The notes under the pieces were generated by a model. The model saw only the letters and a list, made by a program, of their open reading frames with translations, searched no databases and was not told the DNA's origin. 64,000 nucleotides of DNA from Zhongshania sp. R06B22 (GTDB lineage: Bacteria; Pseudomonadota; Gammaproteobacteria; Pseudomonadales; Spongiibacteraceae): NCBI RefSeq assembly GCF_040892595.1, contig NZ_JBFRYB010000001.1, positions 930,001 to 994,000 on the forward strand, written 5' to 3'. The stretch's first letter is position 1. Every line of letters starts with the position of its first letter. This document shows, piece by piece, positions 1 through 64,000 of this stretch. A program made the position numbers and the translations under genes.

Positions 1-251
1 TTCAATACCGCCAATCCCGCCGCAATAGCGTCTGTTGTCGGGTCGGGCACCACATCGGTAAATCGATTGTGAGTGAAGCCTTTTTCATTGAGCTGGGCCT
101 CTAAGTTGTCTAGCCAGCCCAGGCTCACAATAAAGTCATCACTGACCAACAGAGGGTCTTTCAGACCGAGTTCATCTAGCACCTCGGGCAGCTGGCGGCT
201 TACGCCAGCGCCAATACGCAGTATTCGAGGTAGGTTGATGTTGGCTGACAT
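1..251 (-). CDS. Iron-containing alcohol dehydrogenase, N-terminal part
   Basis: The minus strand opens at an ATG at 251, preceded by an AAAGAG ribosome site, and stays open to the left edge, giving about 83 residues. The product begins MSANINLPRILRIGAG and has the N-terminal nucleotide-binding pattern of group III (Fe-ADH) dehydrogenases: a GAG turn, then LLVSDDFI, then VVPDPTTD. These enzymes oxidise or reduce alcohols and aldehydes with NAD(P). The metal-binding C-terminal half lies outside the window. The gene is divergent from the TonB receptor at 484. A second, complete enzyme of the same family lies at 30615-31850. The family call is fairly secure; the substrate is unknown. Confidence 0.8.
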   Translation of the reverse strand, partial: MSANINLPRILRIGAGVSRQLPEVLDELGLKDPLLVSDDFIVSLGWLDNLEAQLNEKGFTHNRFTDVVPDPTTDAIAAGLAVL

Positions 252-483
252 AGTCGAATTCTCTTTTTAATTAGCAGGATAGTTAAGCCTGAGTCGCTGC
301 AAAATACAAATCGGACCTTAATTGCTGAAAAACATATGCATTAATACGGTGCATTACGTGGTTGATCTGCTATACAGGAGTGGCACTATTTCGGAACGCT
401 GCGTGGTTTTGGCTTGTGATGTCGGCGTTCAGTCTGTGTGATTCAACATATATAAGAAGAAAAATAAAAACAGGGAGCAGGCA

Positions 484-2895
484 ATGATAAATAAACCCAG
501 GTTCAAACGTACTTTCCTCGGGATTTCGGTGGCGATGAGTTTTGCTGTTAGTGCGCCACTTAGCCAAGCAGAGTCTAGCCGTGTTATTGAAGAGGTGCTG
601 GTTACCGCGCGTAAACAGTCTGAGACCTTGCAAAATGTGCCGTTCTCTATTGCGGCAATGACCGAGGATAAGTTGCAGCGAAGTGGCGCAACCGATATCG
701 AGTCCATGGCCGCGAATGTGGCGGGCATTACTATTCAAAATCTTGGTCCGGGTCAGAGTCAGGTCGCTATTCGCGGCATTTCTGCAGGGCAAATTGTTCG
801 TGACCAGCCAGGTGTAAAAGAGCAGGTTGGTGTTTATATGGATGAGTCAGTGATTTCGATGTCGCTGTTCACGCCAGACTTGGATTTTTATGATGTTAAC
901 CGGGTGGAAGTCTTGCGCGGCCCCCAGGGAACCTTGTTTGGTTCGGGCTCACTTGCCGGCACGGTTCGCTATATCACCAATCAGCCGGATGTGATGGCAA
1001 TGAGCGGTTCAGTTCAGCTCGGTGGCGAAACCGTGGACGGGGGAAGTGAAGGCGGCAATGTGAAAGGCCATTGGAATGTCCCTTTAAGTGAGACTTTGGC
1101 GCTTAGAGTTGTCGGCTACCATCAGCAGTATGCGGGTTATATCGATGCCCATCAGCCCAATGGCAGCGTAAAAGACGATGTCAACGATGGGAGTCGGGAG
1201 GGCCTGCGTTTAGCGCTTAGTTTTCAACCCAGTGATGCGCTCACCATTACGCCTAAATTGGTCTATCAGTCCATTGAGATGAACGGCTTTAATCGCGAAG
1301 ACGATTACAATCTGCTTGGCAACCCCTACACCACCAGTCGCACGCCACTGACTATTGGCGACTACGAGCAGTTTACCCAGCTGGAAGAAAAGTTTGAGGA
1401 CGACTTTTTACTGCTGGATTTAACAATAAATTATGATTTGAATGAGAATTTATTGCTCACCTCAGTCAGCTCTTACACCGACCGCGATGTGCTGGTAGTG
1501 CGCGATGCCTCGTCGCTCAATGCCAGTGTTCTCGGCGGCTCGTTTGGCGAATCAGCGGCGGTATACGAATTAGATGCGCCATTGGTTGACGCGACCGAGG
1601 CTGAAGTGATGACCCAAGAGCTGCGCTTGAGTGGCTCGCAGGATAGCTTGCAGTGGGTCGCCGGTGTTTTTTATAGTGACGTTGAACGTCACTATGGCCA
1701 GTCACTACCGGTGAGTGGCTACGATGCTACTACCCGCACCGCCGCACCTGATTCTCAGGATCCCGGCGTAACAGCGGGTCGCAATGCGGTTGATGAATTG
1801 TATTATTCAGATATCCCCTATCAGCTTGAGCAGGTCGCGGTGTTTGGTGAGCTTTCCTATGACTTAAGTGAAAAAACCATGTTGGTGGTAGGTGCACGGT
1901 TCTTTGATTATGAGGAGACTCGGGTCTTAAGCTTTGATGGTCTTTATGCCGACAGCGTGTTGGACAAAAAGTCCAAAGTGTCTTCCGATGGGGTCTCGCC
2001 TAGGGTGATGTTGCGCTATGACGTTAGCGATGATGTGATGCTGAATGCCCAGGTCTCGAAGGGGTTTCGCCTTGGCGGGATTAACGACCCCGTGAACGCG
2101 ACGCTTTGCACGCCGGCCGACGCGGCGACCTTCGGGGGCCGAGATGCCTTTGAAGATGAGACCCTGACAAACTATGAAGTGGGCAGCAAGCTGACCTTAT
2201 TGGGTGGTAGTGCCACCTTGAATACGTCGTTATTTTATAGCGATATTAAGGATTTGCAGGCAACCGTCAATGCCGGTAGTTGCTCGTCACGCCTGATTTA
2301 TAATGTGCCCAAGGCTCACAGTACCGGTATCGAGCTGGAGCTCTTGTCGCGACCCACCACGAATCTTGAGTTCAGTGTGTCGGCGAGCTACGTTAATACC
2401 GAGCTGGATTCAACGGTGACCTCAACCAATGGCGCTAATGTCACCACTGTCGTTGGCGGGATTCGCGAAGGCAATGAATTACCAACCGCGCCGGGCTTTG
2501 AGTTGGCGATATCTGCAAGCTATTACTTCCCCGTCACAGAGACATGGGAGGGTTATGCAAATGCCACCTACCAAAATATTGCTAAGCGCTATACCCAAAT
2601 TGGCGATCAAGAAAATGGCGGCAAAGATAGTGTTGCGCTGCATGATGGTGCCAATATTGGTGGTCCTCTAACCCAGTCTAATTATGACTACGATCGCTCT
2701 TTAGAGGGTTATCAAATTGTCAATCTTCGCCTTGGTATGAAGAATGACAGCTGGGATACCGGGATATTTGTTCGGAATGCGGGAAATGAGCGCGCCGAGC
2801 TGTCCCTAGATACCGAGCGTGGTGGTCAGGCCAGAGTGAGTCATTATGTTAATCAGCCGCGGACAATTGGTTTTAATGCGCGCTATAGCTTCTAA
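484..2895 (+). CDS. TonB-dependent outer-membrane receptor
   Basis: An 803-residue protein with a signal peptide ending near SQA (about residue 29), a TonB-box-like segment EEVLVTA, and a plug domain with VAIRGIS and VEVLRGPQGTLFGSGSLAG. A long beta-barrel follows and ends in an aromatic residue (ARYSF), as outer-membrane proteins do. Such receptors import large or scarce substrates using TonB energy. This branch, with VTARKQSE after the signal peptide, is common in marine and sphingomonad-like bacteria that use lipids, steroids or aromatics, so the ligand need not be iron. An AGGGAGC ribosome site precedes the start. The gene is divergent from an alcohol dehydrogenase and followed by a terminator. 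Confidence 0.93.
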   Translation: MINKPRFKRTFLGISVAMSFAVSAPLSQAESSRVIEEVLVTARKQSETLQNVPFSIAAMTEDKLQRSGATDIESMAANVAGITIQNLGPGQSQVAIRGISAGQIVRDQPGVKEQVGVYMDESVISMSLFTPDLDFYDVNRVEVLRGPQGTLFGSGSLAGTVRYITNQPDVMAMSGSVQLGGETVDGGSEGGNVKGHWNVPLSETLALRVVGYHQQYAGYIDAHQPNGSVKDDVNDGSREGLRLALSFQPSDALTITPKLVYQSIEMNGFNREDDYNLLGNPYTTSRTPLTIGDYEQFTQLEEKFEDDFLLLDLTINYDLNENLLLTSVSSYTDRDVLVVRDASSLNASVLGGSFGESAAVYELDAPLVDATEAEVMTQELRLSGSQDSLQWVAGVFYSDVERHYGQSLPVSGYDATTRTAAPDSQDPGVTAGRNAVDELYYSDIPYQLEQVAVFGELSYDLSEKTMLVVGARFFDYEETRVLSFDGLYADSVLDKKSKVSSDGVSPRVMLRYDVSDDVMLNAQVSKGFRLGGINDPVNATLCTPADAATFGGRDAFEDETLTNYEVGSKLTLLGGSATLNTSLFYSDIKDLQATVNAGSCSSRLIYNVPKAHSTGIELELLSRPTTNLEFSVSASYVNTELDSTVTSTNGANVTTVVGGIREGNELPTAPGFELAISASYYFPVTETWEGYANATYQNIAKRYTQIGDQENGGKDSVALHDGANIGGPLTQSNYDYDRSLEGYQIVNLRLGMKNDSWDTGIFVRNAGNERAELSLDTERGGQARVSHYVNQPRTIGFNARYSF

Positions 2896-2914
2896 GTAAG
2901 CACCGTAGTGACAA

Positions 2915-2945
2915 AATGGCCCTGCGGGGCCATTCTTGTTTTTGC
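2915..2945 (+). terminator. Intrinsic terminator after TonB receptor
   Basis: AATGGCCC and GGGCCATT form an 8-bp stem around a TGCG loop, followed by CTTGTTTTT. It lies 20 bases after the receptor stop codon and probably separates it from the HyuB-like gene. Confidence 0.75.
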
Positions 2946-3000
2946 ATGATGGCTTTGGTGCTTGGTATCAGCGGGGATATTAGCGATACTTTCGGCTTTT

Positions 3001-3036
3001 ACGCCCACACATATACTTACGCCCACACATATACTC
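3001..3036 (+). repeat. Two 18-bp tandem repeats ahead of the HyuB-like gene
   Basis: The unit ACGCCCACACATATACTT occurs twice in a row, with one difference in the last base of the second copy. The pair ends 13 bases before the ATG of the next gene, where a ribosome site would be expected. It is too short and lacks spacers, so it is not CRISPR. Confidence 0.85.
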
Positions 3037-3049
3037 AGGCACACGTTCC

Positions 3050-4615
3050 ATGGCTGCATCTTCATCCTCATCAGCACTCCAGCTTGACCCGGTTAAGCTA
3101 GGTCTATTTGTTAGCCGGCTGGAGTCGGTGTGTGAAGAGATGGGCGCAGTCCTGCAACGTGCGGCGTTCTCACCAAATATAAAAGACCGCTTGGATTTCT
3201 CCTGTGCCATTTTTGATGCCCGTGGTGATCTGTGCGCGCAGGCGGCGCATATCCCTGTGCACCTTGGCAGTATGGCCTATGCGATGGCAGACATCGTCAG
3301 CGCCTGCGAGTGGCATGCGGGTGATATGGTCGTGGTTAATGACCCCTTTCTTGGTGGCACGCATTTGCCCGATGTTACGGTGATTGCTCCCGTCTTTGGC
3401 GAAGAGGACGACTTGCTGGCGTTTGTCGTAAACCGCGCCCACCACGCCGACATTGGCTCATCCACACCGGGTTCCATGCCCTTGTCTCAACATCTTGATG
3501 AAGAGGGTGTGGTTATTCCGCCAAGCTACTTGGTGCGTAATGGTGTCTTAGATTATGGGCTTTTGAATAGCTGGTTTGGCGAAGGTCAACACGGTGACTT
3601 TATTGCACAGGTCAGTGCCAATCGCAGTGGCTTATTGCGATTGACTGAGGTGATTTCGACGCTGCCGCTGGACTTTGGCGTCGCGGTAAATCAAGTTCAG
3701 GATTACGCCGAGGGCATTGCTCGGCGGCGTTTGGCAGAGCTGCCCCATGGCCGGTATCACTTTACTGATTACATGGATGACGATGGCTTTGGCAATTGTC
3801 ATCTGCCAATCGTCGTTAGTATTGAGTTGGGAGCACTCGGTGTTGTCGTCGATTTTAGCGGCACCTCGGCGCAGGTCGTCGGCAATATTAACTGCCCACT
3901 ATCAGTGGCGGCCGCTGCGGTGTATTACGTGTTTCGCTGTTTGATGCCCGATGAAGTGCCAGTGTGTATGGGCTTGTTTCGGCCCATAACATTATCAGCC
4001 CCTGAAGGCTGCTTAGTGAATGCGCAGCGCCCGGCCGCAGTGGCGGCGGGAAATGTGGAAACCTCAATGCGAATTACTGATGCAGTGCTGGGCGCTTTGG
4101 CGCAGGCGGTTCCTGATCTTATTCCAGCCGCTAGTCAGGGCAGTATGAATAATGTTGCGATGGGCGGCGTGGTGAACCCCTTGGGCGGGCGCGAGGTCTG
4201 GAATTACTATGAGACAATCGCAGGCGGAATGGGCGCACACGCCGACGGCCAGGGCCTGACGGCGGTACAAAGCCATATGACCAACACCCTAAATACCCCG
4301 ATAGAAAGTTTGGAAATGCACTACCCGCTAAGGGTGCGGCGCTATGCTGTGCGTGCTCACTCAGGGGGTGGCGGTCGGCATCGCGGCGGCGACGGGGTAG
4401 TGCGCGAATTTGAGTTTTTGGCACCCACCCAATTCACCTTGCTGACTGAGCGCCGCTCGCTGGCGCCCTGGGGTCTTGCCGGTGGCGATGACGCTGAGCC
4501 GGGTCGAAATCTCTTTAATGGCGAGCGCCTGCCAGCCAAGGTCAGTATGCGCGCCAATAGCGGCGATGTTTTGACCATTGAAACACCCGGTGGCGGCGGC
4601 TGGGGAAAGGTTTAA
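3050..4615 (+). CDS. Hydantoinase B / oxoprolinase-family protein
   Basis: A 521-residue protein matching the HyuB family over its length. It has DFSCAIFDARGDLCAQAAHIPVHLG near the N-terminus (shown in part), NDPFLGGTHLPDVT, a His-rich NRAHHADIG segment, and a glycine-rich end (GGGGRHRGGDG, TPGGGGWGKV). HyuB subunits normally work with an ATP-binding HyuA partner to open cyclic amides (hydantoins, 5-oxoproline) or to carboxylate ketones such as acetone. No HyuA gene is adjacent, so the partner is elsewhere or the protein acts alone. No convincing ribosome site precedes the ATG; an 18-bp tandem repeat sits there. The substrate cannot be told from sequence. Confidence 0.88.
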   Translation: MAASSSSSALQLDPVKLGLFVSRLESVCEEMGAVLQRAAFSPNIKDRLDFSCAIFDARGDLCAQAAHIPVHLGSMAYAMADIVSACEWHAGDMVVVNDPFLGGTHLPDVTVIAPVFGEEDDLLAFVVNRAHHADIGSSTPGSMPLSQHLDEEGVVIPPSYLVRNGVLDYGLLNSWFGEGQHGDFIAQVSANRSGLLRLTEVISTLPLDFGVAVNQVQDYAEGIARRRLAELPHGRYHFTDYMDDDGFGNCHLPIVVSIELGALGVVVDFSGTSAQVVGNINCPLSVAAAAVYYVFRCLMPDEVPVCMGLFRPITLSAPEGCLVNAQRPAAVAAGNVETSMRITDAVLGALAQAVPDLIPAASQGSMNNVAMGGVVNPLGGREVWNYYETIAGGMGAHADGQGLTAVQSHMTNTLNTPIESLEMHYPLRVRRYAVRAHSGGGGRHRGGDGVVREFEFLAPTQFTLLTERRSLAPWGLAGGDDAEPGRNLFNGERLPAKVSMRANSGDVLTIETPGGGGWGKV

Positions 4616-4728
4616 CAATAGGCGGGCATTACTTTTGCAACCGATATTGCTAGAATGGCGGCAACATTCTCCGGATAAGCGCTACTCTAATCAGGCCTTA
4701 TCGTCGTTTTCAGACCAGCAGGTGATCC

Positions 4729-5061
4729 ATGGACACTATCGAAGCAATCAAACAGCAAATTTCATCTAACCCCATTATCCTTTATATGAAAGGTTCTCCT
4801 AGCCAACCGCAGTGTGGTTTTTCTGCGCGCACATCCCAGGCCCTAATGGAATGTGGTGAGCGTTTTGCGTTTGTTGACGTTTTGGCTAATCCGGACATTC
4901 GCGCAAAAATGCCAGAATTCGCTAATTGGCCAACGTTTCCACAGTTGTGGGTTGCCGGCGAGTTAGTGGGCGGCTGCGATATTATTTGTGAGATGCATGA
5001 AAGTGGCGAGCTAAAAACATTGGTGCAAGAGACCTCTGCAGCGCAAGCAGCCGCTGAATAA
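4729..5061 (+). CDS. grxD: Monothiol glutaredoxin, Grx4 family
   Basis: A 110-residue protein with the single-cysteine active site CGFS (Cys29), the KGSPSQPQ approach segment, TFPQLWVAGELVGGCDI (cis-Pro and glutathione-binding GG) and a short C-terminal tail. CGFS glutaredoxins bind a [2Fe-2S] cluster with glutathione and transfer it to target proteins, often with BolA partners, in the cytoplasm. The length and all motifs fit the family. The gene stands alone between the HyuB-like gene and a strong terminator. Confidence 0.95.
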   Translation: MDTIEAIKQQISSNPIILYMKGSPSQPQCGFSARTSQALMECGERFAFVDVLANPDIRAKMPEFANWPTFPQLWVAGELVGGCDIICEMHESGELKTLVQETSAAQAAAE

Positions 5062-5078
5062 TATAAGTCTTCGTTTTT

Positions 5079-5113
5079 AAAAAGCCCGGTGGTGTTGCCA
5101 CTGGGTTTTTTTT
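5079..5113 (+). terminator. Intrinsic terminator after grxD
   Basis: CCCGGTGG and CCACTGGG pair (one G-U) around a short loop and are followed by eight T residues. It lies just downstream of grxD and ends that transcript before the Fur-box-like site. Confidence 0.88.
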
Positions 5114-5128
5114 GCGCCGCTTAATCTA

Positions 5129-5147
5129 AATAAGAATGCTTTTCATT
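5129..5147 (+). promoter_or_regulatory. Candidate Fur box ahead of porin operon
   Basis: AATAAGAATGCTTTTCATT matches 16 of 19 positions of the palindrome AATGAGAATGATTCTCATT, a common form of the Fur-binding site. It lies about 110 bases before the porin start, behind the grxD terminator, where a promoter operator would be. fur itself is at 42009. Confidence 0.55.
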
Positions 5148-5256
5148 TAGCTTCGTGTTTGGTAGGATTCCGTCCGCTGTGCGTAATGAGGTGTATGGCT
5201 GAAAAAAACAAAATAAGTGGTTTTTAAAATCACAATGTCGAGTTGGAGAAGTAAAC

Positions 5257-6426
5257 ATGAAGAAAACCGCATTAGCATTGGCCATATGTGGGTTGCCGTT
5301 GGTCGTGAATGCAGCGTCAGCGCCAAGCCAAGAAGAAATGTGGCAGATTATTCAGCAGCAGCAAAAAGAGATTGAGCGTTTAAAGGCAGATCAAAAAGTT
5401 GCAGATAGCAAAATTAACGCCACCGCGGATGCTGTTGAAAAAACAGCGACTGTTGCCAGCTGGGCTAGCCGCACCACGATTGGCGGTTATGGTGAGCACC
5501 ATTTCAATCACTTCAAGAATAAAGACGACCAAGTGGATGCACACCGTTTTGTGATCTATGTTGGCCATCAATTTAGCGACACCGTGCGTTTTTTCTCCGA
5601 AGTAGAGATTGAACACGGTTTCGTTGAAGACACCAGCGATGGCAGTGGCCCGGGCGAGCTTGAAATTGAGCAAGCCTACATCGCGTGGGACTTTACTCAA
5701 GGTCAGACCTTAACCATGGGTCAATTTTTGATCCCGGTCGGTATCATTAATGAAACCCATGAGCCTGATACCTTTTACGGCGTAGAGCGCAATAATGTAG
5801 AAAGCGCCATTATCCCTGCAACATGGTGGGAAACGGGCGCAATGCTGAGTGGCGAAATTTTGCCGGGCTTTAATTACAACCTTGCGGTACATAGCGGTTT
5901 AGCAATTGATCCTACTGGTAATGGCGCTGTGCGCGGCGGTCGCCAAAAGTCCGCTAAAGCAACAGCGGAAGATTTCGCCTATACCGGTCGTTTGGTTTAC
6001 AACGCGATTTCTGGTCTTGAATTGGGCGCCACCTATCAATATCAAGCTGATGTGACACAGGGTGCCGCAGAGGGCGAAGCGACGTTTTATGAATTGCATG
6101 CGCGCTATCAAATTGCGAATTTGACCTTGACGGCCTTAACCGCTGAATGGGATATCGATGGTGCCACGTTTGCTGCCAATGGTAGTGATAAGCAAGAAGG
6201 CAGCTACATTGAGGCGTCTTACAAAATTACGCCAAAGCTCGGTGTGTTTGTTCGTCAAAGCCAATGGGACAACCTTGCAAGCAGCGCAGCCGATACTGAA
6301 ATCGAACAGTTTGATGCCGGTATCAATTATTGGTTAACGCCCACGGTGGTTGTTAAGGCCGACTTTGCCGATCAAGTGAATGCTAAAGGCGATGCGGTTA
6401 ATCTAGGCTTAGGTTGGAGCTTTTAA
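5257..6426 (+). CDS. Outer-membrane porin, OprO/OprP-like
   Basis: A 389-residue protein with a cleaved signal peptide (ends near NAASA), a short coiled coil (QQQQKEIERLKADQK) and a barrel ending in GWSF, the usual outer-membrane C-terminus. Segments such as IGGYGEHHF, FSEVEIEHGF and GQFLIPVGIINETHEP resemble phosphate-selective porin (OprO/OprP) family proteins, though the solute is not evident. An AGTTGGAGAAG ribosome site precedes the ATG. Two inner-membrane/periplasmic genes follow at spacings of 3 bases, forming an operon behind a Fur-like box. That context suggests uptake or handling of an iron-related solute. Confidence 0.82.
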   Translation: MKKTALALAICGLPLVVNAASAPSQEEMWQIIQQQQKEIERLKADQKVADSKINATADAVEKTATVASWASRTTIGGYGEHHFNHFKNKDDQVDAHRFVIYVGHQFSDTVRFFSEVEIEHGFVEDTSDGSGPGELEIEQAYIAWDFTQGQTLTMGQFLIPVGIINETHEPDTFYGVERNNVESAIIPATWWETGAMLSGEILPGFNYNLAVHSGLAIDPTGNGAVRGGRQKSAKATAEDFAYTGRLVYNAISGLELGATYQYQADVTQGAAEGEATFYELHARYQIANLTLTALTAEWDIDGATFAANGSDKQEGSYIEASYKITPKLGVFVRQSQWDNLASSAADTEIEQFDAGINYWLTPTVVVKADFADQVNAKGDAVNLGLGWSF

Positions 6427-6429
6427 TAA

Positions 6430-7035
6430 GTGGCTTCTTGCTGCATTAAACCAGGTCACCGCAGGTATAAGCCTGTGGTGATCTTGGTGTTTCTAGTGTC
6501 TGTTATGCTCCCAAATCTTGTGTTTGCTGGTAGCGGAAGCAGTGACGTGGCAGGGCAGTATCTTACGGTCGAAGAATTTTTGCAGCTGTCATTTGAGGGT
6601 CGTGCGGAACCAAGTCCGACGGTTTATTGGTTGCCGGCTGATGTAAAAGCGCGCATCAAATTGCTAAATGGTCGAGACTTTCCCCTGCTGCGTGTGCGTT
6701 ATTGGTCTGTTAACGATGATACCGCCTGGATATTGGAAGAAATTGGTAAGGAGATGCCAATTACCATTGGCGTAGTGATTGATGGCCAATCCATGGCTGT
6801 TAAGCGCGTAGAAATTTTAGCCTTCAGAGAAAGTCGGGGGTGGGAGGTTCGCCATCCCTTTTTTACACGTCAATTTGATAATGTCGCTTTAAATAAAGAT
6901 GACCGTCTTAGTGGCCACATCGATGGAATTACCGGTGCAACCTTGTCTGTGCGCGCTGTAAAGCATGTGGCACAAGTTGCACTTATCTTAGCAAGTGCGG
7001 TACAACGTGCGGCTGACATTGCTGCTTCGGAATAA
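6430..7035 (+). CDS. Periplasmic FMN-binding domain protein
   Basis: A 201-residue protein starting at GTG three bases after the porin stop, so probably translationally coupled. A hydrophobic segment at about residues 17-33 (VVILVFLVSVMLPNLVF) exports or anchors it. The C-terminal motif GITGATLS matches the S/T-GAT-S/T flavinylation site of FMN-binding domains (as in NqrC/RnfG), where FMN can be attached covalently to the threonine by ApbE. The role inferred is electron carriage in the periplasm, together with the adjoining PepSY membrane protein. No ApbE gene is in the window. Confidence 0.78.
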   Translation: MASCCIKPGHRRYKPVVILVFLVSVMLPNLVFAGSGSSDVAGQYLTVEEFLQLSFEGRAEPSPTVYWLPADVKARIKLLNGRDFPLLRVRYWSVNDDTAWILEEIGKEMPITIGVVIDGQSMAVKRVEILAFRESRGWEVRHPFFTRQFDNVALNKDDRLSGHIDGITGATLSVRAVKHVAQVALILASAVQRAADIAASE

Positions 7036-7038
7036 GTT

Positions 7039-7788
7039 GTGAGCCCATTTCGCTATTTTAGAATGTTGTTACTGAGGTGGCATCGCCGTCTTGGCGTTGT
7101 GCTTTTGGTATTCATTGTGATGCTGGTCGTGACTGGTATTGCGATAAATCACAGCGCATCGTGGGGATTAGATAAATCCTTTGTGCAACAAACGTGGCTG
7201 TTAAATTACTACGGTATTTCCGAACCAGAGCTTCGCAGTTATCGCGATCAAAATGATTGGCTGGCTCAATCTGGCGCAAGTTTGTACTTAAACGAAAATC
7301 CAATTGGTTCTTGCGATGGGCTGCTGTTAGGCGCAGTTAAGCAAGGTGAAGACTGGCTGGTTTTGTGCGAAGGCCGACTTCAAGTATTTAATCTTCACGG
7401 CGCCCGCCTTGATGATATTAGTGAATCTTTAGGTCTGCCGCCGGCGGTAAGCGCGATAGCGGCGAACAATAACAATATATACCTGCGAACAAGCACGGCG
7501 ACTATTCAGTTTGATCCCGCCCTTTTAACATTTACGTCGCTCGAAAATCCAATGCCGGAGGCTAAGTGGGCAGCCCAGCTCGCGCCGCCGCAGACATTGC
7601 GCGAGGTCTGGTTGAGCGCACATCGCGGCAACGGCGTGAACTGGGAACGGGTTTTATTAGATTTGCACAGTGGCAGATTGTTTGGTCCTGTCGGCGTGAT
7701 CCTAACTGATATTGCAGCGGTATTATTGCTGTTGCTAGCGCTGAGCGGTGTCTGGGTGTGGGTGAGTAAGCCAGGTCGCTGGCGATAA
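7039..7788 (+). CDS. PepSY-associated membrane protein
   Basis: A 249-residue protein starting at GTG three bases after the FMN-binding gene. It has an N-terminal RWHRRLGVVLLVFIVMLVV membrane helix typical of PepSY-TM proteins, a roughly 170-residue extracytoplasmic part, a PepSY-like LSAHRGNG...VLLDLHSGRLFG stretch, and a second helix near the C-terminus (AVLLLLLALSGVWVWV). PepSY-TM proteins occur with siderophore receptors and are thought to reduce ferric complexes. With the FMN-binding neighbour and the Fur-like box this suggests a small ferric-reductase module. Its last 35 codons are copied at 16567-16672. Confidence 0.8.
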   Translation: MSPFRYFRMLLLRWHRRLGVVLLVFIVMLVVTGIAINHSASWGLDKSFVQQTWLLNYYGISEPELRSYRDQNDWLAQSGASLYLNENPIGSCDGLLLGAVKQGEDWLVLCEGRLQVFNLHGARLDDISESLGLPPAVSAIAANNNNIYLRTSTATIQFDPALLTFTSLENPMPEAKWAAQLAPPQTLREVWLSAHRGNGVNWERVLLDLHSGRLFGPVGVILTDIAAVLLLLLALSGVWVWVSKPGRWR

Positions 7789-7849
7789 TTGACCGCGGGT
7801 GTCGTGAACCTGGATTTTTTAGTCAATGGTTTACGACTAGCCCCGTGCT
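7683..7849 (+). repeat. Direct repeat, left copy (PepSY 3' end and flank)
   Basis: These 167 bases match 16567-16733 in the same orientation with 8 mismatches and no gaps (about 95% identity). The copy covers the last 35 codons of the PepSY gene and 61 bases beyond its stop codon. The two copies bracket an 8.7-kb accessory block. Confidence 0.95.
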
Positions 7850-7973
7850 CTGATGCCCCTTAAATAGTTGGTGCTGTTACGATGGAACAAAATCTATAGG
7901 GATGAAAGAGTTCTTCGGAGGGCTCTAAGACTTAATAAACTTGTATTGGAAAAAATTTCACCTATTTCTAAAT

Positions 7974-8585
7974 CTACGGCGCTTCATAGTTGGAGCCAAA
8001 TACGGTTGCTAATGCTGACTCGACCAGCATATCAGTGATTGCTGCATGATCAATTCCTGGTTTTTTAATGATCTGCATTCTCAGAGTTACAGCCAATATT
8101 GAGGTAAACACCACGAATACCGCTGATGGTAAATTAGTATTGGGGAGTTCGGAGTGGTGTTGTAAAGCATAGTTTCGAAATACATCAGTAAAATGACCTT
8201 CAATTTTTTCTGCGGCAACGCTGAGTCGTCGTTCAGCGTCTGAGCTTAGCAAGGCGCGTATAAGAAGTGGCTGTGAGCCAACGTAAAAAATAATGCTGGA
8301 GATGAGTACGCGGCTAAAGTCTCTAAATCCGCTGAGTATTTCACTGCCGGCCACCAAATCAAGTTGTTCTTTGATTTCTTCGGCTAATGTTAGTGAGACC
8401 GCGTCTAATAGTTGTTCTTTATTCTCGAAATACTGGTACATAGTGCCGACACTCACGCCGGTGCGATTGGCTACGGCCGATGTATTGAAGCCCTCAAGGC
8501 CATTCTCATTTAAGTGCTCGCGGGCCGCTTGCACGATATCTCTAACAATAAGTCTCGAGCGCTGTTGTTTTGGTTGGCGGCGCAT
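7974..8585 (-). CDS. TetR-family transcriptional regulator
   Basis: A 203-residue protein with an N-terminal helix-turn-helix (TSAVANRTGVSVGTMYQYFENK) preceded by a basic RRQPKQQRSR stretch, and a helical ligand-binding C-terminal domain. TetR proteins usually repress a neighbouring divergent gene until they bind a small ligand. Here the divergent neighbour is an acyl-CoA synthetase pseudogene, with the monooxygenase cluster beyond it. The likely ligand is therefore a substrate or CoA ester of that pathway (inference). Inverted TTACTCAG / CTGAGTAA elements lie in the 200-base divergent gap at 8621-8628 and 8700-8707 and could be part of the control region, but their wide spacing is unusual for one operator. 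Confidence 0.9.
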   Translation of the reverse strand: MRRQPKQQRSRLIVRDIVQAAREHLNENGLEGFNTSAVANRTGVSVGTMYQYFENKEQLLDAVSLTLAEEIKEQLDLVAGSEILSGFRDFSRVLISSIIFYVGSQPLLIRALLSSDAERRLSVAAEKIEGHFTDVFRNYALQHHSELPNTNLPSAVFVVFTSILAVTLRMQIIKKPGIDHAAITDMLVESALATVFGSNYEAP

Positions 8586-8786
8586 AAATGTGAATGCTCC
8601 CTGCTGATAGTTGAATTATTTTACTCAGACTGCCTCTGCTCATAGTACAACATCATTGATATATATAGAGAAATTTATGATCGCTAAGGCGAATATTAGC
8701 TGAGTAATTCATTGAGATAGAATTTGCAGCTTATAATTTTGCATCTGCGCCGCCATGGAGGTCAATCGTTTAGGGACAGGCGCAAT

Positions 8787-10328
8787 ATGACTGCACACAT
8801 CCCTCAATTAATATATCGAGCTGCGCAACTTCACTTAGATTGTCCTGCGCTTGAACTCCAAGGGCTAATAAGAACGTGGCAGCAGACCGGGTGTGTGCCG
8901 GTGGACTCCATAAAATCGGCGTAGCAGCGAATCAGAAGGTGGCTATTTTAGCCCTAAATAGCGCGTCGTATTTTGAATGCTTGTTTGCCGTTCCTGCAAC
9001 CGGCGCACGGATCGTGCCGTTTATATACGTTGGGCAGTTGCCGAAATTGAATTTGCTATAAATGACTCTGAGAGTCAGACCTTGATTTTTGATCATACAT
9101 TTTTGCCTGTGGTAGAAAAGATCCGCCAAGGTGGGGCAGGTATAGCTAATTATGTGTTTTTGGATGATGGAGGAGGCTGCCCGTCTTGGGCTATCTCCAT
9201 GGAGAATTTACTCGGCTCATCAAAACCATACCTCGATTTAACTAGTAGTGATGAGAGCCTCGCCGGAATTTTCTATACCGGGGGTACAACTGGTCTTCCG
9301 AAGGGGGGTATGTTGCAACAAGCCGCTTTAACAAGCAGCGCCCTTTGCGTTGTTGCTGCTGTTGATGCTAATAGCGCTAGCGTTACGCTTCACGCTCCAC
9401 CTATGTTCCATCTTGCAGATCTATTATCGTGTTTTGCGTATACGATGCTCGGTGCCAAACATGTGAAAGTCCCAATGTTTGAACCTCAGTCTGTGCTTAC
9501 CTGCCATAAGCAGTGCCGGGTAACAGACTTGCTTTTAGTGCCCACAATGATTCAGTTACTCATGGATAACTCAGCCTTCAGAGAGCATGGTTTCTGTAAG
9601 GTCAATAATCTGCTTTATCGCGCTCCCCAATGCCAGAGGAGCTCTTATTTCGGATTTTAGGGCAGCACCCAAACGTAAGTTTAATCCAAGCGTTTAGTCA
9701 AACAGAGATGGCGCCAGTTATCAGTCTTCTTGTTGGAACAGACCACTCTCTGACGGCTGATAAAAACACTTACTACGGTCGGCTAGCCGCGCTGTACCTT
9801 CGGTCGGTGTTGTAATTTAAAGCGAGAACGTAGCTCTGCTTGAAGCTGGTCAAATCGGTGAAGTATCTGCTCGGGTCCTTGGGATTATGGCGGGCTATTG
9901 GCGTAGCTCCTCGGTTACGAAAGAGACCATCATAGATGGATGCTTGCATACCGGGGACGCCGCTTACATTGACGGGGATGGTACTTATTCATTGTTGATT
10001 GGATTAAGTGATGATTTTTACGGGTGGTGAAAATGTCTACTCGGTAGTAGTTTGAAAATGTAATGCCGATAATGCTAGGCGTCCAGCAAGTGGCAGTAAT
10101 CGGTATTCCAGACTCCCTGTGGGGTGAGCGTGTACACGCCATCGTCGTGCTTGGTTCTAGCGCAAACTACACATCATCAGATCTTCTCGATCATTGTAAA
10201 AAACATATCGCAAGTTACAAATGTCCGAAATCCGTGGAATTTACCGATAAATCACTTCCTCTGTCCGGGCCGGTAAGTTTTTAAAGCATAAGTTACGTAA
10301 CGTTTATATCGTTGGCGAGAAAGTTTGA
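8787..10328 (+). pseudogene. Acyl-CoA synthetase (AMP-forming), many frameshifts
   Basis: Translated piecewise, the stretch reads as a FadD-type AMP-forming ligase: N-terminus MTAHIPQLIYRAAQLHLDCP, then KVAILALNSASYFECLFAVP, the P-loop FYTGGTTGLPKG, the FSQTEMAP motif, GYWRSS, GCLHTGDAAYIDGDG, FTGGENVYS and the final GKFLKHKLRN. These pieces lie in different frames. Changes are needed near 8880, 9030, 9620, 9800, 10005, 10045 and 10275, so at least seven indels break it. No long working enzyme can be made. It would have activated an acid to its CoA ester, perhaps a product of the neighbouring monooxygenase. Neighbouring genes in the block are intact, which argues against sequencing error. Confidence 0.88.
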
Positions 10329-10529
10329 CATTGTCGATGATTTTTCAAAACGCGAATAAATGTTGAGTGGAGCGCCGAAACGCATTGATGGATAACAATT
10401 ATATGCGGTAATTATAAATTTAACTTTTTGAATTTAAAGGTTTTTTATAGTTTAGGAAATGGCGAGTTTTTGGTGAGGAAAAAACTGAGTAGTCTGTATC
10501 TTCGATAATAACAAATTAGAAAGGTGTCT

Positions 10530-12086
10530 GTGTTGTTGAATGTTGAATCACTGGATAGTGGAGTAACTCATCTGGAACGGGATCCGATTGTGATCATCGG
10601 CGCTGGGTTTGGTGGGCTAGCAATGGCCAAACGTTTAATTGACCAAGGTATTGAAGACTTTCTTGTTTTTGAACGAGCCGATGAAGTCGGTGGTACCTGG
10701 CGTGATAACAATTATCCTGGTTGTGCATGTGATGTAGCCAGTAATCTGTACTCCTTTTCATTCGCGAAAAATCCTGATTGGACGCGCACCTATGGCAAGC
10801 AAAAGGAGATATTTGAATATCTTCGCGATGTCACAGAGAAGTTAAATCTACGTCAAAAAATTCGTTTTGGGCATGAGCTGCTGAGTGCCCGATGGGTTGA
10901 AGAGCGACTGGCGTGGTGTATTGAAACCCCCGTTGGTCACTTCTATGCTCGAGCGTTGATAACTGCTACCGGTCCTTTCGGAAGTCCAGTAATCCCAGTG
11001 TTGGAAGGACAAGACTTATTTGGTGGGAGCTACTTTCACAGCTTTAATTGGGATCACGATTACGACTTTAGCGGCAAGCGAGTGGCCGTTATTGGTACGG
11101 GCGCGACAGCCGCGCAGATTGTTCCGGAACTGCAAAAGAATGCAAAAAAAGTCAATGTCTTTCAGCGCACGCCAACGTGGATACTACCCCGGCTCGATTC
11201 CGAAACAAGCGCATTCAAGCGTGGAATATACAGGCGTATTCCGGTATTACAAAAGCTGGTTAGGGGCGTTTGGTATTCAGCCTATGAGGGTATTGTTGGC
11301 CTTCCCCAGTATGTTCATCCCATTTTTCTTGGTGGCTTTGAGGCGCTCGGGCGTTGGCATATTCGCCGCAATATTGATTGCTATGAATTACGATCGAAAC
11401 TAACACCGGACTTTCGATTTAATTGTAAGCGGACTCTACTGAGTAATGCTTACTACTCATCGCTAAACGAACCAAATGTTGAGCTAATTACTGACGGCGT
11501 GGCCCGATTCTATGAAGACTGTATTGAGACAAATGAGGGCGATAAAATCGATGCTGATGTGGTGATATATGCAACTGGATTTGAAGTGCCCAACGATCAA
11601 TTTAAACGCATATTTGGCTGTGATGGAAAAAGTCTGTCGTCGGTATTTAAAGACGATATGAGCGGTGCTTACCTTGGTACCTCAGTAAGTCGTTTCCCAA
11701 ATATGTTCACGATGCTTGGCCCATTCTCGGCAGCAGGAAATCAATCAGCCATTTATATGTTGGAGTCTCAGGCTGAATACATAGCTATGGTGATGGCGGA
11801 GCTTGATAGAGACGAGATTGCCAGCATTGATGTGAAGCCTGCAGCACAGGCTCGATTTGTTGCTGATGTTCATAAAAAGAGCCAGCGAGTGAGTTGGGTT
11901 GCCGGAGGATGCAAGAGTTATTACCAGGATCAGAATGGCCAAAACCTGGGCTTATGGCCAGACTGGAGCTTCCGATATCGGCGGGCTTTGTCGTCATTTA
12001 GGCGTCAAGATTTTAATTGTGTGTACCGGAGTAATACGAAAGTAGCGCCTACCCAATACACACAGTCATCAAGTTCTGTGTGCTAG
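10530..12086 (+). CDS. Flavin monooxygenase, Baeyer-Villiger type
   Basis: A 518-residue flavoprotein with an N-terminal FAD site GAGFGG, the Baeyer-Villiger fingerprint FGGSYFHSFNWD (pattern FxGxxxHxxxWD, near residue 163), and the NADPH site GTGATA just after it. Enzymes with this full set insert oxygen next to a ketone to give an ester or lactone, using NADPH and O2 in the cytoplasm. The GTG at 10530 is preferred over the in-frame GTG at 10524 because AGAAAGG at 10518-10524 is then correctly spaced. Genes for a dehydrogenase and a metal-dependent hydrolase-like protein follow closely, as in ketone or sterol-side-chain clusters. The substrate is unknown. Confidence 0.9.
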   Translation: MLLNVESLDSGVTHLERDPIVIIGAGFGGLAMAKRLIDQGIEDFLVFERADEVGGTWRDNNYPGCACDVASNLYSFSFAKNPDWTRTYGKQKEIFEYLRDVTEKLNLRQKIRFGHELLSARWVEERLAWCIETPVGHFYARALITATGPFGSPVIPVLEGQDLFGGSYFHSFNWDHDYDFSGKRVAVIGTGATAAQIVPELQKNAKKVNVFQRTPTWILPRLDSETSAFKRGIYRRIPVLQKLVRGVWYSAYEGIVGLPQYVHPIFLGGFEALGRWHIRRNIDCYELRSKLTPDFRFNCKRTLLSNAYYSSLNEPNVELITDGVARFYEDCIETNEGDKIDADVVIYATGFEVPNDQFKRIFGCDGKSLSSVFKDDMSGAYLGTSVSRFPNMFTMLGPFSAAGNQSAIYMLESQAEYIAMVMAELDRDEIASIDVKPAAQARFVADVHKKSQRVSWVAGGCKSYYQDQNGQNLGLWPDWSFRYRRALSSFRRQDFNCVYRSNTKVAPTQYTQSSSSVC

Positions 12087-12106
12087 AGACAGGGGAGGTT
12101 TGATTT

Positions 12107-12997
12107 ATGTATCGACTTCAAAACAAGACGGTTTTCATTACCGGGGCCGCACGAGGACTAGGCGCTTCAATAGCACGTAGGCTTCATCAGCTAGGTGCTA
12201 ATGTAGCGTTAATTGGTTTAGAGCTGGAGTATATGGAAGCGACTTGCGCCGATCTGGGAAGCTGCTGTATTGCCATCGAGGCTGATGTCACTGATGCCCA
12301 ATCCTTAGTTAATGCTGCCGAGGAGGTCAAACGCCGTTTAGGGCCGATTGATATCGCAGTAATGAACGCGGGAATACTGCATATCGGCAATTTCGATTGC
12401 GCTGATAGCGCAGGATTCGACCGAACTCTCACCGTAAATTTGCATGGCGTAATAAATAGCATCAGAGCTGTTTTACCACAGATCGTCAGCCAGCGTGGAT
12501 ACATTCTTAATGTCGCTTCAGTGGCAGCGGTAATAAACGGCCCCTTGGTTGGTGCCTACGCTGTAGCGAAAGCTGGGGTGGATGCATTGAGTAATAGTTT
12601 GCGTATTGAGCTCGCTCGCAAGGGCGTTTCAGTTGGGTGTGCGTATTTCGGTGCAATTGATACTGATCTTGTTCATGGATCAAGACAACATCCCGCCATG
12701 GCAAAGATGGAGGCGTCCTTGCCGAATTTTCTCGGTGCTGAGATTAGTGTCCATAAAGCTGTAGCGGTGATCGAAAATGCCATAACCAAGCGCTCGAGCC
12801 GAGTTTGGGCGCCAAACTGGATCTCTCTGATTTATGCATTTCGTGGTGTGTTGCAACCTATTGTGGAGTGGCGATATTCGGGTGGTAAGGATTTAGCTGA
12901 GGCATTAGATATCGCCGATAGTGAAGAGCAAAAAGGTGACCGTCATCAAAATTTTAAGCTTGGTGAGGCGGTAAATATATTGGTAGATAAGGCATAG
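12107..12997 (+). CDS. Short-chain dehydrogenase/reductase
   Basis: A 296-residue SDR with the cofactor motif TGAARGLG (residues 12-19), NAG at the end of strand 4, a catalytic Ser in NVASVAA and the YAVAK catalytic Tyr-Lys pair near residue 151. It should oxidise a hydroxyl to a ketone or the reverse with NAD(P). It starts 20 bases after the Baeyer-Villiger monooxygenase stop, with GGGGAGG as ribosome site. One natural reading is that it supplies the ketone that the monooxygenase attacks. The C-terminal extension past residue 250 is longer than in minimal SDRs and carries the hydrophobic ISLIYAFRGVLQPIVEW, a possible membrane contact. Confidence 0.9.
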   Translation: MYRLQNKTVFITGAARGLGASIARRLHQLGANVALIGLELEYMEATCADLGSCCIAIEADVTDAQSLVNAAEEVKRRLGPIDIAVMNAGILHIGNFDCADSAGFDRTLTVNLHGVINSIRAVLPQIVSQRGYILNVASVAAVINGPLVGAYAVAKAGVDALSNSLRIELARKGVSVGCAYFGAIDTDLVHGSRQHPAMAKMEASLPNFLGAEISVHKAVAVIENAITKRSSRVWAPNWISLIYAFRGVLQPIVEWRYSGGKDLAEALDIADSEEQKGDRHQNFKLGEAVNILVDKA

Positions 12998-13016
12998 TAT
13001 TTTGATGGAGAGCGAT

Positions 13017-13865
13017 ATGACTGTACATAAAATAAAACCTCGCAGAATGGATTTTCAACTTGTTGGAGACGTCGATAGAGACTGGCTGGCAAATAATCCT
13101 TTCCTTACGCATTTTTTTACAGGTTTTGCTGCGCAATTCCCAGAGGGGGAGCGCTTTATGATTGATGCGGTTAAGCACTACCGCAATCAACTTGACAAAC
13201 ACTCTGCACTTAGCGATGAGGTCTCAGGGTTTATCGGCCAGGAAGCTCATCACGCGAATGCCCATGATCAACTGAATGACTTTCTGGCCGCACAAGGTGC
13301 GCCCACCGCGGCAATTGATAAGCAGACGAAATGGGCTATCAATGTTATTCGGAAAATTTTCGGGCCAAAACAGCAGTTGGCGATGACCGCCGGTTTGGAG
13401 CATTTTACGTCGATGTTTGGTACTGCGGTACTACGCCATCCAGAGATCGCGGAGTCAGTGCATCTGAAGATTCGTCCAATGTTTGTTTGGCATGCAATCG
13501 AAGAAGTTGAACATAACACCGTTGCTTACGACGTATATCAAAAACTTGATGGCAGCTACGCGCGTCGAATTACTATGTATCTTGTTTCAACTCTACTACT
13601 TATTAGCTTCATATTGCTTTCGCAATTGCGTCTGACCATTAATGATCCGCGTGCCTTGGCACCTTCATCTTTATGGGGAGGTTTAAAGTGGATGTTTGGG
13701 TTTGGTAAGAATGCTGGGTATATCAGGCGTATGACGCCGGAATTTCTGCAATATTTCAAGCCTAGCTTTCATCCCGCAAGTGATGAAAAGCAAGTGATGC
13801 TGGAAACCTGGCATAGTGAGATGGCGTCTTTGGAAGAAAATTTTTTGTTTAAGCGTACTGCATAA
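13017..13865 (+). CDS. Metal-dependent hydrolase-like protein (COG3687)
   Basis: A 282-residue protein of the PF10118/COG3687 family, judged from its helical character and metal-ligand pattern: QEAHHANAHDQLN and EHFTSMF early, then WHAIEEVEHNTVAYDVY. This E/H spacing resembles ferritin-like di-iron proteins. A hydrophobic helix (YLVSTLLLISFILL) lies near residue 190. The database name says hydrolase, but no reaction is well established. The ATG at 13017 is preferred to TTG 13002 because GGAGAG lies 5 to 10 bases ahead. Members often sit with flavin monooxygenases and SDRs, as here. Confidence 0.8.
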   Translation: MTVHKIKPRRMDFQLVGDVDRDWLANNPFLTHFFTGFAAQFPEGERFMIDAVKHYRNQLDKHSALSDEVSGFIGQEAHHANAHDQLNDFLAAQGAPTAAIDKQTKWAINVIRKIFGPKQQLAMTAGLEHFTSMFGTAVLRHPEIAESVHLKIRPMFVWHAIEEVEHNTVAYDVYQKLDGSYARRITMYLVSTLLLISFILLSQLRLTINDPRALAPSSLWGGLKWMFGFGKNAGYIRRMTPEFLQYFKPSFHPASDEKQVMLETWHSEMASLEENFLFKRTA

Positions 13866-13901
13866 TACGCGCTTAAAAATAATAACTACTTAAATGTGAA
13901 T

Positions 13902-16442
13902 ATGATGAATTCTAAATTAGAAAATCTAAAATCTTTTCTACCCCTAGCATTAATTTCAATCCTCAATTCCCAGCAAGCGCTGTCAGCGGGGATGCTTGAA
14001 GAGGTCGTGGTTACGGCACAGCATCGCAGTGAAAGCATGGGGGATGTGCCGGTATCGGTAAGCGCGGTATCGGGTGACAAACTGTTTGAGGCGGGTATCA
14101 CAAAATTAGAGGACCTCGCCGCGTATGTTCCCAATCTTAAAATGGCGGAAGGTGGACTTGGCACATTAATCTTCATTCGCGGGATTGGCTCAGGGGAGAA
14201 CCAAGGCTTTGAGCAGTCAGTTGGCACCTACGTTGATGGTGTATATTACGGTCGCGCGCAGCTTGCCAGAGCGCCGTTTCTGGATTTGGCGCAGGTCGAA
14301 GTGCTAAGAGGGCCACAAAATATACTGTACGGTAAAAACAGTGTCGGTGGTGCTATTTCCGTTCGTACAGCTAGCCCGGGTCAGGATAGTGAATTGCTAG
14401 CTTCTTTGACCGTTGATCCTGAATATAACGAATATACAACAGACCTCGTTGTTTCGGGACCAGTAAGCGATAGCTTTGGGCTACGTTTTGCGGTAAGAGG
14501 CAGGCAGTCGGATGGTTATATGTTTAATCAAATTACAAATGAGCCCGAGCCACAAAGAGATGAGCTTACAACAAGAATTAAGGGCGTATGGGATGTTAAT
14601 GACAACACTACACTGACGGTCAAGTTTGAACACGGTATTTTTGATGTAGTGGGGAGGCAGTTCGAGGTGATATCCGATGAACCGTCGCAGTCGGACATTT
14701 TTCTCTTTACCGGCAGAACTTATGGTGAAATTGTTAGTGATACTAATGTAGGCCTACCGATTGGAAATACCACTTACGGCTTAGCACTTGATGAGCATCC
14801 TTCCGTGCGTGACCACTCTCCGGACTATAGAACATCTCGCCAAGAAGATTACAGCAATAACAAAACATACAATGTTACTGGTCAGTTAGATTGGGGCGGG
14901 GCTGATGGAGGTTCATATAATCTTATTTTTGCCCATATGATGTACAAGTATGATGAGCTTTGCGACTGTGATTACACTGGTGCCGATCTTCTTAAAGCCG
15001 AATTCAATGAAGAATATCAACAAACCAGTTTAGAGTTTCGATGGTTATCTGATTTGGGGGGTAAGTGGGAATATATTAGCGGCGCATACGCTCAATATAG
15101 TGAGGTGGACTTTAATGATAGCGTTATTGTCCCTAGTGATTTAGCTCCTCAGCTAATAAATGCTGCTGATATACTCGAATTAGGGGGTCGAGGTGATATT
15201 GACCCTGGTCTTTCCAATCTACTAGACCCAAGAGAAATTCTCGGGGTGGGGGATGCAGGCAACCAATTGGTAGGGTTTTCCGCGCCTAGAACTTTCCTCT
15301 CTGAATCCATTATTGCCTCTGCCTTTCTACAGGCGACTTGGGTCATGAGCGATTACTCACGGCTCATTTTTGGTGGACGATATACCTGGGAGTCAAAGAT
15401 GGGGGCTCGTAGATTTGATTTTGCCGGTCCAGATGGAAGTATTCTGCCTATTGGCGAGATTGATACCGTCGCAGCGATTAGCTTCGCGGGCGAGCGACAC
15501 GATTTAACTGGCGACCGCACAGAGGTGCAATTTGCGCCGTCATTAAAGTACCAATACTACCCTAGCGATGAGGTTATGGTGTACGCCAGCTGGGCCCGCG
15601 GTTTTAAATCTGGTGGTTATGACGCTAGATCGAACTCGAGCCCAGATCCTGGCTTAACGCCACTTAATCCGAATGTATTCGGTTGTACTGATGGCGGTGT
15701 TTTAGATGGCTGTAACCAAATATCGCTAGCCGGTAGCTTTGAGTATGACCGGGAAGCAGCCGATAGCATCGAACTTGGTAGTAAATCTAGCTTCCTTGGT
15801 GGCGCTGCAGAGCTAAATATGGCGTTGTTTTATACTAATTTTCGTGACTTACAAGTCTCTATTTTTGATGGCACCCTCGGATTCAATGTTGGCAATGCAG
15901 CGAGTGCAATATCCTATGGTTTGGAGTTGGACGGGCGGATAGCGCTAAGTAGTCACTGGCTCCTTGCTGCCGGTATGTCGATAATGTCATTTGAGTATGA
16001 AGATCATAAAAGTGGGACATGTATTCAGGGGCAAGCACCAGATGTTGAAGGTTCACCTAACTGTGATTACTCCGGAAAGACGGGGCAGTTTGTCGCCGAC
16101 TACTCAGGCAATATCACGCTTGGATATGAATCTGAGTTAACCGAAAACTTACTGTTCAGAGGTAATATCGACGTAATATTCAGTGGCTCTTATAATCCGT
16201 CACCGAATCTTGATCCGCGGGTTGAACAAGACGCATACATTGCGCTTAATGGCCGGCTGAGCGTAGCGACAATCGACAATATGTGGGATCTGGCACTGGT
16301 CGGTAAGAACCTGGCTGACGAGCGCATCTATCTATATGCTAACGATACCCCATTGGTGAATACCATTACTGAGGGCATCTCACATATTGCCGTAGTCGGT
16401 CCACGTCGTAGCGTTAGTATGCAAGCGACCTACAGGTTCTAG
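13902..16442 (+). CDS. TonB-dependent receptor of the monooxygenase block
   Basis: An 846-residue protein with a signal peptide (cleavage near ALSAG), a TonB-box-like EEVVVTAQ, plug motifs LIFIRGIGSGENQG and VEVLRGPQNILYGKNSVGG, and a barrel ending in QATYRF. It follows the hydrolase-like gene by 36 bases on the same strand and so probably serves the same pathway, importing its bulky hydrophobic substrate (inference). An in-frame GTG at 13896 is an alternative start; neither has a good ribosome site. Base use here is visibly more AT-rich than in the core genes, which fits acquired DNA. Confidence 0.92.
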   Translation: MMNSKLENLKSFLPLALISILNSQQALSAGMLEEVVVTAQHRSESMGDVPVSVSAVSGDKLFEAGITKLEDLAAYVPNLKMAEGGLGTLIFIRGIGSGENQGFEQSVGTYVDGVYYGRAQLARAPFLDLAQVEVLRGPQNILYGKNSVGGAISVRTASPGQDSELLASLTVDPEYNEYTTDLVVSGPVSDSFGLRFAVRGRQSDGYMFNQITNEPEPQRDELTTRIKGVWDVNDNTTLTVKFEHGIFDVVGRQFEVISDEPSQSDIFLFTGRTYGEIVSDTNVGLPIGNTTYGLALDEHPSVRDHSPDYRTSRQEDYSNNKTYNVTGQLDWGGADGGSYNLIFAHMMYKYDELCDCDYTGADLLKAEFNEEYQQTSLEFRWLSDLGGKWEYISGAYAQYSEVDFNDSVIVPSDLAPQLINAADILELGGRGDIDPGLSNLLDPREILGVGDAGNQLVGFSAPRTFLSESIIASAFLQATWVMSDYSRLIFGGRYTWESKMGARRFDFAGPDGSILPIGEIDTVAAISFAGERHDLTGDRTEVQFAPSLKYQYYPSDEVMVYASWARGFKSGGYDARSNSSPDPGLTPLNPNVFGCTDGGVLDGCNQISLAGSFEYDREAADSIELGSKSSFLGGAAELNMALFYTNFRDLQVSIFDGTLGFNVGNAASAISYGLELDGRIALSSHWLLAAGMSIMSFEYEDHKSGTCIQGQAPDVEGSPNCDYSGKTGQFVADYSGNITLGYESELTENLLFRGNIDVIFSGSYNPSPNLDPRVEQDAYIALNGRLSVATIDNMWDLALVGKNLADERIYLYANDTPLVNTITEGISHIAVVGPRRSVSMQATYRF

Positions 16443-16455
16443 ACATGCGGATCTT

Positions 16456-16566
16456 ATGGAAGATATAGCGCCATTCATCATGCCTTTTGTGGTGGTATTT
16501 GTAGACTGGGCGACAAATGTTGTTGGACTGCAAATGATGTTTTATCCCGTAAGGTGGCGGGGAGTG
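16456..16566 (+). pseudogene. Truncated 5' end resembling a DUF445 protein
   Basis: From the ATG at 16456, 37 residues read PFIMPFVVVFVDWATNVVG and then LQMMFYPVRWRGVW. The pattern D/Y-W-x-TN-x-x-x-L-x-MMFYP is like the start of DUF445 membrane proteins. The reading is cut abruptly where the right copy of the direct repeat begins at 16567, and the following codons fit no family. I read this as a gene cut by the rearrangement that joined the block to the repeat. The family call is tentative. Confidence 0.5.
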
Positions 16567-16733
16567 TGGTCCTGCCGGTGTGATCCTAACCGATATTGCA
16601 GCGGTATTATTGCTGTTGCTAGCGCTGAGCGGCGTCTGGGTGTGGGTGAGTAAGCCGGGTCGCTGGCGATAATTGACCGCGGGTGTCGTGAACCTGGATT
16701 TTATAGTCAATGGTTTACGGCTAGCGCCGTGCT
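16567..16733 (+). repeat. Direct repeat, right copy (PepSY 3' remnant)
   Basis: This matches 7683-7849 at 159 of 167 positions, without gaps. Bases up to 16672 encode the last 35 residues of the PepSY protein, including the second membrane helix and stop codon, but no start. Of five differences inside coding sequence, four are synonymous and one changes Val to Ala. The 30 bases beyond 16733 lead directly to the DUF4442 gene, which was probably the original neighbour of PepSY. Confidence 0.93.
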
Positions 16734-16763
16734 AGTGTTCCCTCACTATTTAGAGGGCCGACC

Positions 16764-17222
16764 ATGAATCCGACATTAAAACTTTGGCGCAAACTTTCCG
16801 CCTATCCCGCCGGCAAGCAAATATTCTCTAAAGGGGTCTGCCTTAAAGCACCTTACTTCGCTACGATTAAACCGGTTTTTGAAGAGCTGGAAACTGGCTA
16901 CGCCGTGGTGAGAATTAAAGAGCGGCGCTCATTACACAATCATATTCGGAGCGTTCACGCGATTGCCATGTGCAATTTGGCTGAGGTTGCCGCTGGTGTT
17001 GTTAGCGAGGCCTCAATGCCCTCGGGTATGCGTTGGATTCCGGCAGGCATGACGGTGCGCTATCTGGGTTCAGCAAAAGGCGTACTTCGCGGCTATGCAA
17101 CAATGCGAGAAATTGTCCCCGGTGAGAAAGGCATCGTCCCCGTTAAAGTTGAAGTCAAAAATGCGCTTGGCACTGTAGTTTTTGATGCAGAAATATCCAT
17201 GCATATTTCGCCTAAAAAATAA
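16764..17222 (+). CDS. DUF4442 hotdog-fold protein
   Basis: A 152-residue protein with the layout of PF14539 (DUF4442), a hotdog-fold relative of acyl-CoA thioesterases: an N-terminal LWRKLSAYPAGKQIFS helix, RRSLHNHIRSVHAIAMCNLAE in the region that carries the active site in thioesterases (shown in part), and the strand-rich VRYLGSAKGVLRGYA. It may hydrolyse or bind acyl-thioesters, but the activity of this branch is unproven. It is transcribed alone and followed by a hairpin. Confidence 0.78.
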   Translation: MNPTLKLWRKLSAYPAGKQIFSKGVCLKAPYFATIKPVFEELETGYAVVRIKERRSLHNHIRSVHAIAMCNLAEVAAGVVSEASMPSGMRWIPAGMTVRYLGSAKGVLRGYATMREIVPGEKGIVPVKVEVKNALGTVVFDAEISMHISPKK

Positions 17223-17264
17223 TCGCCGCAGTCTCCCTGATAAATAATGCGGTGCTCACGGTCT

Positions 17265-17291
17265 CGCGGGGCGGTGATGCCGCCGCGTTTT
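17265..17291 (+). terminator. Possible terminator after DUF4442 gene
   Basis: CGCGG and CCGCG arms with additional GC pairing inside (GGCGG / GCCGCC) are followed by TTTT. The stem is imperfect, so the call is moderate. The rest of the 216-base gap shows only a strong TAAGGAGG ribosome site before the pirin gene. Confidence 0.5.
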
Positions 17292-17438
17292 AAATCTCAT
17301 CTCATTTCAGTGTCGCTCTGCTCACCCTTGGCTTATGTTCGTCCTTAAAAAAAGCGATACTCTAGGCTTTACTCAAGCTTAGGGTTTGCCCGCGCTTTCC
17401 GTTTCGGCGGAACTTGCCGCGATGTTAAGGAGGACAAT

Positions 17439-18143
17439 ATGCACTACTTCAGATCAGCAGGGCAGCGCGGCCATGCGAGTTTTGGCTGGCTAGACAGTCA
17501 TCATAGCTTTTCCTTTGGTAGTTACTACGATCCCGAGCATATGGGCGTGTCTGTGCTGCGGGTGATTAATGATGATACCGTGGTCGAGGGCGCTGGCTTT
17601 GATACCCATGGGCATCGCGACATGGAGATTATCTCCTATGTCCTAGAGGGTAGTGTCGCCCATGTTGATAGCATGGGCCACCGACGCACTGTTTCCTCTG
17701 GCGAGGTTCAGCGCATGAGTGCCGGTAGCGGTGTTACTCATTCTGAGTTCAATGCATCGGCGACGGAGAAATTACGTTTCTTGCAGATATGGCTGCGGCC
17801 TAATGTTAAGGGTATAAAACCTGAGTATGAGCAGGCGCGCATACCACAAAGTAAGACCTTAACGCTTTTGGTAAGCCACGATGGTCGCGACGGCTCCTTA
17901 ATGATGCATCAAGATGCTTCGATATATCGCCTGCGTTTGCAGCAGAATGAAGGCTCGCCAATATTGTTGAGTGAGGGGCGGGTTGGGTATTTACATGTCG
18001 TGTCTGGCGGCGCCGAACTCGATGATAGCGTGTTATCGGCCGGTGATGGTCTCGGCGTTTACCAAGCAAGAGAGCTTGAGATTATAGCCAAGAGTGATAA
18101 CTTTGAGGCACTGTGGTTTGACCTGCCGCCAGAGGAAAAATAG
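17439..18143 (+). CDS. Pirin-family bicupin
   Basis: A 234-residue pirin (YhaK/YhhW-like) with the N-terminal cupin metal ligands in FDTHGHRDMEIISYVLEG and HSEFN, and SAGSGVTHSE between the cupin motifs. Some members oxidise quercetin with a bound metal and others act as redox sensors, so the role here is open. A very good ribosome site (TAAGGAGG) precedes the ATG. It stands alone, ahead of a nitroreductase gene on the same strand; both are common in oxidative-stress settings. Confidence 0.9.
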   Translation: MHYFRSAGQRGHASFGWLDSHHSFSFGSYYDPEHMGVSVLRVINDDTVVEGAGFDTHGHRDMEIISYVLEGSVAHVDSMGHRRTVSSGEVQRMSAGSGVTHSEFNASATEKLRFLQIWLRPNVKGIKPEYEQARIPQSKTLTLLVSHDGRDGSLMMHQDASIYRLRLQQNEGSPILLSEGRVGYLHVVSGGAELDDSVLSAGDGLGVYQARELEIIAKSDNFEALWFDLPPEEK

Positions 18144-18240
18144 TAATAATAAGGGTTTATCGCCTGAGAATAACTTCTCTGGCGCTGTGAAATAAAGCAG
18201 TAAGAGTGAAACTATTTTTACTTAATTGAGGAGTTGATGT

Positions 18241-18825
18241 ATGTCTCATCCACCGTTAGGTCGCGACCCGAAAGAGGGTGTATCCGCACTATTTTATGAA
18301 CGCTGGTCGCCGCGCGCATTTGCCAACGCGGCCCTAGATGACGCTGCGGTGGCCCGCTTGATCGATGCTGCTCGCTGGTCCCCATCCTGTTTTAATGCTC
18401 AGCCCTGGCGCTTTTATACCGCCAATGCGAGCAGCAATGCAGACCGTTTTGGCGAATTCCTTAATTTACTATTGGAAGGCAATCAGTCCTGGGCGAAAGA
18501 CGCCTCTGTTCTTGGCTTTCTTGTTGGCAAAAAACACTTTGAACATAACGGCAAGCCCAATGCGAGTTATGCACTAGATTGCGGTGCCGCGTGGATGGCG
18601 ATGACCTTGCAAGCGCGCCAAGAAGGTTTATATACCCACGGTATGGCGGGTATAAAACACGCTGACATTTTGGAACACCTTGGCTTAGATGCCGAGCAAT
18701 ATGAAGCGGTTATGGGCTTTGCGATAGGCAAAAAAGGCGAAGCTTCCCAGCTTGACGAAGGCATGCAAGACAAAGAATTTCCATCGCCGCGTAAGCCTTT
18801 AGATGAAATTTGGCTAGACAAATAA
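18241..18825 (+). CDS. Nitroreductase-family protein
   Basis: A 194-residue flavoenzyme of the nitroreductase fold: RWSPRAFAN and DAARWSPSCFNAQPWRF near the N-terminus bind FMN phosphate and set the dimer interface, and GLYTHGMAGI lies in the central region. Such enzymes reduce nitro groups, quinones or related compounds with NAD(P)H. It follows the pirin gene by 97 bases, with GAGGAG just ahead of the start. Its natural substrate cannot be told from sequence. Confidence 0.9.
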   Translation: MSHPPLGRDPKEGVSALFYERWSPRAFANAALDDAAVARLIDAARWSPSCFNAQPWRFYTANASSNADRFGEFLNLLLEGNQSWAKDASVLGFLVGKKHFEHNGKPNASYALDCGAAWMAMTLQARQEGLYTHGMAGIKHADILEHLGLDAEQYEAVMGFAIGKKGEASQLDEGMQDKEFPSPRKPLDEIWLDK

Positions 18826-18935
18826 AAGTCGATTTAGAGAGTTTGCGACTTCAAATAGTCGGGCATCTAGACTGATGCTCGATTCTCCTCGCGCTGGTGT
18901 TCTGAATTATATTTGTTAGGTGTCCGCTAAGGTAT

Positions 18936-20381
18936 TTAACCTTGTAAAGGCTGAGCCAGAATCCAAAGACCAGCGCCGGTAAAAATTACCATCAGTATAA
19001 GCATGGGCAATTGACTAATACTCGCCTGTCTTTGGTTTGGAAAACTGCGCAGTGCTTCGGCGTGAGCCAAATAAACACTGGCAACGTGACCAATTAAAAT
19101 CAGCCAGACCTGACTATTCCAAATCAAACCCATGTCAGGAAGGATGGGCAGCCTGCCGCTAATAGCCGTGCCAAATAAATCCCAACCCCAGCCAAAGGGG
19201 TCTGAGAATAAACCCCGAATCTTCACCCCTTGGCTTAGCACCAGCGTGTAGTAATGCGTAATGTGGTAAACCAAGGCAATCGGCAGCAGGCTATACCCAA
19301 AACGCAGCGATAATTCGGTCACGCTTAGATCGCTTCGCGTTAGGCGTTTCCCTAGCCATAAAAAGAATAAAAACAAGCTCAAATAAATAAAAGGTGATAG
19401 CAGCAAACACAGCGTCTCAAAGCCGATATACCAGGGGCGCAGGGTAATGTAAGCGTGCAGTGGGTGTTGGCCGAGTAAGGGCTCGATAATGTTTAGCGGA
19501 TCTCGCCAGAAAATATTAAACCACAAACTGGTTTCACGGAGGCCGTCATAGGCGGTAGACGACAGCATAAATAATAAAAAGATTAGCAGGCTGCGGTGCT
19601 CTATTCGCTCATGTAGTAAGCCACTGAACGGGAAGCGCAGGGTAATTTCAAATCGATTTTCGGCCGTAGTTTGATAGTGAAGGGGTGACATTTTGGCGAT
19701 AAGCCTAAACATCACCGAGAATAACTCGCCATAGTGAAACCACGCCTTGCTGCCGACCAAATACACCGCCAGCATATTAATTGCGCTGTAAGTGATTAAA
19801 ATCATGGATAGAGAAAACGGTCGCGTATTGCCAAACAGCTCAAGAGTAATAAACCCCATATATAAAATAACGGCTGGCCAGTAAGCAAATTGGGCGGGGT
19901 AGGTGTAGCGGCCACGGCTGAAATTTTTGGAGGTGGAGCAGACCACTTTCCAGGGATTGAGGTAGTCATACCAGTTGCCAAAAATGGCGCTGAGGTAGCT
20001 GGCACCCAAGGCAAAGCTAATCCAGAAAAAAGTCATATTAAAATTGCGATAAGGGTCTTGATTGCCAATCAGGCCGCTAATAATGGCGAGGCAAAAACAC
20101 AATAGTAGACTGGCTTTCATGATGCTTGCCAGCCTAAGTCTGCGGGCAATTTCCCTTAGGCGGGGGCTGCCAATTGTAATTTGTCTGGAGGCTCGATTTG
20201 CGTGTTCTGCGCTGTAGAAAAAAACCAGAACTAAAAAAGACAAAATAAGCGCCGCCATGGCCCCGTAGATATACATCCAGTAGGGCATGGGTAGTTTATA
20301 GGGCTCGCCGAATGAGTGCGCAAAGCAGTTGTTCGATAGCGCGAGGGTGGCGAATAAGACGAGGTGAAATTTACTCCGCAT
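18936..20381 (-). CDS. Polytopic membrane protein, unknown function
   Basis: A 481-residue protein with a signal-like start (ends at CFAHSFGEPYKLPMPYWMYI) and roughly 10-12 membrane helices spread over its length. Histidines cluster in or beside helices (YHITHYYTLVLSQG), suggesting a metal or cofactor site. The HSFG-x5-LPMPYW start, a His just after the cleavage site then an LPxPxW run, resembles membrane proteins annotated fenitrothion hydrolase in some genomes, but I cannot test this. The gene overlaps the stop codon of the cupredoxin-like gene by one base (TGATG), so the two are translationally coupled. No function is proposed beyond work with that operon. Confidence 0.7.
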   Translation of the reverse strand: MRSKFHLVLFATLALSNNCFAHSFGEPYKLPMPYWMYIYGAMAALILSFLVLVFFYSAEHANRASRQITIGSPRLREIARRLRLASIMKASLLLCFCLAIISGLIGNQDPYRNFNMTFFWISFALGASYLSAIFGNWYDYLNPWKVVCSTSKNFSRGRYTYPAQFAYWPAVILYMGFITLELFGNTRPFSLSMILITYSAINMLAVYLVGSKAWFHYGELFSVMFRLIAKMSPLHYQTTAENRFEITLRFPFSGLLHERIEHRSLLIFLLFMLSSTAYDGLRETSLWFNIFWRDPLNIIEPLLGQHPLHAYITLRPWYIGFETLCLLLSPFIYLSLFLFFLWLGKRLTRSDLSVTELSLRFGYSLLPIALVYHITHYYTLVLSQGVKIRGLFSDPFGWGWDLFGTAISGRLPILPDMGLIWNSQVWLILIGHVASVYLAHAEALRSFPNQRQASISQLPMLILMVIFTGAGLWILAQPLQG

Positions 20382-20755
20382 CAGCGCGGATAGACTTCAA
20401 TAGCGCCAAGCTGCATTTCGGTATCGTGTACCTCAAGGGCGAATCGGCCCGCCTGAGTGGCGTCAAATTTAACTTGCTGGGTTACGTCCGCGTTTAAGAC
20501 GATGTGCATATCTACGCCATGAATATGAACGGCGGCGTCGCTATCGCTCATAAAGTTGAGTTGTGCCGTGTCGCCAATCTTAAGTTGAATCACTTGTGGA
20601 TCAGGGATGCTGCCGCTTTGAATAGTGAAGTAAAACTCTTTGGCCTCGGCTACCGCGCCGCTGTTTGGCAGCGACCCGGAATCTGGCTTCATCACCAGCC
20701 AAAGGCCGGTGAGAAGCAGTATTGCGCAAGTTAAAAATAGAAGCTTTTGGCGCAT
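20381..20755 (-). CDS. Small cupredoxin-like membrane-anchored protein
   Basis: A 124-residue protein with an N-terminal helix (LLFLTCAILLLTGLWLVM) and a periplasmic beta domain of cupredoxin size. Ligand-like residues sit in AAVHIHGVDMHIV and in ALEVHDTEM near the end, with GRFALEV before it. In blue copper proteins the ligands are His, Cys, His, Met; no Cys is seen in this domain, so any copper site would be atypical. It lies 3 bases after the lipoprotein gene and shares one base with the membrane-protein gene, in one operon. Confidence 0.65.
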   Translation of the reverse strand: MRQKLLFLTCAILLLTGLWLVMKPDSGSLPNSGAVAEAKEFYFTIQSGSIPDPQVIQLKIGDTAQLNFMSDSDAAVHIHGVDMHIVLNADVTQQVKFDATQAGRFALEVHDTEMQLGAIEVYPR

Positions 20756-20758
20756 GGC

Positions 20759-22975
20759 TTAGTTTCCGTTGCGGTTGTAGGCGCGCTCCCACATTTGTAC
20801 ATAGCCTTCAGCAGAATTGTACAAAGCGTCGAGTGCTTCTTTGCCGCCTTCGAGTCTAACCTCTTCGACAAAGTCGGCAACCAAACCGTAGTGAGACATA
20901 CCGGTTTCGTCAATATGCCAGTACTTGCCACTTTCCGGGATCACTAACATATCGACAGTGACGGGTTTGAAGTTGGCAAATTGCGGCCCCCAGTCGTCGC
21001 CGCTAAATAGCGTGATGGGATATTGAACTGGTTCTGAGTCGCCGCCGCGGGGGCCGGGATGGCCGCCAAAGCCATTAGCATCAGCGCCGTAACCCAGTGC
21101 TAAGGGTTGTTGGGCATCGGTGATGCCGGCTTTGCTGCGCCAGAATTTTAATTTTGCCAAAAATTCTTTGTGCTTTATGCCGTTGCCTTTATAGGGGTAA
21201 ACCGTGCCGCCGTTTTTCAACATGCGTACCACTTGGTCGCTGGTTAAACCGCCGTGGGCATCATGAGATGAGGCCAAGGGGTAGGCCGGTGTTTGCTCGT
21301 CGGCAATGTCTAGCATAATGTCTTTGCTGTGGTAGGCGGCGTGGTCAATATCAATCACCATGCCGCGTGCCATTAAGGCGCGCAGAGCGTATTCGCCCAA
21401 GTCGGTTACTGTGCGCTCATTGCAGCGCTTGCCCTCAGGATAAAGCGGTGTAAGGCCAGCGGTGGCTTCAAAGAGAGCTTGAGATATTGGATCGCTACCG
21501 CTGCCTGGAATGGCGGTGGTCATCTCTGTGCCGGGGGTCCGAACCGAGGGTTCATCTACTGGGTAGTCTCGACACTCGGTGGTTTTAAAGAAGGCTTTGG
21601 TGTCTAGGAAGTTGAGCAGGTTCATGGTGTCGCCATTAAATATACCGGCGCCGCCCAAGGAAGTATTTATGTCGTGGAAGGGGTAGACGTGACGAACGCC
21701 AAGATCCCATAGGCGCTGTATTTCACTGTCTATTTGCGCTTGGTCACAATTGGCCTGCTCAGTTCCACCCGGTAATACGGTCATGCCGCAGTCAAAGACT
21801 TGCGCAACCTCTACACCAAGCACGACGGCCATTTTGCCATCGTTAATAACTTCGCGCGCTTCTTGTGGGCTTTTAACAATGCGGTACCAGCCTTTGCCAG
21901 GCCCGCCACTTTGGGCGTCTACATAATCTTGCACGTCATAGAGGTATTCAACCTGCTTTACGGCCACGCTCATGTCGTTGCAGTCGGCGCCAGGATTGCC
22001 AGAAATCGTTTTACCCACATCGCACAGTGCTTTGATATTGGTGCCGTGGTTGACCATCAGGCGCAGGCCAGATAAGTAGGCACGCTCTACCCATTTGTAG
22101 TACATAACCTGGTGGGTTAAATAGTCTCTGCGCGGCCAGCCTACAAACGTCGGCCAACCTTCAGTTTCGTGGGTGTCGGTGGGGTTGAGGCTAATAACAT
22201 TATTGCCGTCCCTAATCCCGTTCGGACCGTGAAAGTCTTCACAGTTTTCCAGCGCGTGATCAACACCAAAGCGGTTAATGACTTCGCCGTACAGCACGCC
22301 GCCGGCTGAGGGGCCGACATTGCCGGCGTAAGACATCTCACTGGACATGCCCATATGAGTGTGAACATCTGCAAAGCCAACAATGGGTTTGTCGACGCCG
22401 TTGCCTTTAAAGGTTTCGGTAGAAACGCCTGTGGGCATTTCAGGGTAGCTAGTGCAATTGCGGCGTGGCGCAAACTTAAATTTTGAATTGGGGCCGCTGG
22501 TCTCGGGGCCAGCAATTAGCAGCCCGCTATCATCAAGCTGCATTGTTTGTGATGTGCTGTCCGACACAATGGTAAAGCTGCCACCGCCGGGCACTAAATC
22601 AATGGTCCAAATAGCGGCATCACTGGCGATGCTCTCTGCGCTTACTGCGCCATCGCCAGCGGTCAGTAGCTTTTGGTCAGCAGTGTAAAACAGATATTTT
22701 CCTAAAGTAGCCGGTTGCATGAAGAGAGCATCGCCCGCGCTAGCTGAACTGGCGCTGCTGGTAAAGCTGCCATCTGTGCCCGCGACAAGATATTTATTTG
22801 TTTGCGCCGATTGCAATGCATAGCAGTTATTGGCCATGTCGAATCTGGTGACCGGGGTTTCGGTGCTTGGTGGGTTGTTGTCTTGGCCCCCTCGTGAACT
22901 AGAGGAGCTGGACCCGCCACAGCCGGTGACTAAGGCGCTGGATAAGAGAGCTAGAATCAATAGACGAGTATTCAT
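20759..22975 (-). CDS. Large lipoprotein with metallohydrolase-like domain
   Basis: A 738-residue protein with a lipobox LVTGC (Cys about residue 19) and a Ser/Gly-rich linker, so it is a lipoprotein outside the cytoplasm. Residues about 45-170 form a beta-rich domain with YALQS and KYLVAGTDG repeats. Residues about 190-720 carry metal-binding patterns of the amidohydrolase/TIM-barrel type: FADVHTHMGM, VIDIDHAAYHS and ASSHDAHGG. These recall renal-dipeptidase (M19) enzymes, but the length and insertions are greater. Two small genes follow at 3-base and 1-base spacing. It may hydrolyse an amide or ester substrate in the periplasm; the substrate is unknown. Confidence 0.75.
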   Translation of the reverse strand: MNTRLLILALLSSALVTGCGGSSSSSSRGGQDNNPPSTETPVTRFDMANNCYALQSAQTNKYLVAGTDGSFTSSASSASAGDALFMQPATLGKYLFYTADQKLLTAGDGAVSAESIASDAAIWTIDLVPGGGSFTIVSDSTSQTMQLDDSGLLIAGPETSGPNSKFKFAPRRNCTSYPEMPTGVSTETFKGNGVDKPIVGFADVHTHMGMSSEMSYAGNVGPSAGGVLYGEVINRFGVDHALENCEDFHGPNGIRDGNNVISLNPTDTHETEGWPTFVGWPRRDYLTHQVMYYKWVERAYLSGLRLMVNHGTNIKALCDVGKTISGNPGADCNDMSVAVKQVEYLYDVQDYVDAQSGGPGKGWYRIVKSPQEAREVINDGKMAVVLGVEVAQVFDCGMTVLPGGTEQANCDQAQIDSEIQRLWDLGVRHVYPFHDINTSLGGAGIFNGDTMNLLNFLDTKAFFKTTECRDYPVDEPSVRTPGTEMTTAIPGSGSDPISQALFEATAGLTPLYPEGKRCNERTVTDLGEYALRALMARGMVIDIDHAAYHSKDIMLDIADEQTPAYPLASSHDAHGGLTSDQVVRMLKNGGTVYPYKGNGIKHKEFLAKLKFWRSKAGITDAQQPLALGYGADANGFGGHPGPRGGDSEPVQYPITLFSGDDWGPQFANFKPVTVDMLVIPESGKYWHIDETGMSHYGLVADFVEEVRLEGGKEALDALYNSAEGYVQMWERAYNRNGN

Positions 22976-23218
22976 AAGTTCTTCCGTGAGTCAGGGGTCA
23001 CGCTCGCAAACAATGCCTTATTGCAGGGAATATGGCGATTTGGGCAGTCAATGATGTATTTATTGCCGACAGGTTACCGCAAAACTATAAAAGCACAAAA
23101 TAGTGGCGGAGTGAAATAGTGGTGTTATTTCTTAAATTTGAGATGTGGGTCGCTCTGCAGTCCAGCAATGGGCCGCACACGGAGGGATTGCAGATCGGTA
23201 GGTCGCGCTGATGCTGCT

Positions 23219-23680
23219 TTACTCATTAGCGCTGTCTTCAATGAGGCTGTTGCTAACAAGGGAATATAACTCTTCGGCCAGGGCCTTGAGTTGCCGTGCA
23301 TCTTCCGGCGCCATCTTAATTTGGCAGCTAATATTATCGGGCGTTTGCTTGGCTCGTTGGGCTAGCTTCCTGCCAGTATCGGTAAGCAATACGAGTTTTT
23401 GGCGGGAATCTTCATCGGCTTTGATCATGCTGACGAGTTGCTTGCTCTCTAGTCGTTTAAGAATCGGGGTGAGTGTCCCCGCGTCGAAGCGAGTGCGCTG
23501 GACAAGGTCTTTTATGATGACTTTATCTTGATCCCACAGCGCCAGCATCACCAGATATTGAGGATAGGTTAGGCCAAGCTGTTCTAGTAGCGGTCGGTAC
23601 GCGCGAATCAAGGCATTGGTCGCCGAATATAGCGAGTGGCAAATTTGATTTTTGAGCTTAAGTTGGGGGATGTCAGTCAA
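23219..23680 (-). CDS. MarR-family peroxide sensor, OhrR-like
   Basis: A 153-residue MarR protein close to OhrR in its N-terminal signature: NQICHSLYSATNALIRAYRPLLEQL with the sensing cysteine at residue 14 (shown in part), then LGLTYPQYLVMLALWD, and a winged helix with DAGTLTPILKRLE and DEDSRQKLV. OhrR represses its target until the cysteine is oxidised by organic hydroperoxide. No ohr gene is adjacent; the divergent operon is DUF1499 / FAD oxidoreductase / enoyl-reductase. Paired 14-bp repeats lie in the 106-base divergent gap. The sensing cysteine and the context make redox control of that operon likely. Confidence 0.88.
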   Translation of the reverse strand: MTDIPQLKLKNQICHSLYSATNALIRAYRPLLEQLGLTYPQYLVMLALWDQDKVIIKDLVQRTRFDAGTLTPILKRLESKQLVSMIKADEDSRQKLVLLTDTGRKLAQRAKQTPDNISCQIKMAPEDARQLKALAEELYSLVSNSLIEDSANE

Positions 23681-23703
23681 TGTTGTTCTCCAGAGTCGAA
23701 ACT

Positions 23704-23717
23704 ATTTTGCGCACAAA
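23704..23717 (+). promoter_or_regulatory. Operator-like repeat 1 (OhrR-type)
   Basis: ATTTTGCGCACAAA, with TTTG and CAAA arms as an imperfect palindrome. It sits just upstream of a TTGACA -35 box in the gap between the OhrR-like gene and the divergent operon. It is identical to the copy at 23748. Confidence 0.6.
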
Positions 23718-23720
23718 TCA

Positions 23721-23749
23721 TTGACAGGTCAATGCTGGCCTGCCATTAT
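23721..23749 (+). promoter_or_regulatory. Promoter of the DUF1499 redox operon
   Basis: TTGACA (23721-23726) and CATTAT (23744-23749) are separated by 17 bases. The -10 box lies inside operator-like repeat 2 and the -35 box follows repeat 1. The -35 region also forms the inverted repeat TTGACAGGTCAA. Confidence 0.6.
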
Positions 23750-23761
23750 TTTGCGCACAAA
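23748..23761 (+). promoter_or_regulatory. Operator-like repeat 2 (OhrR-type)
   Basis: A second exact copy of ATTTTGCGCACAAA, 44 bases (about four helical turns) from the first, so both lie on the same face of DNA. It overlaps the -10 box, and a bound repressor would block RNA polymerase. Confidence 0.6.
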
Positions 23762-23786
23762 GTATTTTTCATTTATCGAGGTCTTT

Positions 23787-24251
23787 ATGAGGAATAGAGT
23801 CGTGCAAATTGTTTTGGGTGTAATCGGGATTCTTGTTGTGGCGTTTCTGGTCCGGGTGGTCATTGAGGGTAATCGCGTGCCTGAGCTGGGCGTGAAGGAT
23901 GGCAAGCTGGCTGCAATCAGTAGCAAGCCCAATAATGTGTCTTCACAGGTGGACGATCCTAAGAAGAAAGTGGCTACGCTGGCGTTTAAAAATTCGGCGG
24001 CCGAAACCATGAGCGCCTTAAAGGCGGCGGTCGCGGCCTATGGCGGTGGCAGTATTGCAGCGGAGTCTGAAGATTATTTGTATGTGATCTTTACCACCTC
24101 ATTAATGCGCTATCGCGACGACGTCGAATTCTGGCTCGATGTTGACAACAAGCTTGTTCATTATCGATCTTCAAGCCGCGCCGGCCATTCCGATATGGGC
24201 TTGAATCGCAAGCGTTACGACAAGATTGCCGAGCTATATCAAGGTCTTTAA
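23787..24251 (+). CDS. DUF1499 membrane-anchored protein
   Basis: A 154-residue protein with an N-terminal helix (IVLGVIGILVVAFLVRVVI) and a soluble domain ending in YVIFTTSLMRYRDDVEFWLD and SRAGHSDMGLNRKRYDKI, the hallmark C-terminal half of DUF1499. Its function is unknown; homologues occur near redox and lipid genes. An in-frame start at 23652 is rejected because it would run through the operator region; ATG 23787 has GAGG eight bases ahead. It is the first gene of the operon controlled by the divergent OhrR-like regulator. Confidence 0.82.
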   Translation: MRNRVVQIVLGVIGILVVAFLVRVVIEGNRVPELGVKDGKLAAISSKPNNVSSQVDDPKKKVATLAFKNSAAETMSALKAAVAAYGGGSIAAESEDYLYVIFTTSLMRYRDDVEFWLDVDNKLVHYRSSSRAGHSDMGLNRKRYDKIAELYQGL

Positions 24252-24281
24252 TTTCATCATCACCACTAAATGGAGGCCAAT

Positions 24282-25688
24282 ATGAAGGTGTTCGATCTGA
24301 TTGTTATCGGCTCTGGTGCTGCGGGATTGACCTCGGCGTTTACAGCACTGGGCTTTGGCAAAAAAGTCCTGATAGTTGAAAAACACCGCAGTGGTGGTGA
24401 GTGTACTTGGTCTGGGTGTGTGCCCAGCAAAGGCCTGATCAATGAGGCAAGCGATGTGCATATTGCTCGTCAGTTTGCCGATATCAAGGTAGATACGGCG
24501 GCGATTCTCAAGCGAGTTCGTCTGATTAGCGAGGGTATCTACGAGCACGAAACGCCAGAGGTGTTAGAGAAAGCCGGCGCGGTGTTTGTGCAAGGTGGCG
24601 CCGAGTTTGTATCCCCTAATATTATCTCGGTAAACGGCGAGCAATTTCAGGCTAAGAAAATTGTGATCGCCACCGGCTCGTCGCCGATGGTGCCGCCAAT
24701 ACCGGGTTTGGATGCCGTACCGTTTCTGACCAACGACAATTTCTTTGAGCAGGATAGCTTGCCGGCTTCCATGGTCGTATTGGGAGCGGGTGCCATCGGT
24801 ATGGAATTGTCTCAGGCGATGTGCAGGCTGGGTGTGAAGGTCACGGTCGTTGAAATGACCCCTGAGGTTATGTTTCGAGAAGAGCCGGAATTCTCAGCCA
24901 TCATTCGCGACAAGCTAACTGCCGAGGGAGTGAGCTTTTATCTGGGTGCCAAGGCGAGCAAATTCGAGCGCAGTGAACTCGGCGTTAAGGTGTATGCCGA
25001 GCAGAATGGTAAAGAAATTATTGTAGAGGCCGAAGCCCTATTAGTGGCTTTGGGGCGCTCGCCAAATACCGCTGATCTAAACCTAGACGCGGCCGGTATT
25101 GAGACTGATCGCGGTATAAAGGTCGACGCTTATCTGCAGACAGCGGCCAAGGGCGTATATGCCTGCGGCGATGTGGCGGGTCCGTATCTATTGAGTCACA
25201 TGGCTAATTTTCAGGGCAAGATTGCCACTATGAATGCGGTGTTACCTATTAGGCGCAAAGCCAATTACGAGCATGTGGCTTGGGCGACGTTTACCGACCC
25301 CGAATTTGCCCGTGCCGGTTTAACCGAGGCCGAAGCGCGTGAGCAGTGCGGAGATTCGATTCGGGTATATAACTATGATTTCGACAAGCTTGACCGCGCC
25401 AAAACCAAGGCCGGTGATATGGGTCGCATAAAGCTCATTACCAGTCGAAAAGGCAAGGTACTCGGTGCTCATATTATTGGCAAACGGGCGGGTGAGCTTA
25501 TTGCTGAAGTGCAGGTGATGAAAACCCTTGGGCTGAACTTTGCAAAATTACAGGGCGTGATTCATCCCTATCCCACCTATGCAGACGCGCTCCGCCAGAT
25601 TGCTCAGCAAGTATTTTTAGACAATTTATTGAACCACCCCGTGGTGCGATTTTTCCGCTGGGTCGGCGGTATTTTTAAATCCAAGTAG
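24282..25688 (+). CDS. FAD disulfide oxidoreductase (mercuric reductase-like)
   Basis: A 468-residue class I pyridine-nucleotide disulfide oxidoreductase: FAD site GSGAAG (residues 10-15), redox pair CTWSGC (Cys41 and Cys46), NAD site VVLGAGAIGMEL, the second FAD motif YACGDVAGPYLLSH, and the dimerisation domain with HPYPTYADALRQ, which carries a catalytic-type His. The CxxxxC spacing and length fit the lipoamide-dehydrogenase/glutathione-reductase/MerA superfamily, but no extra MerA heavy-metal domain is present. ATG 24282 is used because GGAGG sits just ahead of it. It is the middle gene of the redox operon; its disulfide substrate is unknown. Confidence 0.92.
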   Translation: MKVFDLIVIGSGAAGLTSAFTALGFGKKVLIVEKHRSGGECTWSGCVPSKGLINEASDVHIARQFADIKVDTAAILKRVRLISEGIYEHETPEVLEKAGAVFVQGGAEFVSPNIISVNGEQFQAKKIVIATGSSPMVPPIPGLDAVPFLTNDNFFEQDSLPASMVVLGAGAIGMELSQAMCRLGVKVTVVEMTPEVMFREEPEFSAIIRDKLTAEGVSFYLGAKASKFERSELGVKVYAEQNGKEIIVEAEALLVALGRSPNTADLNLDAAGIETDRGIKVDAYLQTAAKGVYACGDVAGPYLLSHMANFQGKIATMNAVLPIRRKANYEHVAWATFTDPEFARAGLTEAEAREQCGDSIRVYNYDFDKLDRAKTKAGDMGRIKLITSRKGKVLGAHIIGKRAGELIAEVQVMKTLGLNFAKLQGVIHPYPTYADALRQIAQQVFLDNLLNHPVVRFFRWVGGIFKSK

Positions 25689-25757
25689 ACCTGCGGAAAA
25701 TAATTTTTAGGTGTTGCCCGGCATTTATCTGGCAGCGCACATTGTAAGGAGCAAGAT

Positions 25758-26732
25758 ATGTTAAAAGCACAGTACAAGGTACGCGGGAAAATTCCCCAAG
25801 ACGTCATTGAAGCGGTTGAATTTGAGGTGCCCGAGCTGGCAGAAGATGAGGCTTTGGTGGAATTGATCGCGTCACCGATCAACCCGTCTGACGTGCTTAC
25901 CTTAACGGGTGACTACGGTATATTGCCGCCCCTGCCGGCCATTGGTGGCAATGAAGGTGTGGGTAAAATCGTCAAGCTCGGCGGCAAAGGTCCTGCACTT
26001 GGACAAACCGTGATGTTGCCCGTAGGTATAGGTACTTGGTCTACGCACATGGTGTGCAAAACAGCGCAGCTTATTCCGGTTCCTAATGAAGCGGATCCAA
26101 AGCAATTGGCGATGATGACCATCAACCCGCCAACCGCGCTTCTGATGCTCGAAGAGTTTGTTGATTTAAAGCCTGGCGACTGGGTGATTCAAAACGCCGC
26201 TAACTCTGGTGTGGGCAGCTACCTAATCCAGCTGGCCAAGATTAAAGGTTTGAAGACCATCAATGTGGTGCGCCGCGAGTCCGCTGTTGAAGGCGTTAAA
26301 GCCCTGGGTGCAGATGTCGTCCTAGTTGACGGTCCCAAGTTAGCGAAAGAAGTGGCCAGCGCCACTGGTGATAATCTGCCCAAGTTAGCCATTGATGCCA
26401 TAGGTGGCGCTGCTACCGACAGATTGGCTGCCTCGGTTGCGATGGGCGGTACGCTGGTCAATTACGGTTTAATGAGCGGTGAGCCCTGTCAGGTTTCGGC
26501 AACATCCTTTGTATTCCGCGATGTGACCCTAAAAGGCTTCTGGTTGGCCCGCTGGTTCCGCAATGCTACGCCAGAAAAGCAAATGGCGGTGTTTGGCCAA
26601 ATTACCAAGTACATTGTAGAGGGCAAGCTGCAAACTAAAATACATGCTGAATATCCGGTGAGTGAAATTAAACATGCTGTTGCCGCGGCGGCCGAGGGTG
26701 GCCGAGATGGGAAAATATTAGTGACTGGCTGA
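25758..26732 (+). CDS. Medium-chain reductase, MECR-like
   Basis: A 324-residue protein of the zinc-independent medium-chain dehydrogenase branch, close to trans-2-enoyl-thioester reductase (MECR/ETR): ASPINPSDVLTLTGDYG, GNEGVGKIVKLGGK, INPPTALLML, and the NADPH site NAANSGVGSYLIQLAK. It lacks the zinc-binding cysteines of alcohol dehydrogenases. Such enzymes reduce the double bond of enoyl-CoA/ACP. A GTAAGGAGC ribosome site precedes the start. It is the last gene of the operon controlled by the OhrR-like regulator and is followed by a strong terminator. It could reduce reactive enoyl products of lipid peroxidation (inference). Confidence 0.88.
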   Translation: MLKAQYKVRGKIPQDVIEAVEFEVPELAEDEALVELIASPINPSDVLTLTGDYGILPPLPAIGGNEGVGKIVKLGGKGPALGQTVMLPVGIGTWSTHMVCKTAQLIPVPNEADPKQLAMMTINPPTALLMLEEFVDLKPGDWVIQNAANSGVGSYLIQLAKIKGLKTINVVRRESAVEGVKALGADVVLVDGPKLAKEVASATGDNLPKLAIDAIGGAATDRLAASVAMGGTLVNYGLMSGEPCQVSATSFVFRDVTLKGFWLARWFRNATPEKQMAVFGQITKYIVEGKLQTKIHAEYPVSEIKHAVAAAAEGGRDGKILVTG

Positions 26733-26748
26733 TGTTTAGCGAGTGAAG

Positions 26749-26784
26749 AAAAGGGCGAGCTGTACTCAGTTCGCCCTTTTTTTT
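26749..26784 (+). terminator. Intrinsic terminator after the redox operon
   Basis: AAGGGCGA and TCGCCCTT pair around a loop of about 12 bases and are followed by at least six T residues. It ends the DUF1499 / oxidoreductase / reductase transcript before the sulfatase gene. Confidence 0.88.
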
Positions 26785-26866
26785 GCTTAACTGGGCGGGC
26801 TATCAATCAGCTAAGGGATTGGATATATTGGCATATGCTAAGTCAATTCTTTTGATGAGAGTCGCA

Positions 26867-28669
26867 ATGAGTATCCATTCTAAAAATAATAAGATGAATA
26901 ACAGGCTGTGTTTGTCGGTATTTGCCATCGCGCTGTTTGGCCTGCTGCTAGCGACTACCCCGGTACTTGCGCAGACCTCACCGAATATTGTGGTGATTCT
27001 TGTTGATGATGCCGGCTTGATGGACTTTGAGCCCTTTGGCGGTGAAGCGCGTATGCCTAGCATTCAACGCTTGGCAGACCAGGGTGTTCGTTTTAGTAAC
27101 TACCGAACATCGCCGCTTTGCGCACCGTCGCGCGCCATGTTGCTAACGGGTGTTGATAATCATCTTAACGGCGTGGCGACAATCCCCGAAGTCATACCCA
27201 AAGAACATGAAGGTAAACCCGGTTACTCGCTAGCCCTTGAGCCGGGTGTAAAAACCATTGCGGATCATTTGCGGGCGGCGGGCTACCGAACGTATATGAC
27301 GGGCAAATGGCATATGGGGCGGCGAGTTCAAGACTTGCCCGTGAGTCACGGCTTTGACCGCTCCTTTGCTTTAGATGCCTCTGGTGCAGATAACTGGGAA
27401 CAAAAACCGTATATGCCGTATTACACCACGGCGCCCTGGTATGAAGATGATCAGCCCGCCACCTTGCCAGAAGACTTTTACTCCTCCGCTTTTATCGTCA
27501 ATAAAATGATCGACTATATTGATGCCGACAACAATACCGCAGATAAAAGCGCGCAACCCTTCTTTGCCTATTTAGCCTTTCAAGCCATTCATATTCCCAT
27601 TCAAGCGCCAAGAGAATTCACCGAACACTACGACGGTGTTTACGATCAGGGTTGGCATGTATTGCGCGAGCAGCGTTGGCAAAAAGCCAAACAGCTTGGC
27701 CTCATTCCCGCTGATGCCGCCTTGGCCGCGATGCCAGAAGGGCTGCGCGATTGGCAAAAGCTCAGTGATGAAGAGCGGCGTTTTTATACTAAAGCCATGG
27801 CAGTCAATGCCGGTATGCTCGAAGCCATGGATCATCATATCGGCCGCCTTATCAACTGGCTTGAGCAGAGCGGCCAATTGGAAAATACACTCTTCGTAGT
27901 AACGTCTGACAACGGCCCCGAGTTTAACGATATTGTTAATACCGCAGGCATAGGATTGTGGAAAGTAGTCAGTGGCTACAATAGCGATATTGATACCATG
28001 GGTGAAAAGGGCAGCTTGGCTTCCATAGGCCCAGAGTGGGCATCCGCGGCGGCATCGCCTAATAAAATGTTTAAATTTTATAGCAGTGATGGCGGTATTC
28101 GGGTTCCCCTAATTATTGCAGGACCGACGATACCCCAAGGCACAATGCAATCGTCGCTGGCTATGGTCACCGATATCACACCAACCATATTGGACTATCT
28201 CGGTCTGCCTGCATCGCTAAGCGAAAACGATATTGGCATCACCGGTCGCAGCTTAAAGCCGGTGCTAAACGGTAGTCGCGAGCAGACCTATGGGCCCAGC
28301 GAAGCCGTCGGGCTGGAAGTGGCGGGTAATGCCGCGCTATTTAAAGGCCAGTATAAATTGGCGCGCAATCTGCCTCCCCACGGCGATGGTATTTGGCGCC
28401 TGTACAATCTCCATAAAGATCCCGGTGAAACCAGTGATCTAGCCGAAGCCGAGCCTGTGGTCTTCAGCACCATGCTCGCCGACTACCAGCAGTACGCAGC
28501 GACGCACGGCGTGCAGAGCATGCCCGAAGGCTATGACGCCCTTGAACAAATTAAACGCAACACCTATAAAAAACTCTTTAGCGCCTATTACTTCTACATA
28601 ATTCCGCCACCGCTGTTATTGCTGGCAGTGTTGGTTTGGCTAATCAAGCGTCGGCGGCGAGGGCAATAG
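26867..28669 (+). CDS. Arylsulfatase with C-terminal membrane anchor
   Basis: A 600-residue type I sulfatase. It has a signal peptide (cleavage near VLAQ), metal motif VVILVDDAG, and the modification site CAPSR with Cys85, which a formylglycine-generating enzyme would convert. GKWHMGR and the later TSDNGPEFND metal ligands follow. The C-terminus carries a membrane helix (PPPLLLLAVLVWLIK) followed by a basic RRRRGQ tail, an uncommon addition that would anchor the enzyme in the inner membrane facing out. ATG 26867 is chosen; upstream in-frame starts run into the terminator. The sulfate ester is unknown, and no formylglycine enzyme gene is visible here. Confidence 0.92.
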   Translation: MSIHSKNNKMNNRLCLSVFAIALFGLLLATTPVLAQTSPNIVVILVDDAGLMDFEPFGGEARMPSIQRLADQGVRFSNYRTSPLCAPSRAMLLTGVDNHLNGVATIPEVIPKEHEGKPGYSLALEPGVKTIADHLRAAGYRTYMTGKWHMGRRVQDLPVSHGFDRSFALDASGADNWEQKPYMPYYTTAPWYEDDQPATLPEDFYSSAFIVNKMIDYIDADNNTADKSAQPFFAYLAFQAIHIPIQAPREFTEHYDGVYDQGWHVLREQRWQKAKQLGLIPADAALAAMPEGLRDWQKLSDEERRFYTKAMAVNAGMLEAMDHHIGRLINWLEQSGQLENTLFVVTSDNGPEFNDIVNTAGIGLWKVVSGYNSDIDTMGEKGSLASIGPEWASAAASPNKMFKFYSSDGGIRVPLIIAGPTIPQGTMQSSLAMVTDITPTILDYLGLPASLSENDIGITGRSLKPVLNGSREQTYGPSEAVGLEVAGNAALFKGQYKLARNLPPHGDGIWRLYNLHKDPGETSDLAEAEPVVFSTMLADYQQYAATHGVQSMPEGYDALEQIKRNTYKKLFSAYYFYIIPPPLLLLAVLVWLIKRRRRGQ

Positions 28670-28670
28670 C

Positions 28671-29990
28671 GTGGCTGCTGATATTACCAACCGCAATGCT
28701 GTTGCCAGCGGATACTACAATAGTCCCTGGTCTTGTGAAGATGGCGGCCCTGAGCGCTTGCAAATGCCAACCGCCACTAAAGGCCTAAATATTCTAGCGA
28801 CAGATAGGGTGAAGCTGGTGAGCCGGCGGCTGCTAATAGGTAATATGGTGCTGTTGCGAGACCCCGGCGAAGTGTATCTCATGCACCATGATACTCTGCG
28901 AAGAGGCCTGGGATTTGACTGCCACTCTTACATTGAAAAAATTGACCCGCAAACATTGGTACCCCTTAAAAAGTCTCCCAAGCTTGCCGGCGGTCCATTT
29001 TGGCCGGGTGGCTTTGCCATTCATCGCAACGGCGATCTCTATGTGACATTTGGCCGTTACATGCATCGCTTGAACCCAGACTGCGAATGCATCAATAGCT
29101 TAAAGCTGCCGCAAAACTTACCGTATAACTCCCACGTAATATTGGATGGCGGCTATCTCGTCACCAAACCGATTGCCGAGGACGGCCAAACACAATTACT
29201 ACTCATTGATCCCGATACCCTGACTATCAGTCATGCCATCGAGATGCCAGAGCCGTCAATCTCGAGGTTAAGCGCGGTGGGGAACACCGTGTATGTCACG
29301 GGTGTTACCACCATTTATCGGTATCATTTTAATGCTGCCGGTAAAACATTAGAGCGCGATAGCGACTGGGCGTTTAACTATATCGACAATGCCCTCCAAA
29401 ATCCGGGGCAAAGCTATGGCTGGGACCCCGTCATTGATCAGCACAATATTTGGTTTATGGACAACGGCAAGCATACCGCCAATAAAGCACTATCGATGCT
29501 AAATGAGGGTGTGGCGACAAGCCCCAATAATATTATCCGTGTCAGTGTTAGTGACAGCAGTGATTTTAGTATTACGCCTATTAGCGGCATGAGTGGGGGA
29601 AGCATCAGCAATCCGCCACTGTACTGTAGCCAGCGTCGTATTTTAGTGGCCTACGACTCGGCCAATGCATTTGTAAAGGCGTGGCGGCATGATCTTAAAA
29701 CTAATGAGCTAACAGCCTTATGGCAACGTGACGACTTTGGTATGGCTGGTCACGGGCTCTATTTTGCAGATACCGGTGAATTGGTCACCGAAGACTATCG
29801 CAGCCTAAAAACCTGGCGAGGTCTGAAAAACGGCGAAGAAAACGTCATTCTCGATATTGAAACCGGCGAGGAAAAAGCCCGTTTTGCGATGAATAATTAC
29901 GTGCAGTCTTTTTGTTTCTCCGCGCCCGGTTTTGCGCGTGATTATTACTGGCTAGGCTTAGACAAGCTGACCCATGTGACTTTTGATTAA
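28671..29990 (+). CDS. Propeller-like protein paired with sulfatase
   Basis: A 439-residue protein starting at GTG one base after the sulfatase stop, so coupled to it. It has no signal peptide. Repeated strand-rich segments ending in aromatic/acidic turns (GGFAIHRNGDLYVTFG, NTVYVTGVTTIYRYHF, DQHNIWFMDNGKH) suggest a beta-propeller of about six blades. I do not recognise a specific family. The tight coupling suggests a shared pathway, but an intracellular partner for an exported sulfatase is puzzling. Confidence 0.6.
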   Translation: MAADITNRNAVASGYYNSPWSCEDGGPERLQMPTATKGLNILATDRVKLVSRRLLIGNMVLLRDPGEVYLMHHDTLRRGLGFDCHSYIEKIDPQTLVPLKKSPKLAGGPFWPGGFAIHRNGDLYVTFGRYMHRLNPDCECINSLKLPQNLPYNSHVILDGGYLVTKPIAEDGQTQLLLIDPDTLTISHAIEMPEPSISRLSAVGNTVYVTGVTTIYRYHFNAAGKTLERDSDWAFNYIDNALQNPGQSYGWDPVIDQHNIWFMDNGKHTANKALSMLNEGVATSPNNIIRVSVSDSSDFSITPISGMSGGSISNPPLYCSQRRILVAYDSANAFVKAWRHDLKTNELTALWQRDDFGMAGHGLYFADTGELVTEDYRSLKTWRGLKNGEENVILDIETGEEKARFAMNNYVQSFCFSAPGFARDYYWLGLDKLTHVTFD

Positions 29991-30614
29991 ATTCTGCTGC
30001 GGCCTATCATAAAAGCCTTGTCCTCTCCCTTCGCACTGACGTCGCTTGGCCACACGGTTGGCGCTATAAAACCGTCTGCTGCAAGTAGCCCTTCAGCTGT
30101 CACATTACGATAAGGTAATCTTGGCTCTTAACGATACGTTTGGGGTCGGCCGCTGCCAAGATGAGGCGCCTGAGGACTAACCCCACAACGGCGACCCTGA
30201 TAGCCTAGCGTCTTACTTATGATCATCTATTAATAATAAGTGTTTAAGTAGCGCGCCGTTTTTTCGGCGGTCTTGGTGCTGTACTCTTTCTTCACGATAA
30301 TTACTTAACGCCTGTAAATATGTTTAGAATAGGGTTTGGCTGATATATAGCCGCTGATGTTCAAACTAGGTTTATGATTGAGCCCTTAAAGTGTCGCGAG
30401 TCACCGGCTGGTCTCAAAATGCCCAAGCACTTCGCGTAGCTAAGCGCGCTGCTTAGGCATTGCAGCACTAAGATGCTGAATAAAGAACAGTGGCTAAATA
30501 CTGTTCCCAAATACCAAGGCGAAACGGCGTAGCTGCCGATGACCCGCGCTCTAGGGGGCGGTTTGTGTCGCAATATTTGACGTGATTTTCTGTGATCGAC
30601 TAGTGGAGTTTAGA
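29991..30614. other. 624-base gap, no gene; contains imperfect palindrome
   Basis: No coding stretch with family support or usable ribosome site was found on either strand. An imperfect palindrome at 30418-30461 has 12-bp arms (AATGCCCAAGCA and TGCTTAGGCATT, one mismatch) with a further CGCG/CGCG match inside. A second small hairpin, CGCCG TTTTTT CGGCG, lies near 30256-30275. A 19-residue reading beginning MLNKEQWLNTVPKYQGETA at about 30473 has no family match. The gap may hold a decayed gene or a small RNA. Confidence 0.45.
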
Positions 30615-31850
30615 ATGAGTAAGTTTTTTAGAACCTTATTGCAGCGCACCTACTTAGCGTTGATTACGATTCCTTTTAAATTGATGCCATCGCTGGCCTA
30701 TATGGCGTTTACTGGCCAAGGCAGCACCGCGCAACTGTGTCGTCACATTGCGCGCCAGGGCATTCGTAGAGTGTTAGTGGTCAGTGATAAGCCCCTAGTG
30801 AACTTGGGTATTGTTGCCCGGGCGGTGGATGTCCTTACCGAAGAAGGGGTTAGCTGCACAATTTATGACGGCACCTTGCCTGACCCAACCTTTGCCATGG
30901 TCGATGACGGATTAGCACTGCAGGCGCAATACAATTGCGACGCGGTACTGGCGATTGGCGGTGGTTCATCTATTGACTGCGCTAAAACCATTGCATCGGC
31001 AGCAACCAACGGCAGAGATGCCACTAAACTGGTTGGCTATTTCAAAGTTAAGAAAGCTCCTTTGCCACTTTTTGCTTTACCAACAACCTCAGGCACTGGC
31101 TCAGAGGCGACTATTGCTGCGGTTATCTCTGATCACCACAGCCATGAGAAATTCTTTATTGCCGACGCCAAAATGCTGCCAGACGCGGTTGCCCTAGATG
31201 CCGATTTACTACTCGGTATGCCCGCGCCGATTACCGCCGCAACAGGAATGGATGCCTTAACCCACGCAATCGAAACGTACATTAGCCTGTGGGGTACAGA
31301 CAGCAGTGACGCCCATGGTTACGCCGCTGTAAAAATGATTTTTGAATATTTGCCCCGCGCTTATAAAGACGGTAACGATGCGGTAGCTAGAGAGCAAATG
31401 TCGATTGCCGCCTACTATGCCGGCATGGCAATTAACGATGCTGGCGTGGGTAATGTGCACGCTATTGCTCACCAGTTGGGGCGTCACTATGGCACGCCTC
31501 ACGGCTTAGCTAATGCTTTGGTCATGCCAGAAGTTCTGCGCTTTATGGCCAAGACGTCGCAACAGCCACTGGCTAAACTAGGACGACTTATTGAAGTCGC
31601 CACTAGCAGCGATAGCGATCTGCAAGCAGCTGAAAAATTCATTGATGCCGTTGCAGATTTAAATAAACGCCTAGGTGTGCCCGATCAACTGGATCGTTTA
31701 AAGGAAGCGGATATTCCAGAAATTGCCATCGCAGCAGTAAAAGAATGCTCAGGCTACCCGGTCCCTATTTTGATGAGCCGTGACGATTGCCAAGCTATCT
31801 TACGTACTCTGCTAAGCAGCCCAGAAGGTGCACCAGTGCTAGCCTCATGA
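30615..31850 (+). CDS. Iron-containing alcohol dehydrogenase
   Basis: A 411-residue group III dehydrogenase with the NAD-binding IGGGSSIDCAKTIA, the TTSGTGSEAT motif, and iron ligands in MDALTHAIETYIS and then GNVHAIAHQLGRHYGTPHG (shown in part). The N-terminus carries a short basic stretch and a hydrophobic segment (YLALITIPFKLM) before the usual start of the fold, a possible membrane contact. ATG 30615 is chosen because TGGAG lies 6-10 bases before it. It is transcribed alone and ends at a perfect terminator. A related enzyme begins at the left edge of the window. Confidence 0.93.
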   Translation: MSKFFRTLLQRTYLALITIPFKLMPSLAYMAFTGQGSTAQLCRHIARQGIRRVLVVSDKPLVNLGIVARAVDVLTEEGVSCTIYDGTLPDPTFAMVDDGLALQAQYNCDAVLAIGGGSSIDCAKTIASAATNGRDATKLVGYFKVKKAPLPLFALPTTSGTGSEATIAAVISDHHSHEKFFIADAKMLPDAVALDADLLLGMPAPITAATGMDALTHAIETYISLWGTDSSDAHGYAAVKMIFEYLPRAYKDGNDAVAREQMSIAAYYAGMAINDAGVGNVHAIAHQLGRHYGTPHGLANALVMPEVLRFMAKTSQQPLAKLGRLIEVATSSDSDLQAAEKFIDAVADLNKRLGVPDQLDRLKEADIPEIAIAAVKECSGYPVPILMSRDDCQAILRTLLSSPEGAPVLAS

Positions 31851-31874
31851 TTGAGTAGCGATTTCGCGCAAGCA

Positions 31875-31907
31875 TAAAAAAAGCCGGCAATTGCCGGCTT
31901 TTTTTAT
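31875..31907 (+). terminator. Intrinsic terminator after iron alcohol dehydrogenase
   Basis: The palindrome AAGCCGGCAATTGCCGGCTT, with A residues ahead and T residues behind, could end transcripts from either side. The next 230 bases show no gene, only AT-rich possible promoter sequence (TTATAATAAAG) before the DUF4124 gene. Confidence 0.92.
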
Positions 31908-32140
31908 GAGCGAATGCTTATAGTTGCGTTAGTTTAGGCGGTCTTGCTAGGGCAAGGTAGGCAAATAGGGTCATGCAGCGGGGAGTGAGTCTTGATTTTC
32001 CGTAGCAGATGATTAACTCTCTCAATACAGAGGCGGCCCGCTCAGGTATGGCGAGCTAATTTATAATAAAGATTTAGTTAGTTGAGCATGTGGAAGATAT
32101 TCTCCACTCATCTAATCCTTGTCGGTTTCAGGGATGAAAT

Positions 32141-32566
32141 ATGCAGATTGTTAGGTTTGCGTTTGCGATAGTTGCTATTTGTCTTGGTTCGGCGGTATCG
32201 GCAGAAGTCTATCAATGGACAGATTCAAATGGCCGCGTTCAATACTCGGACGTGAAGCCTAGCGATGGCACGCCATATAAGTCACGGCATGAGTTTGACT
32301 TGCCCTACCTTCATCGCGCCGATCCAGTAAAACCTCAGCGGTATTCCCCGCCCACAAAACCCAAAACATCTAGGCCGCAAGCAACAATGATTGAGCGACA
32401 ACGTATTGGGCGCTCTAGGGATGATTCTTACCCGTGCAAAGGGTATTTGGAAGCATTGGAGCAAATACAAGACAGGATGCGTCGAGGTTACAATGTGCGC
32501 CAGAGCAATTACTATCGTGAGAAAAAACGTGATATCTCAGACCGCTACTACAAAGAGTGCCGCTAG
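32141..32566 (+). CDS. DUF4124 secreted protein
   Basis: A 141-residue exported protein with a signal peptide ending at SAVSA, followed directly by the DUF4124 core EVYQWTDSNGRVQYSD. The rest is basic and Tyr/Arg-rich (DRMRRGYNVRQSNYYREKK) with two cysteines (in YPCKGY and KECR) likely to form a disulfide. The function of the family is unknown. It ends 14 bases before the NYN-LOTUS gene on the same strand, so they may share a transcript. Confidence 0.85.
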   Translation: MQIVRFAFAIVAICLGSAVSAEVYQWTDSNGRVQYSDVKPSDGTPYKSRHEFDLPYLHRADPVKPQRYSPPTKPKTSRPQATMIERQRIGRSRDDSYPCKGYLEALEQIQDRMRRGYNVRQSNYYREKKRDISDRYYKECR

Positions 32567-32580
32567 GGCCAAGGAGTTAC

Positions 32581-33309
32581 ATGCCAGAGCATAAAAGAAT
32601 AGCGCTTCTTATCGATTGCGATAACGTAAGCCATAATTCTATTGAAGGTGTGCTAAAAGAATTGGCCAAGTATGGGATGGTTAATGTTCGCCATGCTCAT
32701 GGAGATTGGAATAATCCATCCTTATCTGGTTGGATTGAGCGACTGCATCCACATGCAATAAGACCAATGCAGCAGTTTGCTTATACGAAAGGGAAGAATG
32801 CAACCGATTCAGCGATGATCATTGACGCCATGGATCTTCTATACAGTAACAATGTTGATGCATTTGCTCTAATGACGAGCGATAGTGACTTTACTCCTCT
32901 GGTGCTTCGGATTCTTGAGAGCGGTTTACCCGTATACGGATTTGGTGAAAAGAAGACACCGAAGCCCTTTGTCGACGCATGCTCCCCGTTTATATACACA
33001 GAAAATCTTGTCACCGAAGACGACGAAAAGTCGATTAGCGGCTCTAATGTTGAGAAGCACGATAGAACTAAACTAAGGTCTAATACCTCGCTAGTTAAGT
33101 TACTCAGAACCGCGGTTGAACAGTCATCAGAAGATGATCATTGGGCGCACATGAGTAGAGTTGGCCACTACATATCAAATAATAGTTCATTTTCTGCAAT
33201 AAATTATGGTTACACAAAGCTTGGCGACTTAATTCGGGCAACAGAGTTGTTTGAGGTTCAAATGCGAAACAATGGTTCTGCCATGTATATCAAAGACGCT
33301 CGGAAATAA
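32581..33309 (+). CDS. NYN-LOTUS (LabA-like) RNA-associated protein
   Basis: A 242-residue protein with two domains. Residues about 8-150 form a NYN/PIN-like nuclease domain: IALLIDCDNVS with the first acidic pair, then KGKNATDSAMIIDAMDLL and LMTSDSDFTPLV with the remaining acidic residues of a metal site. Residues about 165-235 match an OST-HTH/LOTUS domain ending LGDLIRATELFEVQ. This pairing is known in many bacteria and is suspected to cut or bind RNA, though targets are poorly known. ATG 32581 follows an AAGGAG site. It lies next to the tmRNA gene, but on the opposite strand. Confidence 0.88.
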   Translation: MPEHKRIALLIDCDNVSHNSIEGVLKELAKYGMVNVRHAHGDWNNPSLSGWIERLHPHAIRPMQQFAYTKGKNATDSAMIIDAMDLLYSNNVDAFALMTSDSDFTPLVLRILESGLPVYGFGEKKTPKPFVDACSPFIYTENLVTEDDEKSISGSNVEKHDRTKLRSNTSLVKLLRTAVEQSSEDDHWAHMSRVGHYISNNSSFSAINYGYTKLGDLIRATELFEVQMRNNGSAMYIKDARK

Positions 33310-33405
33310 ATTTATCACGGGTGTGGGCAGTTGGATTTTGGCTTTGCTTAACGCCTCTAGTAATTGGCTTGTTATTAGCGAGGCATAACTCAGATTGGGG
33401 GCAAT

Positions 33406-33437
33406 AAAAAACCCCAGCCCTTTCAGGCTGGGGTTTG
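33406..33437 (-). terminator. Intrinsic terminator of ssrA
   Basis: Read on the minus strand, CCCCAGCC and GGCTGGGG pair around TGAAA-type loop sequence, followed by a T run. It lies just past the tmRNA 3' end. Confidence 0.9.
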
Positions 33438-33442
33438 ATACT

Positions 33443-33804
33443 TGGTGGAGCCGGCGGGAATTGAACCCGCGTCCGTCAGTCCGCCACTCAGGGCTCTTCA
33501 CATGCTTGGTTTCCGTCAATTAATTTAACCGCAAACAGCCCGACGGGCAGGACGTTATTGGCGATTCCGATAAGTGTTTCGCGGCTCGGTCTCAGACATA
33601 CCTTACTCGCTAGCTTGTTCTATATGACAGTCGCGTCCCATTTACAAGCATCTGGTAGCGACCGCTAACCGGGGTTTAAGCGGCTAGAGCGTAGTTGTCG
33701 TCGTTGGCAACTATTAGGTTTACAGCTTTGGATTTACGTGATTGGCTGTCATCACGGCATGCACCACAGAGCGTTGTAACCGGCGTCGAATCCAAATCGG
33801 CCCC
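33443..33804 (-). ncRNA. ssrA: tmRNA
   Basis: The minus strand runs from GGGGCCGATTTGGATTCGACG (5' end, shown in part) to a 3' tRNA-like half ending in GGCTCCACCA, 362 bases. The reading frame for the tag lies at 33676-33708: ANDDNYALAA followed by TAA, close to the enterobacterial tag. tmRNA with SmpB rescues stalled ribosomes and tags the peptide for ClpXP. A TACACT -10 box lies ten bases upstream (33814-33819), overlapping the end of the ppx region. smpB lies 5 kb away at 38829. Confidence 0.97.
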
Positions 33805-33856
33805 AGACCGGTAAGTGTAACGCTTTGCGTTGCCTGCGGCCAGTGTGTTGCCGCGC

Positions 33857-35356
33857 TTAGTTTTTACGTTTGATACTTAGTTTGATGTTTAGTGACTTAT
33901 TGAGTAGATCAGCTTCGTCTTCTAGATCTGCGGCAATGAGAGGGTTGATGCTTAGCCAGTCGTCGGGAATGGAGAGGGTAAGTTCCTCTGCCCCTGTGCT
34001 AGTTAGGTTAATGCCTTCTGGGAGTTTTTTAGGTTGCCGGCGTCGATATAAAATACAGGCTAAGCGAAGCACGCAAATTAATGGCCAATCAGCGGTTACT
34101 CCGTACGTCAGAGTGCTGGGCTGTTTGGGTTTGCGGCGATGGTTGGCTACTAAAAAGCTGAGCCGCGCTTGTTCTTGCCGTGAAAATCCGGGCATGTCTG
34201 CATTGCCGAGAATATAAGCACCATGTTTATGATAACCGCCATGCGCTATGGCAAGACCGAGTTCGTGGAGTTGTGCTGCCCAGCGCAGTAACGGTTCTGC
34301 CTCGTGTTGAGGGGTGCTTATTTGATCGGCGAGACTGGGCAGGAGCCTTGCGCATAAATCGGCAATGCGATTGCCTTGGGCGCTGTCGATGCCGTATTGA
34401 ACAATAAACTGATTAATGGTGTCTTCGCGTTTGTCTCGGTGATGCAGTCGGCCGGCGAGGTCGTGGATAATGCCTTCCCTGATGGCGTAGGCCGAGACGT
34501 GTAAGCCTTGCATGTCCAGTTCTTGGAAGATGGCGTAAAGCACGGCAAAACCGCCAACGAAGACCTCTTTGCGATCATCACTGAGGCCGGGAATATTCAG
34601 GTTGCGGCTGGTGTCAGTGGCGAGCAATTGATCTTTAAGCTTTTCCAAACCCTCTGCAGAGATATAGCCAGCGTCGCTGAACTTTTGCTCTGAAAGTATT
34701 TTGCCTATGCTACGAATTGTGCCTGAGGAGCCGACGGCTTCGTCCCATTGGTCGCGAAAGGGTTCTACGTAGGGGCCAATCATTTGCCTAGCGGCATTAA
34801 CCGCCTTTTTAAACGCTTTTTCGCTGATGTCGCCGTTTTTGAAATAGCGCATACTGAAGGTGACACAACCCATGGGTAGGCTTTCGAGCTGGCGCGGCGT
34901 GTTAGTGCCAATGACCAGTTCGGTGGAACCACCACCGATATCAATGACGAGGCGGCGTTGTTTTTCTGGCGCGAAGTCATTGGCGACGCCAAGGTATACA
35001 AGGCGAGCTTCCTCGGTGCCAGATATAATGTTGATAGGCAGTCCCAGTACAGCTTCCGCTTTGGCCATAAACTCGTTGGCGTTGGTAGCTGCGCGCAGGG
35101 TGTTGGTACCCACGATGCGAATTTGTCTGCGCGGCACGCCCCGTAGGCGATCGGCCATTTTTGTGAGGCTTTCGAGCGCGCGCATTTGTGCATCTTCGCT
35201 TAGGCAGCCATCATCATCTAAGCCGGCCGCGAGCCTAACCATGTCTTTATGGCGGTCTATGACACGGAGCTTGCCCTCTTGAAAGCTGGCAATGAGTAGG
35301 TGGAAACTGTTCGAGCCCAAATCTAGGGCCGCGTAAGAGTCGCAATTTTGAGCCAT
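33857..35356 (-). CDS. ppx: Exopolyphosphatase
   Basis: A 499-residue member of the Ppx/GppA family. N-terminal ALDLGSNSFHLLIA and VIDIGGGSTELVIG are the two phosphate-binding loops of the ASKHA fold, and a C-terminal HD-like helical domain contains ELGLAIAHGGYHKHGAYI. It removes terminal phosphate from polyphosphate. It is divergent from ppk1 with a 143-base gap that holds a 20-bp palindrome, so both genes may share control. Full length for the family. Confidence 0.95.
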   Translation of the reverse strand: MAQNCDSYAALDLGSNSFHLLIASFQEGKLRVIDRHKDMVRLAAGLDDDGCLSEDAQMRALESLTKMADRLRGVPRRQIRIVGTNTLRAATNANEFMAKAEAVLGLPINIISGTEEARLVYLGVANDFAPEKQRRLVIDIGGGSTELVIGTNTPRQLESLPMGCVTFSMRYFKNGDISEKAFKKAVNAARQMIGPYVEPFRDQWDEAVGSSGTIRSIGKILSEQKFSDAGYISAEGLEKLKDQLLATDTSRNLNIPGLSDDRKEVFVGGFAVLYAIFQELDMQGLHVSAYAIREGIIHDLAGRLHHRDKREDTINQFIVQYGIDSAQGNRIADLCARLLPSLADQISTPQHEAEPLLRWAAQLHELGLAIAHGGYHKHGAYILGNADMPGFSRQEQARLSFLVANHRRKPKQPSTLTYGVTADWPLICVLRLACILYRRRQPKKLPEGINLTSTGAEELTLSIPDDWLSINPLIAADLEDEADLLNKSLNIKLSIKRKN

Positions 35357-35421
35357 GTAGTAAAAATTCCTTGATGGGGGTTTAGTGTATCGGCTGGGCA
35401 GGTCAAAATCGACAGCTTAAA

Positions 35422-35441
35422 GATGTCATATTAGTGACATC
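35422..35441. promoter_or_regulatory. Palindrome in the ppx/ppk1 divergent gap
   Basis: GATGTCATATTAGTGACATC has perfect 7-bp arms around TATTAG. It shares GTCAT elements with the Pho box but is arranged as an inverted, not direct, repeat. It could bind a dimeric regulator of both genes. Confidence 0.5.
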
Positions 35442-35499
35442 ATAATTTATTAAGCTGATAGGTGGTTTTTATTAGATTTTTAAGTGGAAAGGGTTGGTG

Positions 35500-37641
35500 A
35501 TGAGCGGGCAGAGCGAAGTAACAACGTGGATTGCTAAAGAACTGAGTTGGCTATCGTTTAATGAGCGAGTTTTGCAGGAGGCCGAAGATCCTGAGGTGCC
35601 TGTTATTCAGCGTATTCGCTACTTAGGTATTTTCTCAAATAACCTTGATGAGTTTTTCCGTGTGCGGGTTGCTGACGTGCGGCGTTTGGCGGCGTTCTCG
35701 CCACCGTCAAAACAAGATGAGTACAAGGCACTGTTGGAAGAAATTCGGCAGATGGTGATGAAGTTACAGCATCGCTTTGATGCTGTGTACCAAGAAAACT
35801 TAAAGGAGTTGCGGCGTCGCAAGATTTATTTGGTTAGTGAGCGCCAGTTAGATGAGACCCAAACTAAGTTTGTGCGAGAGTATTTTCATTCGCATATTCA
35901 GCAAGAGTTAGTACCGATCATTTTAGATGATGCTAACCCGATTCCGGAGCTCAATGATGCTTCGATTTATCTGGCTATTAAGTTGAGTAGCGAGCAGCAA
36001 ACTCGTTTCGCACTGCTTGAAATCCCCACTGTCAGATTAGATCGCTTTATTCGTATTCCCGGCCGCAAAGGCAAGCATGGCAAGGTGCTTATAGCCTTAG
36101 AAAATATGATTCGCGTGTGTTTGCCAGAGGTCTTCCGCGGCATTTTCCCTATGGGTGAGACAGCGGCATATACTCTAAAGCTAACACGAGACGCAGACTT
36201 AGAATTGGGTGAAGAGGTCACGCACACCTTTGTAGAAAAAATGACCCAAAGCCTGAAGCGCCGGAAGAAGGGCGATCCGGTGCGCTTTGTTTACGACGGC
36301 GCCATGCCTAAGGATCTGCTCGAATATTTGGTGAAGCGTTTGGGCTTAGGACGTTTGGATTCTATGATTCCGGGCGGGCGTTACCATAACTCTAAAGACT
36401 TTATGAGTTTTCCAAATTTGGGCCCCGCGTATCTGGATAATAAGCATCTGCCTGTGATCCCGGTGCCGGCGATTGATCAGGCGGAAAATATTCTTAGCTG
36501 CTTGCGTGAGCAAGACATATTGCTGCATTACCCCTACCATAGTTTTAATTATCTAACCGACCTGCTCAAGACGGCGGCGATTGATCCCGCAGTAAAAACC
36601 ATTAAAGCCAGTCTTTATCGCGTAGCCTCTAACTCGCATGTGGTCGATGCCTTATTGAATGCGGTGGCTAATCACAAAGAAGTGACAGTGGTCGTTGAAT
36701 TGCAGGCACGGTTTGACGAGGCCGCAAATATAGCCTTGTCGCAGCGTCTTACTGATGGTGGCGTGAATGTGATACTCGGCGTGCCTGGGCTAAAAGTGCA
36801 CAGCAAGTTGATTTCGATTGTGCGTCAGGAAGGCAGTGTTCAAAAATACTACTCCCATATTGGCACCGGTAATTTTAATGAGAAGACGGCCAAGGTTTAC
36901 ACTGATTTTAGTTTGTTGACCTATGATCAGGCCTTAGGCGATGAGGTTGCAAAAGTATTTGATTTTATTGCCTACAACTACAAACGTCATGAGTTTAAAC
37001 ACCTTGGTGTGTCGCCGCTTAATAGTCGTGAACGTTTGCTGGGCTTGGTTGAAACCGAGATTCGCAATGCTAAAAAAGGCCGCGAGTGCGGTATTACGCT
37101 GAAATGTAATAATTTGGTTGATCGTGAACTGATTGATAAATTGTACAAAGCCAGCTCGGTTGGCGTGCCGGTGCGCTTAATTGTCCGAGGCATGTGTTCA
37201 TTGGTGCCGGGGGTTAAAGGGCTTAGTGACAATATTGAAGCGATTAGTATTGTGGATGGGTTTTTAGAGCACCCTCGTGTCTATATATTCCGCAATGCCG
37301 GTGAGCCGCGCTACTTTATTTCGTCTGCAGACTTAATGACGCGAAATATTGATTTTAGGGTTGAAGTGACTTGCCCTGTTTATAGCAAGACCTTGCAGCA
37401 CACCTTGCAATCTATTATAGATTTGCAGTGGGCTGATAACGTGAAGGCGAGAATACTTGATGCGTCACAGAGTAATGTCTTTAAGCCTAGAAAGAAGAGT
37501 GCGGCTAGAATTCGCTCGCAACTATTAACTCACAAGTTTTTGAGTACTGGTAAGTTACCGCGCATGGCAAAGCTGGAATACCGGCCGCGATTGAAGCCGA
37601 AGCCGGTGAAAGTGAAGGTGAAAACCAAGACGAAGAAATAG
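35500..37641 (+). CDS. ppk1: Polyphosphate kinase 1
   Basis: A 713-residue PPK1. N-terminal SWLSFNERVLQEAEDP, HYPYHSFNYLTDLLK, KASLYRVASNSHVVDAL and VPGLKVHSKLISIVRQ with the phosphorylated-type His, then GTGNFNEKTAKVYTDF and EHPRVYIFRNAGEPRYF. It makes long-chain polyphosphate from ATP. ATG 35500 follows GGAAAGGG; in-frame TTG 35494 is less likely. A basic KPKPVKVKVKTKTKK tail ends the protein. It is divergent from ppx. Confidence 0.96.
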   Translation: MSGQSEVTTWIAKELSWLSFNERVLQEAEDPEVPVIQRIRYLGIFSNNLDEFFRVRVADVRRLAAFSPPSKQDEYKALLEEIRQMVMKLQHRFDAVYQENLKELRRRKIYLVSERQLDETQTKFVREYFHSHIQQELVPIILDDANPIPELNDASIYLAIKLSSEQQTRFALLEIPTVRLDRFIRIPGRKGKHGKVLIALENMIRVCLPEVFRGIFPMGETAAYTLKLTRDADLELGEEVTHTFVEKMTQSLKRRKKGDPVRFVYDGAMPKDLLEYLVKRLGLGRLDSMIPGGRYHNSKDFMSFPNLGPAYLDNKHLPVIPVPAIDQAENILSCLREQDILLHYPYHSFNYLTDLLKTAAIDPAVKTIKASLYRVASNSHVVDALLNAVANHKEVTVVVELQARFDEAANIALSQRLTDGGVNVILGVPGLKVHSKLISIVRQEGSVQKYYSHIGTGNFNEKTAKVYTDFSLLTYDQALGDEVAKVFDFIAYNYKRHEFKHLGVSPLNSRERLLGLVETEIRNAKKGRECGITLKCNNLVDRELIDKLYKASSVGVPVRLIVRGMCSLVPGVKGLSDNIEAISIVDGFLEHPRVYIFRNAGEPRYFISSADLMTRNIDFRVEVTCPVYSKTLQHTLQSIIDLQWADNVKARILDASQSNVFKPRKKSAARIRSQLLTHKFLSTGKLPRMAKLEYRPRLKPKPVKVKVKTKTKK

Positions 37642-37650
37642 CGCTTTTAC

Positions 37651-38274
37651 CTACTGAGAAATAATCAGCAGTTCGCCGCTTAGCTTTTTAGGGCTGCTGA
37701 TTTCCCGTGATACCAAGGTCGCACCAAAGGCTTTTTGACAGCGTTTTGCCAATTTGTGAAACGGCGGTCTGCCCGGATCGGCAATGATGATGGTGCTAAC
37801 ACCGGCATCGCGAGCGGCGGTTATCGCTGAAAACAAAGGTTTTACCAAGCTATCCCAAAAGCAGATGTCGCCACCTAGCATATGGCTATGGCCTTTTAGG
37901 TCTGCCGGCTTTAGGTTTTCGTAGCGCGCCGTTCGGGTGGAAATTTTAACGTCATTTAGCAAGGCGTGAGCATCTAGATAGGGAAAGACATGTTCGTCCG
38001 CATCTACGGCGGTGACCTTTGCTTTAAATTGCTGCGCGCAAGAAACGCCTAGAATTCCCCAGCCACAGCCAATCTCAGTGATCTTGGCTTTTTTCTTGGG
38101 CGGATTTTCTAGCAGGTAATCCATGATCAGAAACGATGATCCCCAGACTTGATAGCCATGTATTTCTGGCCCAGGTAATGCTCTTTGCATGCGGCGAATA
38201 AGTTTATGGTTCTTTTTTAAAATGAGTACGTCATTAACGATGCTGATGTCTTTTAATGCCGGATGCGCGGTCAT
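37651..38274 (-). CDS. Class I SAM methyltransferase
   Basis: A 207-residue protein with a SAM-binding ITEIGCGWGILGVSCAQQF, the acidic VTAVDADE after strand 2, and a late IIIADPGRPPF that resembles the lysine-methyltransferase (METTL20/21-like) branch. A protein-lysine substrate is plausible. It is convergent with ppk1 (9-base gap) and lies 33 bases from sixA, on the same strand. Confidence 0.82.
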   Translation of the reverse strand: MTAHPALKDISIVNDVLILKKNHKLIRRMQRALPGPEIHGYQVWGSSFLIMDYLLENPPKKKAKITEIGCGWGILGVSCAQQFKAKVTAVDADEHVFPYLDAHALLNDVKISTRTARYENLKPADLKGHSHMLGGDICFWDSLVKPLFSAITAARDAGVSTIIIADPGRPPFHKLAKRCQKAFGATLVSREISSPKKLSGELLIISQ

Positions 38275-38307
38275 TGTCGGCTAGTGTCCTATGTCGCAGA
38301 TGACGAG

Positions 38308-38805
38308 TTAGCGAAATTGCTTGGGGCGAATAATATCGGAGAGTTTTGCGCTGTCGGCTCTGAGTTGATCCCAGTACTCGATGTTGATTTCGAGCTCTAA
38401 AAAAGTACAAGTGCCAACATTGCCAATCTTGCCGTCATATAAATAATTCGCCAAATCTGCGAGGGCAGGATTGTGACCGATAATGAAGGCGCTGTCTTTT
38501 GACTGCGGAAGCTCTTTTAACCAGGCGAGTAATTTTGCCGCTTCAAAGGTGTAAATGGCATTTTCATGAACGATTTCAGCGTCGTCAAATACATCGGACT
38601 CTACTTGAAAACGTTTGAGGGTTTCCTGGGCGCGCTTCGCCGTGCTGCAATACACATGAGCAATGTGCTTGCCATTGCGTTGCATTTCTGCCGCAACTAA
38701 CTGGCAATCGCGCTTCCCGCGCTTGCTTATGGGGCGGTCCGCGTCCGTGAGTTTGTCGTCATCCCATGCGGATTTGGCGTGGCGCAGCAAATAGAGAGTT
38801 TTCAT
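38308..38805 (-). CDS. sixA: Phosphohistidine phosphatase, SixA type
   Basis: A 165-residue histidine-phosphatase superfamily protein: LYLLRHAKSAW with the catalytic RHA, STAKRAQET, and FIIGHNPALADL. SixA-type enzymes take phosphate off histidine in phosphorelay or PTS proteins. The ATG at 38805 begins the conserved MKTLYLLRH; a longer in-frame reading overlaps smpB and is rejected. It lies 23 bases after smpB. Confidence 0.9.
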   Translation of the reverse strand: MKTLYLLRHAKSAWDDDKLTDADRPISKRGKRDCQLVAAEMQRNGKHIAHVYCSTAKRAQETLKRFQVESDVFDDAEIVHENAIYTFEAAKLLAWLKELPQSKDSAFIIGHNPALADLANYLYDGKIGNVGTCTFLELEINIEYWDQLRADSAKLSDIIRPKQFR

Positions 38806-38828
38806 GATTGAAGGGCGGGTAACTCGTA

Positions 38829-39305
38829 TTAGTTGTGGTCGCGCACAATGCGCATTTTTTGTCGTTCCCAATCGCGGTTCTTCTCAGTCTCACGTTTGTC
38901 GTGATCCTGCTTGCCTTTGGCTAAACAAATCTCAGCCTTAATCAAATGCTTTTTCCAGTACAGCGCTGTGCATATGCAGGTGTAGCCTTTTTGTTGAACC
39001 GCTTCCTGTAGTTTGCTTAGTTCTTTTGCGTGTAGCAAGAGTTTACGAGTGCGGGTGGGATCAGTCACATAGTGGGTGGAGGCGCTGAGTAGTGGGGTGA
39101 TGTTGCAGCCCAGTAAAAAAGCCTCGCCATCTTTAAGTATGACGTAGGTGTCAGTAATTTGGATTTTGCCTTGGCGTAGACTTTTAACCTCCCATCCGCG
39201 CAGCACAAGGCCAGCTTCAAATTTGTCGGTGAGGCTGTAGTCGTGACGGGCCTTCTTGTTTTGGGCGATGTTGCCGCTGGTGTTTTTTGATTTGTTTTTA
39301 CTCAT
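38829..39305 (-). CDS. smpB: SsrA-binding protein
   Basis: A 158-residue SmpB with [25 protein letters not shown] and the C-terminal [18 protein letters not shown] tail that enters the ribosome. It binds the tRNA-like part of tmRNA. The ATG at 39305 gives the usual family length. It is divergent from a transporter at 39394. Confidence 0.97.
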
Positions 39306-39393
39306 GGGGGCGATTATAGAGGGAGTTGCTGGCAAAACCTATTGGGGTCAGGTAAAAAGATGGCTGCTTTTCAGAAATTGATGTTGTCGGTCT

Positions 39394-40764
39394 ATGACCT
39401 TAAAGAAACGAAAAATACAAGGTATCTGGTCTAGCCGTTGGACTTTCCTTGCTGCAGCCACCGGTTTGGTGGTCAGTTTGGGGAATTTCTGGAGGACGCC
39501 ACAGGAACTTGGTCAGAATGGCGGTGGTGCTTATCTCATTGCGTATGTGGCGTGCTTATTTCTTGTCATGCTGCCGATCGCGATAGCTGAAGTACGCATT
39601 GCAGTGCGCGCTCGGGGCAATCCAATACACGCAATGGATCAGTTGGCGCATTACGCTAAGGCGAGTAAGCACTGGTCTTTGGTGACTCAAATAGCCTGTA
39701 TTGCCGCTTTATTGCTAGCGGTTAATTATTCGATTATATCTGGTTGGCTGCTCGCCTATGTGGCGAAGATGGCATCTGGAGTGATGGATGCCGCTAGTGT
39801 GGATGTGGTTGCTAAAGAGTTTCAGGAGTTGTTGGCGTCGCCTGAGCTTATGCGGTTTTGGCAGCGCTTGTTTCTAGTAATGGCCGTCAGTCTATCTGCG
39901 TTAAATGTGGTGTGGGGCATGGCGGCGGTGTTGCGCGTTATTCTGCCGGTGTTGTTGCTGGTACTGGTTGGTCTGCTTTATTACGGCTACGCCTTGGGCG
40001 ACTTTAATTCGGCCTTGCGTTGGATGTTTGAGTTACGGCTGGAGGATCTGACGTGGCGAGGCGGATTTTCGGCCTTGCAGCACGCCTTCTATACCCTAAG
40101 TATTGGTACTGGCGCGCTGATGGCCTACGGCGCGTATTTTCCCTCGGGCAGATCGGTTACCCGCCAGCTGATTGCCTTAGCGGTGTTTGACACGGTGGTG
40201 CTGATTATTGCGGGTGTCGCTATTTTGGCGCTGGTATTTGACCAGCATATTGTTCCGGGCTCTGGGCCGGCGTTGTTGTTTATCAGTCTGCCATATTCTT
40301 TTGGTAATTTGGTTTTTGGTGACATTGCGGGCACGGCGTTTTATCTGCTGCTGTTTATTCTGTCTTTGACTACGGTGGTGGCATTGATGGAGCCGGTGGT
40401 TGCCTACTTGGTTGAGCGCTGGGGTTTTATGCGTTGGCTTGCGGCCATGCTGGTAGGCGCCATGGTGTTTTTGATGGGTGATTTGTCGATTTCGTCGATG
40501 ATGACAGATTCTGGAATGCGCTGGTGGTCACGTAGTTTGATGGAGTGGTTAGATATTCTTGCGGCTAATGTGCTGCTGCCCTTGTGTGCTTGGTGTTTTG
40601 TTTTGTTTGCCGGTTGGCGGGTGCCTAAACTGGTGTACGGGGTTCGAGAAGGCTGGTTTGAAGGGGTGTTTTTTTGGCTTTGGCAGGCCTTATTGCGGTA
40701 TATTGCGCCCCCGGCCGTGTTGGCTGTATTAGTTGTTGGTCTGTATTTGCGTATTGCTGCGTAG
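39394..40764 (+). CDS. Sodium-dependent transporter, NSS family
   Basis: A 456-residue protein of the neurotransmitter:sodium symporter fold with about 11 membrane helices. FLAAATGLVVSLGNFWRTP and NGGGAYLIAYVACLFL are the family's helix 1-2 region. Helix 1 lacks the usual GNVWRFP spelling but keeps the G-N-x-W-R core. It likely imports an amino acid or similar solute with Na+. No clear ribosome site precedes the ATG. Confidence 0.9.
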   Translation: MTLKKRKIQGIWSSRWTFLAAATGLVVSLGNFWRTPQELGQNGGGAYLIAYVACLFLVMLPIAIAEVRIAVRARGNPIHAMDQLAHYAKASKHWSLVTQIACIAALLLAVNYSIISGWLLAYVAKMASGVMDAASVDVVAKEFQELLASPELMRFWQRLFLVMAVSLSALNVVWGMAAVLRVILPVLLLVLVGLLYYGYALGDFNSALRWMFELRLEDLTWRGGFSALQHAFYTLSIGTGALMAYGAYFPSGRSVTRQLIALAVFDTVVLIIAGVAILALVFDQHIVPGSGPALLFISLPYSFGNLVFGDIAGTAFYLLLFILSLTTVVALMEPVVAYLVERWGFMRWLAAMLVGAMVFLMGDLSISSMMTDSGMRWWSRSLMEWLDILAANVLLPLCAWCFVLFAGWRVPKLVYGVREGWFEGVFFWLWQALLRYIAPPAVLAVLVVGLYLRIAA

Positions 40765-40804
40765 ATTGTATACCCCGTACTTTTGAATGATTCAGGACCC
40801 CCGT

Positions 40805-41239
40805 ATGACCGAGATTCGACGCAGTGCCTTACTGCCGTATTCTGCGGATGTGATTTATCTGCTGATTAATGATGTTGAGGCTTATCCGAAATATATGGAT
40901 GGCTGTGTGGGTGCGGAAATATTGGCGCAGACAGACGAAACCATGGATGCGCGTTTAGATTTGTCCCGCGCCGGTATTCGTCTTAGTTTTGTCACTCGCA
41001 ACACCTTGACGCCCGGTCGCAGTGTGAAATTAAGCTTAATTGATGGCCCTTTTGAAAATCTTACTGGCGAATGGGTGCTGCTGCCCTTGGGTGCCGGCGC
41101 CTGTAAGCTTAGTTTACATTTGGAGTTTGCCTTGACCAATAATGTGGTCGGGGTAGCAACGCGACAGTTATTTAATTCGGTGGCTAATAACTTGGTCGAT
41201 GCCCTTGTGAAGAGAGCGAATGAGCAATATGGAAAATAA
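40805..41239 (+). CDS. ratA: RatA-like START-domain protein
   Basis: A 144-residue single-domain START/Coq10-like protein: RSALLPYSADVIYLLINDVEAYPKYMDGC (shown in part) and a late LFNSVANNLVDALVKRA helix. In E. coli RatA was described as an inhibitor of 70S assembly, while homologues act in ubiquinone handling, so the role is open. ATG 40805 follows AGGA; an upstream in-frame ATG is too close to it. It overlaps the rnfH gene by 20 bases, a pair kept together in many gammaproteobacteria. Confidence 0.9.
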   Translation: MTEIRRSALLPYSADVIYLLINDVEAYPKYMDGCVGAEILAQTDETMDARLDLSRAGIRLSFVTRNTLTPGRSVKLSLIDGPFENLTGEWVLLPLGAGACKLSLHLEFALTNNVVGVATRQLFNSVANNLVDALVKRANEQYGK

Positions 41240-41549
41240 CAGTAATACGATTCACGTTGAAGTTGCTTATGCCCTGCCCGATAGGCAGCGCATTGTTGCT
41301 TTGGAGGTTCCTGAGGGTTGCACGGTGCGCGCGGCGGCAATGCAATCAGGCTTAGATAAGCAATTTGCAGACTTGGATCTAAGCTCAGTCGATTTAGGGA
41401 TTTTCGGAAAATCAGTAAATGCGCCAGACAGCCAAGCGCTTAAAGCTGGCGACCGCGTAGAAATATATCGACCTCTGCTTGCCGATCCCAAAGAGGTCCG
41501 CAAGCAGCGAGCCGCCAAAGTAAAGGCGGCTCGCAAAGACGCCAAGTAA
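41220..41549 (+). CDS. rnfH: RnfH-family ubiquitin-like protein
   Basis: A 109-residue protein of the RnfH (UPF0125) family: VEVAYALPDRQRIVALEVPEG, GIFGKSVNAP and GDRVEIYRPLLADPKEVRKQRA (each shown in part). The fold is beta-grasp. It overlaps the ratA 3' end and is convergent with bamE at a 3-base gap. Function not firmly known. Confidence 0.93.
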   Translation: MSNMENNSNTIHVEVAYALPDRQRIVALEVPEGCTVRAAAMQSGLDKQFADLDLSSVDLGIFGKSVNAPDSQALKAGDRVEIYRPLLADPKEVRKQRAAKVKAARKDAK

Positions 41550-41552
41550 TTA

Positions 41553-41933
41553 TTACTCGTCGGCCGCTTCTTCAGTGTCAGGTGCGGTTTCTGCGGCCTG
41601 CTCTGGACTTGGTTTGATGTCGGTGCGGAATTCACTTAGCTTGTCGTCAACAAAAAACGCCGTCAGGTGGTGGCGCTCTTGCTTCTCGTTGTTCCGATCA
41701 TTTAGGGAGTAGATATAGTCCCAGCGATTGGGGCTAAAAGTGTCGCGCACTAGCGGCGTGCCCATAACGTATTCAACCTGGCTGCGGGTCATGCCGATCT
41801 TGAGCTGATCTACCATTTCCTGGGTGATAACGTTGCCTTGATCGATGGGCAGACGGTAAACACCAGGGAATTCCAAGGAGCTGCAGGCGGCCAAAGAGAC
41901 GAGTAGGCAGGCTGTGGCAAGGAGTCTATACAT
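41553..41933 (-). CDS. bamE: Outer-membrane assembly lipoprotein BamE
   Basis: A 126-residue lipoprotein with lipobox SLAAC (mature Cys near residue 17), then LPIDQGNVITQEMVDQLKIGM (shown in part), TRSQVEYVMGTPLVRD and RWDYIYSL, the conserved SmpA/OmlA core. It stabilises the BAM complex that inserts outer-membrane proteins. It is divergent from fur, a conserved arrangement. Confidence 0.96.
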   Translation of the reverse strand: MYRLLATACLLVSLAACSSLEFPGVYRLPIDQGNVITQEMVDQLKIGMTRSQVEYVMGTPLVRDTFSPNRWDYIYSLNDRNNEKQERHHLTAFFVDDKLSEFRTDIKPSPEQAAETAPDTEEAADE

Positions 41934-42008
41934 TCTAAGGGTTCCAATCGCTTATAGAGGCGTGGGATAATAGCGCAAACCCAATCGCAACGCTAAGGTC
42001 CAAGGCAT

Positions 42009-42425
42009 ATGTCTATAGAAAATCAAGAGCTTCGTAAGGCTGGGCTCAAAGTTACTTTGCCGAGAGTCAAGATTTTGCAGCTGCTAGAGCAGGCTGAAAG
42101 CGACAATCAGCACTTTAGCGCTGAAGATGTTTACCGCGCTTTGATGGAGTCGGGCGAGGATGTGGGTTTGGCTACGGTTTACCGAGTGTTGACCCAGTTT
42201 GAGGCCGCTGGTTTGGTAACGCGACATAACTTTGAGACCGGTCATTCGGTGTTTGAGTTGGAGAAAGGCGATCACCACGACCACATTGTGTGTATGGAGT
42301 CGGGTGAGGTTATCGAGTTTTACGATGATGTTATTGAGTCGCGCCAGCGTCAACTAGTTGAAGATCGCGGTTTCGATTTGGTTGATCATAGTCTTGTTCT
42401 ATACGTGCGCCCCAAAAAGAGCTAA
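42009..42425 (+). CDS. fur: Ferric uptake regulator
   Basis: A 138-residue Fur with the winged helix (GLKVTLPRVKILQLLEQ, ATVYRVLTQFEAAGLV), the HHDH metal motif (His89-His92) and Cys95. A second C-terminal CxxC pair seen in some Fur proteins is absent, as is usual in Pseudomonas-type Fur. It represses iron-uptake genes when Fe2+ is bound; the Fur-like box at 5129 is a likely target in this window. It is divergent from bamE. Confidence 0.97.
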   Translation: MSIENQELRKAGLKVTLPRVKILQLLEQAESDNQHFSAEDVYRALMESGEDVGLATVYRVLTQFEAAGLVTRHNFETGHSVFELEKGDHHDHIVCMESGEVIEFYDDVIESRQRQLVEDRGFDLVDHSLVLYVRPKKS

Positions 42426-42495
42426 CGGCATATTAGTGTTTTCTAAGGGCGACGATAGCTCGCCCTTATGGTGTGTCGATGCCGCGCTGCCTCTC

Positions 42496-44163
42496 TTAAT
42501 GGCGTATTCCTAGCATTTCTCTAGCGTGAGCGAGGGTGTTTTCAGTAATGGCGATCCCGCCTAGCATCCGCGCAATTTCTTCAATCTTTTGATTCGCTTC
42601 CAATGGCTCCAGGCTTGTTGTTAGCTTGGTTTTGTTGCCGACTTTCTGCACCCTAATGTGATGATCACCTTGGCTGGCGACTTGAGCTTGGTGGGTAACG
42701 CACAGCACTTGGCTGCGTTGTCCCAAGGACTTGAGCAGTTGGCCAACAATTTCTGCCGTAGCGCCGCCAATGCCGACGTCAATTTCGTCAAAGATCACGG
42801 TAGGTATCGCGGCAACTTTGGCGGTGATCACTTGAATGGCAAGACTGATGCGCGATAGTTCGCCACCCGAGGCGATCTTGTTGAGCGGGCCCTTGGCACT
42901 GGCAGGGTTGGTGCTGATTAATATTTCAATGTCTTCTTGGCCGTGGCTGTGAGGCTCATTACTGCTTAGCGGATGCATGGCAAATTCGATTTCGCAGTGT
43001 TTCATTGCCAGCGCTTGAAGTTGTTCTTCTATCCCTTGCTTCATAAGCTTGGCGGCTTTGGCTCGCTTTTTACTCAAGCTTACCGAGGCGCTCTGATACG
43101 CCTTTAGGGCCTGATCTTGCTCACTGCGCAGCTGGTCAATTTTTTCGTCGCTGGCATCCAGTTCCTCAAGCTGGGTTTCTAGTGAGGCTTGTAATGCCGC
43201 GAGTTCATCGGCCTGGATACGATGTTTGCGCGCGGTTTGGTAAATGGCGTCTAGTCTTGCTTCGGTTTCGATTAGGCGCGCCGGGTCGAGTTCTGTGCTA
43301 TCGATGACGTGTTGAAGTTCGCCGGCGGCCTCTTCAATTTGAATGCGGGCGCTTTCAATAAGTTGTGCGGCGTTATCCTGCGCAAGGCTGCTGTGCTGGC
43401 TGCTTTGAAGAGAGGATATTGCCTGATGCAGAATGCCCATGGCGTTGACTTCGCCGTCTCGGCAGAGGTTTAGGCTATGGTGATTGGCGGCCAATATTTG
43501 TTCTGCATTGGCCAGTTGCTTCTGTAGGTTTTCAAGCTCCTCGACTTCACCTGCCTTGAGGTCGAGTCTATGTAATTCTTCAAGCTGGTAGCGCAGCAGC
43601 TGTTCCTGGGCATTTTGCTCAGCGAGATTGGTTTCTAGTGCCGCTAAGGTTTTTACGCAGTGTTGGTATTGGTGGCAGTGCTCGCTTACCTGCTTGGCTA
43701 GCTTGGTGGTGCCGGCATAGGCGTCTAATAGTTCGCGCTGGTAGGGCTTTTGCAGCAGAGATTGGTGTGCGTGCTGGCTGTGAATGTCGATGAGTAATTT
43801 GCCGAGTTCACGAACATCTTGCAGGGTGGCTGGCTGCCCATTGATATAGGCGCGTGAGCGACCATCCGCAGAAATGACTCGTCTTAGCATGCATTCATCG
43901 CTGTCGTCCAAGTCCCGTTGTTGTAGCCAGGCGTGAGCTGCTGGAATGCCGCTGATATCGAACAGGGCGTGAATGTCTGCGCGATCTGCGCCGATACGAA
44001 CAATATTGCTGTCTGCGCGGTCGCCCAGCGCCAGCCCGAGTGCGTCGAGCATGATGGATTTGCCTGCCCCGGTTTCGCCTGTTAGCACTGTCATGCCTGG
44101 ATTGAGTTCAATGTCGAGGCGTTCGGCAATGGCGTAATTGCTGATGTTGAGATTGCTCAGCAT
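42496..44163 (-). CDS. recN: DNA repair ATPase RecN
   Basis: A 555-residue SMC-like protein: N-terminal Walker A GETGAGKS, a long coiled coil (about residues 150-380), the signature ASGGELSRISLA and Walker B VIFDEIDVGIGG. It holds broken DNA ends together in double-strand-break repair. A LexA box lies about 32 bases before its start, in keeping with SOS induction. Confidence 0.97.
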   Translation of the reverse strand: MLSNLNISNYAIAERLDIELNPGMTVLTGETGAGKSIMLDALGLALGDRADSNIVRIGADRADIHALFDISGIPAAHAWLQQRDLDDSDECMLRRVISADGRSRAYINGQPATLQDVRELGKLLIDIHSQHAHQSLLQKPYQRELLDAYAGTTKLAKQVSEHCHQYQHCVKTLAALETNLAEQNAQEQLLRYQLEELHRLDLKAGEVEELENLQKQLANAEQILAANHHSLNLCRDGEVNAMGILHQAISSLQSSQHSSLAQDNAAQLIESARIQIEEAAGELQHVIDSTELDPARLIETEARLDAIYQTARKHRIQADELAALQASLETQLEELDASDEKIDQLRSEQDQALKAYQSASVSLSKKRAKAAKLMKQGIEEQLQALAMKHCEIEFAMHPLSSNEPHSHGQEDIEILISTNPASAKGPLNKIASGGELSRISLAIQVITAKVAAIPTVIFDEIDVGIGGATAEIVGQLLKSLGQRSQVLCVTHQAQVASQGDHHIRVQKVGNKTKLTTSLEPLEANQKIEEIARMLGGIAITENTLAHAREMLGIRH

Positions 44164-44194
44164 GATGATCTCTCACAATAGTTAAAAAAATAGA

Positions 44195-44210
44195 CTGTAT
44201 ATGTATACAG
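44195..44210 (-). promoter_or_regulatory. LexA (SOS) box of recN
   Basis: CTGTATATGTATACAG fits the CTGT-N8-ACAG gammaproteobacterial LexA operator with all conserved positions, lying in the recN promoter region. Confidence 0.9.
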
Positions 44211-44269
44211 TAAAATACTGCTGGTGGAGGCAATCGTCAATCACTAGTGGTAAAAATATTGATCATTGC

Positions 44270-44297
44270 CTTGAATTAGCCATGCTAAACCCCATAT
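44270..44297 (+). promoter_or_regulatory. Sigma-32 promoter of grpE
   Basis: CTTGAAT (44270-44276) and CCCCATAT (44290-44297) separated by 13 bases match the heat-shock consensus CTTGAAA-N13-CCCCATNT at 14 of 15 specified positions or nearly so. It lies 58 bases before the grpE start. Confidence 0.88.
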
Positions 44298-44354
44298 ACG
44301 CGTCAACGCGGCAATTGTCCGCAAGACCAAATACGTGTGACGGAGAGTGGATAC

Positions 44355-44921
44355 GTGACAGAGGAACAAGATAAAGCAGTGCAGCCAGATGAAGAGCTTC
44401 AATCTGAGGAGCTGCAGCAGGACGATGATGTTGAGCTTAGTGGCGAGCTGGAGCTTAGCCTTGAAGAGCAGCTAGAGGCGGCAAAGCAGGCGGTTATCGA
44501 TGCGCGTGAGCAATCATTGCGCGCTGCAGCGGATGCGCAAAATATCCGTCGCCGAGCCGAGAAAGATGCCGAGAATGCGCGGAAGTTTGCGCTGGAAAAG
44601 TTTGCCGGCGATATGCTTCCGGTTGTCGATAACTTGGATCGTGCATTGGCTTCTGCAGATGTTGCAGACGAAGCCTTAAAGGCTATTTTGGAAGGCGTGG
44701 AGTTAACTCGAAAAACACTGGTAGATGCCTTGGCGCGTCACAATGTTGAGCAGTTGAATCCGGTAGGCGAACCGTTTAATCCCGAGTATCACGAGGCGAT
44801 GGCGATGGTGCCTAATCCTGACGTTGAGCCAAATTCAGTAATGGACGTGATGCAAAAGGGCTACACCCTTAATGGCCGTTTGCTGCGTGCGGCAATGGTT
44901 GTGATTGCTAAAGCGCCATAA
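44355..44921 (+). CDS. grpE: Nucleotide exchange factor GrpE
   Basis: A 188-residue GrpE: acidic N-terminal tail, long helix with [21 protein letters not shown] (shown in part), and the C-terminal [15 protein letters not shown] and [18 protein letters not shown]. It releases ADP from DnaK. GTG 44355 is chosen because GGAGAG lies 8 bases ahead; GTG 44337 has no such site. The heat-shock promoter lies upstream. Confidence 0.96.
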
Positions 44922-44953
44922 TTGTTAATTGTATTAAAAATGGCCTATGCCCC

Positions 44954-44981
44954 CTTGAAATGTGTGGATAAGGGCCAATAT
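44954..44981 (+). promoter_or_regulatory. Possible second heat-shock promoter before dnaK
   Basis: CTTGAAA (44954-44960) is a perfect sigma-32 -35 element; the -10 region 13 bases on (GCCAATAT) is weak. It may give dnaK extra heat-induced transcription. Confidence 0.4.
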
Positions 44982-45043
44982 ATGTCAACAAGACAAAGAA
45001 TTTCGCCGCAGGTGGCGACAGTTAGATTAAGTGGAGAATGATG

Positions 45044-46969
45044 ATGGGAAAAATTATTGGTATTGACTTGGGTACTACTAACTCTTGCGTTGCAGTAATG
45101 GACGGAGACAAAGTTAGGGTAATTGAGAATTCAGAAGGTACGCGTACTACACCTTCTATTGTCGCCTATACCGACGACAAAGAAGTGTTGGTAGGCCAAA
45201 GCGCTAAGCGTCAGGCTGTCACTAACCCGCACAACACACTTTACGCGGTAAAGCGTTTGATCGGCCGTCGCTTCAAAGATGATGTCGTTCAAAAAGACAT
45301 CAAAATGGTGCCATACAATATCTGCGAAGCAGACAATGGTGACGCGTGGATAGAAGTGAAGGGCGAGAAAATGGCCCCTCCACAGATTTCTGCTGAAGTT
45401 CTGAAAAAAATGAAGAAGACGGCAGAAGACTACCTCGGTGAAAAAGTAACCGAAGCGGTTATCACTGTGCCAGCTTACTTTAATGATTCTCAGCGTCAGG
45501 CGACTAAAGACGCTGGCCGCATCGCGGGTCTAGAAGTAAAGCGTATTATTAACGAGCCTACTGCGGCGGCGCTAGCCTACGGTATGGACAAGTCTAAGGG
45601 CGATCGCACTATTGCGGTATACGACTTGGGTGGCGGTACCTTTGATATCTCGATTATTGAAATTGCTGAAGTAGATGGCGAGCACCAGTTTGAAGTGTTG
45701 GCGACTAACGGCGACACCTTCTTGGGTGGTGAAGATTTCGATATGCGCCTGATCGATTATTTGGCGGAAGAGTTTAAGAAAGAAAGCAGTATTGATCTGA
45801 AAGGCGATTCTCTTGCTGTTCAGCGTTTGAAAGAAGCGGCTGAGAAAGCCAAGATCGAATTGTCTTCTAGCCAGCAGACCGAGATTAACCTGCCATACAT
45901 CACGGCGGATGCAACCGGTCCTAAGCATTTGGTAGTAAAGCTGAGCCGCGCGAAGCTCGAATCTTTGGTTGGCGATCTAGTGGCGCGTTCATTAGAGCCA
46001 ATGAAGGTTGCCTTGAAAGATGCCGGCTTGTCGGTTTCTGAAGTAGACGAAATCATTTTGGTCGGTGGTCAGACCCGTATGCCTTTGGTGCAAACCAAAG
46101 TAACTGAGTTCTTTGGTAAAGAAGCGCGTCGCGATGTGAATCCAGATGAAGCGGTTGCCATGGGCGCGGCATTGCAAGGCGCGGTACTGTCTGGCGAAGT
46201 GAAAGACGTATTGCTGCTTGACGTTACTCCGTTGAGCCTGGGTATTGAAACCATGGGTGGCGTTGCTACATCACTGATTGAGAAAAACACCACGATTCCT
46301 ACTAAGAAATCACAAGTGTTCTCGACCGCTGATGACAACCAAACTGCGGTAACTATTCACGTTGTCCAGGGTGAGCGCAAGCAAGCATCGGCCAATAAAT
46401 CATTGGGTCGCTTTGATTTAGCAGACATCCCGCCTGCACCACGTGGTTTACCGCAAATTGAAGTAACCTTCGACATTGATGCCAACGGTATTTTGCATGT
46501 GTCGGCCAAAGACAAGGCGACGGGCAAGGAGCAGTCTATCCGTATTACTGCTTCTAGCGGTTTGAAGGAAGAGGAAATCGAACAAATGGTGCGCGATGCC
46601 GAAGCCAATGCTGAGGCGGATAAGAAGTTTGAAGCACTGGTTGTGGCTCGTAATACCGCCGAAGGTTTGGCTAACGCGACTCGCAAAACACTAGAAGAGG
46701 CTGGCGACAAAGCGACCGACGAAGAGAAGGCTGCAATTGAAGCCGCCTTGGTTGAAGTTGATGAGGCAGTCAAGGGTGACGATGTCGAGAAAATCGAAGA
46801 AGCCACTAAGAAGCTAACCGAAGCCTCTGGCGGCCTTGCTCAGAAGATGTACGCCGAACAAGCAGCCCAAGCGGAAGCGGCTGGCGGTGGCGAAGAGCAG
46901 CCCCAGTCTGGCGCTGACGACGTTGTCGATGCCGAGTTTGAAGAAGTGAAAGACGACGATAAGAAGTAA
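45044..46969 (+). CDS. dnaK: Chaperone DnaK
   Basis: A 641-residue Hsp70 with the N-terminal [18 protein letters not shown], the [13 protein letters not shown] phosphate loop, [13 protein letters not shown], the [15 protein letters not shown] substrate domain and the EEVKDDDKK tail. It folds and protects proteins with DnaJ and GrpE. Three ATG codons stand in line (45038, 45041, 45044); the last gives the standard start MGKIIGID with the best spacing from GGAGA. Confidence 0.98.
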
Positions 46970-47156
46970 GGTGCGGGGCTTTACGGCCCCAAACTTGCAT
47001 TCTGCTTAACGGGAGACGTGAGACGCTGGAGCTATAAGTTCTTTAAGTGGTCTAGCGGTTTCCCGTTTGGCGTTTAACAACAGTCATCAATTTATCTGGT
47101 AGAGCGGCACGGCGGTTTGATTGCCTTCACTCTCCTGAACAGTGTAAAGCGAAGCT

Positions 47157-48290
47157 ATGTCAAAACGAGATTACTACGAAATTTTGGGTGTGTCGCGAGA
47201 CACGGATAGTAAGGAAGTTAAAAAAGCTTACCGTCGTATTGCGATGAAAAACCATCCTGACCGCAATCCAGATGACCCGAAAGCAGAAGATATTTTTAAA
47301 GAGGCCACAGAGGCCTACGAAGTGCTTTCCGATGAAGAAAAGCGCGCTGCTTATGACCGTTTCGGTCATGAGGGTGTAAATGCGGGCGGCGGTTTTGGTG
47401 GCGGTGGCGGCGGTGCCGGTGGTTTCAGCGACATCTTTGGTGACGTCTTCGGCGACATCTTCGGTGGCGGCGGTGGAGGCGGTCGTCAGCGCGGGCCACA
47501 GCGCGGCTCAGATTTGCGTTATACCCTGGAAATTGATCTTGAGCAGGCGGTTCACGGCTCAACGGCAAAAATTCGTATTCCTACCTTGGTGGCGTGTAAG
47601 CCCTGTGACGGTAGCGGTGCCAAAAAAGGGTCTAAGCCGGTTACCTGTACTACTTGTAACGGCGTAGGCCAAGTTCGTATGCAGCAGGGCTTCTTTGCCG
47701 TGCAGCAGGCCTGCCCAAACTGTCGTGGCAAAGGTAGCACTATTTCCGATCCGTGCTCAGAGTGTCACGGGCAGGGTTTGAATGAAGAGACCAAAACCTT
47801 GTCGGTGAAGGTACCCGCTGGTGTTGATACTGGTGATCGTATTCGCCTTACTGGTGAAGGTGAGGCTAGTCCTAACGGTGGGTCAACGGGTGATCTATAC
47901 GTGCAGATGTCGGTGCGTCCGCATCCGATCTTTAAGCGCGACGGTAAGAATTTGTACTGTGATGTGCCGATCAGCTTTGCTGATGCTGCCTTGGGTGGAG
48001 AGTTGGACGTGCCGACCTTGGAAGGGCGCGTAAAACTCAAAATTCCGGCTGAAACCCAAACGGGTAAATCCTTCCGCTTGCGTGGTAAGGGTATTACACC
48101 GGTTCGCGGTGGCAGCACCGGCGACTTAATCTGTAAAGTCACTTTGGAAACGCCGGTCTCGCTAACCAAGCGCCAAAAAGAGCTTTTACAAGAGTTGCAG
48201 GCGAGCATGGAAGGCGATGATAAACAGTCACCGCGAAAAAAAACGTGGTTTGACGGTGTGAAAACGTTTTTTGACGATATGAAGCTCTAA
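47157..48290 (+). CDS. dnaJ: Co-chaperone DnaJ
   Basis: A 377-residue type I DnaJ: J domain with NHPDRNPDD, a Gly/Phe-rich linker at residues about 75-115, four zinc motifs ([32 protein letters not shown]), and the C-terminal substrate domains. It delivers clients to DnaK and stimulates its ATPase. It follows dnaK by 187 bases, and a hairpin lies just after its stop. Confidence 0.98.
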
Positions 48291-48311
48291 GTTATTGGCG
48301 CGCGTTTCGAA

Positions 48312-48335
48312 GGATTCCACCTTCCGGTGGAATCC
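48312..48335 (+). other. Perfect hairpin after dnaJ, no T run
   Basis: GGATTCCACC and GGTGGAATCC form a 10-bp stem with a TTCC loop. Without a T run directly behind it, it is not a classic terminator and may guard the mRNA 3' end or act with Rho. Confidence 0.7.
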
Positions 48336-48425
48336 GGTCTCGACTTCCCCCGATTTTTTCTCCATTCTTTGCGGCATACGAATTCGGCTTTGCTACGCTC
48401 CGAGCGATTTAAAGGCGCCTAAATA

Positions 48426-49832
48426 ATGGATAAAACCCTCAATAAATTTGTAGCCGAGTATCTGTGGTCAGATAAAGTGGTGCATTACAGTGCATGGCGA
48501 AGAAAGTTAATAGATGCTTTGCGCTTGCTCTACGTCGTGCTTGATGACTTAACCAAGGGTGAGTTAACCCTGCGTGCGATGAGTTTGGTTTACACCACCT
48601 TATTGTCTTTGGTGCCAATGATGGCGGTGAGCTTTTCGGTGCTCAAAGCCTTTGGCATGCACAATAAGCAGCTAGAACCTATCATGCTGCAGTTTCTTGC
48701 ACCTATGGGGGCGCAGGGTGTTGAGATTACCGATAAAATTATCGGCTTCATCGATAATGTAAAAATCGGTGTATTGGGCGCCTTTGGTGTTGCGCTGCTT
48801 TTCTATACAGCTATTTCATTGATTCAAAAAATAGAAGCAACCTTTAATTATATTTGGCGCCTCGATCAGCCTCGCAGCATGGGTCGGCGGTTTGCGGACT
48901 ACGGTAGCGTAATGTTAATTGGGCCGCTGCTGGTGTTTTCAGCTATTGGTTTGTCTGCCAGCGTTTTGAGTGGCAGTTTTGTGCAGACCATCAGTACGCA
49001 TGTGCCTTTCATGCAGTATTTGATCGCCTTTGTTACTGAGGCTGCGCCGTATTTAATGATTATTGCCGCCTTCACCTTTTTCTATATGTTTATACCAAAC
49101 ACCAGAGTCACCTTTCGCGCTGGCTTGGTAGCGGGCATCGTATCTGGGGTGTTATTTCAAAGTTTAGGATGGGGTTTTGGTAGTGTGGTGGTCTCTGCCA
49201 GCGGCAGTGGTACGTATGCGATTTACTCCGGCTTTGCGATTTTGATTTTGTTTATGATGTGGATGTACATCAGTTGGTTGATTCTGTTAGTTGGTAGCAG
49301 TGTTGCATTTTACGTTCAGCACCCCGAATATATCTCGCCGGTGCGCCGCAGTGGCGATTTAAGCATTCGTCAGCGCGAAACGCTGGCATTACAGGTAATG
49401 GCGATTATTGCGCAGCGTTATTACCAGGCGCGTAAACCATTTTCTGCAAGCGATTTTGTGTATCGTCTGCGAGTGCAAATTCAGGGCGTAACGCGGGTGT
49501 TATTGGCCTTAAAACATGCCGGCTTAGTGACCGAGAATCACGAGGACCCGCCGCGCTACCTGCCAAGTGCACCACTCGAGAAAACGTCTTTAAAGACGGT
49601 AATAGATGCGGTGCGCAATGAAGGCACAATGCAAGTCGTTGCGCTGCGCGTGCCACGCAAGCCAGTTCATGGTGTTGCCGAAGTGACGGCGGCAATTGAC
49701 GCAGCCCTGGAGGCGGCGCTGGCATCTATTACGGTGCGAGAGATGGCGCTGGGCGAAGCCGATGAAGAGCTAGATGACGCGGCGCGTAGAGGCGCGATAG
49801 GCATTGGCGAAAAAATAGATACAGACTCTTAA
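48426..49832 (+). CDS. YihY/BrkB-family membrane protein
   Basis: A 468-residue protein with about six membrane helices in its first 300 residues and the family motifs LRAMSLVYTTLLSLVPM, FYTAISLIQKIEATFNYIW and YSGFAILILFMMWMYISW. The C-terminal 160 residues are cytoplasmic with a winged-helix-like stretch, a tail found in long members. The family's function is unclear; RNase BN was assigned to it mistakenly in the past. It stands just ahead of dapB. Confidence 0.9.
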   Translation: MDKTLNKFVAEYLWSDKVVHYSAWRRKLIDALRLLYVVLDDLTKGELTLRAMSLVYTTLLSLVPMMAVSFSVLKAFGMHNKQLEPIMLQFLAPMGAQGVEITDKIIGFIDNVKIGVLGAFGVALLFYTAISLIQKIEATFNYIWRLDQPRSMGRRFADYGSVMLIGPLLVFSAIGLSASVLSGSFVQTISTHVPFMQYLIAFVTEAAPYLMIIAAFTFFYMFIPNTRVTFRAGLVAGIVSGVLFQSLGWGFGSVVVSASGSGTYAIYSGFAILILFMMWMYISWLILLVGSSVAFYVQHPEYISPVRRSGDLSIRQRETLALQVMAIIAQRYYQARKPFSASDFVYRLRVQIQGVTRVLLALKHAGLVTENHEDPPRYLPSAPLEKTSLKTVIDAVRNEGTMQVVALRVPRKPVHGVAEVTAAIDAALEAALASITVREMALGEADEELDDAARRGAIGIGEKIDTDS

Positions 49833-50654
<822 letters not shown>

Positions 50655-50800
50655 TTGAGTCCTTGAGTTAGACCGACATTGTGGCTAATTGCCAGCCAAA
50701 CACGCATTAGCGGTATTTATTGAGGTGGACGCGCGGGGGGCATTTCGCGTAAAATCGCGCATCAGATTAGGGTGCTGAGCTAAATAAGCTCTGCGGCCCC

Positions 50801-50841
50801 GCAAAAGGCGAGGTGAGGTAATCTTCATCTCGCTTTTTTGC
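50801..50841 (+). terminator. Terminator or attenuator between dapB and carA
   Basis: GCAAAAGGCGAG and CTCGCTTTTTTGC form a stem with an internal offset around a 16-base loop; the T run is part of the second arm. It lies 92 bases before carA in a 278-base gap, and could end dapB transcripts or control carAB. The gap otherwise holds only a TAAAAT-type -10 element near 50750. Confidence 0.6.
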
Positions 50842-50932
50842 ACGCGTATTTTCCTCTGTGGTCCCTTGGTTGTCGTTCTGGCGTTTATGTCGGCGGTGGC
50901 TCTCGGCCGCAAGTTTGATCTAGGAGGTAGTC

Positions 50933-52072
50933 TTGACGGTTCCAGCCATACTTGCCCTTGAAGACGGCAGCATTTTTCGGGGCATTGCCATTGGTGCTGA
51001 AGGGCACTCGGTTGGTGAGGTCGTTTTTAATACGGCAATGACCGGTTATCAAGAAATCTTAACCGATCCCTCATATGCTCGCCAAATAGTGACATTGACC
51101 TATCCCCATATCGGCAATACCGGTGTGAACAGCGAAGACGAAGAAGCAGGCACCATTTGGTCTGCGGGCTTGGTCATTCGGGATCTGCCTATTTTGGCAT
51201 CGAGTTTCCGCAGCGAACAAAGTCTGTCTGATTACCTCAAAGCACGAAATATTATTGGTATTGCAGATATCGATACTCGTCGCTTAACGCGTATTTTGCG
51301 CGATAAAGGTGCTCAGGGTGGCTGTTTAATGGCTGGTGATATCGATGAGGCCAAGGCCTTAGTCATGGCGAAGGAATTTGCCGGGCTAAAGGGTATGGAT
51401 TTGGCCAAAGAAGTCACCACGCCCAAGAGCTACGAGTGGCGCGAAGGCAGCTGGGCGCTCGGCGCCGGTCATAAAACCTTTAGCGATGCCGAGCTCCCTC
51501 ACCATGTTGTTGCCTACGACTTTGGGGTGAAGCGCAATATTTTGCGGATGTTGACGGATCGGGGCTGTCGTTTGACGGTCGTGCCGGCCAAGACATCGGC
51601 TGCGGATGTGATGGCGATGAATCCCGACGGCGTATTTTTGTCGAACGGCCCTGGTGATCCAGAGCCTTGTGATTACGCAATCGACGCCATAAAAGAAATT
51701 CTGAAAACCGGTGTGCCGGTGTTTGGTATTTGTCTAGGGCATCAGTTGTTGGGCTTGGCGTCTGGCGCCAAAACCCAGAAAATGAAGTTTGGTCATCACG
51801 GCGCCAACCATCCGGTTCAGGATTTGAAGACCAAGGTGGTGCATATCACCAGCCAAAACCATGGCTTTGCGGTTGATGAAAGCTCCTTGCCCGCAAACTT
51901 AGTGATAAGCCATAAGTCGTTGTTTGATGGCTCCTTGCAAGGTTTTGAGCGCACAGATACACCGGCGTTCGGATTTCAAGGTCATCCAGAGGCCAGTCCT
52001 GGCCCGCATGATATCGCGCCTTTGTTCAATCAGTTTATGGATATGATTGTGGCTGCTAAACAGGCCAAGTAA
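50933..52072 (+). CDS. carA: Carbamoyl-phosphate synthase small subunit
   Basis: A 379-residue CarA with the class I glutaminase triad region [11 protein letters not shown] (nucleophile Cys) and GHPEASPGP (His-Glu). It takes ammonia from glutamine for the large subunit, feeding arginine and pyrimidine synthesis. The start is TTG at 50933, supported by a strong TAGGAGG site 4-10 bases ahead. It is followed by carB after 128 bases. Confidence 0.97.
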
Positions 52073-52200
52073 AGATTACGCCCAGCGGCTGCCGGCATAT
52101 TGGCAGTCCGCGGGAAAGAACGACATTAGCGAGTGTCTGTGGCCCAGCTTCCGGTGGCAGACGTCTTATTACGAAGCACAGAGTTAGATGATTAGTACTT

Positions 52201-55200
52201 ATGCCAAAAAGAACTGATATCCAAAGCATCCTCATCCTTGGAGCTGGTCCAATTGTCATTGGTCAGGCTTGTGAGTTTGATTATTCCGGTGCCCAGGCTT
52301 GTAAGGCCCTGCGGGAAGAAGGTTACCGAGTCATCTTGGTGAATTCCAACCCTGCGACCATCATGACTGATCCATCGATGGCTGATGCCACTTATATTGA
52401 ACCGGTGGTATGGCAAACGGTTGCCAAAATTATTGAAAAAGAGCGTCCAGATGCGGTGCTTCCCACCATGGGTGGCCAGACGGCGCTAAATTGCGCCTTA
52501 GATTTGGATCGCGAAGGCGTGCTGGCAAAGTACGGCGTTGAAATGATCGGCGCGACTAAAGATTCCATCGACATGGCAGAAGACCGCCAGTTGTTCGACA
52601 AGGCCATGAAACGGATTGGCCTGGAAACCCCGAACTCGGCAATTGCCCACAGTTTGGAGGAGGCATTGCAAGTACTGGATGCCATTGGTTTCCCCGCTAT
52701 TATTCGCCCTAGTTTTACTATGGGTGGTTCCGGCGGCGGTATCGCCTATAACAAAGAAGAATTTATCGAAATCTGTACTCGTGGTCTCGATTTGTCGCCT
52801 ACCAAGGAGCTCTTGATTGACGAGAGTTTGATTGGCTGGAAAGAGTTCGAAATGGAAGTTGTGCGTGATAAAAACGACAACTGCATTATTGTTTGCGCTA
52901 TTGAAAACTTTGATCCAATGGGTGTGCATACCGGCGACTCAATCACCGTCGCGCCAGCTCAAACGCTGACGGACAAAGAATATCAAATCATGCGTAACGC
53001 CTCTTGTGCGGTATTGCGTGAGATCGGTGTAGAAACTGGCGGCTCCAACGTTCAGTTTGGTATGGAGCCGCACACCGGTCGCTTGGTCGTTATTGAAATG
53101 AACCCGCGGGTGAGTCGCTCATCGGCGCTGGCGTCAAAAGCGACTGGTTTCCCCATTGCGAGAGTGGCGGCCAAATTGGCAGTCGGCTTCACCTTAGACG
53201 AGCTCCAAAACGATATTACCGGCGGCGCGACCCCGGCCTCTTTCGAGCCTGCCATTGACTACGTCGTTACTAAAATACCGCGCTTTACCTTTGAAAAATT
53301 TGGCGAAGCGCAAACCCGTCTGCACACTCAGATGAAGTCGGTTGGCGAAGTAATGGCGATTGGCCGTACTTTCCAAGAATCCTTGCAAAAAGCCCTTCGT
53401 GGTCTTGAGGTTGGCTCGGCTGGTTTTGAGCATCAGATTGATGTTGATCGTGACGATGCGCGGGATGTTTTAATTGCCGAGCTGACTAATCCTGGCCCAG
53501 AGCGTATATGGTTTGTGGCCGATGCTTTCCGCGCCGGCATGAGTGTTGACGAGGTGTTTGAGCATTCGTGGATTGACCCTTGGTTCCTGGTCCAGATTGA
53601 AGACATCGTTAAATCCGAAAACGCACTAAAAACCGTGGCTTTCGCAGATATCACTAAAGATATGATGTGGCGTCTGAAGCGTAAAGGCTTTTCAGATCAG
53701 CGCTTGGCAGTCTTGTTGGCCGTTAGCGAAACCCAGTTGCGTGAGCTGCGCCACAGTTTGGATATTCGTCCAGTCTACAAGCGTGTAGATACCTGCGCGG
53801 CGGAGTTTTCTACCTCGACCGCGTATATGTACTCTACGTATGAAGAAGAGTGCGAATCGCTACCGTCTGACCGTGAGAAAATCTTAGTTATTGGTGGTGG
53901 CCCCAACCGCATTGGTCAGGGTATTGAGTTTGATTATTGCTGCGTACACGCCGCATTGGCGATGCGCGAAGATGGTTACGAAACCATTATGGTCAACTGT
54001 AACCCCGAGACTGTTTCGACGGATTATGATATTTCAGACCGTTTGTATTTCGAGTCAGTGACTCTCGAAGACGTCTTGGAAATTGTTGCCAAAGAAAAAC
54101 CCAAGGGCGTGATTGTGCAGTTTGGCGGTCAGACGCCGCTGAAATTGGCCCGTGATCTTGAAGCTGCGGGTGTACCTATTATTGGTACCTCTCCAGACGC
54201 GATTGATCGCGCTGAAGATCGCGAGCGCTTCCAGCAGATGATTGAGCTGTTAAAGCTAAAGCAGCCACCCAATACCACTGTTCGCTCAGAAGAGGCGGCC
54301 TTGGTCGCGGCTGCAAAAATTGGCTATCCCTTAGTCGTGCGGCCATCTTATGTGCTGGGCGGTCGGGCGATGGAGATCGTCTACAAGGAAGATGAGCTGA
54401 AGCGGTATATGCGTGAGGCGGTTCGGGTTTCCAATGAATCGCCAGTTCTATTAGATCATTTCTTGGATGCCGCGGTTGAGGTTGATCTCGACGCGGTATC
54501 TGATGGCAAGCAAGTAGTGATCGGCGCGATTATGCAGCATATTGAACAAGCGGGTGTTCACTCCGGTGATTCTGCCTGTTCATTACCGCCGTACTCGCTG
54601 TCAGCCGAAGTCCAGGATCGCATGCGCGAGATCGTCAAGGCCATGGCTATCGAGCTGGGCGTTATCGGTTTGATGAATGTGCAGCTTGCAGTGCAAGACG
54701 GTGAAGTATATGTGATCGAGGTAAACCCGAGAGCATCACGGACTGTGCCATTTGTATCGAAATGTATTGGCGTGTCGCTCGCGAAGATCGCGGCGCGCTG
54801 TATGGCCGGCACCAGCTTGGAAGACCAAAATTTCACTACTGAGATTGTTCCCACCTATTTCTCGGTAAAAGAAGCAGTCTTCCCCTTTGCTAAGTTCCCA
54901 GGCGTTGACCCCATTCTTGGGCCAGAAATGAAATCGACGGGTGAAGTGATGGGCTTGGGTGAGACCTTTGCCGAAGCTTTCGCCAAGGCGGCGGTAGGGG
55001 CGGGCGAAGTGTTCCCAACTACGGGGCATGCCTTTATCAGTGTGCGCGATCCTGATAAAGACGGCGCGATTGCAGTGGCGACTCAGTTGGTTGCGCAAGG
55101 TTTTACACTGTGCGCCACACGGGGTACTCATAAGGTGCTAACGGATGTGGGGCTTAGCTGCAAACGCGTAAATAAAGTGCTGGAAGGTCGTCCGCATATT

Positions 55201-55422
55201 GTCGATATGGTTAAAAATGGCGATATTGATTTAATTATCAATACCACCGAAGGTAAGCAGGCTATTGCCGATTCATCACTGATTCGTCGCAGTGCCTTGG
55301 TTAACAAAGTGAGTTACACCACAACACTTGCCGGAGCCGAGGCAATTTGTCAGGCTTTAGCCTTTGGTGAAGAGCGAACAGTGCGTCGTTTACAGGACGT
55401 ACACGAGGGTATGATGCAATGA
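52201..55422 (+). CDS. carB: Carbamoyl-phosphate synthase large subunit
   Basis: A 1073-residue CarB with two homologous ATP-grasp halves ([22 protein letters not shown] and [19 protein letters not shown] begin them, shown in part) and a C-terminal allosteric MGS-like domain with ATRGTHKVL. It forms carbamoyl phosphate from bicarbonate, ATP and ammonia. Its stop codon overlaps the greA start (ATGA), so greA is coupled to it. Confidence 0.98.
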
Positions 55423-55901
55423 ATCTGGTGCCAATGACCGTTGCGGGTGAAAAAGCGCTGCGCGACGAGCTAAAAAAACTGAAAACAGTTGATCGTCCGC
55501 GTATCACACAGGCAATTGCTGAGGCGCGCGCCCATGGCGACTTAAAAGAAAACGCCGAATATCACGCCGCTCGTGAGCAGCAAGGATTTTGCGAAGGTCG
55601 GCTTCAGGAAATTGAAAGCAAGCTGGCCGGCGTGCGCGTGATTGACATAACGACTATCCCGTATAGCGGCAAAGTCATTTTTGGTGCCACGGTAACCTTG
55701 ATCAACTGTGAAACTGATGAAGAAGTAACCTACCGGATTGTCGGCGAAGATGAGGCTAGCGTGAAGTTGGGGAAAATTTCTGTGACGTCACCCATAGCTC
55801 GCGCTCTAATCGGTAAAGAAGAGGGCGATGTAGCCTTGGTAACCGCGCCGGGCGGTAACATCGAGTATGAAATCGACAAGGTGCAACACCTCGCCGAATA
55901 A
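55419..55901 (+). CDS. greA: Transcript cleavage factor GreA
   Basis: A 160-residue GreA: N-terminal coiled coil ([18 protein letters not shown]), [17 protein letters not shown] with the catalytic acidic tip, and the C-terminal FKBP-like domain ending in [11 protein letters not shown]. It rescues backtracked RNA polymerase. It overlaps carB by 4 bases. Confidence 0.97.
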
Positions 55902-55913
55902 ACCATTTTAGGC

Positions 55914-56222
55914 TTATGCCCGAAGCAGGTTTGACAGCTTTGGGTTAGGCTTTTTAGCGGGCCGGTAAATCAGTGCGATTTTACCGATAGCCTGCACCAA
56001 ATGCGCCTTGTGGGCGGCACAAAATTGATCAATTAAGGCGCGGCGCTCGGTTGGCTCAGCTATATTTACCTTAACTTTGATGAGTTCGTGATCGTCTAGC
56101 GCGCGTTCAATTTCGGTATTCACGCCCTCGCTTAATCCGCGATCACCAATCATCACGACGGGGCTGAGTTTGTGGCCGATACTGCGGAGGTGTTTTTTAT
56201 CACTGGCGCTGAATTTGGACAT
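55914..56222 (-). CDS. yhbY: Ribosome assembly RNA-binding protein YhbY
   Basis: A 102-residue CRS1/YhbY-domain (IF3 C-terminal-like) protein: KHLRSIGHKLSPVVMIGDRGLS, ALDDHELIKVKV and AHLVQAIGKIALIYR (the first shown in part), with the GxxG-type loop. It binds pre-50S ribosomal particles. It is divergent from rlmE, a conserved pair. Confidence 0.95.
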   Translation of the reverse strand: MSKFSASDKKHLRSIGHKLSPVVMIGDRGLSEGVNTEIERALDDHELIKVKVNIAEPTERRALIDQFCAAHKAHLVQAIGKIALIYRPAKKPNPKLSNLLRA

Positions 56223-56313
56223 AATATTACTAAACCGAAAAAGGCGTGGCCCAGCATTTTACTCGAAAGGCGCTTGCGCTGAAATGTGAATTCTCGCTAT
56301 TAATGGAGTTGGC

Positions 56314-56937
56314 GTGGTTAAACGTACAGGATCTAGTGGCGCATGGCTGAAGGAACATTTTGACGATCACTACGTCAAGCAGGCCCAGAGAGAGGGCTAT
56401 CGTTCGCGGGCGTGTTATAAGTTGCTTGAAATTCAGGAAAAAGACCGTCTTTTTAAGCCGGGTATGAGTGTCGTCGACTTGGGTAGCGCGCCGGGCGGTT
56501 GGTCGCAGGTCGCCGCTATGCTGGTGGGACACAATGGCCAAGTTTTGGCTTCAGACATTCTGGAGATGGATACCATCGCCGGCGTCGAGTTTATTCGGGG
56601 TGATTTTACTGAAGAATCTGTTTTCAATGAGTTAATGGCTTTTTTGGGAAATCAGAAGGCAGATCTTGTAATTTCAGATATGGCCCCCAATATGAGTGGT
56701 ATGAGGGACGTTGATCAGCCTCAGTCCATGTACTTGTGCGAGTTGGCCCTGGATATGGCTGACTTGGCACTGCGCCCCGGTGGCGGCTTTGTCACCAAGA
56801 TATTTCAGGGAGAGGGTTTTGAAGAATATATGCGCCTTCTTCGCGAACGTTTTAGCAAGGTAGTTACCCGTAAACCGGCTGCATCGAGGCCGAGATCGCG
56901 GGAGGTTTATCTAGTAGCCACTGGTCTGCGCGGCTAA
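56314..56937 (+). CDS. rlmE: 23S rRNA 2'-O-methyltransferase
   Basis: A 207-residue RlmE (FtsJ/RrmJ): [20 protein letters not shown] with the first catalytic lysine, [16 protein letters not shown] (SAM site), [10 protein letters not shown] and [12 protein letters not shown], covering the K-D-K-E tetrad with the final glutamate in REVYLVATG. It methylates U2552 of 23S rRNA. The start is GTG with ATGGAG six bases ahead. Confidence 0.97.
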
Positions 56938-57041
56938 TTATTGCGTAGAGGGTACTCAATTAATGTAGTAGAGTGGGCAGAGCTTGGAGCTAAATTTCCG
57001 TTTTGTTAGCTTTGCGAACATAGCAGCGTGAGGATCGGTTT

Positions 57042-59000
57042 TTGAACGATATGGCAAAGAATTTATTATTGTGGCTGGTTATTGCTGCTGTCCTGTTGAC
57101 GGTTTTTAATAACTTCAGCGCCCAGTCGCCTACTGAGCAACTTAACTACTCGCAGTTCATTAGTGAAGTGCAGAACGAGCGTGTTCGTAAAGTGGTTATT
57201 GACGGCTTAGTGATTAGCGGTGAACGCAATGACAGCAGTCGCTTTGAGAGCGTGCGGCCCTTGCTCGATGATCCCAAGTTAATTGACGATTTGCTGCAGC
57301 ATAATGTGGTCGTTGTGGGTACGAAGCCCGAGCGACAAAGTCTGTGGACGCAATTGTTGGTGGCTAGCTTTCCTATCTTGATTATTCTTGCGATCTTCAT
57401 GTTCTTCATGCGGCAGATGCAAGGCGGTGCTGGTGGCGGCAAAGGCGGTCCCATGTCCTTCGGCAAGAGCAAGGCGCGACTGCTAAGCGAAGACCAAATT
57501 AAAACCACTTTCGCCGATGTGGCGGGGGTTGATGAAGCCAAAGAAGACGTTCGCGAGCTGGTTGAGTTCTTGCAAGACCCCGGTAAATTCCAGCGTTTGG
57601 GTGGCCGTATTCCTCGCGGTGTGCTGATGGTGGGTCCTCCCGGCACGGGTAAAACACTGCTCGCAAAAGCGATTGCAGGGGAGGCTAAAGTCCCGTTTTT
57701 CTCTATCTCTGGTTCCGACTTTGTTGAAATGTTTGTGGGTGTTGGCGCGTCGCGTGTGCGTGACATGTTCGAACAGGCTAAAAAACAGGCGCCATGCATT
57801 ATTTTTATTGATGAGATTGATGCTGTAGGTCGTCACCGTGGTACGGGAATGGGCGGTGGTAATGACGAGCGCGAGCAAACATTGAACCAGTTGCTGGTTG
57901 AGATGGACGGTTTTGAGGCCAATGACGGCGTGATTGTGATTGCTGCGACTAACCGCCCTGATGTACTAGATCCCGCGCTACTGCGTCCGGGCCGTTTTGA
58001 TCGTCAGGTTGTGGTGGGTCTGCCCGATATTCGCGGCCGCGAACAAATTTTAAAAGTACATATGCGTAAATTGCCCTTAGGTGATGACGTTGAAGCGTCT
58101 GTCATTGCGCGTGGTACGCCAGGTTTCTCGGGTGCAGATCTTGCCAACCTTGCTAATGAGGCTGCTTTGTTTGCCGCTCGCGGTAACTCGCGCTTGGTGA
58201 GTATGGAGCAATTTAATTTGGCAAAAGACAAAATTATGATGGGCGCTGAGCGCAAATCGATGGTTATGTCAGAGAAAGAAAAATTAAATACCGCATATCA
58301 TGAGTCGGGTCACGCCATAGTTGGTCGTGAAGTGCCTGAGCATGACCCAGTATATAAGGTCAGTATTATTCCGCGTGGTCGGGCCTTGGGTGTGACCATG
58401 TTCCTGCCGGAAGAGGATCGCTACAGTCTGAGTCGCCGACATATTATTAGCCAGATTTGTTCATTGTTTGGCGGTCGAGTTGCCGAAGAAATGACCCTCG
58501 GCCCTGATGGTGTGACAACAGGGGCCTCAAATGATATAGAGCGTGCTACCGATATTGCTCGCAAGATGGTGACCAAGTGGGGCTTGTCAGACAAGATGGG
58601 GCCGCTGATGTACGAGGATGCTGAGGAAGGTGCTTACGCTGGTCGCCCTCCAGGGCAGGGCAAGGGCTTTTCTGGTGAGACCGCCCGTCAAATCGACGAG
58701 GAGGTTCGTCGCATTATTGATGAGTGCTATGGCGTTGCTACGAAGATTTTAGAGGCTAATCGCGACAAGCTAGACGTGATGGCTGATGCGTTGATGACGT
58801 ATGAAACCATTGACGCCAAGCAGATCGACGACATTATGGCTGGGCGCAAGCCGCGTAAACCTGCAGGTTGGGATGACGACAGCACGGGTGGTCATAGCAC
58901 AAAGGCGGAAACGGCAGGCGCTGAACCTGATGTTGACGTCAATGATGAAAAGAAAAACCGGCCCGAAGACCCATTTGTCGGCTCGGTGAGCGATCACTGA
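57042..59000 (+). CDS. ftsH: ATP-dependent zinc protease FtsH
   Basis: A 652-residue FtsH: an N-terminal membrane helix, a periplasmic stretch, a second helix ending FFMRQMQGG, then AAA+ Walker A GPPGTGKT, Walker B FIDEID, the second-region [20 protein letters not shown] and the zinc protease motif HESGH. It degrades membrane and regulatory proteins such as sigma-32 and LpxC. TTG 57042 (giving MNDMAKN) is used because AGGA is 7 bases ahead. folP follows 7 bases on. Confidence 0.98.
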
Positions 59001-59007
59001 GTTTGTA

Positions 59008-59889
59008 ATGAGCTCCTTATTAAGTCCATCGCCACCGCAGCTTCGCTGCGGTGTTCGCTTATTGAACATAAGCGCGCCTCAGGTTATGGCAATTATTAAT
59101 GTTACCCCTGATTCCTTTTCAGATGGTGGTGAATTTCACGCCGGCGGCGTCTTGCTTGAAAAAGTACTGCGGCGGGTCGAGGAGGTTTGCAAGCAGGGTG
59201 CAACACTCGTAGATATTGGCGGCGAGTCAACACGACCTGGCGCATTGCCGGTTACTGCTGAGCGCGAGTGCGAGCGAGTGCTGCCGGTCGTTGAGGCTAT
59301 TGCCCAGCGTTTTGATACTATTATTTCGGTCGATACCAGCACCCCCGAAGTTATTCGTGGCGCAGCTCAACTTGGCGCAGGAATGATCAATGATGTGCGG
59401 GCGCTGTCGCGGCCGGGGGCCTTAAGCGCTGCTGCAGCGAGTGGCTTGCCGGTGTGTTTGATGCATATGCAGGGTGAGCCAAGCTCTATGCAGCGGCAGC
59501 CCAGTTACCAGAATATTTTTGAAGAAGTGGCTGCGTTCTTGCGAGGCCGGGTGGCTGCATGTTTAGCCGCCGGTATTGCGAAGGACCAGCTGCTGCTCGA
59601 TCCCGGTTTTGGCTTTGGTAAAACAACCGAGCATAATTTCGAACTGTTTCGTCGCTTGCCTGATTTTGTTGAAATGGGTTTTCCGCTGTTGGTTGGCGTT
59701 TCTAGAAAATCAATGTTAGGTGCGATCACGGGGCGTGCTGTAGAAGAGAGAATGGCCGCAAGTATTGCAATGGCGGCAATGGCGGTAGAGCGCGGCGCGC
59801 ATATTATTCGCGTTCACGATGTTAAAGAAACAGTTGATGCGGTGAAGTTAGCGACCGCCGTAAAGTTTGAGAAAACTAATAATGGTTAG
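59008..59889 (+). CDS. folP: Dihydropteroate synthase
   Basis: A 293-residue FolP with the pterin/PABA signature [14 protein letters not shown] and [11 protein letters not shown], then SVDTSTPEV and [10 protein letters not shown]. It joins pterin pyrophosphate to p-aminobenzoate for folate and is the sulfonamide target. Its end overlaps the glmM start by 8 bases, the usual ftsH-folP-glmM order. Confidence 0.97.
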
Positions 59890-61216
59890 AAAATACTTTG
59901 GTACAGACGGCGTGCGTGGTCGCGTTGGTGAAGGCGTTATTACCCCTGAGTTCGTTTTGAAGCTGGGTTGGGCGGTAGGTCAAGTATTTGCTCGCGAAGG
60001 TCGAAGCAAAGTACTTATTGGTAAAGATACTCGCATTTCAGGGTATATGTTCGAGTCTGCCTTAGAGGCGGGCTTGGTTGCTGCGGGGGTCGATGTGCTA
60101 CTTTTGGGCCCAATGCCAACGCCAGCTATTGCATATTTAACGCGGACGTTTCAGGCGCGCGCCGGCATCGTTATTAGTGCTAGCCACAATCCCTTTTATG
60201 ACAACGGCATAAAATTCTTTTCCGCCGACGGTACCAAATTGCCGGATGAGCTTGAGATTGCGATTGAAGAGGCGATCGACGCAACCATGGCAACGGTTGA
60301 GTCCGCGAAGCTGGGGAAGGTGAGAAGAATAGACGACGCCGCAGGGCGGTATATTGAATACTGTAAATCTACCGGTCAAACCGGACTTTCCTTAGCGGGT
60401 TTAAAGATTGTTCTCGATTGCGCCAATGGCGCCACTTACCACGTGGCGCCAGCTGTGTTTGCCGAGCTTGGCGCTGAGGTCATTGTGATGGGTGCGTCTC
60501 CTGACGGACTTAATATTAATGCCAATGTTGGCTCGACTCATCCGGGGGATATGCAGGCGCTAGTTCTGCGTGAGTGCGCAGATTTCGGTATTGCATTTGA
60601 TGGTGACGGGGATCGAGTGTTGTTTGCCGATGCCTCTGGTGATTTGGTTGATGGTGATGAATTGCTGTATATCATTGCCGCGGAGCAGCTACGTTGCGGT
60701 GAGTATTGTGAAGGTGTTGTCGGCACCTTGATGTCGAATCTTGGTTTTGAGCTTGCGCTGAAGGCTCTTGGTGTTTCTTTTGAGCGTGCCCAGGTTGGCG
60801 ACCGCTACGTTAAAGAGCGTATGAATGCACTGGGGTGGCAATTGGGTGGGGAGAACTCCGGTCATATTATTTGCGGCGACGTGAGTACCACCGGCGATGG
60901 TATCGTTGCGGCGCTGAAGGTGGTTCAGGCCATTGTTAGAAGCGGCAAGAGTCTAGTTGAGCTGCGCAAGCCAGTAAGTAAATTCCCCCAAATCATGCAA
61001 AACATCCGTATTCAGAAGCCGGTTGACCTCGGTGATTCTGAATTGGCTGCCGCGGTGGCTCAGGTTGAGCTGGAATTAGCGGGGCGAGGCAGGGTATTAT
61101 TGCGCGCCTCTGGTACCGAGCCTTTAGTGCGAGTGATGGTTGAGGGCGAGAATGCCGTGCAGGTTGCTGATTTATGTCAGCGCCTAGCAGACAAGGTGCA
61201 AAAGCTTTCATCATAA
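59882..61216 (+). CDS. glmM: Phosphoglucosamine mutase
   Basis: A 444-residue Glm[16 protein letters not shown], the phosphoserine motif SASHNP (Ser101), metal site [17 protein letters not shown]-type sugar loop, and late [15 protein letters not shown]. It turns glucosamine-6-P into glucosamine-1-P for peptidoglycan and LPS. ATG 59882 is preferred over an upstream in-frame ATG deep inside folP. Confidence 0.97.
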
Positions 61217-61289
61217 GGTGGTGGCGGTTCTTGTATGTGTTTATAAGTTTATGTAAGATTGGCGCCCATTTTGCGCTAAGGGAAATGGC

Positions 61290-62045
61290 ATGCGTAGTAA
61301 TCTCGTAGCAGGGAACTGGAAGATGTGCGGCGACACTGCCAGCATTGAAAAGTTGGTGGCGGAATTAAAAACGTCATTGCCTGCGGAGCCTGGTTTAGAT
61401 ATCGCGGTGTTTCCTCCTTCGGTGTATTTGGCTCAGGTGTTAGCGGGTTTGTCTGGTTCGCCGGTCGCTGTTGGTAATCAGAATGTTTGTGATCAGCCGG
61501 GTGATGGTGCATTTACCGGCGAGGTGTCGGCTTCTATGTTGGCTGATATCGGTTGCCGCTACGTCATAGTTGGTCATTCTGAGCGTCGAGCTATATATGC
61601 CGAAACCAGTGAGCAGGTTGCGCAAAAAGCAAAACAAGTTTTAGAGCAGGGTTTAGTGCCATTGGTGTGTGTTGGCGAGACTGAGACACAGCGTGATGAC
61701 GGCGCTACGCTAGAAGTTATTTCCGCCCAGCTTAAGCCGATTTTTTCGACTTTAAGTGTTCAGCAGTTACAGTTGATTGTGGTTGCTTATGAGCCAGTCT
61801 GGGCGATTGGTACGGGTAAGACGGCAAGTCCGAGTCAGGCTCAAGAAGTGCACGCGTTTATTCGTGCTCTTTTTGCAAAGAAAGATGAGCATTTGGCGAA
61901 GGGCTTGCGAATTCTGTACGGTGGCAGCGTTAAGGCTGCTAATGCAGGTGAATTGTTCGCTCAGGCGGATATTGATGGCGGTTTAGTGGGTGGTGCGTCA
62001 CTTGATGCACAGGAATTTTCCGCAATATGTCGGGCGGCGGAGTAA
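61290..62045 (+). CDS. tpiA: Triosephosphate isomerase
   Basis: A 251-residue TpiA with AGNWKMCGD, the catalytic His in VIVGHSERR, catalytic Glu in AYEPVWAIGTG, loop 6, and YGGSVKAAN. It interconverts dihydroxyacetone phosphate and glyceraldehyde-3-phosphate. Its stop shares one base with the secG start (TAATG). Confidence 0.98.
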   Translation: MRSNLVAGNWKMCGDTASIEKLVAELKTSLPAEPGLDIAVFPPSVYLAQVLAGLSGSPVAVGNQNVCDQPGDGAFTGEVSASMLADIGCRYVIVGHSERRAIYAETSEQVAQKAKQVLEQGLVPLVCVGETETQRDDGATLEVISAQLKPIFSTLSVQQLQLIVVAYEPVWAIGTGKTASPSQAQEVHAFIRALFAKKDEHLAKGLRILYGGSVKAANAGELFAQADIDGGLVGGASLDAQEFSAICRAAE

Positions 62046-62425
62046 TGGAACAAATTATTTTAATAGTACATGTGTTGGCTGGTCTTTCCATTATTGGTTT
62101 GATTCTGGTGCAGCAGGGCAAAGGCGCAGACATGGGGGCTTCGTTTGGCTCTGGTGCGTCGCAAACATTGCTCGGTAGTAGCGGCAACGGCAATGCCTTA
62201 ACGCGCGTCACTGCAGTGTTGGCAACGGTGTTTTTTATTACCAGTTTATCTTTGGCTTATGTTGCAAAGCAGCGTAGCGGTGTTGATGAAGATATTATTG
62301 AAGTGCCTGTGCTGCAGGAGAGTCGTGATGTTGCGCCGGTAGGTGATGACAGCATGCCTGTGCAGTTGGGTAGGGATGAGTCTGATATGCCTGCGGTAGA
62401 TGATGTGCCGGCGGCAGCGAAATAA
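62045..62425 (+). CDS. secG: Protein translocase subunit SecG
   Basis: A 126-residue SecG with two membrane helices: IILIVHVLAGLSIIGLILVQQ (part shown as the first helix) followed by GKGADMGASFGSGASQTLLG, then VTAVLATVFFITSLSLAYV. The acidic, Val/Ala/Pro-rich tail after residue 85 is variable in the family. It assists SecYE in export. It is coupled to tpiA and precedes tRNA-Leu. Confidence 0.95.
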   Translation: MEQIILIVHVLAGLSIIGLILVQQGKGADMGASFGSGASQTLLGSSGNGNALTRVTAVLATVFFITSLSLAYVAKQRSGVDEDIIEVPVLQESRDVAPVGDDSMPVQLGRDESDMPAVDDVPAAAK

Positions 62426-62432
62426 AGAATTA

Positions 62433-62518
62433 GCCGAAGTGGTGGAATTGGTAGACACGCCATCTTGAGGGGGTGGTGGGCATTGCTCGTGCGGGTTCAA
62501 GTCCCGCCTTCGGCACCA
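62433..62518 (+). tRNA. tRNA-Leu (GAG)
   Basis: The acceptor arms GCCGAAG / CTTCGGC, class II long variable arm, GGTTCAAGTCC T-loop and encoded CCA are present. The anticodon GAG is at 62467-62469 within the TTGAGGG loop. The layout closely follows E. coli tRNA-Leu(GAG). Its place after secG, before rimP-nusA, is typical. Confidence 0.97.
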
Positions 62519-62524
62519 AAAAAT

Positions 62525-62562
62525 AAAAAAGGATAATCATGGTTAATGGTTATCCTTTTTTT
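62525..62562 (+). terminator. Intrinsic terminator after tRNA-Leu
   Basis: GGATAATCA and TGGTTATCC pair (with one G-U) around GTTAA-type loop sequence; A residues precede and at least seven T residues follow. Confidence 0.9.
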
Positions 62563-62618
62563 GTATTTCATTTGTTCGGCAAGTGATCTCGGTTTGGCAC
62601 TCCTTGCGGGTGCGTGGC

Positions 62619-62647
62619 TTGACCTGCTCTTGGCTTCCGACTATAAT
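62619..62647 (+). promoter_or_regulatory. Strong promoter of the rimP-nusA operon
   Basis: TTGACC (62619-62624) and TATAAT (62642-62647) are separated by exactly 17 bases, a near-perfect sigma-70 promoter. It gives a leader of about 180 bases before rimP. Confidence 0.85.
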
Positions 62648-62653
62648 GCGGCT

Positions 62654-62832
62654 CCTGATATGGGGTGGCAGATTCGGTTTTTTGAGCTTCCTCAGAGCGT
62701 AAGGTGACTTCGCTTTATTATAGATCAGAAGTTTTTAGAAGCCCCTTCCATAGGGGCTTTTTCGTATAGCTAAAGGGCGTACGTAAAAGAATTTCGATGG
62801 TGGGCCTTGGGCCCATTTTTTATTGGTGGGTA
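62654..62832 (+). ncRNA. rimP leader, attenuator-like
   Basis: Between the strong promoter and rimP are two terminator-like hairpins. 62739-62764 is AAGCCCC / GGGGCTT with T residues following; 62801-62821 is TGGGCC / GGCCCA with a TTG loop and TTTTTT. A terminated leader or sRNA of about 110 bases could result from the first. The Rfam rimP-leader, reported in the same position, is the natural comparison. NusA, the third product down the line, acts on termination and could feed back here (inference). Confidence 0.65.
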
Positions 62833-63294
62833 GTGAACTTGTCCAACAAGACAGTCAAGTTAGAAGAATTGTTAAGGCCGGGAGTGGAAGCTCTGGGTTA
62901 TGAGTTGTGGGGTCTGGATTATCAGTCTCATGGCCGCCACACGATGTTGCGTGTGTATATTGATAGCGACAAAGGTATTGGTGTTGATGACTGCGCAAAA
63001 GCGAGTCATCAGATTAGTGGCGTCATGGATGTAGAAGACCCTATTTCTGGTGAGTACAATTTAGAAGTGTCGTCACCAGGTATGGATAGACCGCTTTTTA
63101 CTTTGGCGCAGTTTGAGCAGTACATCGATAGTGATGTAAGTATTCGCTTGCGCACCTCCTTTGAGGGGCGTCGTAAGTTTCTTGGTCGTCTGATGGGCGT
63201 CGAAGATGGAGATGTGGTTTTGATGGTTGAGGAGCATGATTATTTGCTTCCCTTCGATCAGATTGATAAAGCAAATGTCGTGCCCCGGTTTTAG
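62833..63294 (+). CDS. rimP: Ribosome maturation factor RimP
   Basis: A 153-residue RimP: VEALGYELWGLDYQSHGRHT, YIDSDKGIGVDDCAKASHQIS and YNLEVSSPGMDRPLF (each shown in part) with a C-terminal SH3-like end KANVVPRF. It helps 30S assembly. GTG 62833 is used, giving the family length; TTG 62839 is an alternative. It heads the rimP-nusA-infB order. Confidence 0.95.
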   Translation: MNLSNKTVKLEELLRPGVEALGYELWGLDYQSHGRHTMLRVYIDSDKGIGVDDCAKASHQISGVMDVEDPISGEYNLEVSSPGMDRPLFTLAQFEQYIDSDVSIRLRTSFEGRRKFLGRLMGVEDGDVVLMVEEHDYLLPFDQIDKANVVPRF

Positions 63295-63340
63295 TCGGGG
63301 ATGAATATTTCAAATGGCCGGCTGCGGAAAGAGGCGGATA

Positions 63341-64000
63341 ATGAGTAAAGAAATATTACTGGTAGTTGAAGCCGTATCAAACGAAAAGGGTGTGTCTAAA
63401 ACCATTATTTTCGAAGCGATTGAACAGGCATTGGCAACAGCCGCTAAAAAACGTTATGACGAAGATTCCGAAATTCGCGTGGTGATCGATAGACTCACGG
63501 GAGATTACCAGACTTTTCGCAGTTGGTTGGTTATGCCAGACGATGAAATGGCATTGCTCGGTACCCAGCTCACAACTGAAGAAGCACACGAATACAGTGC
63601 TGACTTAAAAGCTGGTGATACCCACGAAGAAGTGGTTGAGAATGTTGGTTTCGGTCGTATTGCTGCACAAACTGCCAAGCAGGTTATTGTGCAAAAAGTA
63701 CGCGAGGCCGAGCGTGCTCAAATCGTTGATGAATACAGCAGTCGGGTTGGCGAGCTAATTAACGGCACGGTCAAGAAGGTTACCCGCGACAGTATTATTG
63801 TTGATCTTGGTGGCAACGCAGAAGCTTTATTGCCTCGTGAAGAATTGGTTGGCCGTGAGGTTTTTCGGATCAACGACCGAGTTCGCGCAATTCTCGCTGA
63901 CGTGCGTCCCGAAGTGCGTGGCCCGCAGTTGTTTTTGAGCCGCGCGTGCCCAGAGATGTTGATCGAGCTATTTAAAATTGAAGTGCCTGAAGTTTCTGAA
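63341..64000 (+). CDS. nusA: Transcription factor NusA, N-terminal part
   Basis: From the ATG at 63341 (GAGGCGG site ahead) the reading stays open to the right edge, about 220 residues. It begins MSKEILLVVEAVSNEKGVSK, then IFEAIEQALATAAKKRY of the N-terminal domain, and an S1 domain with EYSSRVGELINGTVKKV and IIVDLGGNAEALLPREE. It controls pausing, termination and antitermination. The KH domains are beyond the edge. Confidence 0.96.
   Translation, partial: MSKEILLVVEAVSNEKGVSKTIIFEAIEQALATAAKKRYDEDSEIRVVIDRLTGDYQTFRSWLVMPDDEMALLGTQLTTEEAHEYSADLKAGDTHEEVVENVGFGRIAAQTAKQVIVQKVREAERAQIVDEYSSRVGELINGTVKKVTRDSIIVDLGGNAEALLPREELVGREVFRINDRVRAILADVRPEVRGPQLFLSRACPEMLIELFKIEVPEVSE

Follow-up and report, generated by a model that had tools for sequence, protein, structure and literature searches.

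A fragment of a catabolic gene cluster between direct repeats of a PepSY gene 3′ end in Zhongshania sp. R06B22

The window analysed here, a 64-kb stretch of DNA from the marine bacterium Zhongshania sp. R06B22, lies inside the 3.5-Mb contig of a genome of 3.86 Mb in 7 contigs (G000). Its forward strand carries an intact gene for a PepSY_TM protein of 249 amino acids (7039–7788; PF03929, E = 2.6e-16), which has orthologs in seven other genomes of the genus. The 3′ end of this gene is contained in the left copy of a direct repeat (7683–7849), made up of the last 106 bases of the reading frame, stop codon included, and the 61 bp that follow. The right copy (16567–16733) is a fragment of the same 3′ end and runs into the ancestral upstream region of a DUF4442 gene (16764–17222, forward strand; PF14539, E = 1e-46), which is the ancestral right neighbour of the PepSY gene and is found beside it in relatives. 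A porin, an FMN-binding protein that is weakly RnfG-like and the PepSY_TM protein are encoded together at 5257–7788, an arrangement seen also in the seven other genus genomes that have this PepSY gene and in a genome of another genus (G019); this group is perhaps an envelope electron-transfer unit.

The stretch between the two copies is 8717 bp long (7850–16566). It opens with an A+T-rich segment of 38% G+C (7850–7963), and no donor DNA for this left junction was found, a search of 21 family genomes giving no match beyond chance outside the window genome (none better than E = 0.24). A TetR-type regulator is encoded next, on the reverse strand (7974–8585; PF00440, E = 9.5e-14), and is followed on the forward strand by an AMP-binding acyl-CoA ligase pseudogene (8787–10269), recovered by tblastn as six pieces that are spread over three frames and interrupted by stops; the longest piece matches PF00501. 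Further along the forward strand are genes for a flavin-binding monooxygenase (FMO; 10524–12086; PF00743, E = 8.1e-21), a short-chain dehydrogenase (SDR; 12107–12997; PF00106, E = 2.6e-45, with NF004526 above its cut-off), a PF10118 protein (13002–13865; E = 6.1e-78) and a TonB-dependent receptor (13896–16442; PF00593 and PF07715). The Pfam scan thus returns the gene content given by an earlier sequence-only reading of this DNA, which had listed regulator, pseudogene, monooxygenase, dehydrogenase, COG3687-type and TonB genes; COG3687 was the label used there, and the Pfam name for PF10118 is Metal_hydrol. A gene absent from that list follows the TonB gene and leads up to the right repeat: the start of a DUF445 gene (16456–16566, forward strand), truncated after about 37–39 codons where the repeat begins.

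No integrase or transposase was found among the six block reading frames scanned with Pfam; the other block reading frames of at least 80 amino acids overlap these six genes or the repeats. No inverted repeats of at least 30 bp occur in 5000–20000, and no tRNA or tmRNA edge lies near the block, the one tRNA and one tmRNA found in the window being far away. The earlier observation that integrase, transposase and tRNA edge are missing is borne out within this scope. With neither transposase nor inverted repeats in these searches, and with a duplication of 167 bp, the block does not have the make-up of a transposon. It has that of a genomic islet, with an empty site in relatives, a patchy distribution with a different place elsewhere, and a deviating, if modest, G+C content. 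The latter is 45.9% in the block versus 50.1–50.5% in the flanks, and the third-codon G+C of the block genes (0.42–0.44) overlaps that of one of six flanking genes (0.42–0.53).

Alignment of the two repeat copies confirms that they are in the same orientation and extend over 167 bp with 8 mismatches and no gaps (95% identity), as the sequence-only reading had stated. A repeat finder extends the pair to 180 bp at 93% (7670–7849 and 16554–16733); the outer 13 bp of this extension are identical at 8 of 13 positions, and the bases on the right side are part of another gene. The pair is the sole one reported in the window among repeats of at least 40 bp (seed 14), and a whole-genome search with the repeat gives two matches, the second with E = 2.9e-72, which rules out a chance repeat. 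The copies still have stretches of 41 and 45 bp over which they are identical. The start of the repeat is poorly identical, with mismatches at 7691, 7695 and 7707, and five of the eight mismatches fall within its outer 56 bp, an end clustering that is not significant (P = 0.08). The 61 bp downstream of the PepSY gene form a strong hairpin in both copies (7786–7850 and 16670–16734, z of −4.2 and −2.0), which is less clear in the three relatives that were folded (z of −0.7 to −1.3). The left insert junction (7849) is located at the base of this hairpin.

The genus comparison covered 18 Zhongshania genomes, the window genome and 17 others. The PepSY gene is present in seven of the 17, with 42–86% amino-acid identity: Zhongshania sp. 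BJYM1 (G005), Z. aquimaris CAU 1632 (G008), Z. antarctica DSM 25701 (G002), the metagenome-assembled genomes G003 (84% complete, 7% contaminated) and G015, and the genomes G009 and G010. The remaining 10 contain PepSY matches of at most 31% or none. In all seven holders the DUF4442 gene comes directly after the PepSY gene, at a spacing of 94–123 bp, and in G019 it does so after 120 bp; none of these eight empty-site genomes has an island at the PepSY/DUF4442 site. When the window flanks are joined without 7850–16733, 1339 of 1416 bases align with G005, the nearest relative, gap-free and at 84% identity (83% for the left repeat copy), and the joined window has the same PepSY-to-DUF4442 spacing as G005, 94 bp. 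The gap-free alignment and the equal spacing indicate a clean insertion, in which the target was doubled and not damaged. An assembly error that joined unrelated contigs has nothing found in its favour and is hardly credible here, given that the copies differ at 8 sites, that the site is in the interior of the 3.5-Mb contig and that both flanks are colinear with those of relatives.

The sequence-only reading had called for a comparison with related genomes to find an allele lacking 7850–16733, and it took a block kept by every close relative as the outcome that would speak against it; the empty allele is what was found, in all seven other genus genomes with the PepSY gene. Its suggestion that recombination between the copies would put PepSY back next to DUF4442 also agrees with the G005 alignment, as such an event would give exactly the empty arrangement. 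An ancestral block lost in the relatives is ruled out, because G010 has the block at another location and genomes with the PepSY gene as a rule show the empty site. In this Zhongshania genome the block is an insertion specific to its lineage, and a tidy case of a known type of event.

Among 57 genomes searched, its own included, a match to the whole block was found, besides G000, in G010 alone, where the two sequences are colinear over 7964–16565 at 74% nucleotide identity. The block is present in 2 of the 18 genus genomes, G000 included, at different locations. Matches to the PF10118 protein at E ≤ 1e-90 are likewise limited to G000 and G010, two of 390 genomes of the order. The five proteins whose genes are open in the window, the TetR regulator (87%), FMO (86%), SDR, PF10118 protein and TonB receptor (83%), are 82–87% identical to their G010 counterparts at the amino-acid level. 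Unlike the window copy, that of G010 has an intact acyl-CoA ligase (PF00501), is located away from PepSY–DUF4442 and makes up only the beginning of a CoA-linked catabolic cluster that extends further (contig C1, 588052–605189). This cluster continues with genes for a complete DUF445 protein, YtfJ, a thiolase, a HADH/ECH protein (3-hydroxyacyl-CoA dehydrogenase/enoyl-CoA hydratase), an acyl-CoA dehydrogenase, an ECH and a CoA-transferase. The truncated DUF445 piece of the window shares 82% amino-acid identity with residues 1–39 of the 406-residue G010 protein, and nucleotide homology stops at 16565, within DUF445, where the right repeat begins. The cluster in the window, cut in DUF445 exactly at the right repeat, is therefore a fragment and no complete element.

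As to the second half of the G010 cluster, the region 600001–606300 of G010 finds in G000 matches of 65–72% nucleotide identity only, and the G010 DUF445 protein finds, besides the truncated piece, only 25–41% amino-acid identity. The PF10118 protein was not found in collections of genome contigs and viral contigs searched with short peptide patterns, which can miss relatives; among plasmids it matches 79 records, all below 60% identity, with the 15 matches listed at 33–34%. Over the whole genome, G000 has 12 matches to the PF10118 protein, and the 17 other genus genomes have 0–6.

The genes present suggest a function for the cluster. Judged from the protein families, it looks like a system for the regulated uptake and CoA-linked oxidation of a hydrophobic ketone-like or alicyclic compound, a reading that draws on the TonB receptor, the flavin monooxygenase, the SDR and the CoA ligase, together with the β-oxidation genes in G010. 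The best NCBIfam match of the monooxygenase, far below the cut-off, is pentalenolactone D synthase, a Baeyer-Villiger enzyme. Since its ligase is broken and its second half is missing, the window copy could at most work jointly with other genes of the cell, such as the related genes at the G010-like matches elsewhere in G000.

Around the G010 cluster lie genes of mobile elements: a tyrosine integrase just to its right (606319–607554), a DDE transposase, two ISL3 transposases and a large integrase-domain protein. The cluster lies between the two ISL3 transposase genes, which have the same orientation, share 1.3 kb of DNA that is 93% alike and stand about 36 kb apart (C1, 576247–613129). Each is followed by a very large open reading frame, at 577888–583263, a piece of which matches Phage_integrase (6e-8), and at 613586–619033, whose match is below the cut-off (6.4e-4). 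The G010 region is possibly a composite island or a large-recombinase island. No direct repeats of at least 17 bp were found around the G010 integrase and the ends of the cluster.

This integrase gene bears on the possibility that the window block is the remnant of an integrase-driven island, which had its attachment site at the PepSY 3′ end, supplied a replacement 3′ end and was later shortened by deletion. The closest look-alike of the block is such an element, prophage e14 in the icd gene of E. coli, where, according to PMC11148124, 165 bp of the gene 3′ end are duplicated with 12 changes. As in e14, the gene 3′ end is directly duplicated around the insert and the target gene stays intact, the PepSY reading frame keeping its full 249 codons. 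Unlike e14, a prophage that carries its integrase gene, the block has no integrase among its six scanned reading frames, and one of its ends is inside a truncated gene. As the right junction falls within a gene of an operon, the deletion would need to have ended precisely at the core. Identity is poor where the repeat begins, with the three mismatches given above, and the eight empty-site genomes show no island at this position. An origin of this kind is considered unlikely.

We put at roughly 0.75 the probability that the lineage of this one species received, between PepSY and DUF4442, an 8.7-kb (approximate size) fragment of a catabolic cluster that spreads horizontally, containing the TetR regulator, CoA ligase, flavin monooxygenase, SDR, PF10118 protein, TonB receptor and the start of DUF445. 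On the genomes compared, no base of the target was lost and 167 bp of it were doubled. As to the route, an illegitimate, microhomology-guided capture with local re-copying has about an even chance of being correct. It is favoured because a gene is cut at microhomology, no PepSY-bearing donor was seen and the two repeat copies look as if both derive from one local sequence. Just outside the right junction, PepSY agrees in register with the right side of the window at 8 of 13 positions, a score reached by 0.7% of sampled PepSY/DUF445 pairs, and with the G010 DUF445 gene at 9 of 13, reached by 0.1% of sampled pairs; this microhomology is imperfect and was examined after the fact. The left junction has no counterpart to it, with identity at 4 of 13 positions. 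Ku (PF02735) was detected in none of the 18 genus genomes and, among 14 control genomes, only in B. subtilis, which leaves no place for Ku-dependent end joining.

In such a capture, the chromosome would have been opened near the base of the hairpin downstream of PepSY (7849), where the incoming DNA would have been joined by one of its ends. The other incoming end, inside DUF445, would have annealed through microhomology to the unbroken sister at a point 167 bp upstream (near 7682), from where copying of the sister would have run onward into DUF4442. Afterwards, as the pattern of changes suggests, the left copy may have been kept by selection as the 3′ end of PepSY, the right copy may have drifted and the ligase decayed. 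Rare RecA-dependent loss of the block should still be possible via the repeats.

A capture that needs no integrase, transposase, Ku or flanking homology, and in which a break at a gene-end hairpin followed by microhomology-guided re-copying from the sister leaves long target duplications on either side of a clean insert, is proposed only tentatively as a route in its own right. If it is real, such scars would be a general and overlooked way for gene clusters to enter chromosomes, and the new genes would be reversible. The scar can be searched for, as a target duplication of 100–200 bp with one end of the insert inside a truncated gene. The present locus offers a base-exact view of a piece of a catabolic cluster entering a chromosome, where one can read the empty site in relatives, the inserted DNA, the doubled target and, elsewhere, a fuller version of the cluster.

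The geometry is accounted for equally well by a single crossover of the Campbell type, in which a circle that carried the block together with a 167-bp piece of the PepSY 3′ end from a closely related strain integrated at the homologous target. Such an event predicts a clean insert with flanking direct repeats and no loss, as observed, and the copies still have runs of identity in common; in E. coli, circular DNA integrated by single crossing-over gave target duplications of 109–950 bp in the sequenced clones described in PMC3240628. However, this route works only if the incoming DNA is homologous to the target, and nothing found points to such homology. The circle would have needed two prior illegitimate joins, of DUF445 to PepSY and of the PepSY 3′ end to 7850. 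There is no PepSY sequence beside the G010 cluster, the PepSY protein has no match in plasmid records at E ≤ 1e-5, and a separate PepSY 3′ fragment (E ≤ 0.001) occurs, among the 57 genomes, in G000 only. Single-crossover integration is a possible, less likely explanation. The sequence-only reading had proposed insertion or excision by homologous recombination at a gene end; insertion is upheld by the empty allele in relatives, and the homologous route is one of two or three candidates, with a G010 cluster that has no adjoining PepSY and a right end that cuts DUF445 at microhomology.

Homology-facilitated illegitimate recombination, with one homologous and one illegitimate end, shares with the window block the microhomology at an illegitimate junction. 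It was reported in three naturally competent species with 3–10 bp of microhomology at most illegitimate junctions, and usually removes a stretch of recipient DNA comparable in size to the insert, according to PMC3240628. The window site, in contrast, lost no base, and no homologous anchor lies beside the G010 cluster, which makes this origin very improbable.

Illegitimate capture with re-copying, the preferred route, would derive both repeat copies from one local sequence, and the differences between them can be compared with relatives. The copies differ from each other at 5 of 103 coding bases and each differs from G005 at 15–16. With G005 as the yardstick, the derived states are those of the left copy at 7707 and 7773, both silent, and at 7842, and those of the right copy at 7691, which changes valine to alanine and is the sole amino-acid change, and at 7749 and 7819; positions 7695 and 7836 are unpolarised. 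Farther relatives conflict at 7707, 7749, 7773 and 7842: the base of the left copy is found in G015 at 7707 and 7773 and in G003 at 7842, and that of the right copy in G008 at 7749. The branch of the right copy (0.044) is longer than that of the left copy (0.012), as expected of a copy free of selection, in a tree of 224 columns that joins the copies as sisters with weak support (67/39). An origin of one copy from a distant donor is not favoured, as the copies are nearest each other, within the weak support of this tree.

Between the window and G010, dN is 0.07–0.11 for the TetR regulator, FMO (0.08) and SDR, and dS of the same genes is 1.2–2.2, near saturation. Together with the open reading frames and the 82–87% protein identity, these values mean that the open block genes have been under selection somewhere since the split from G010, not necessarily in the window genome.
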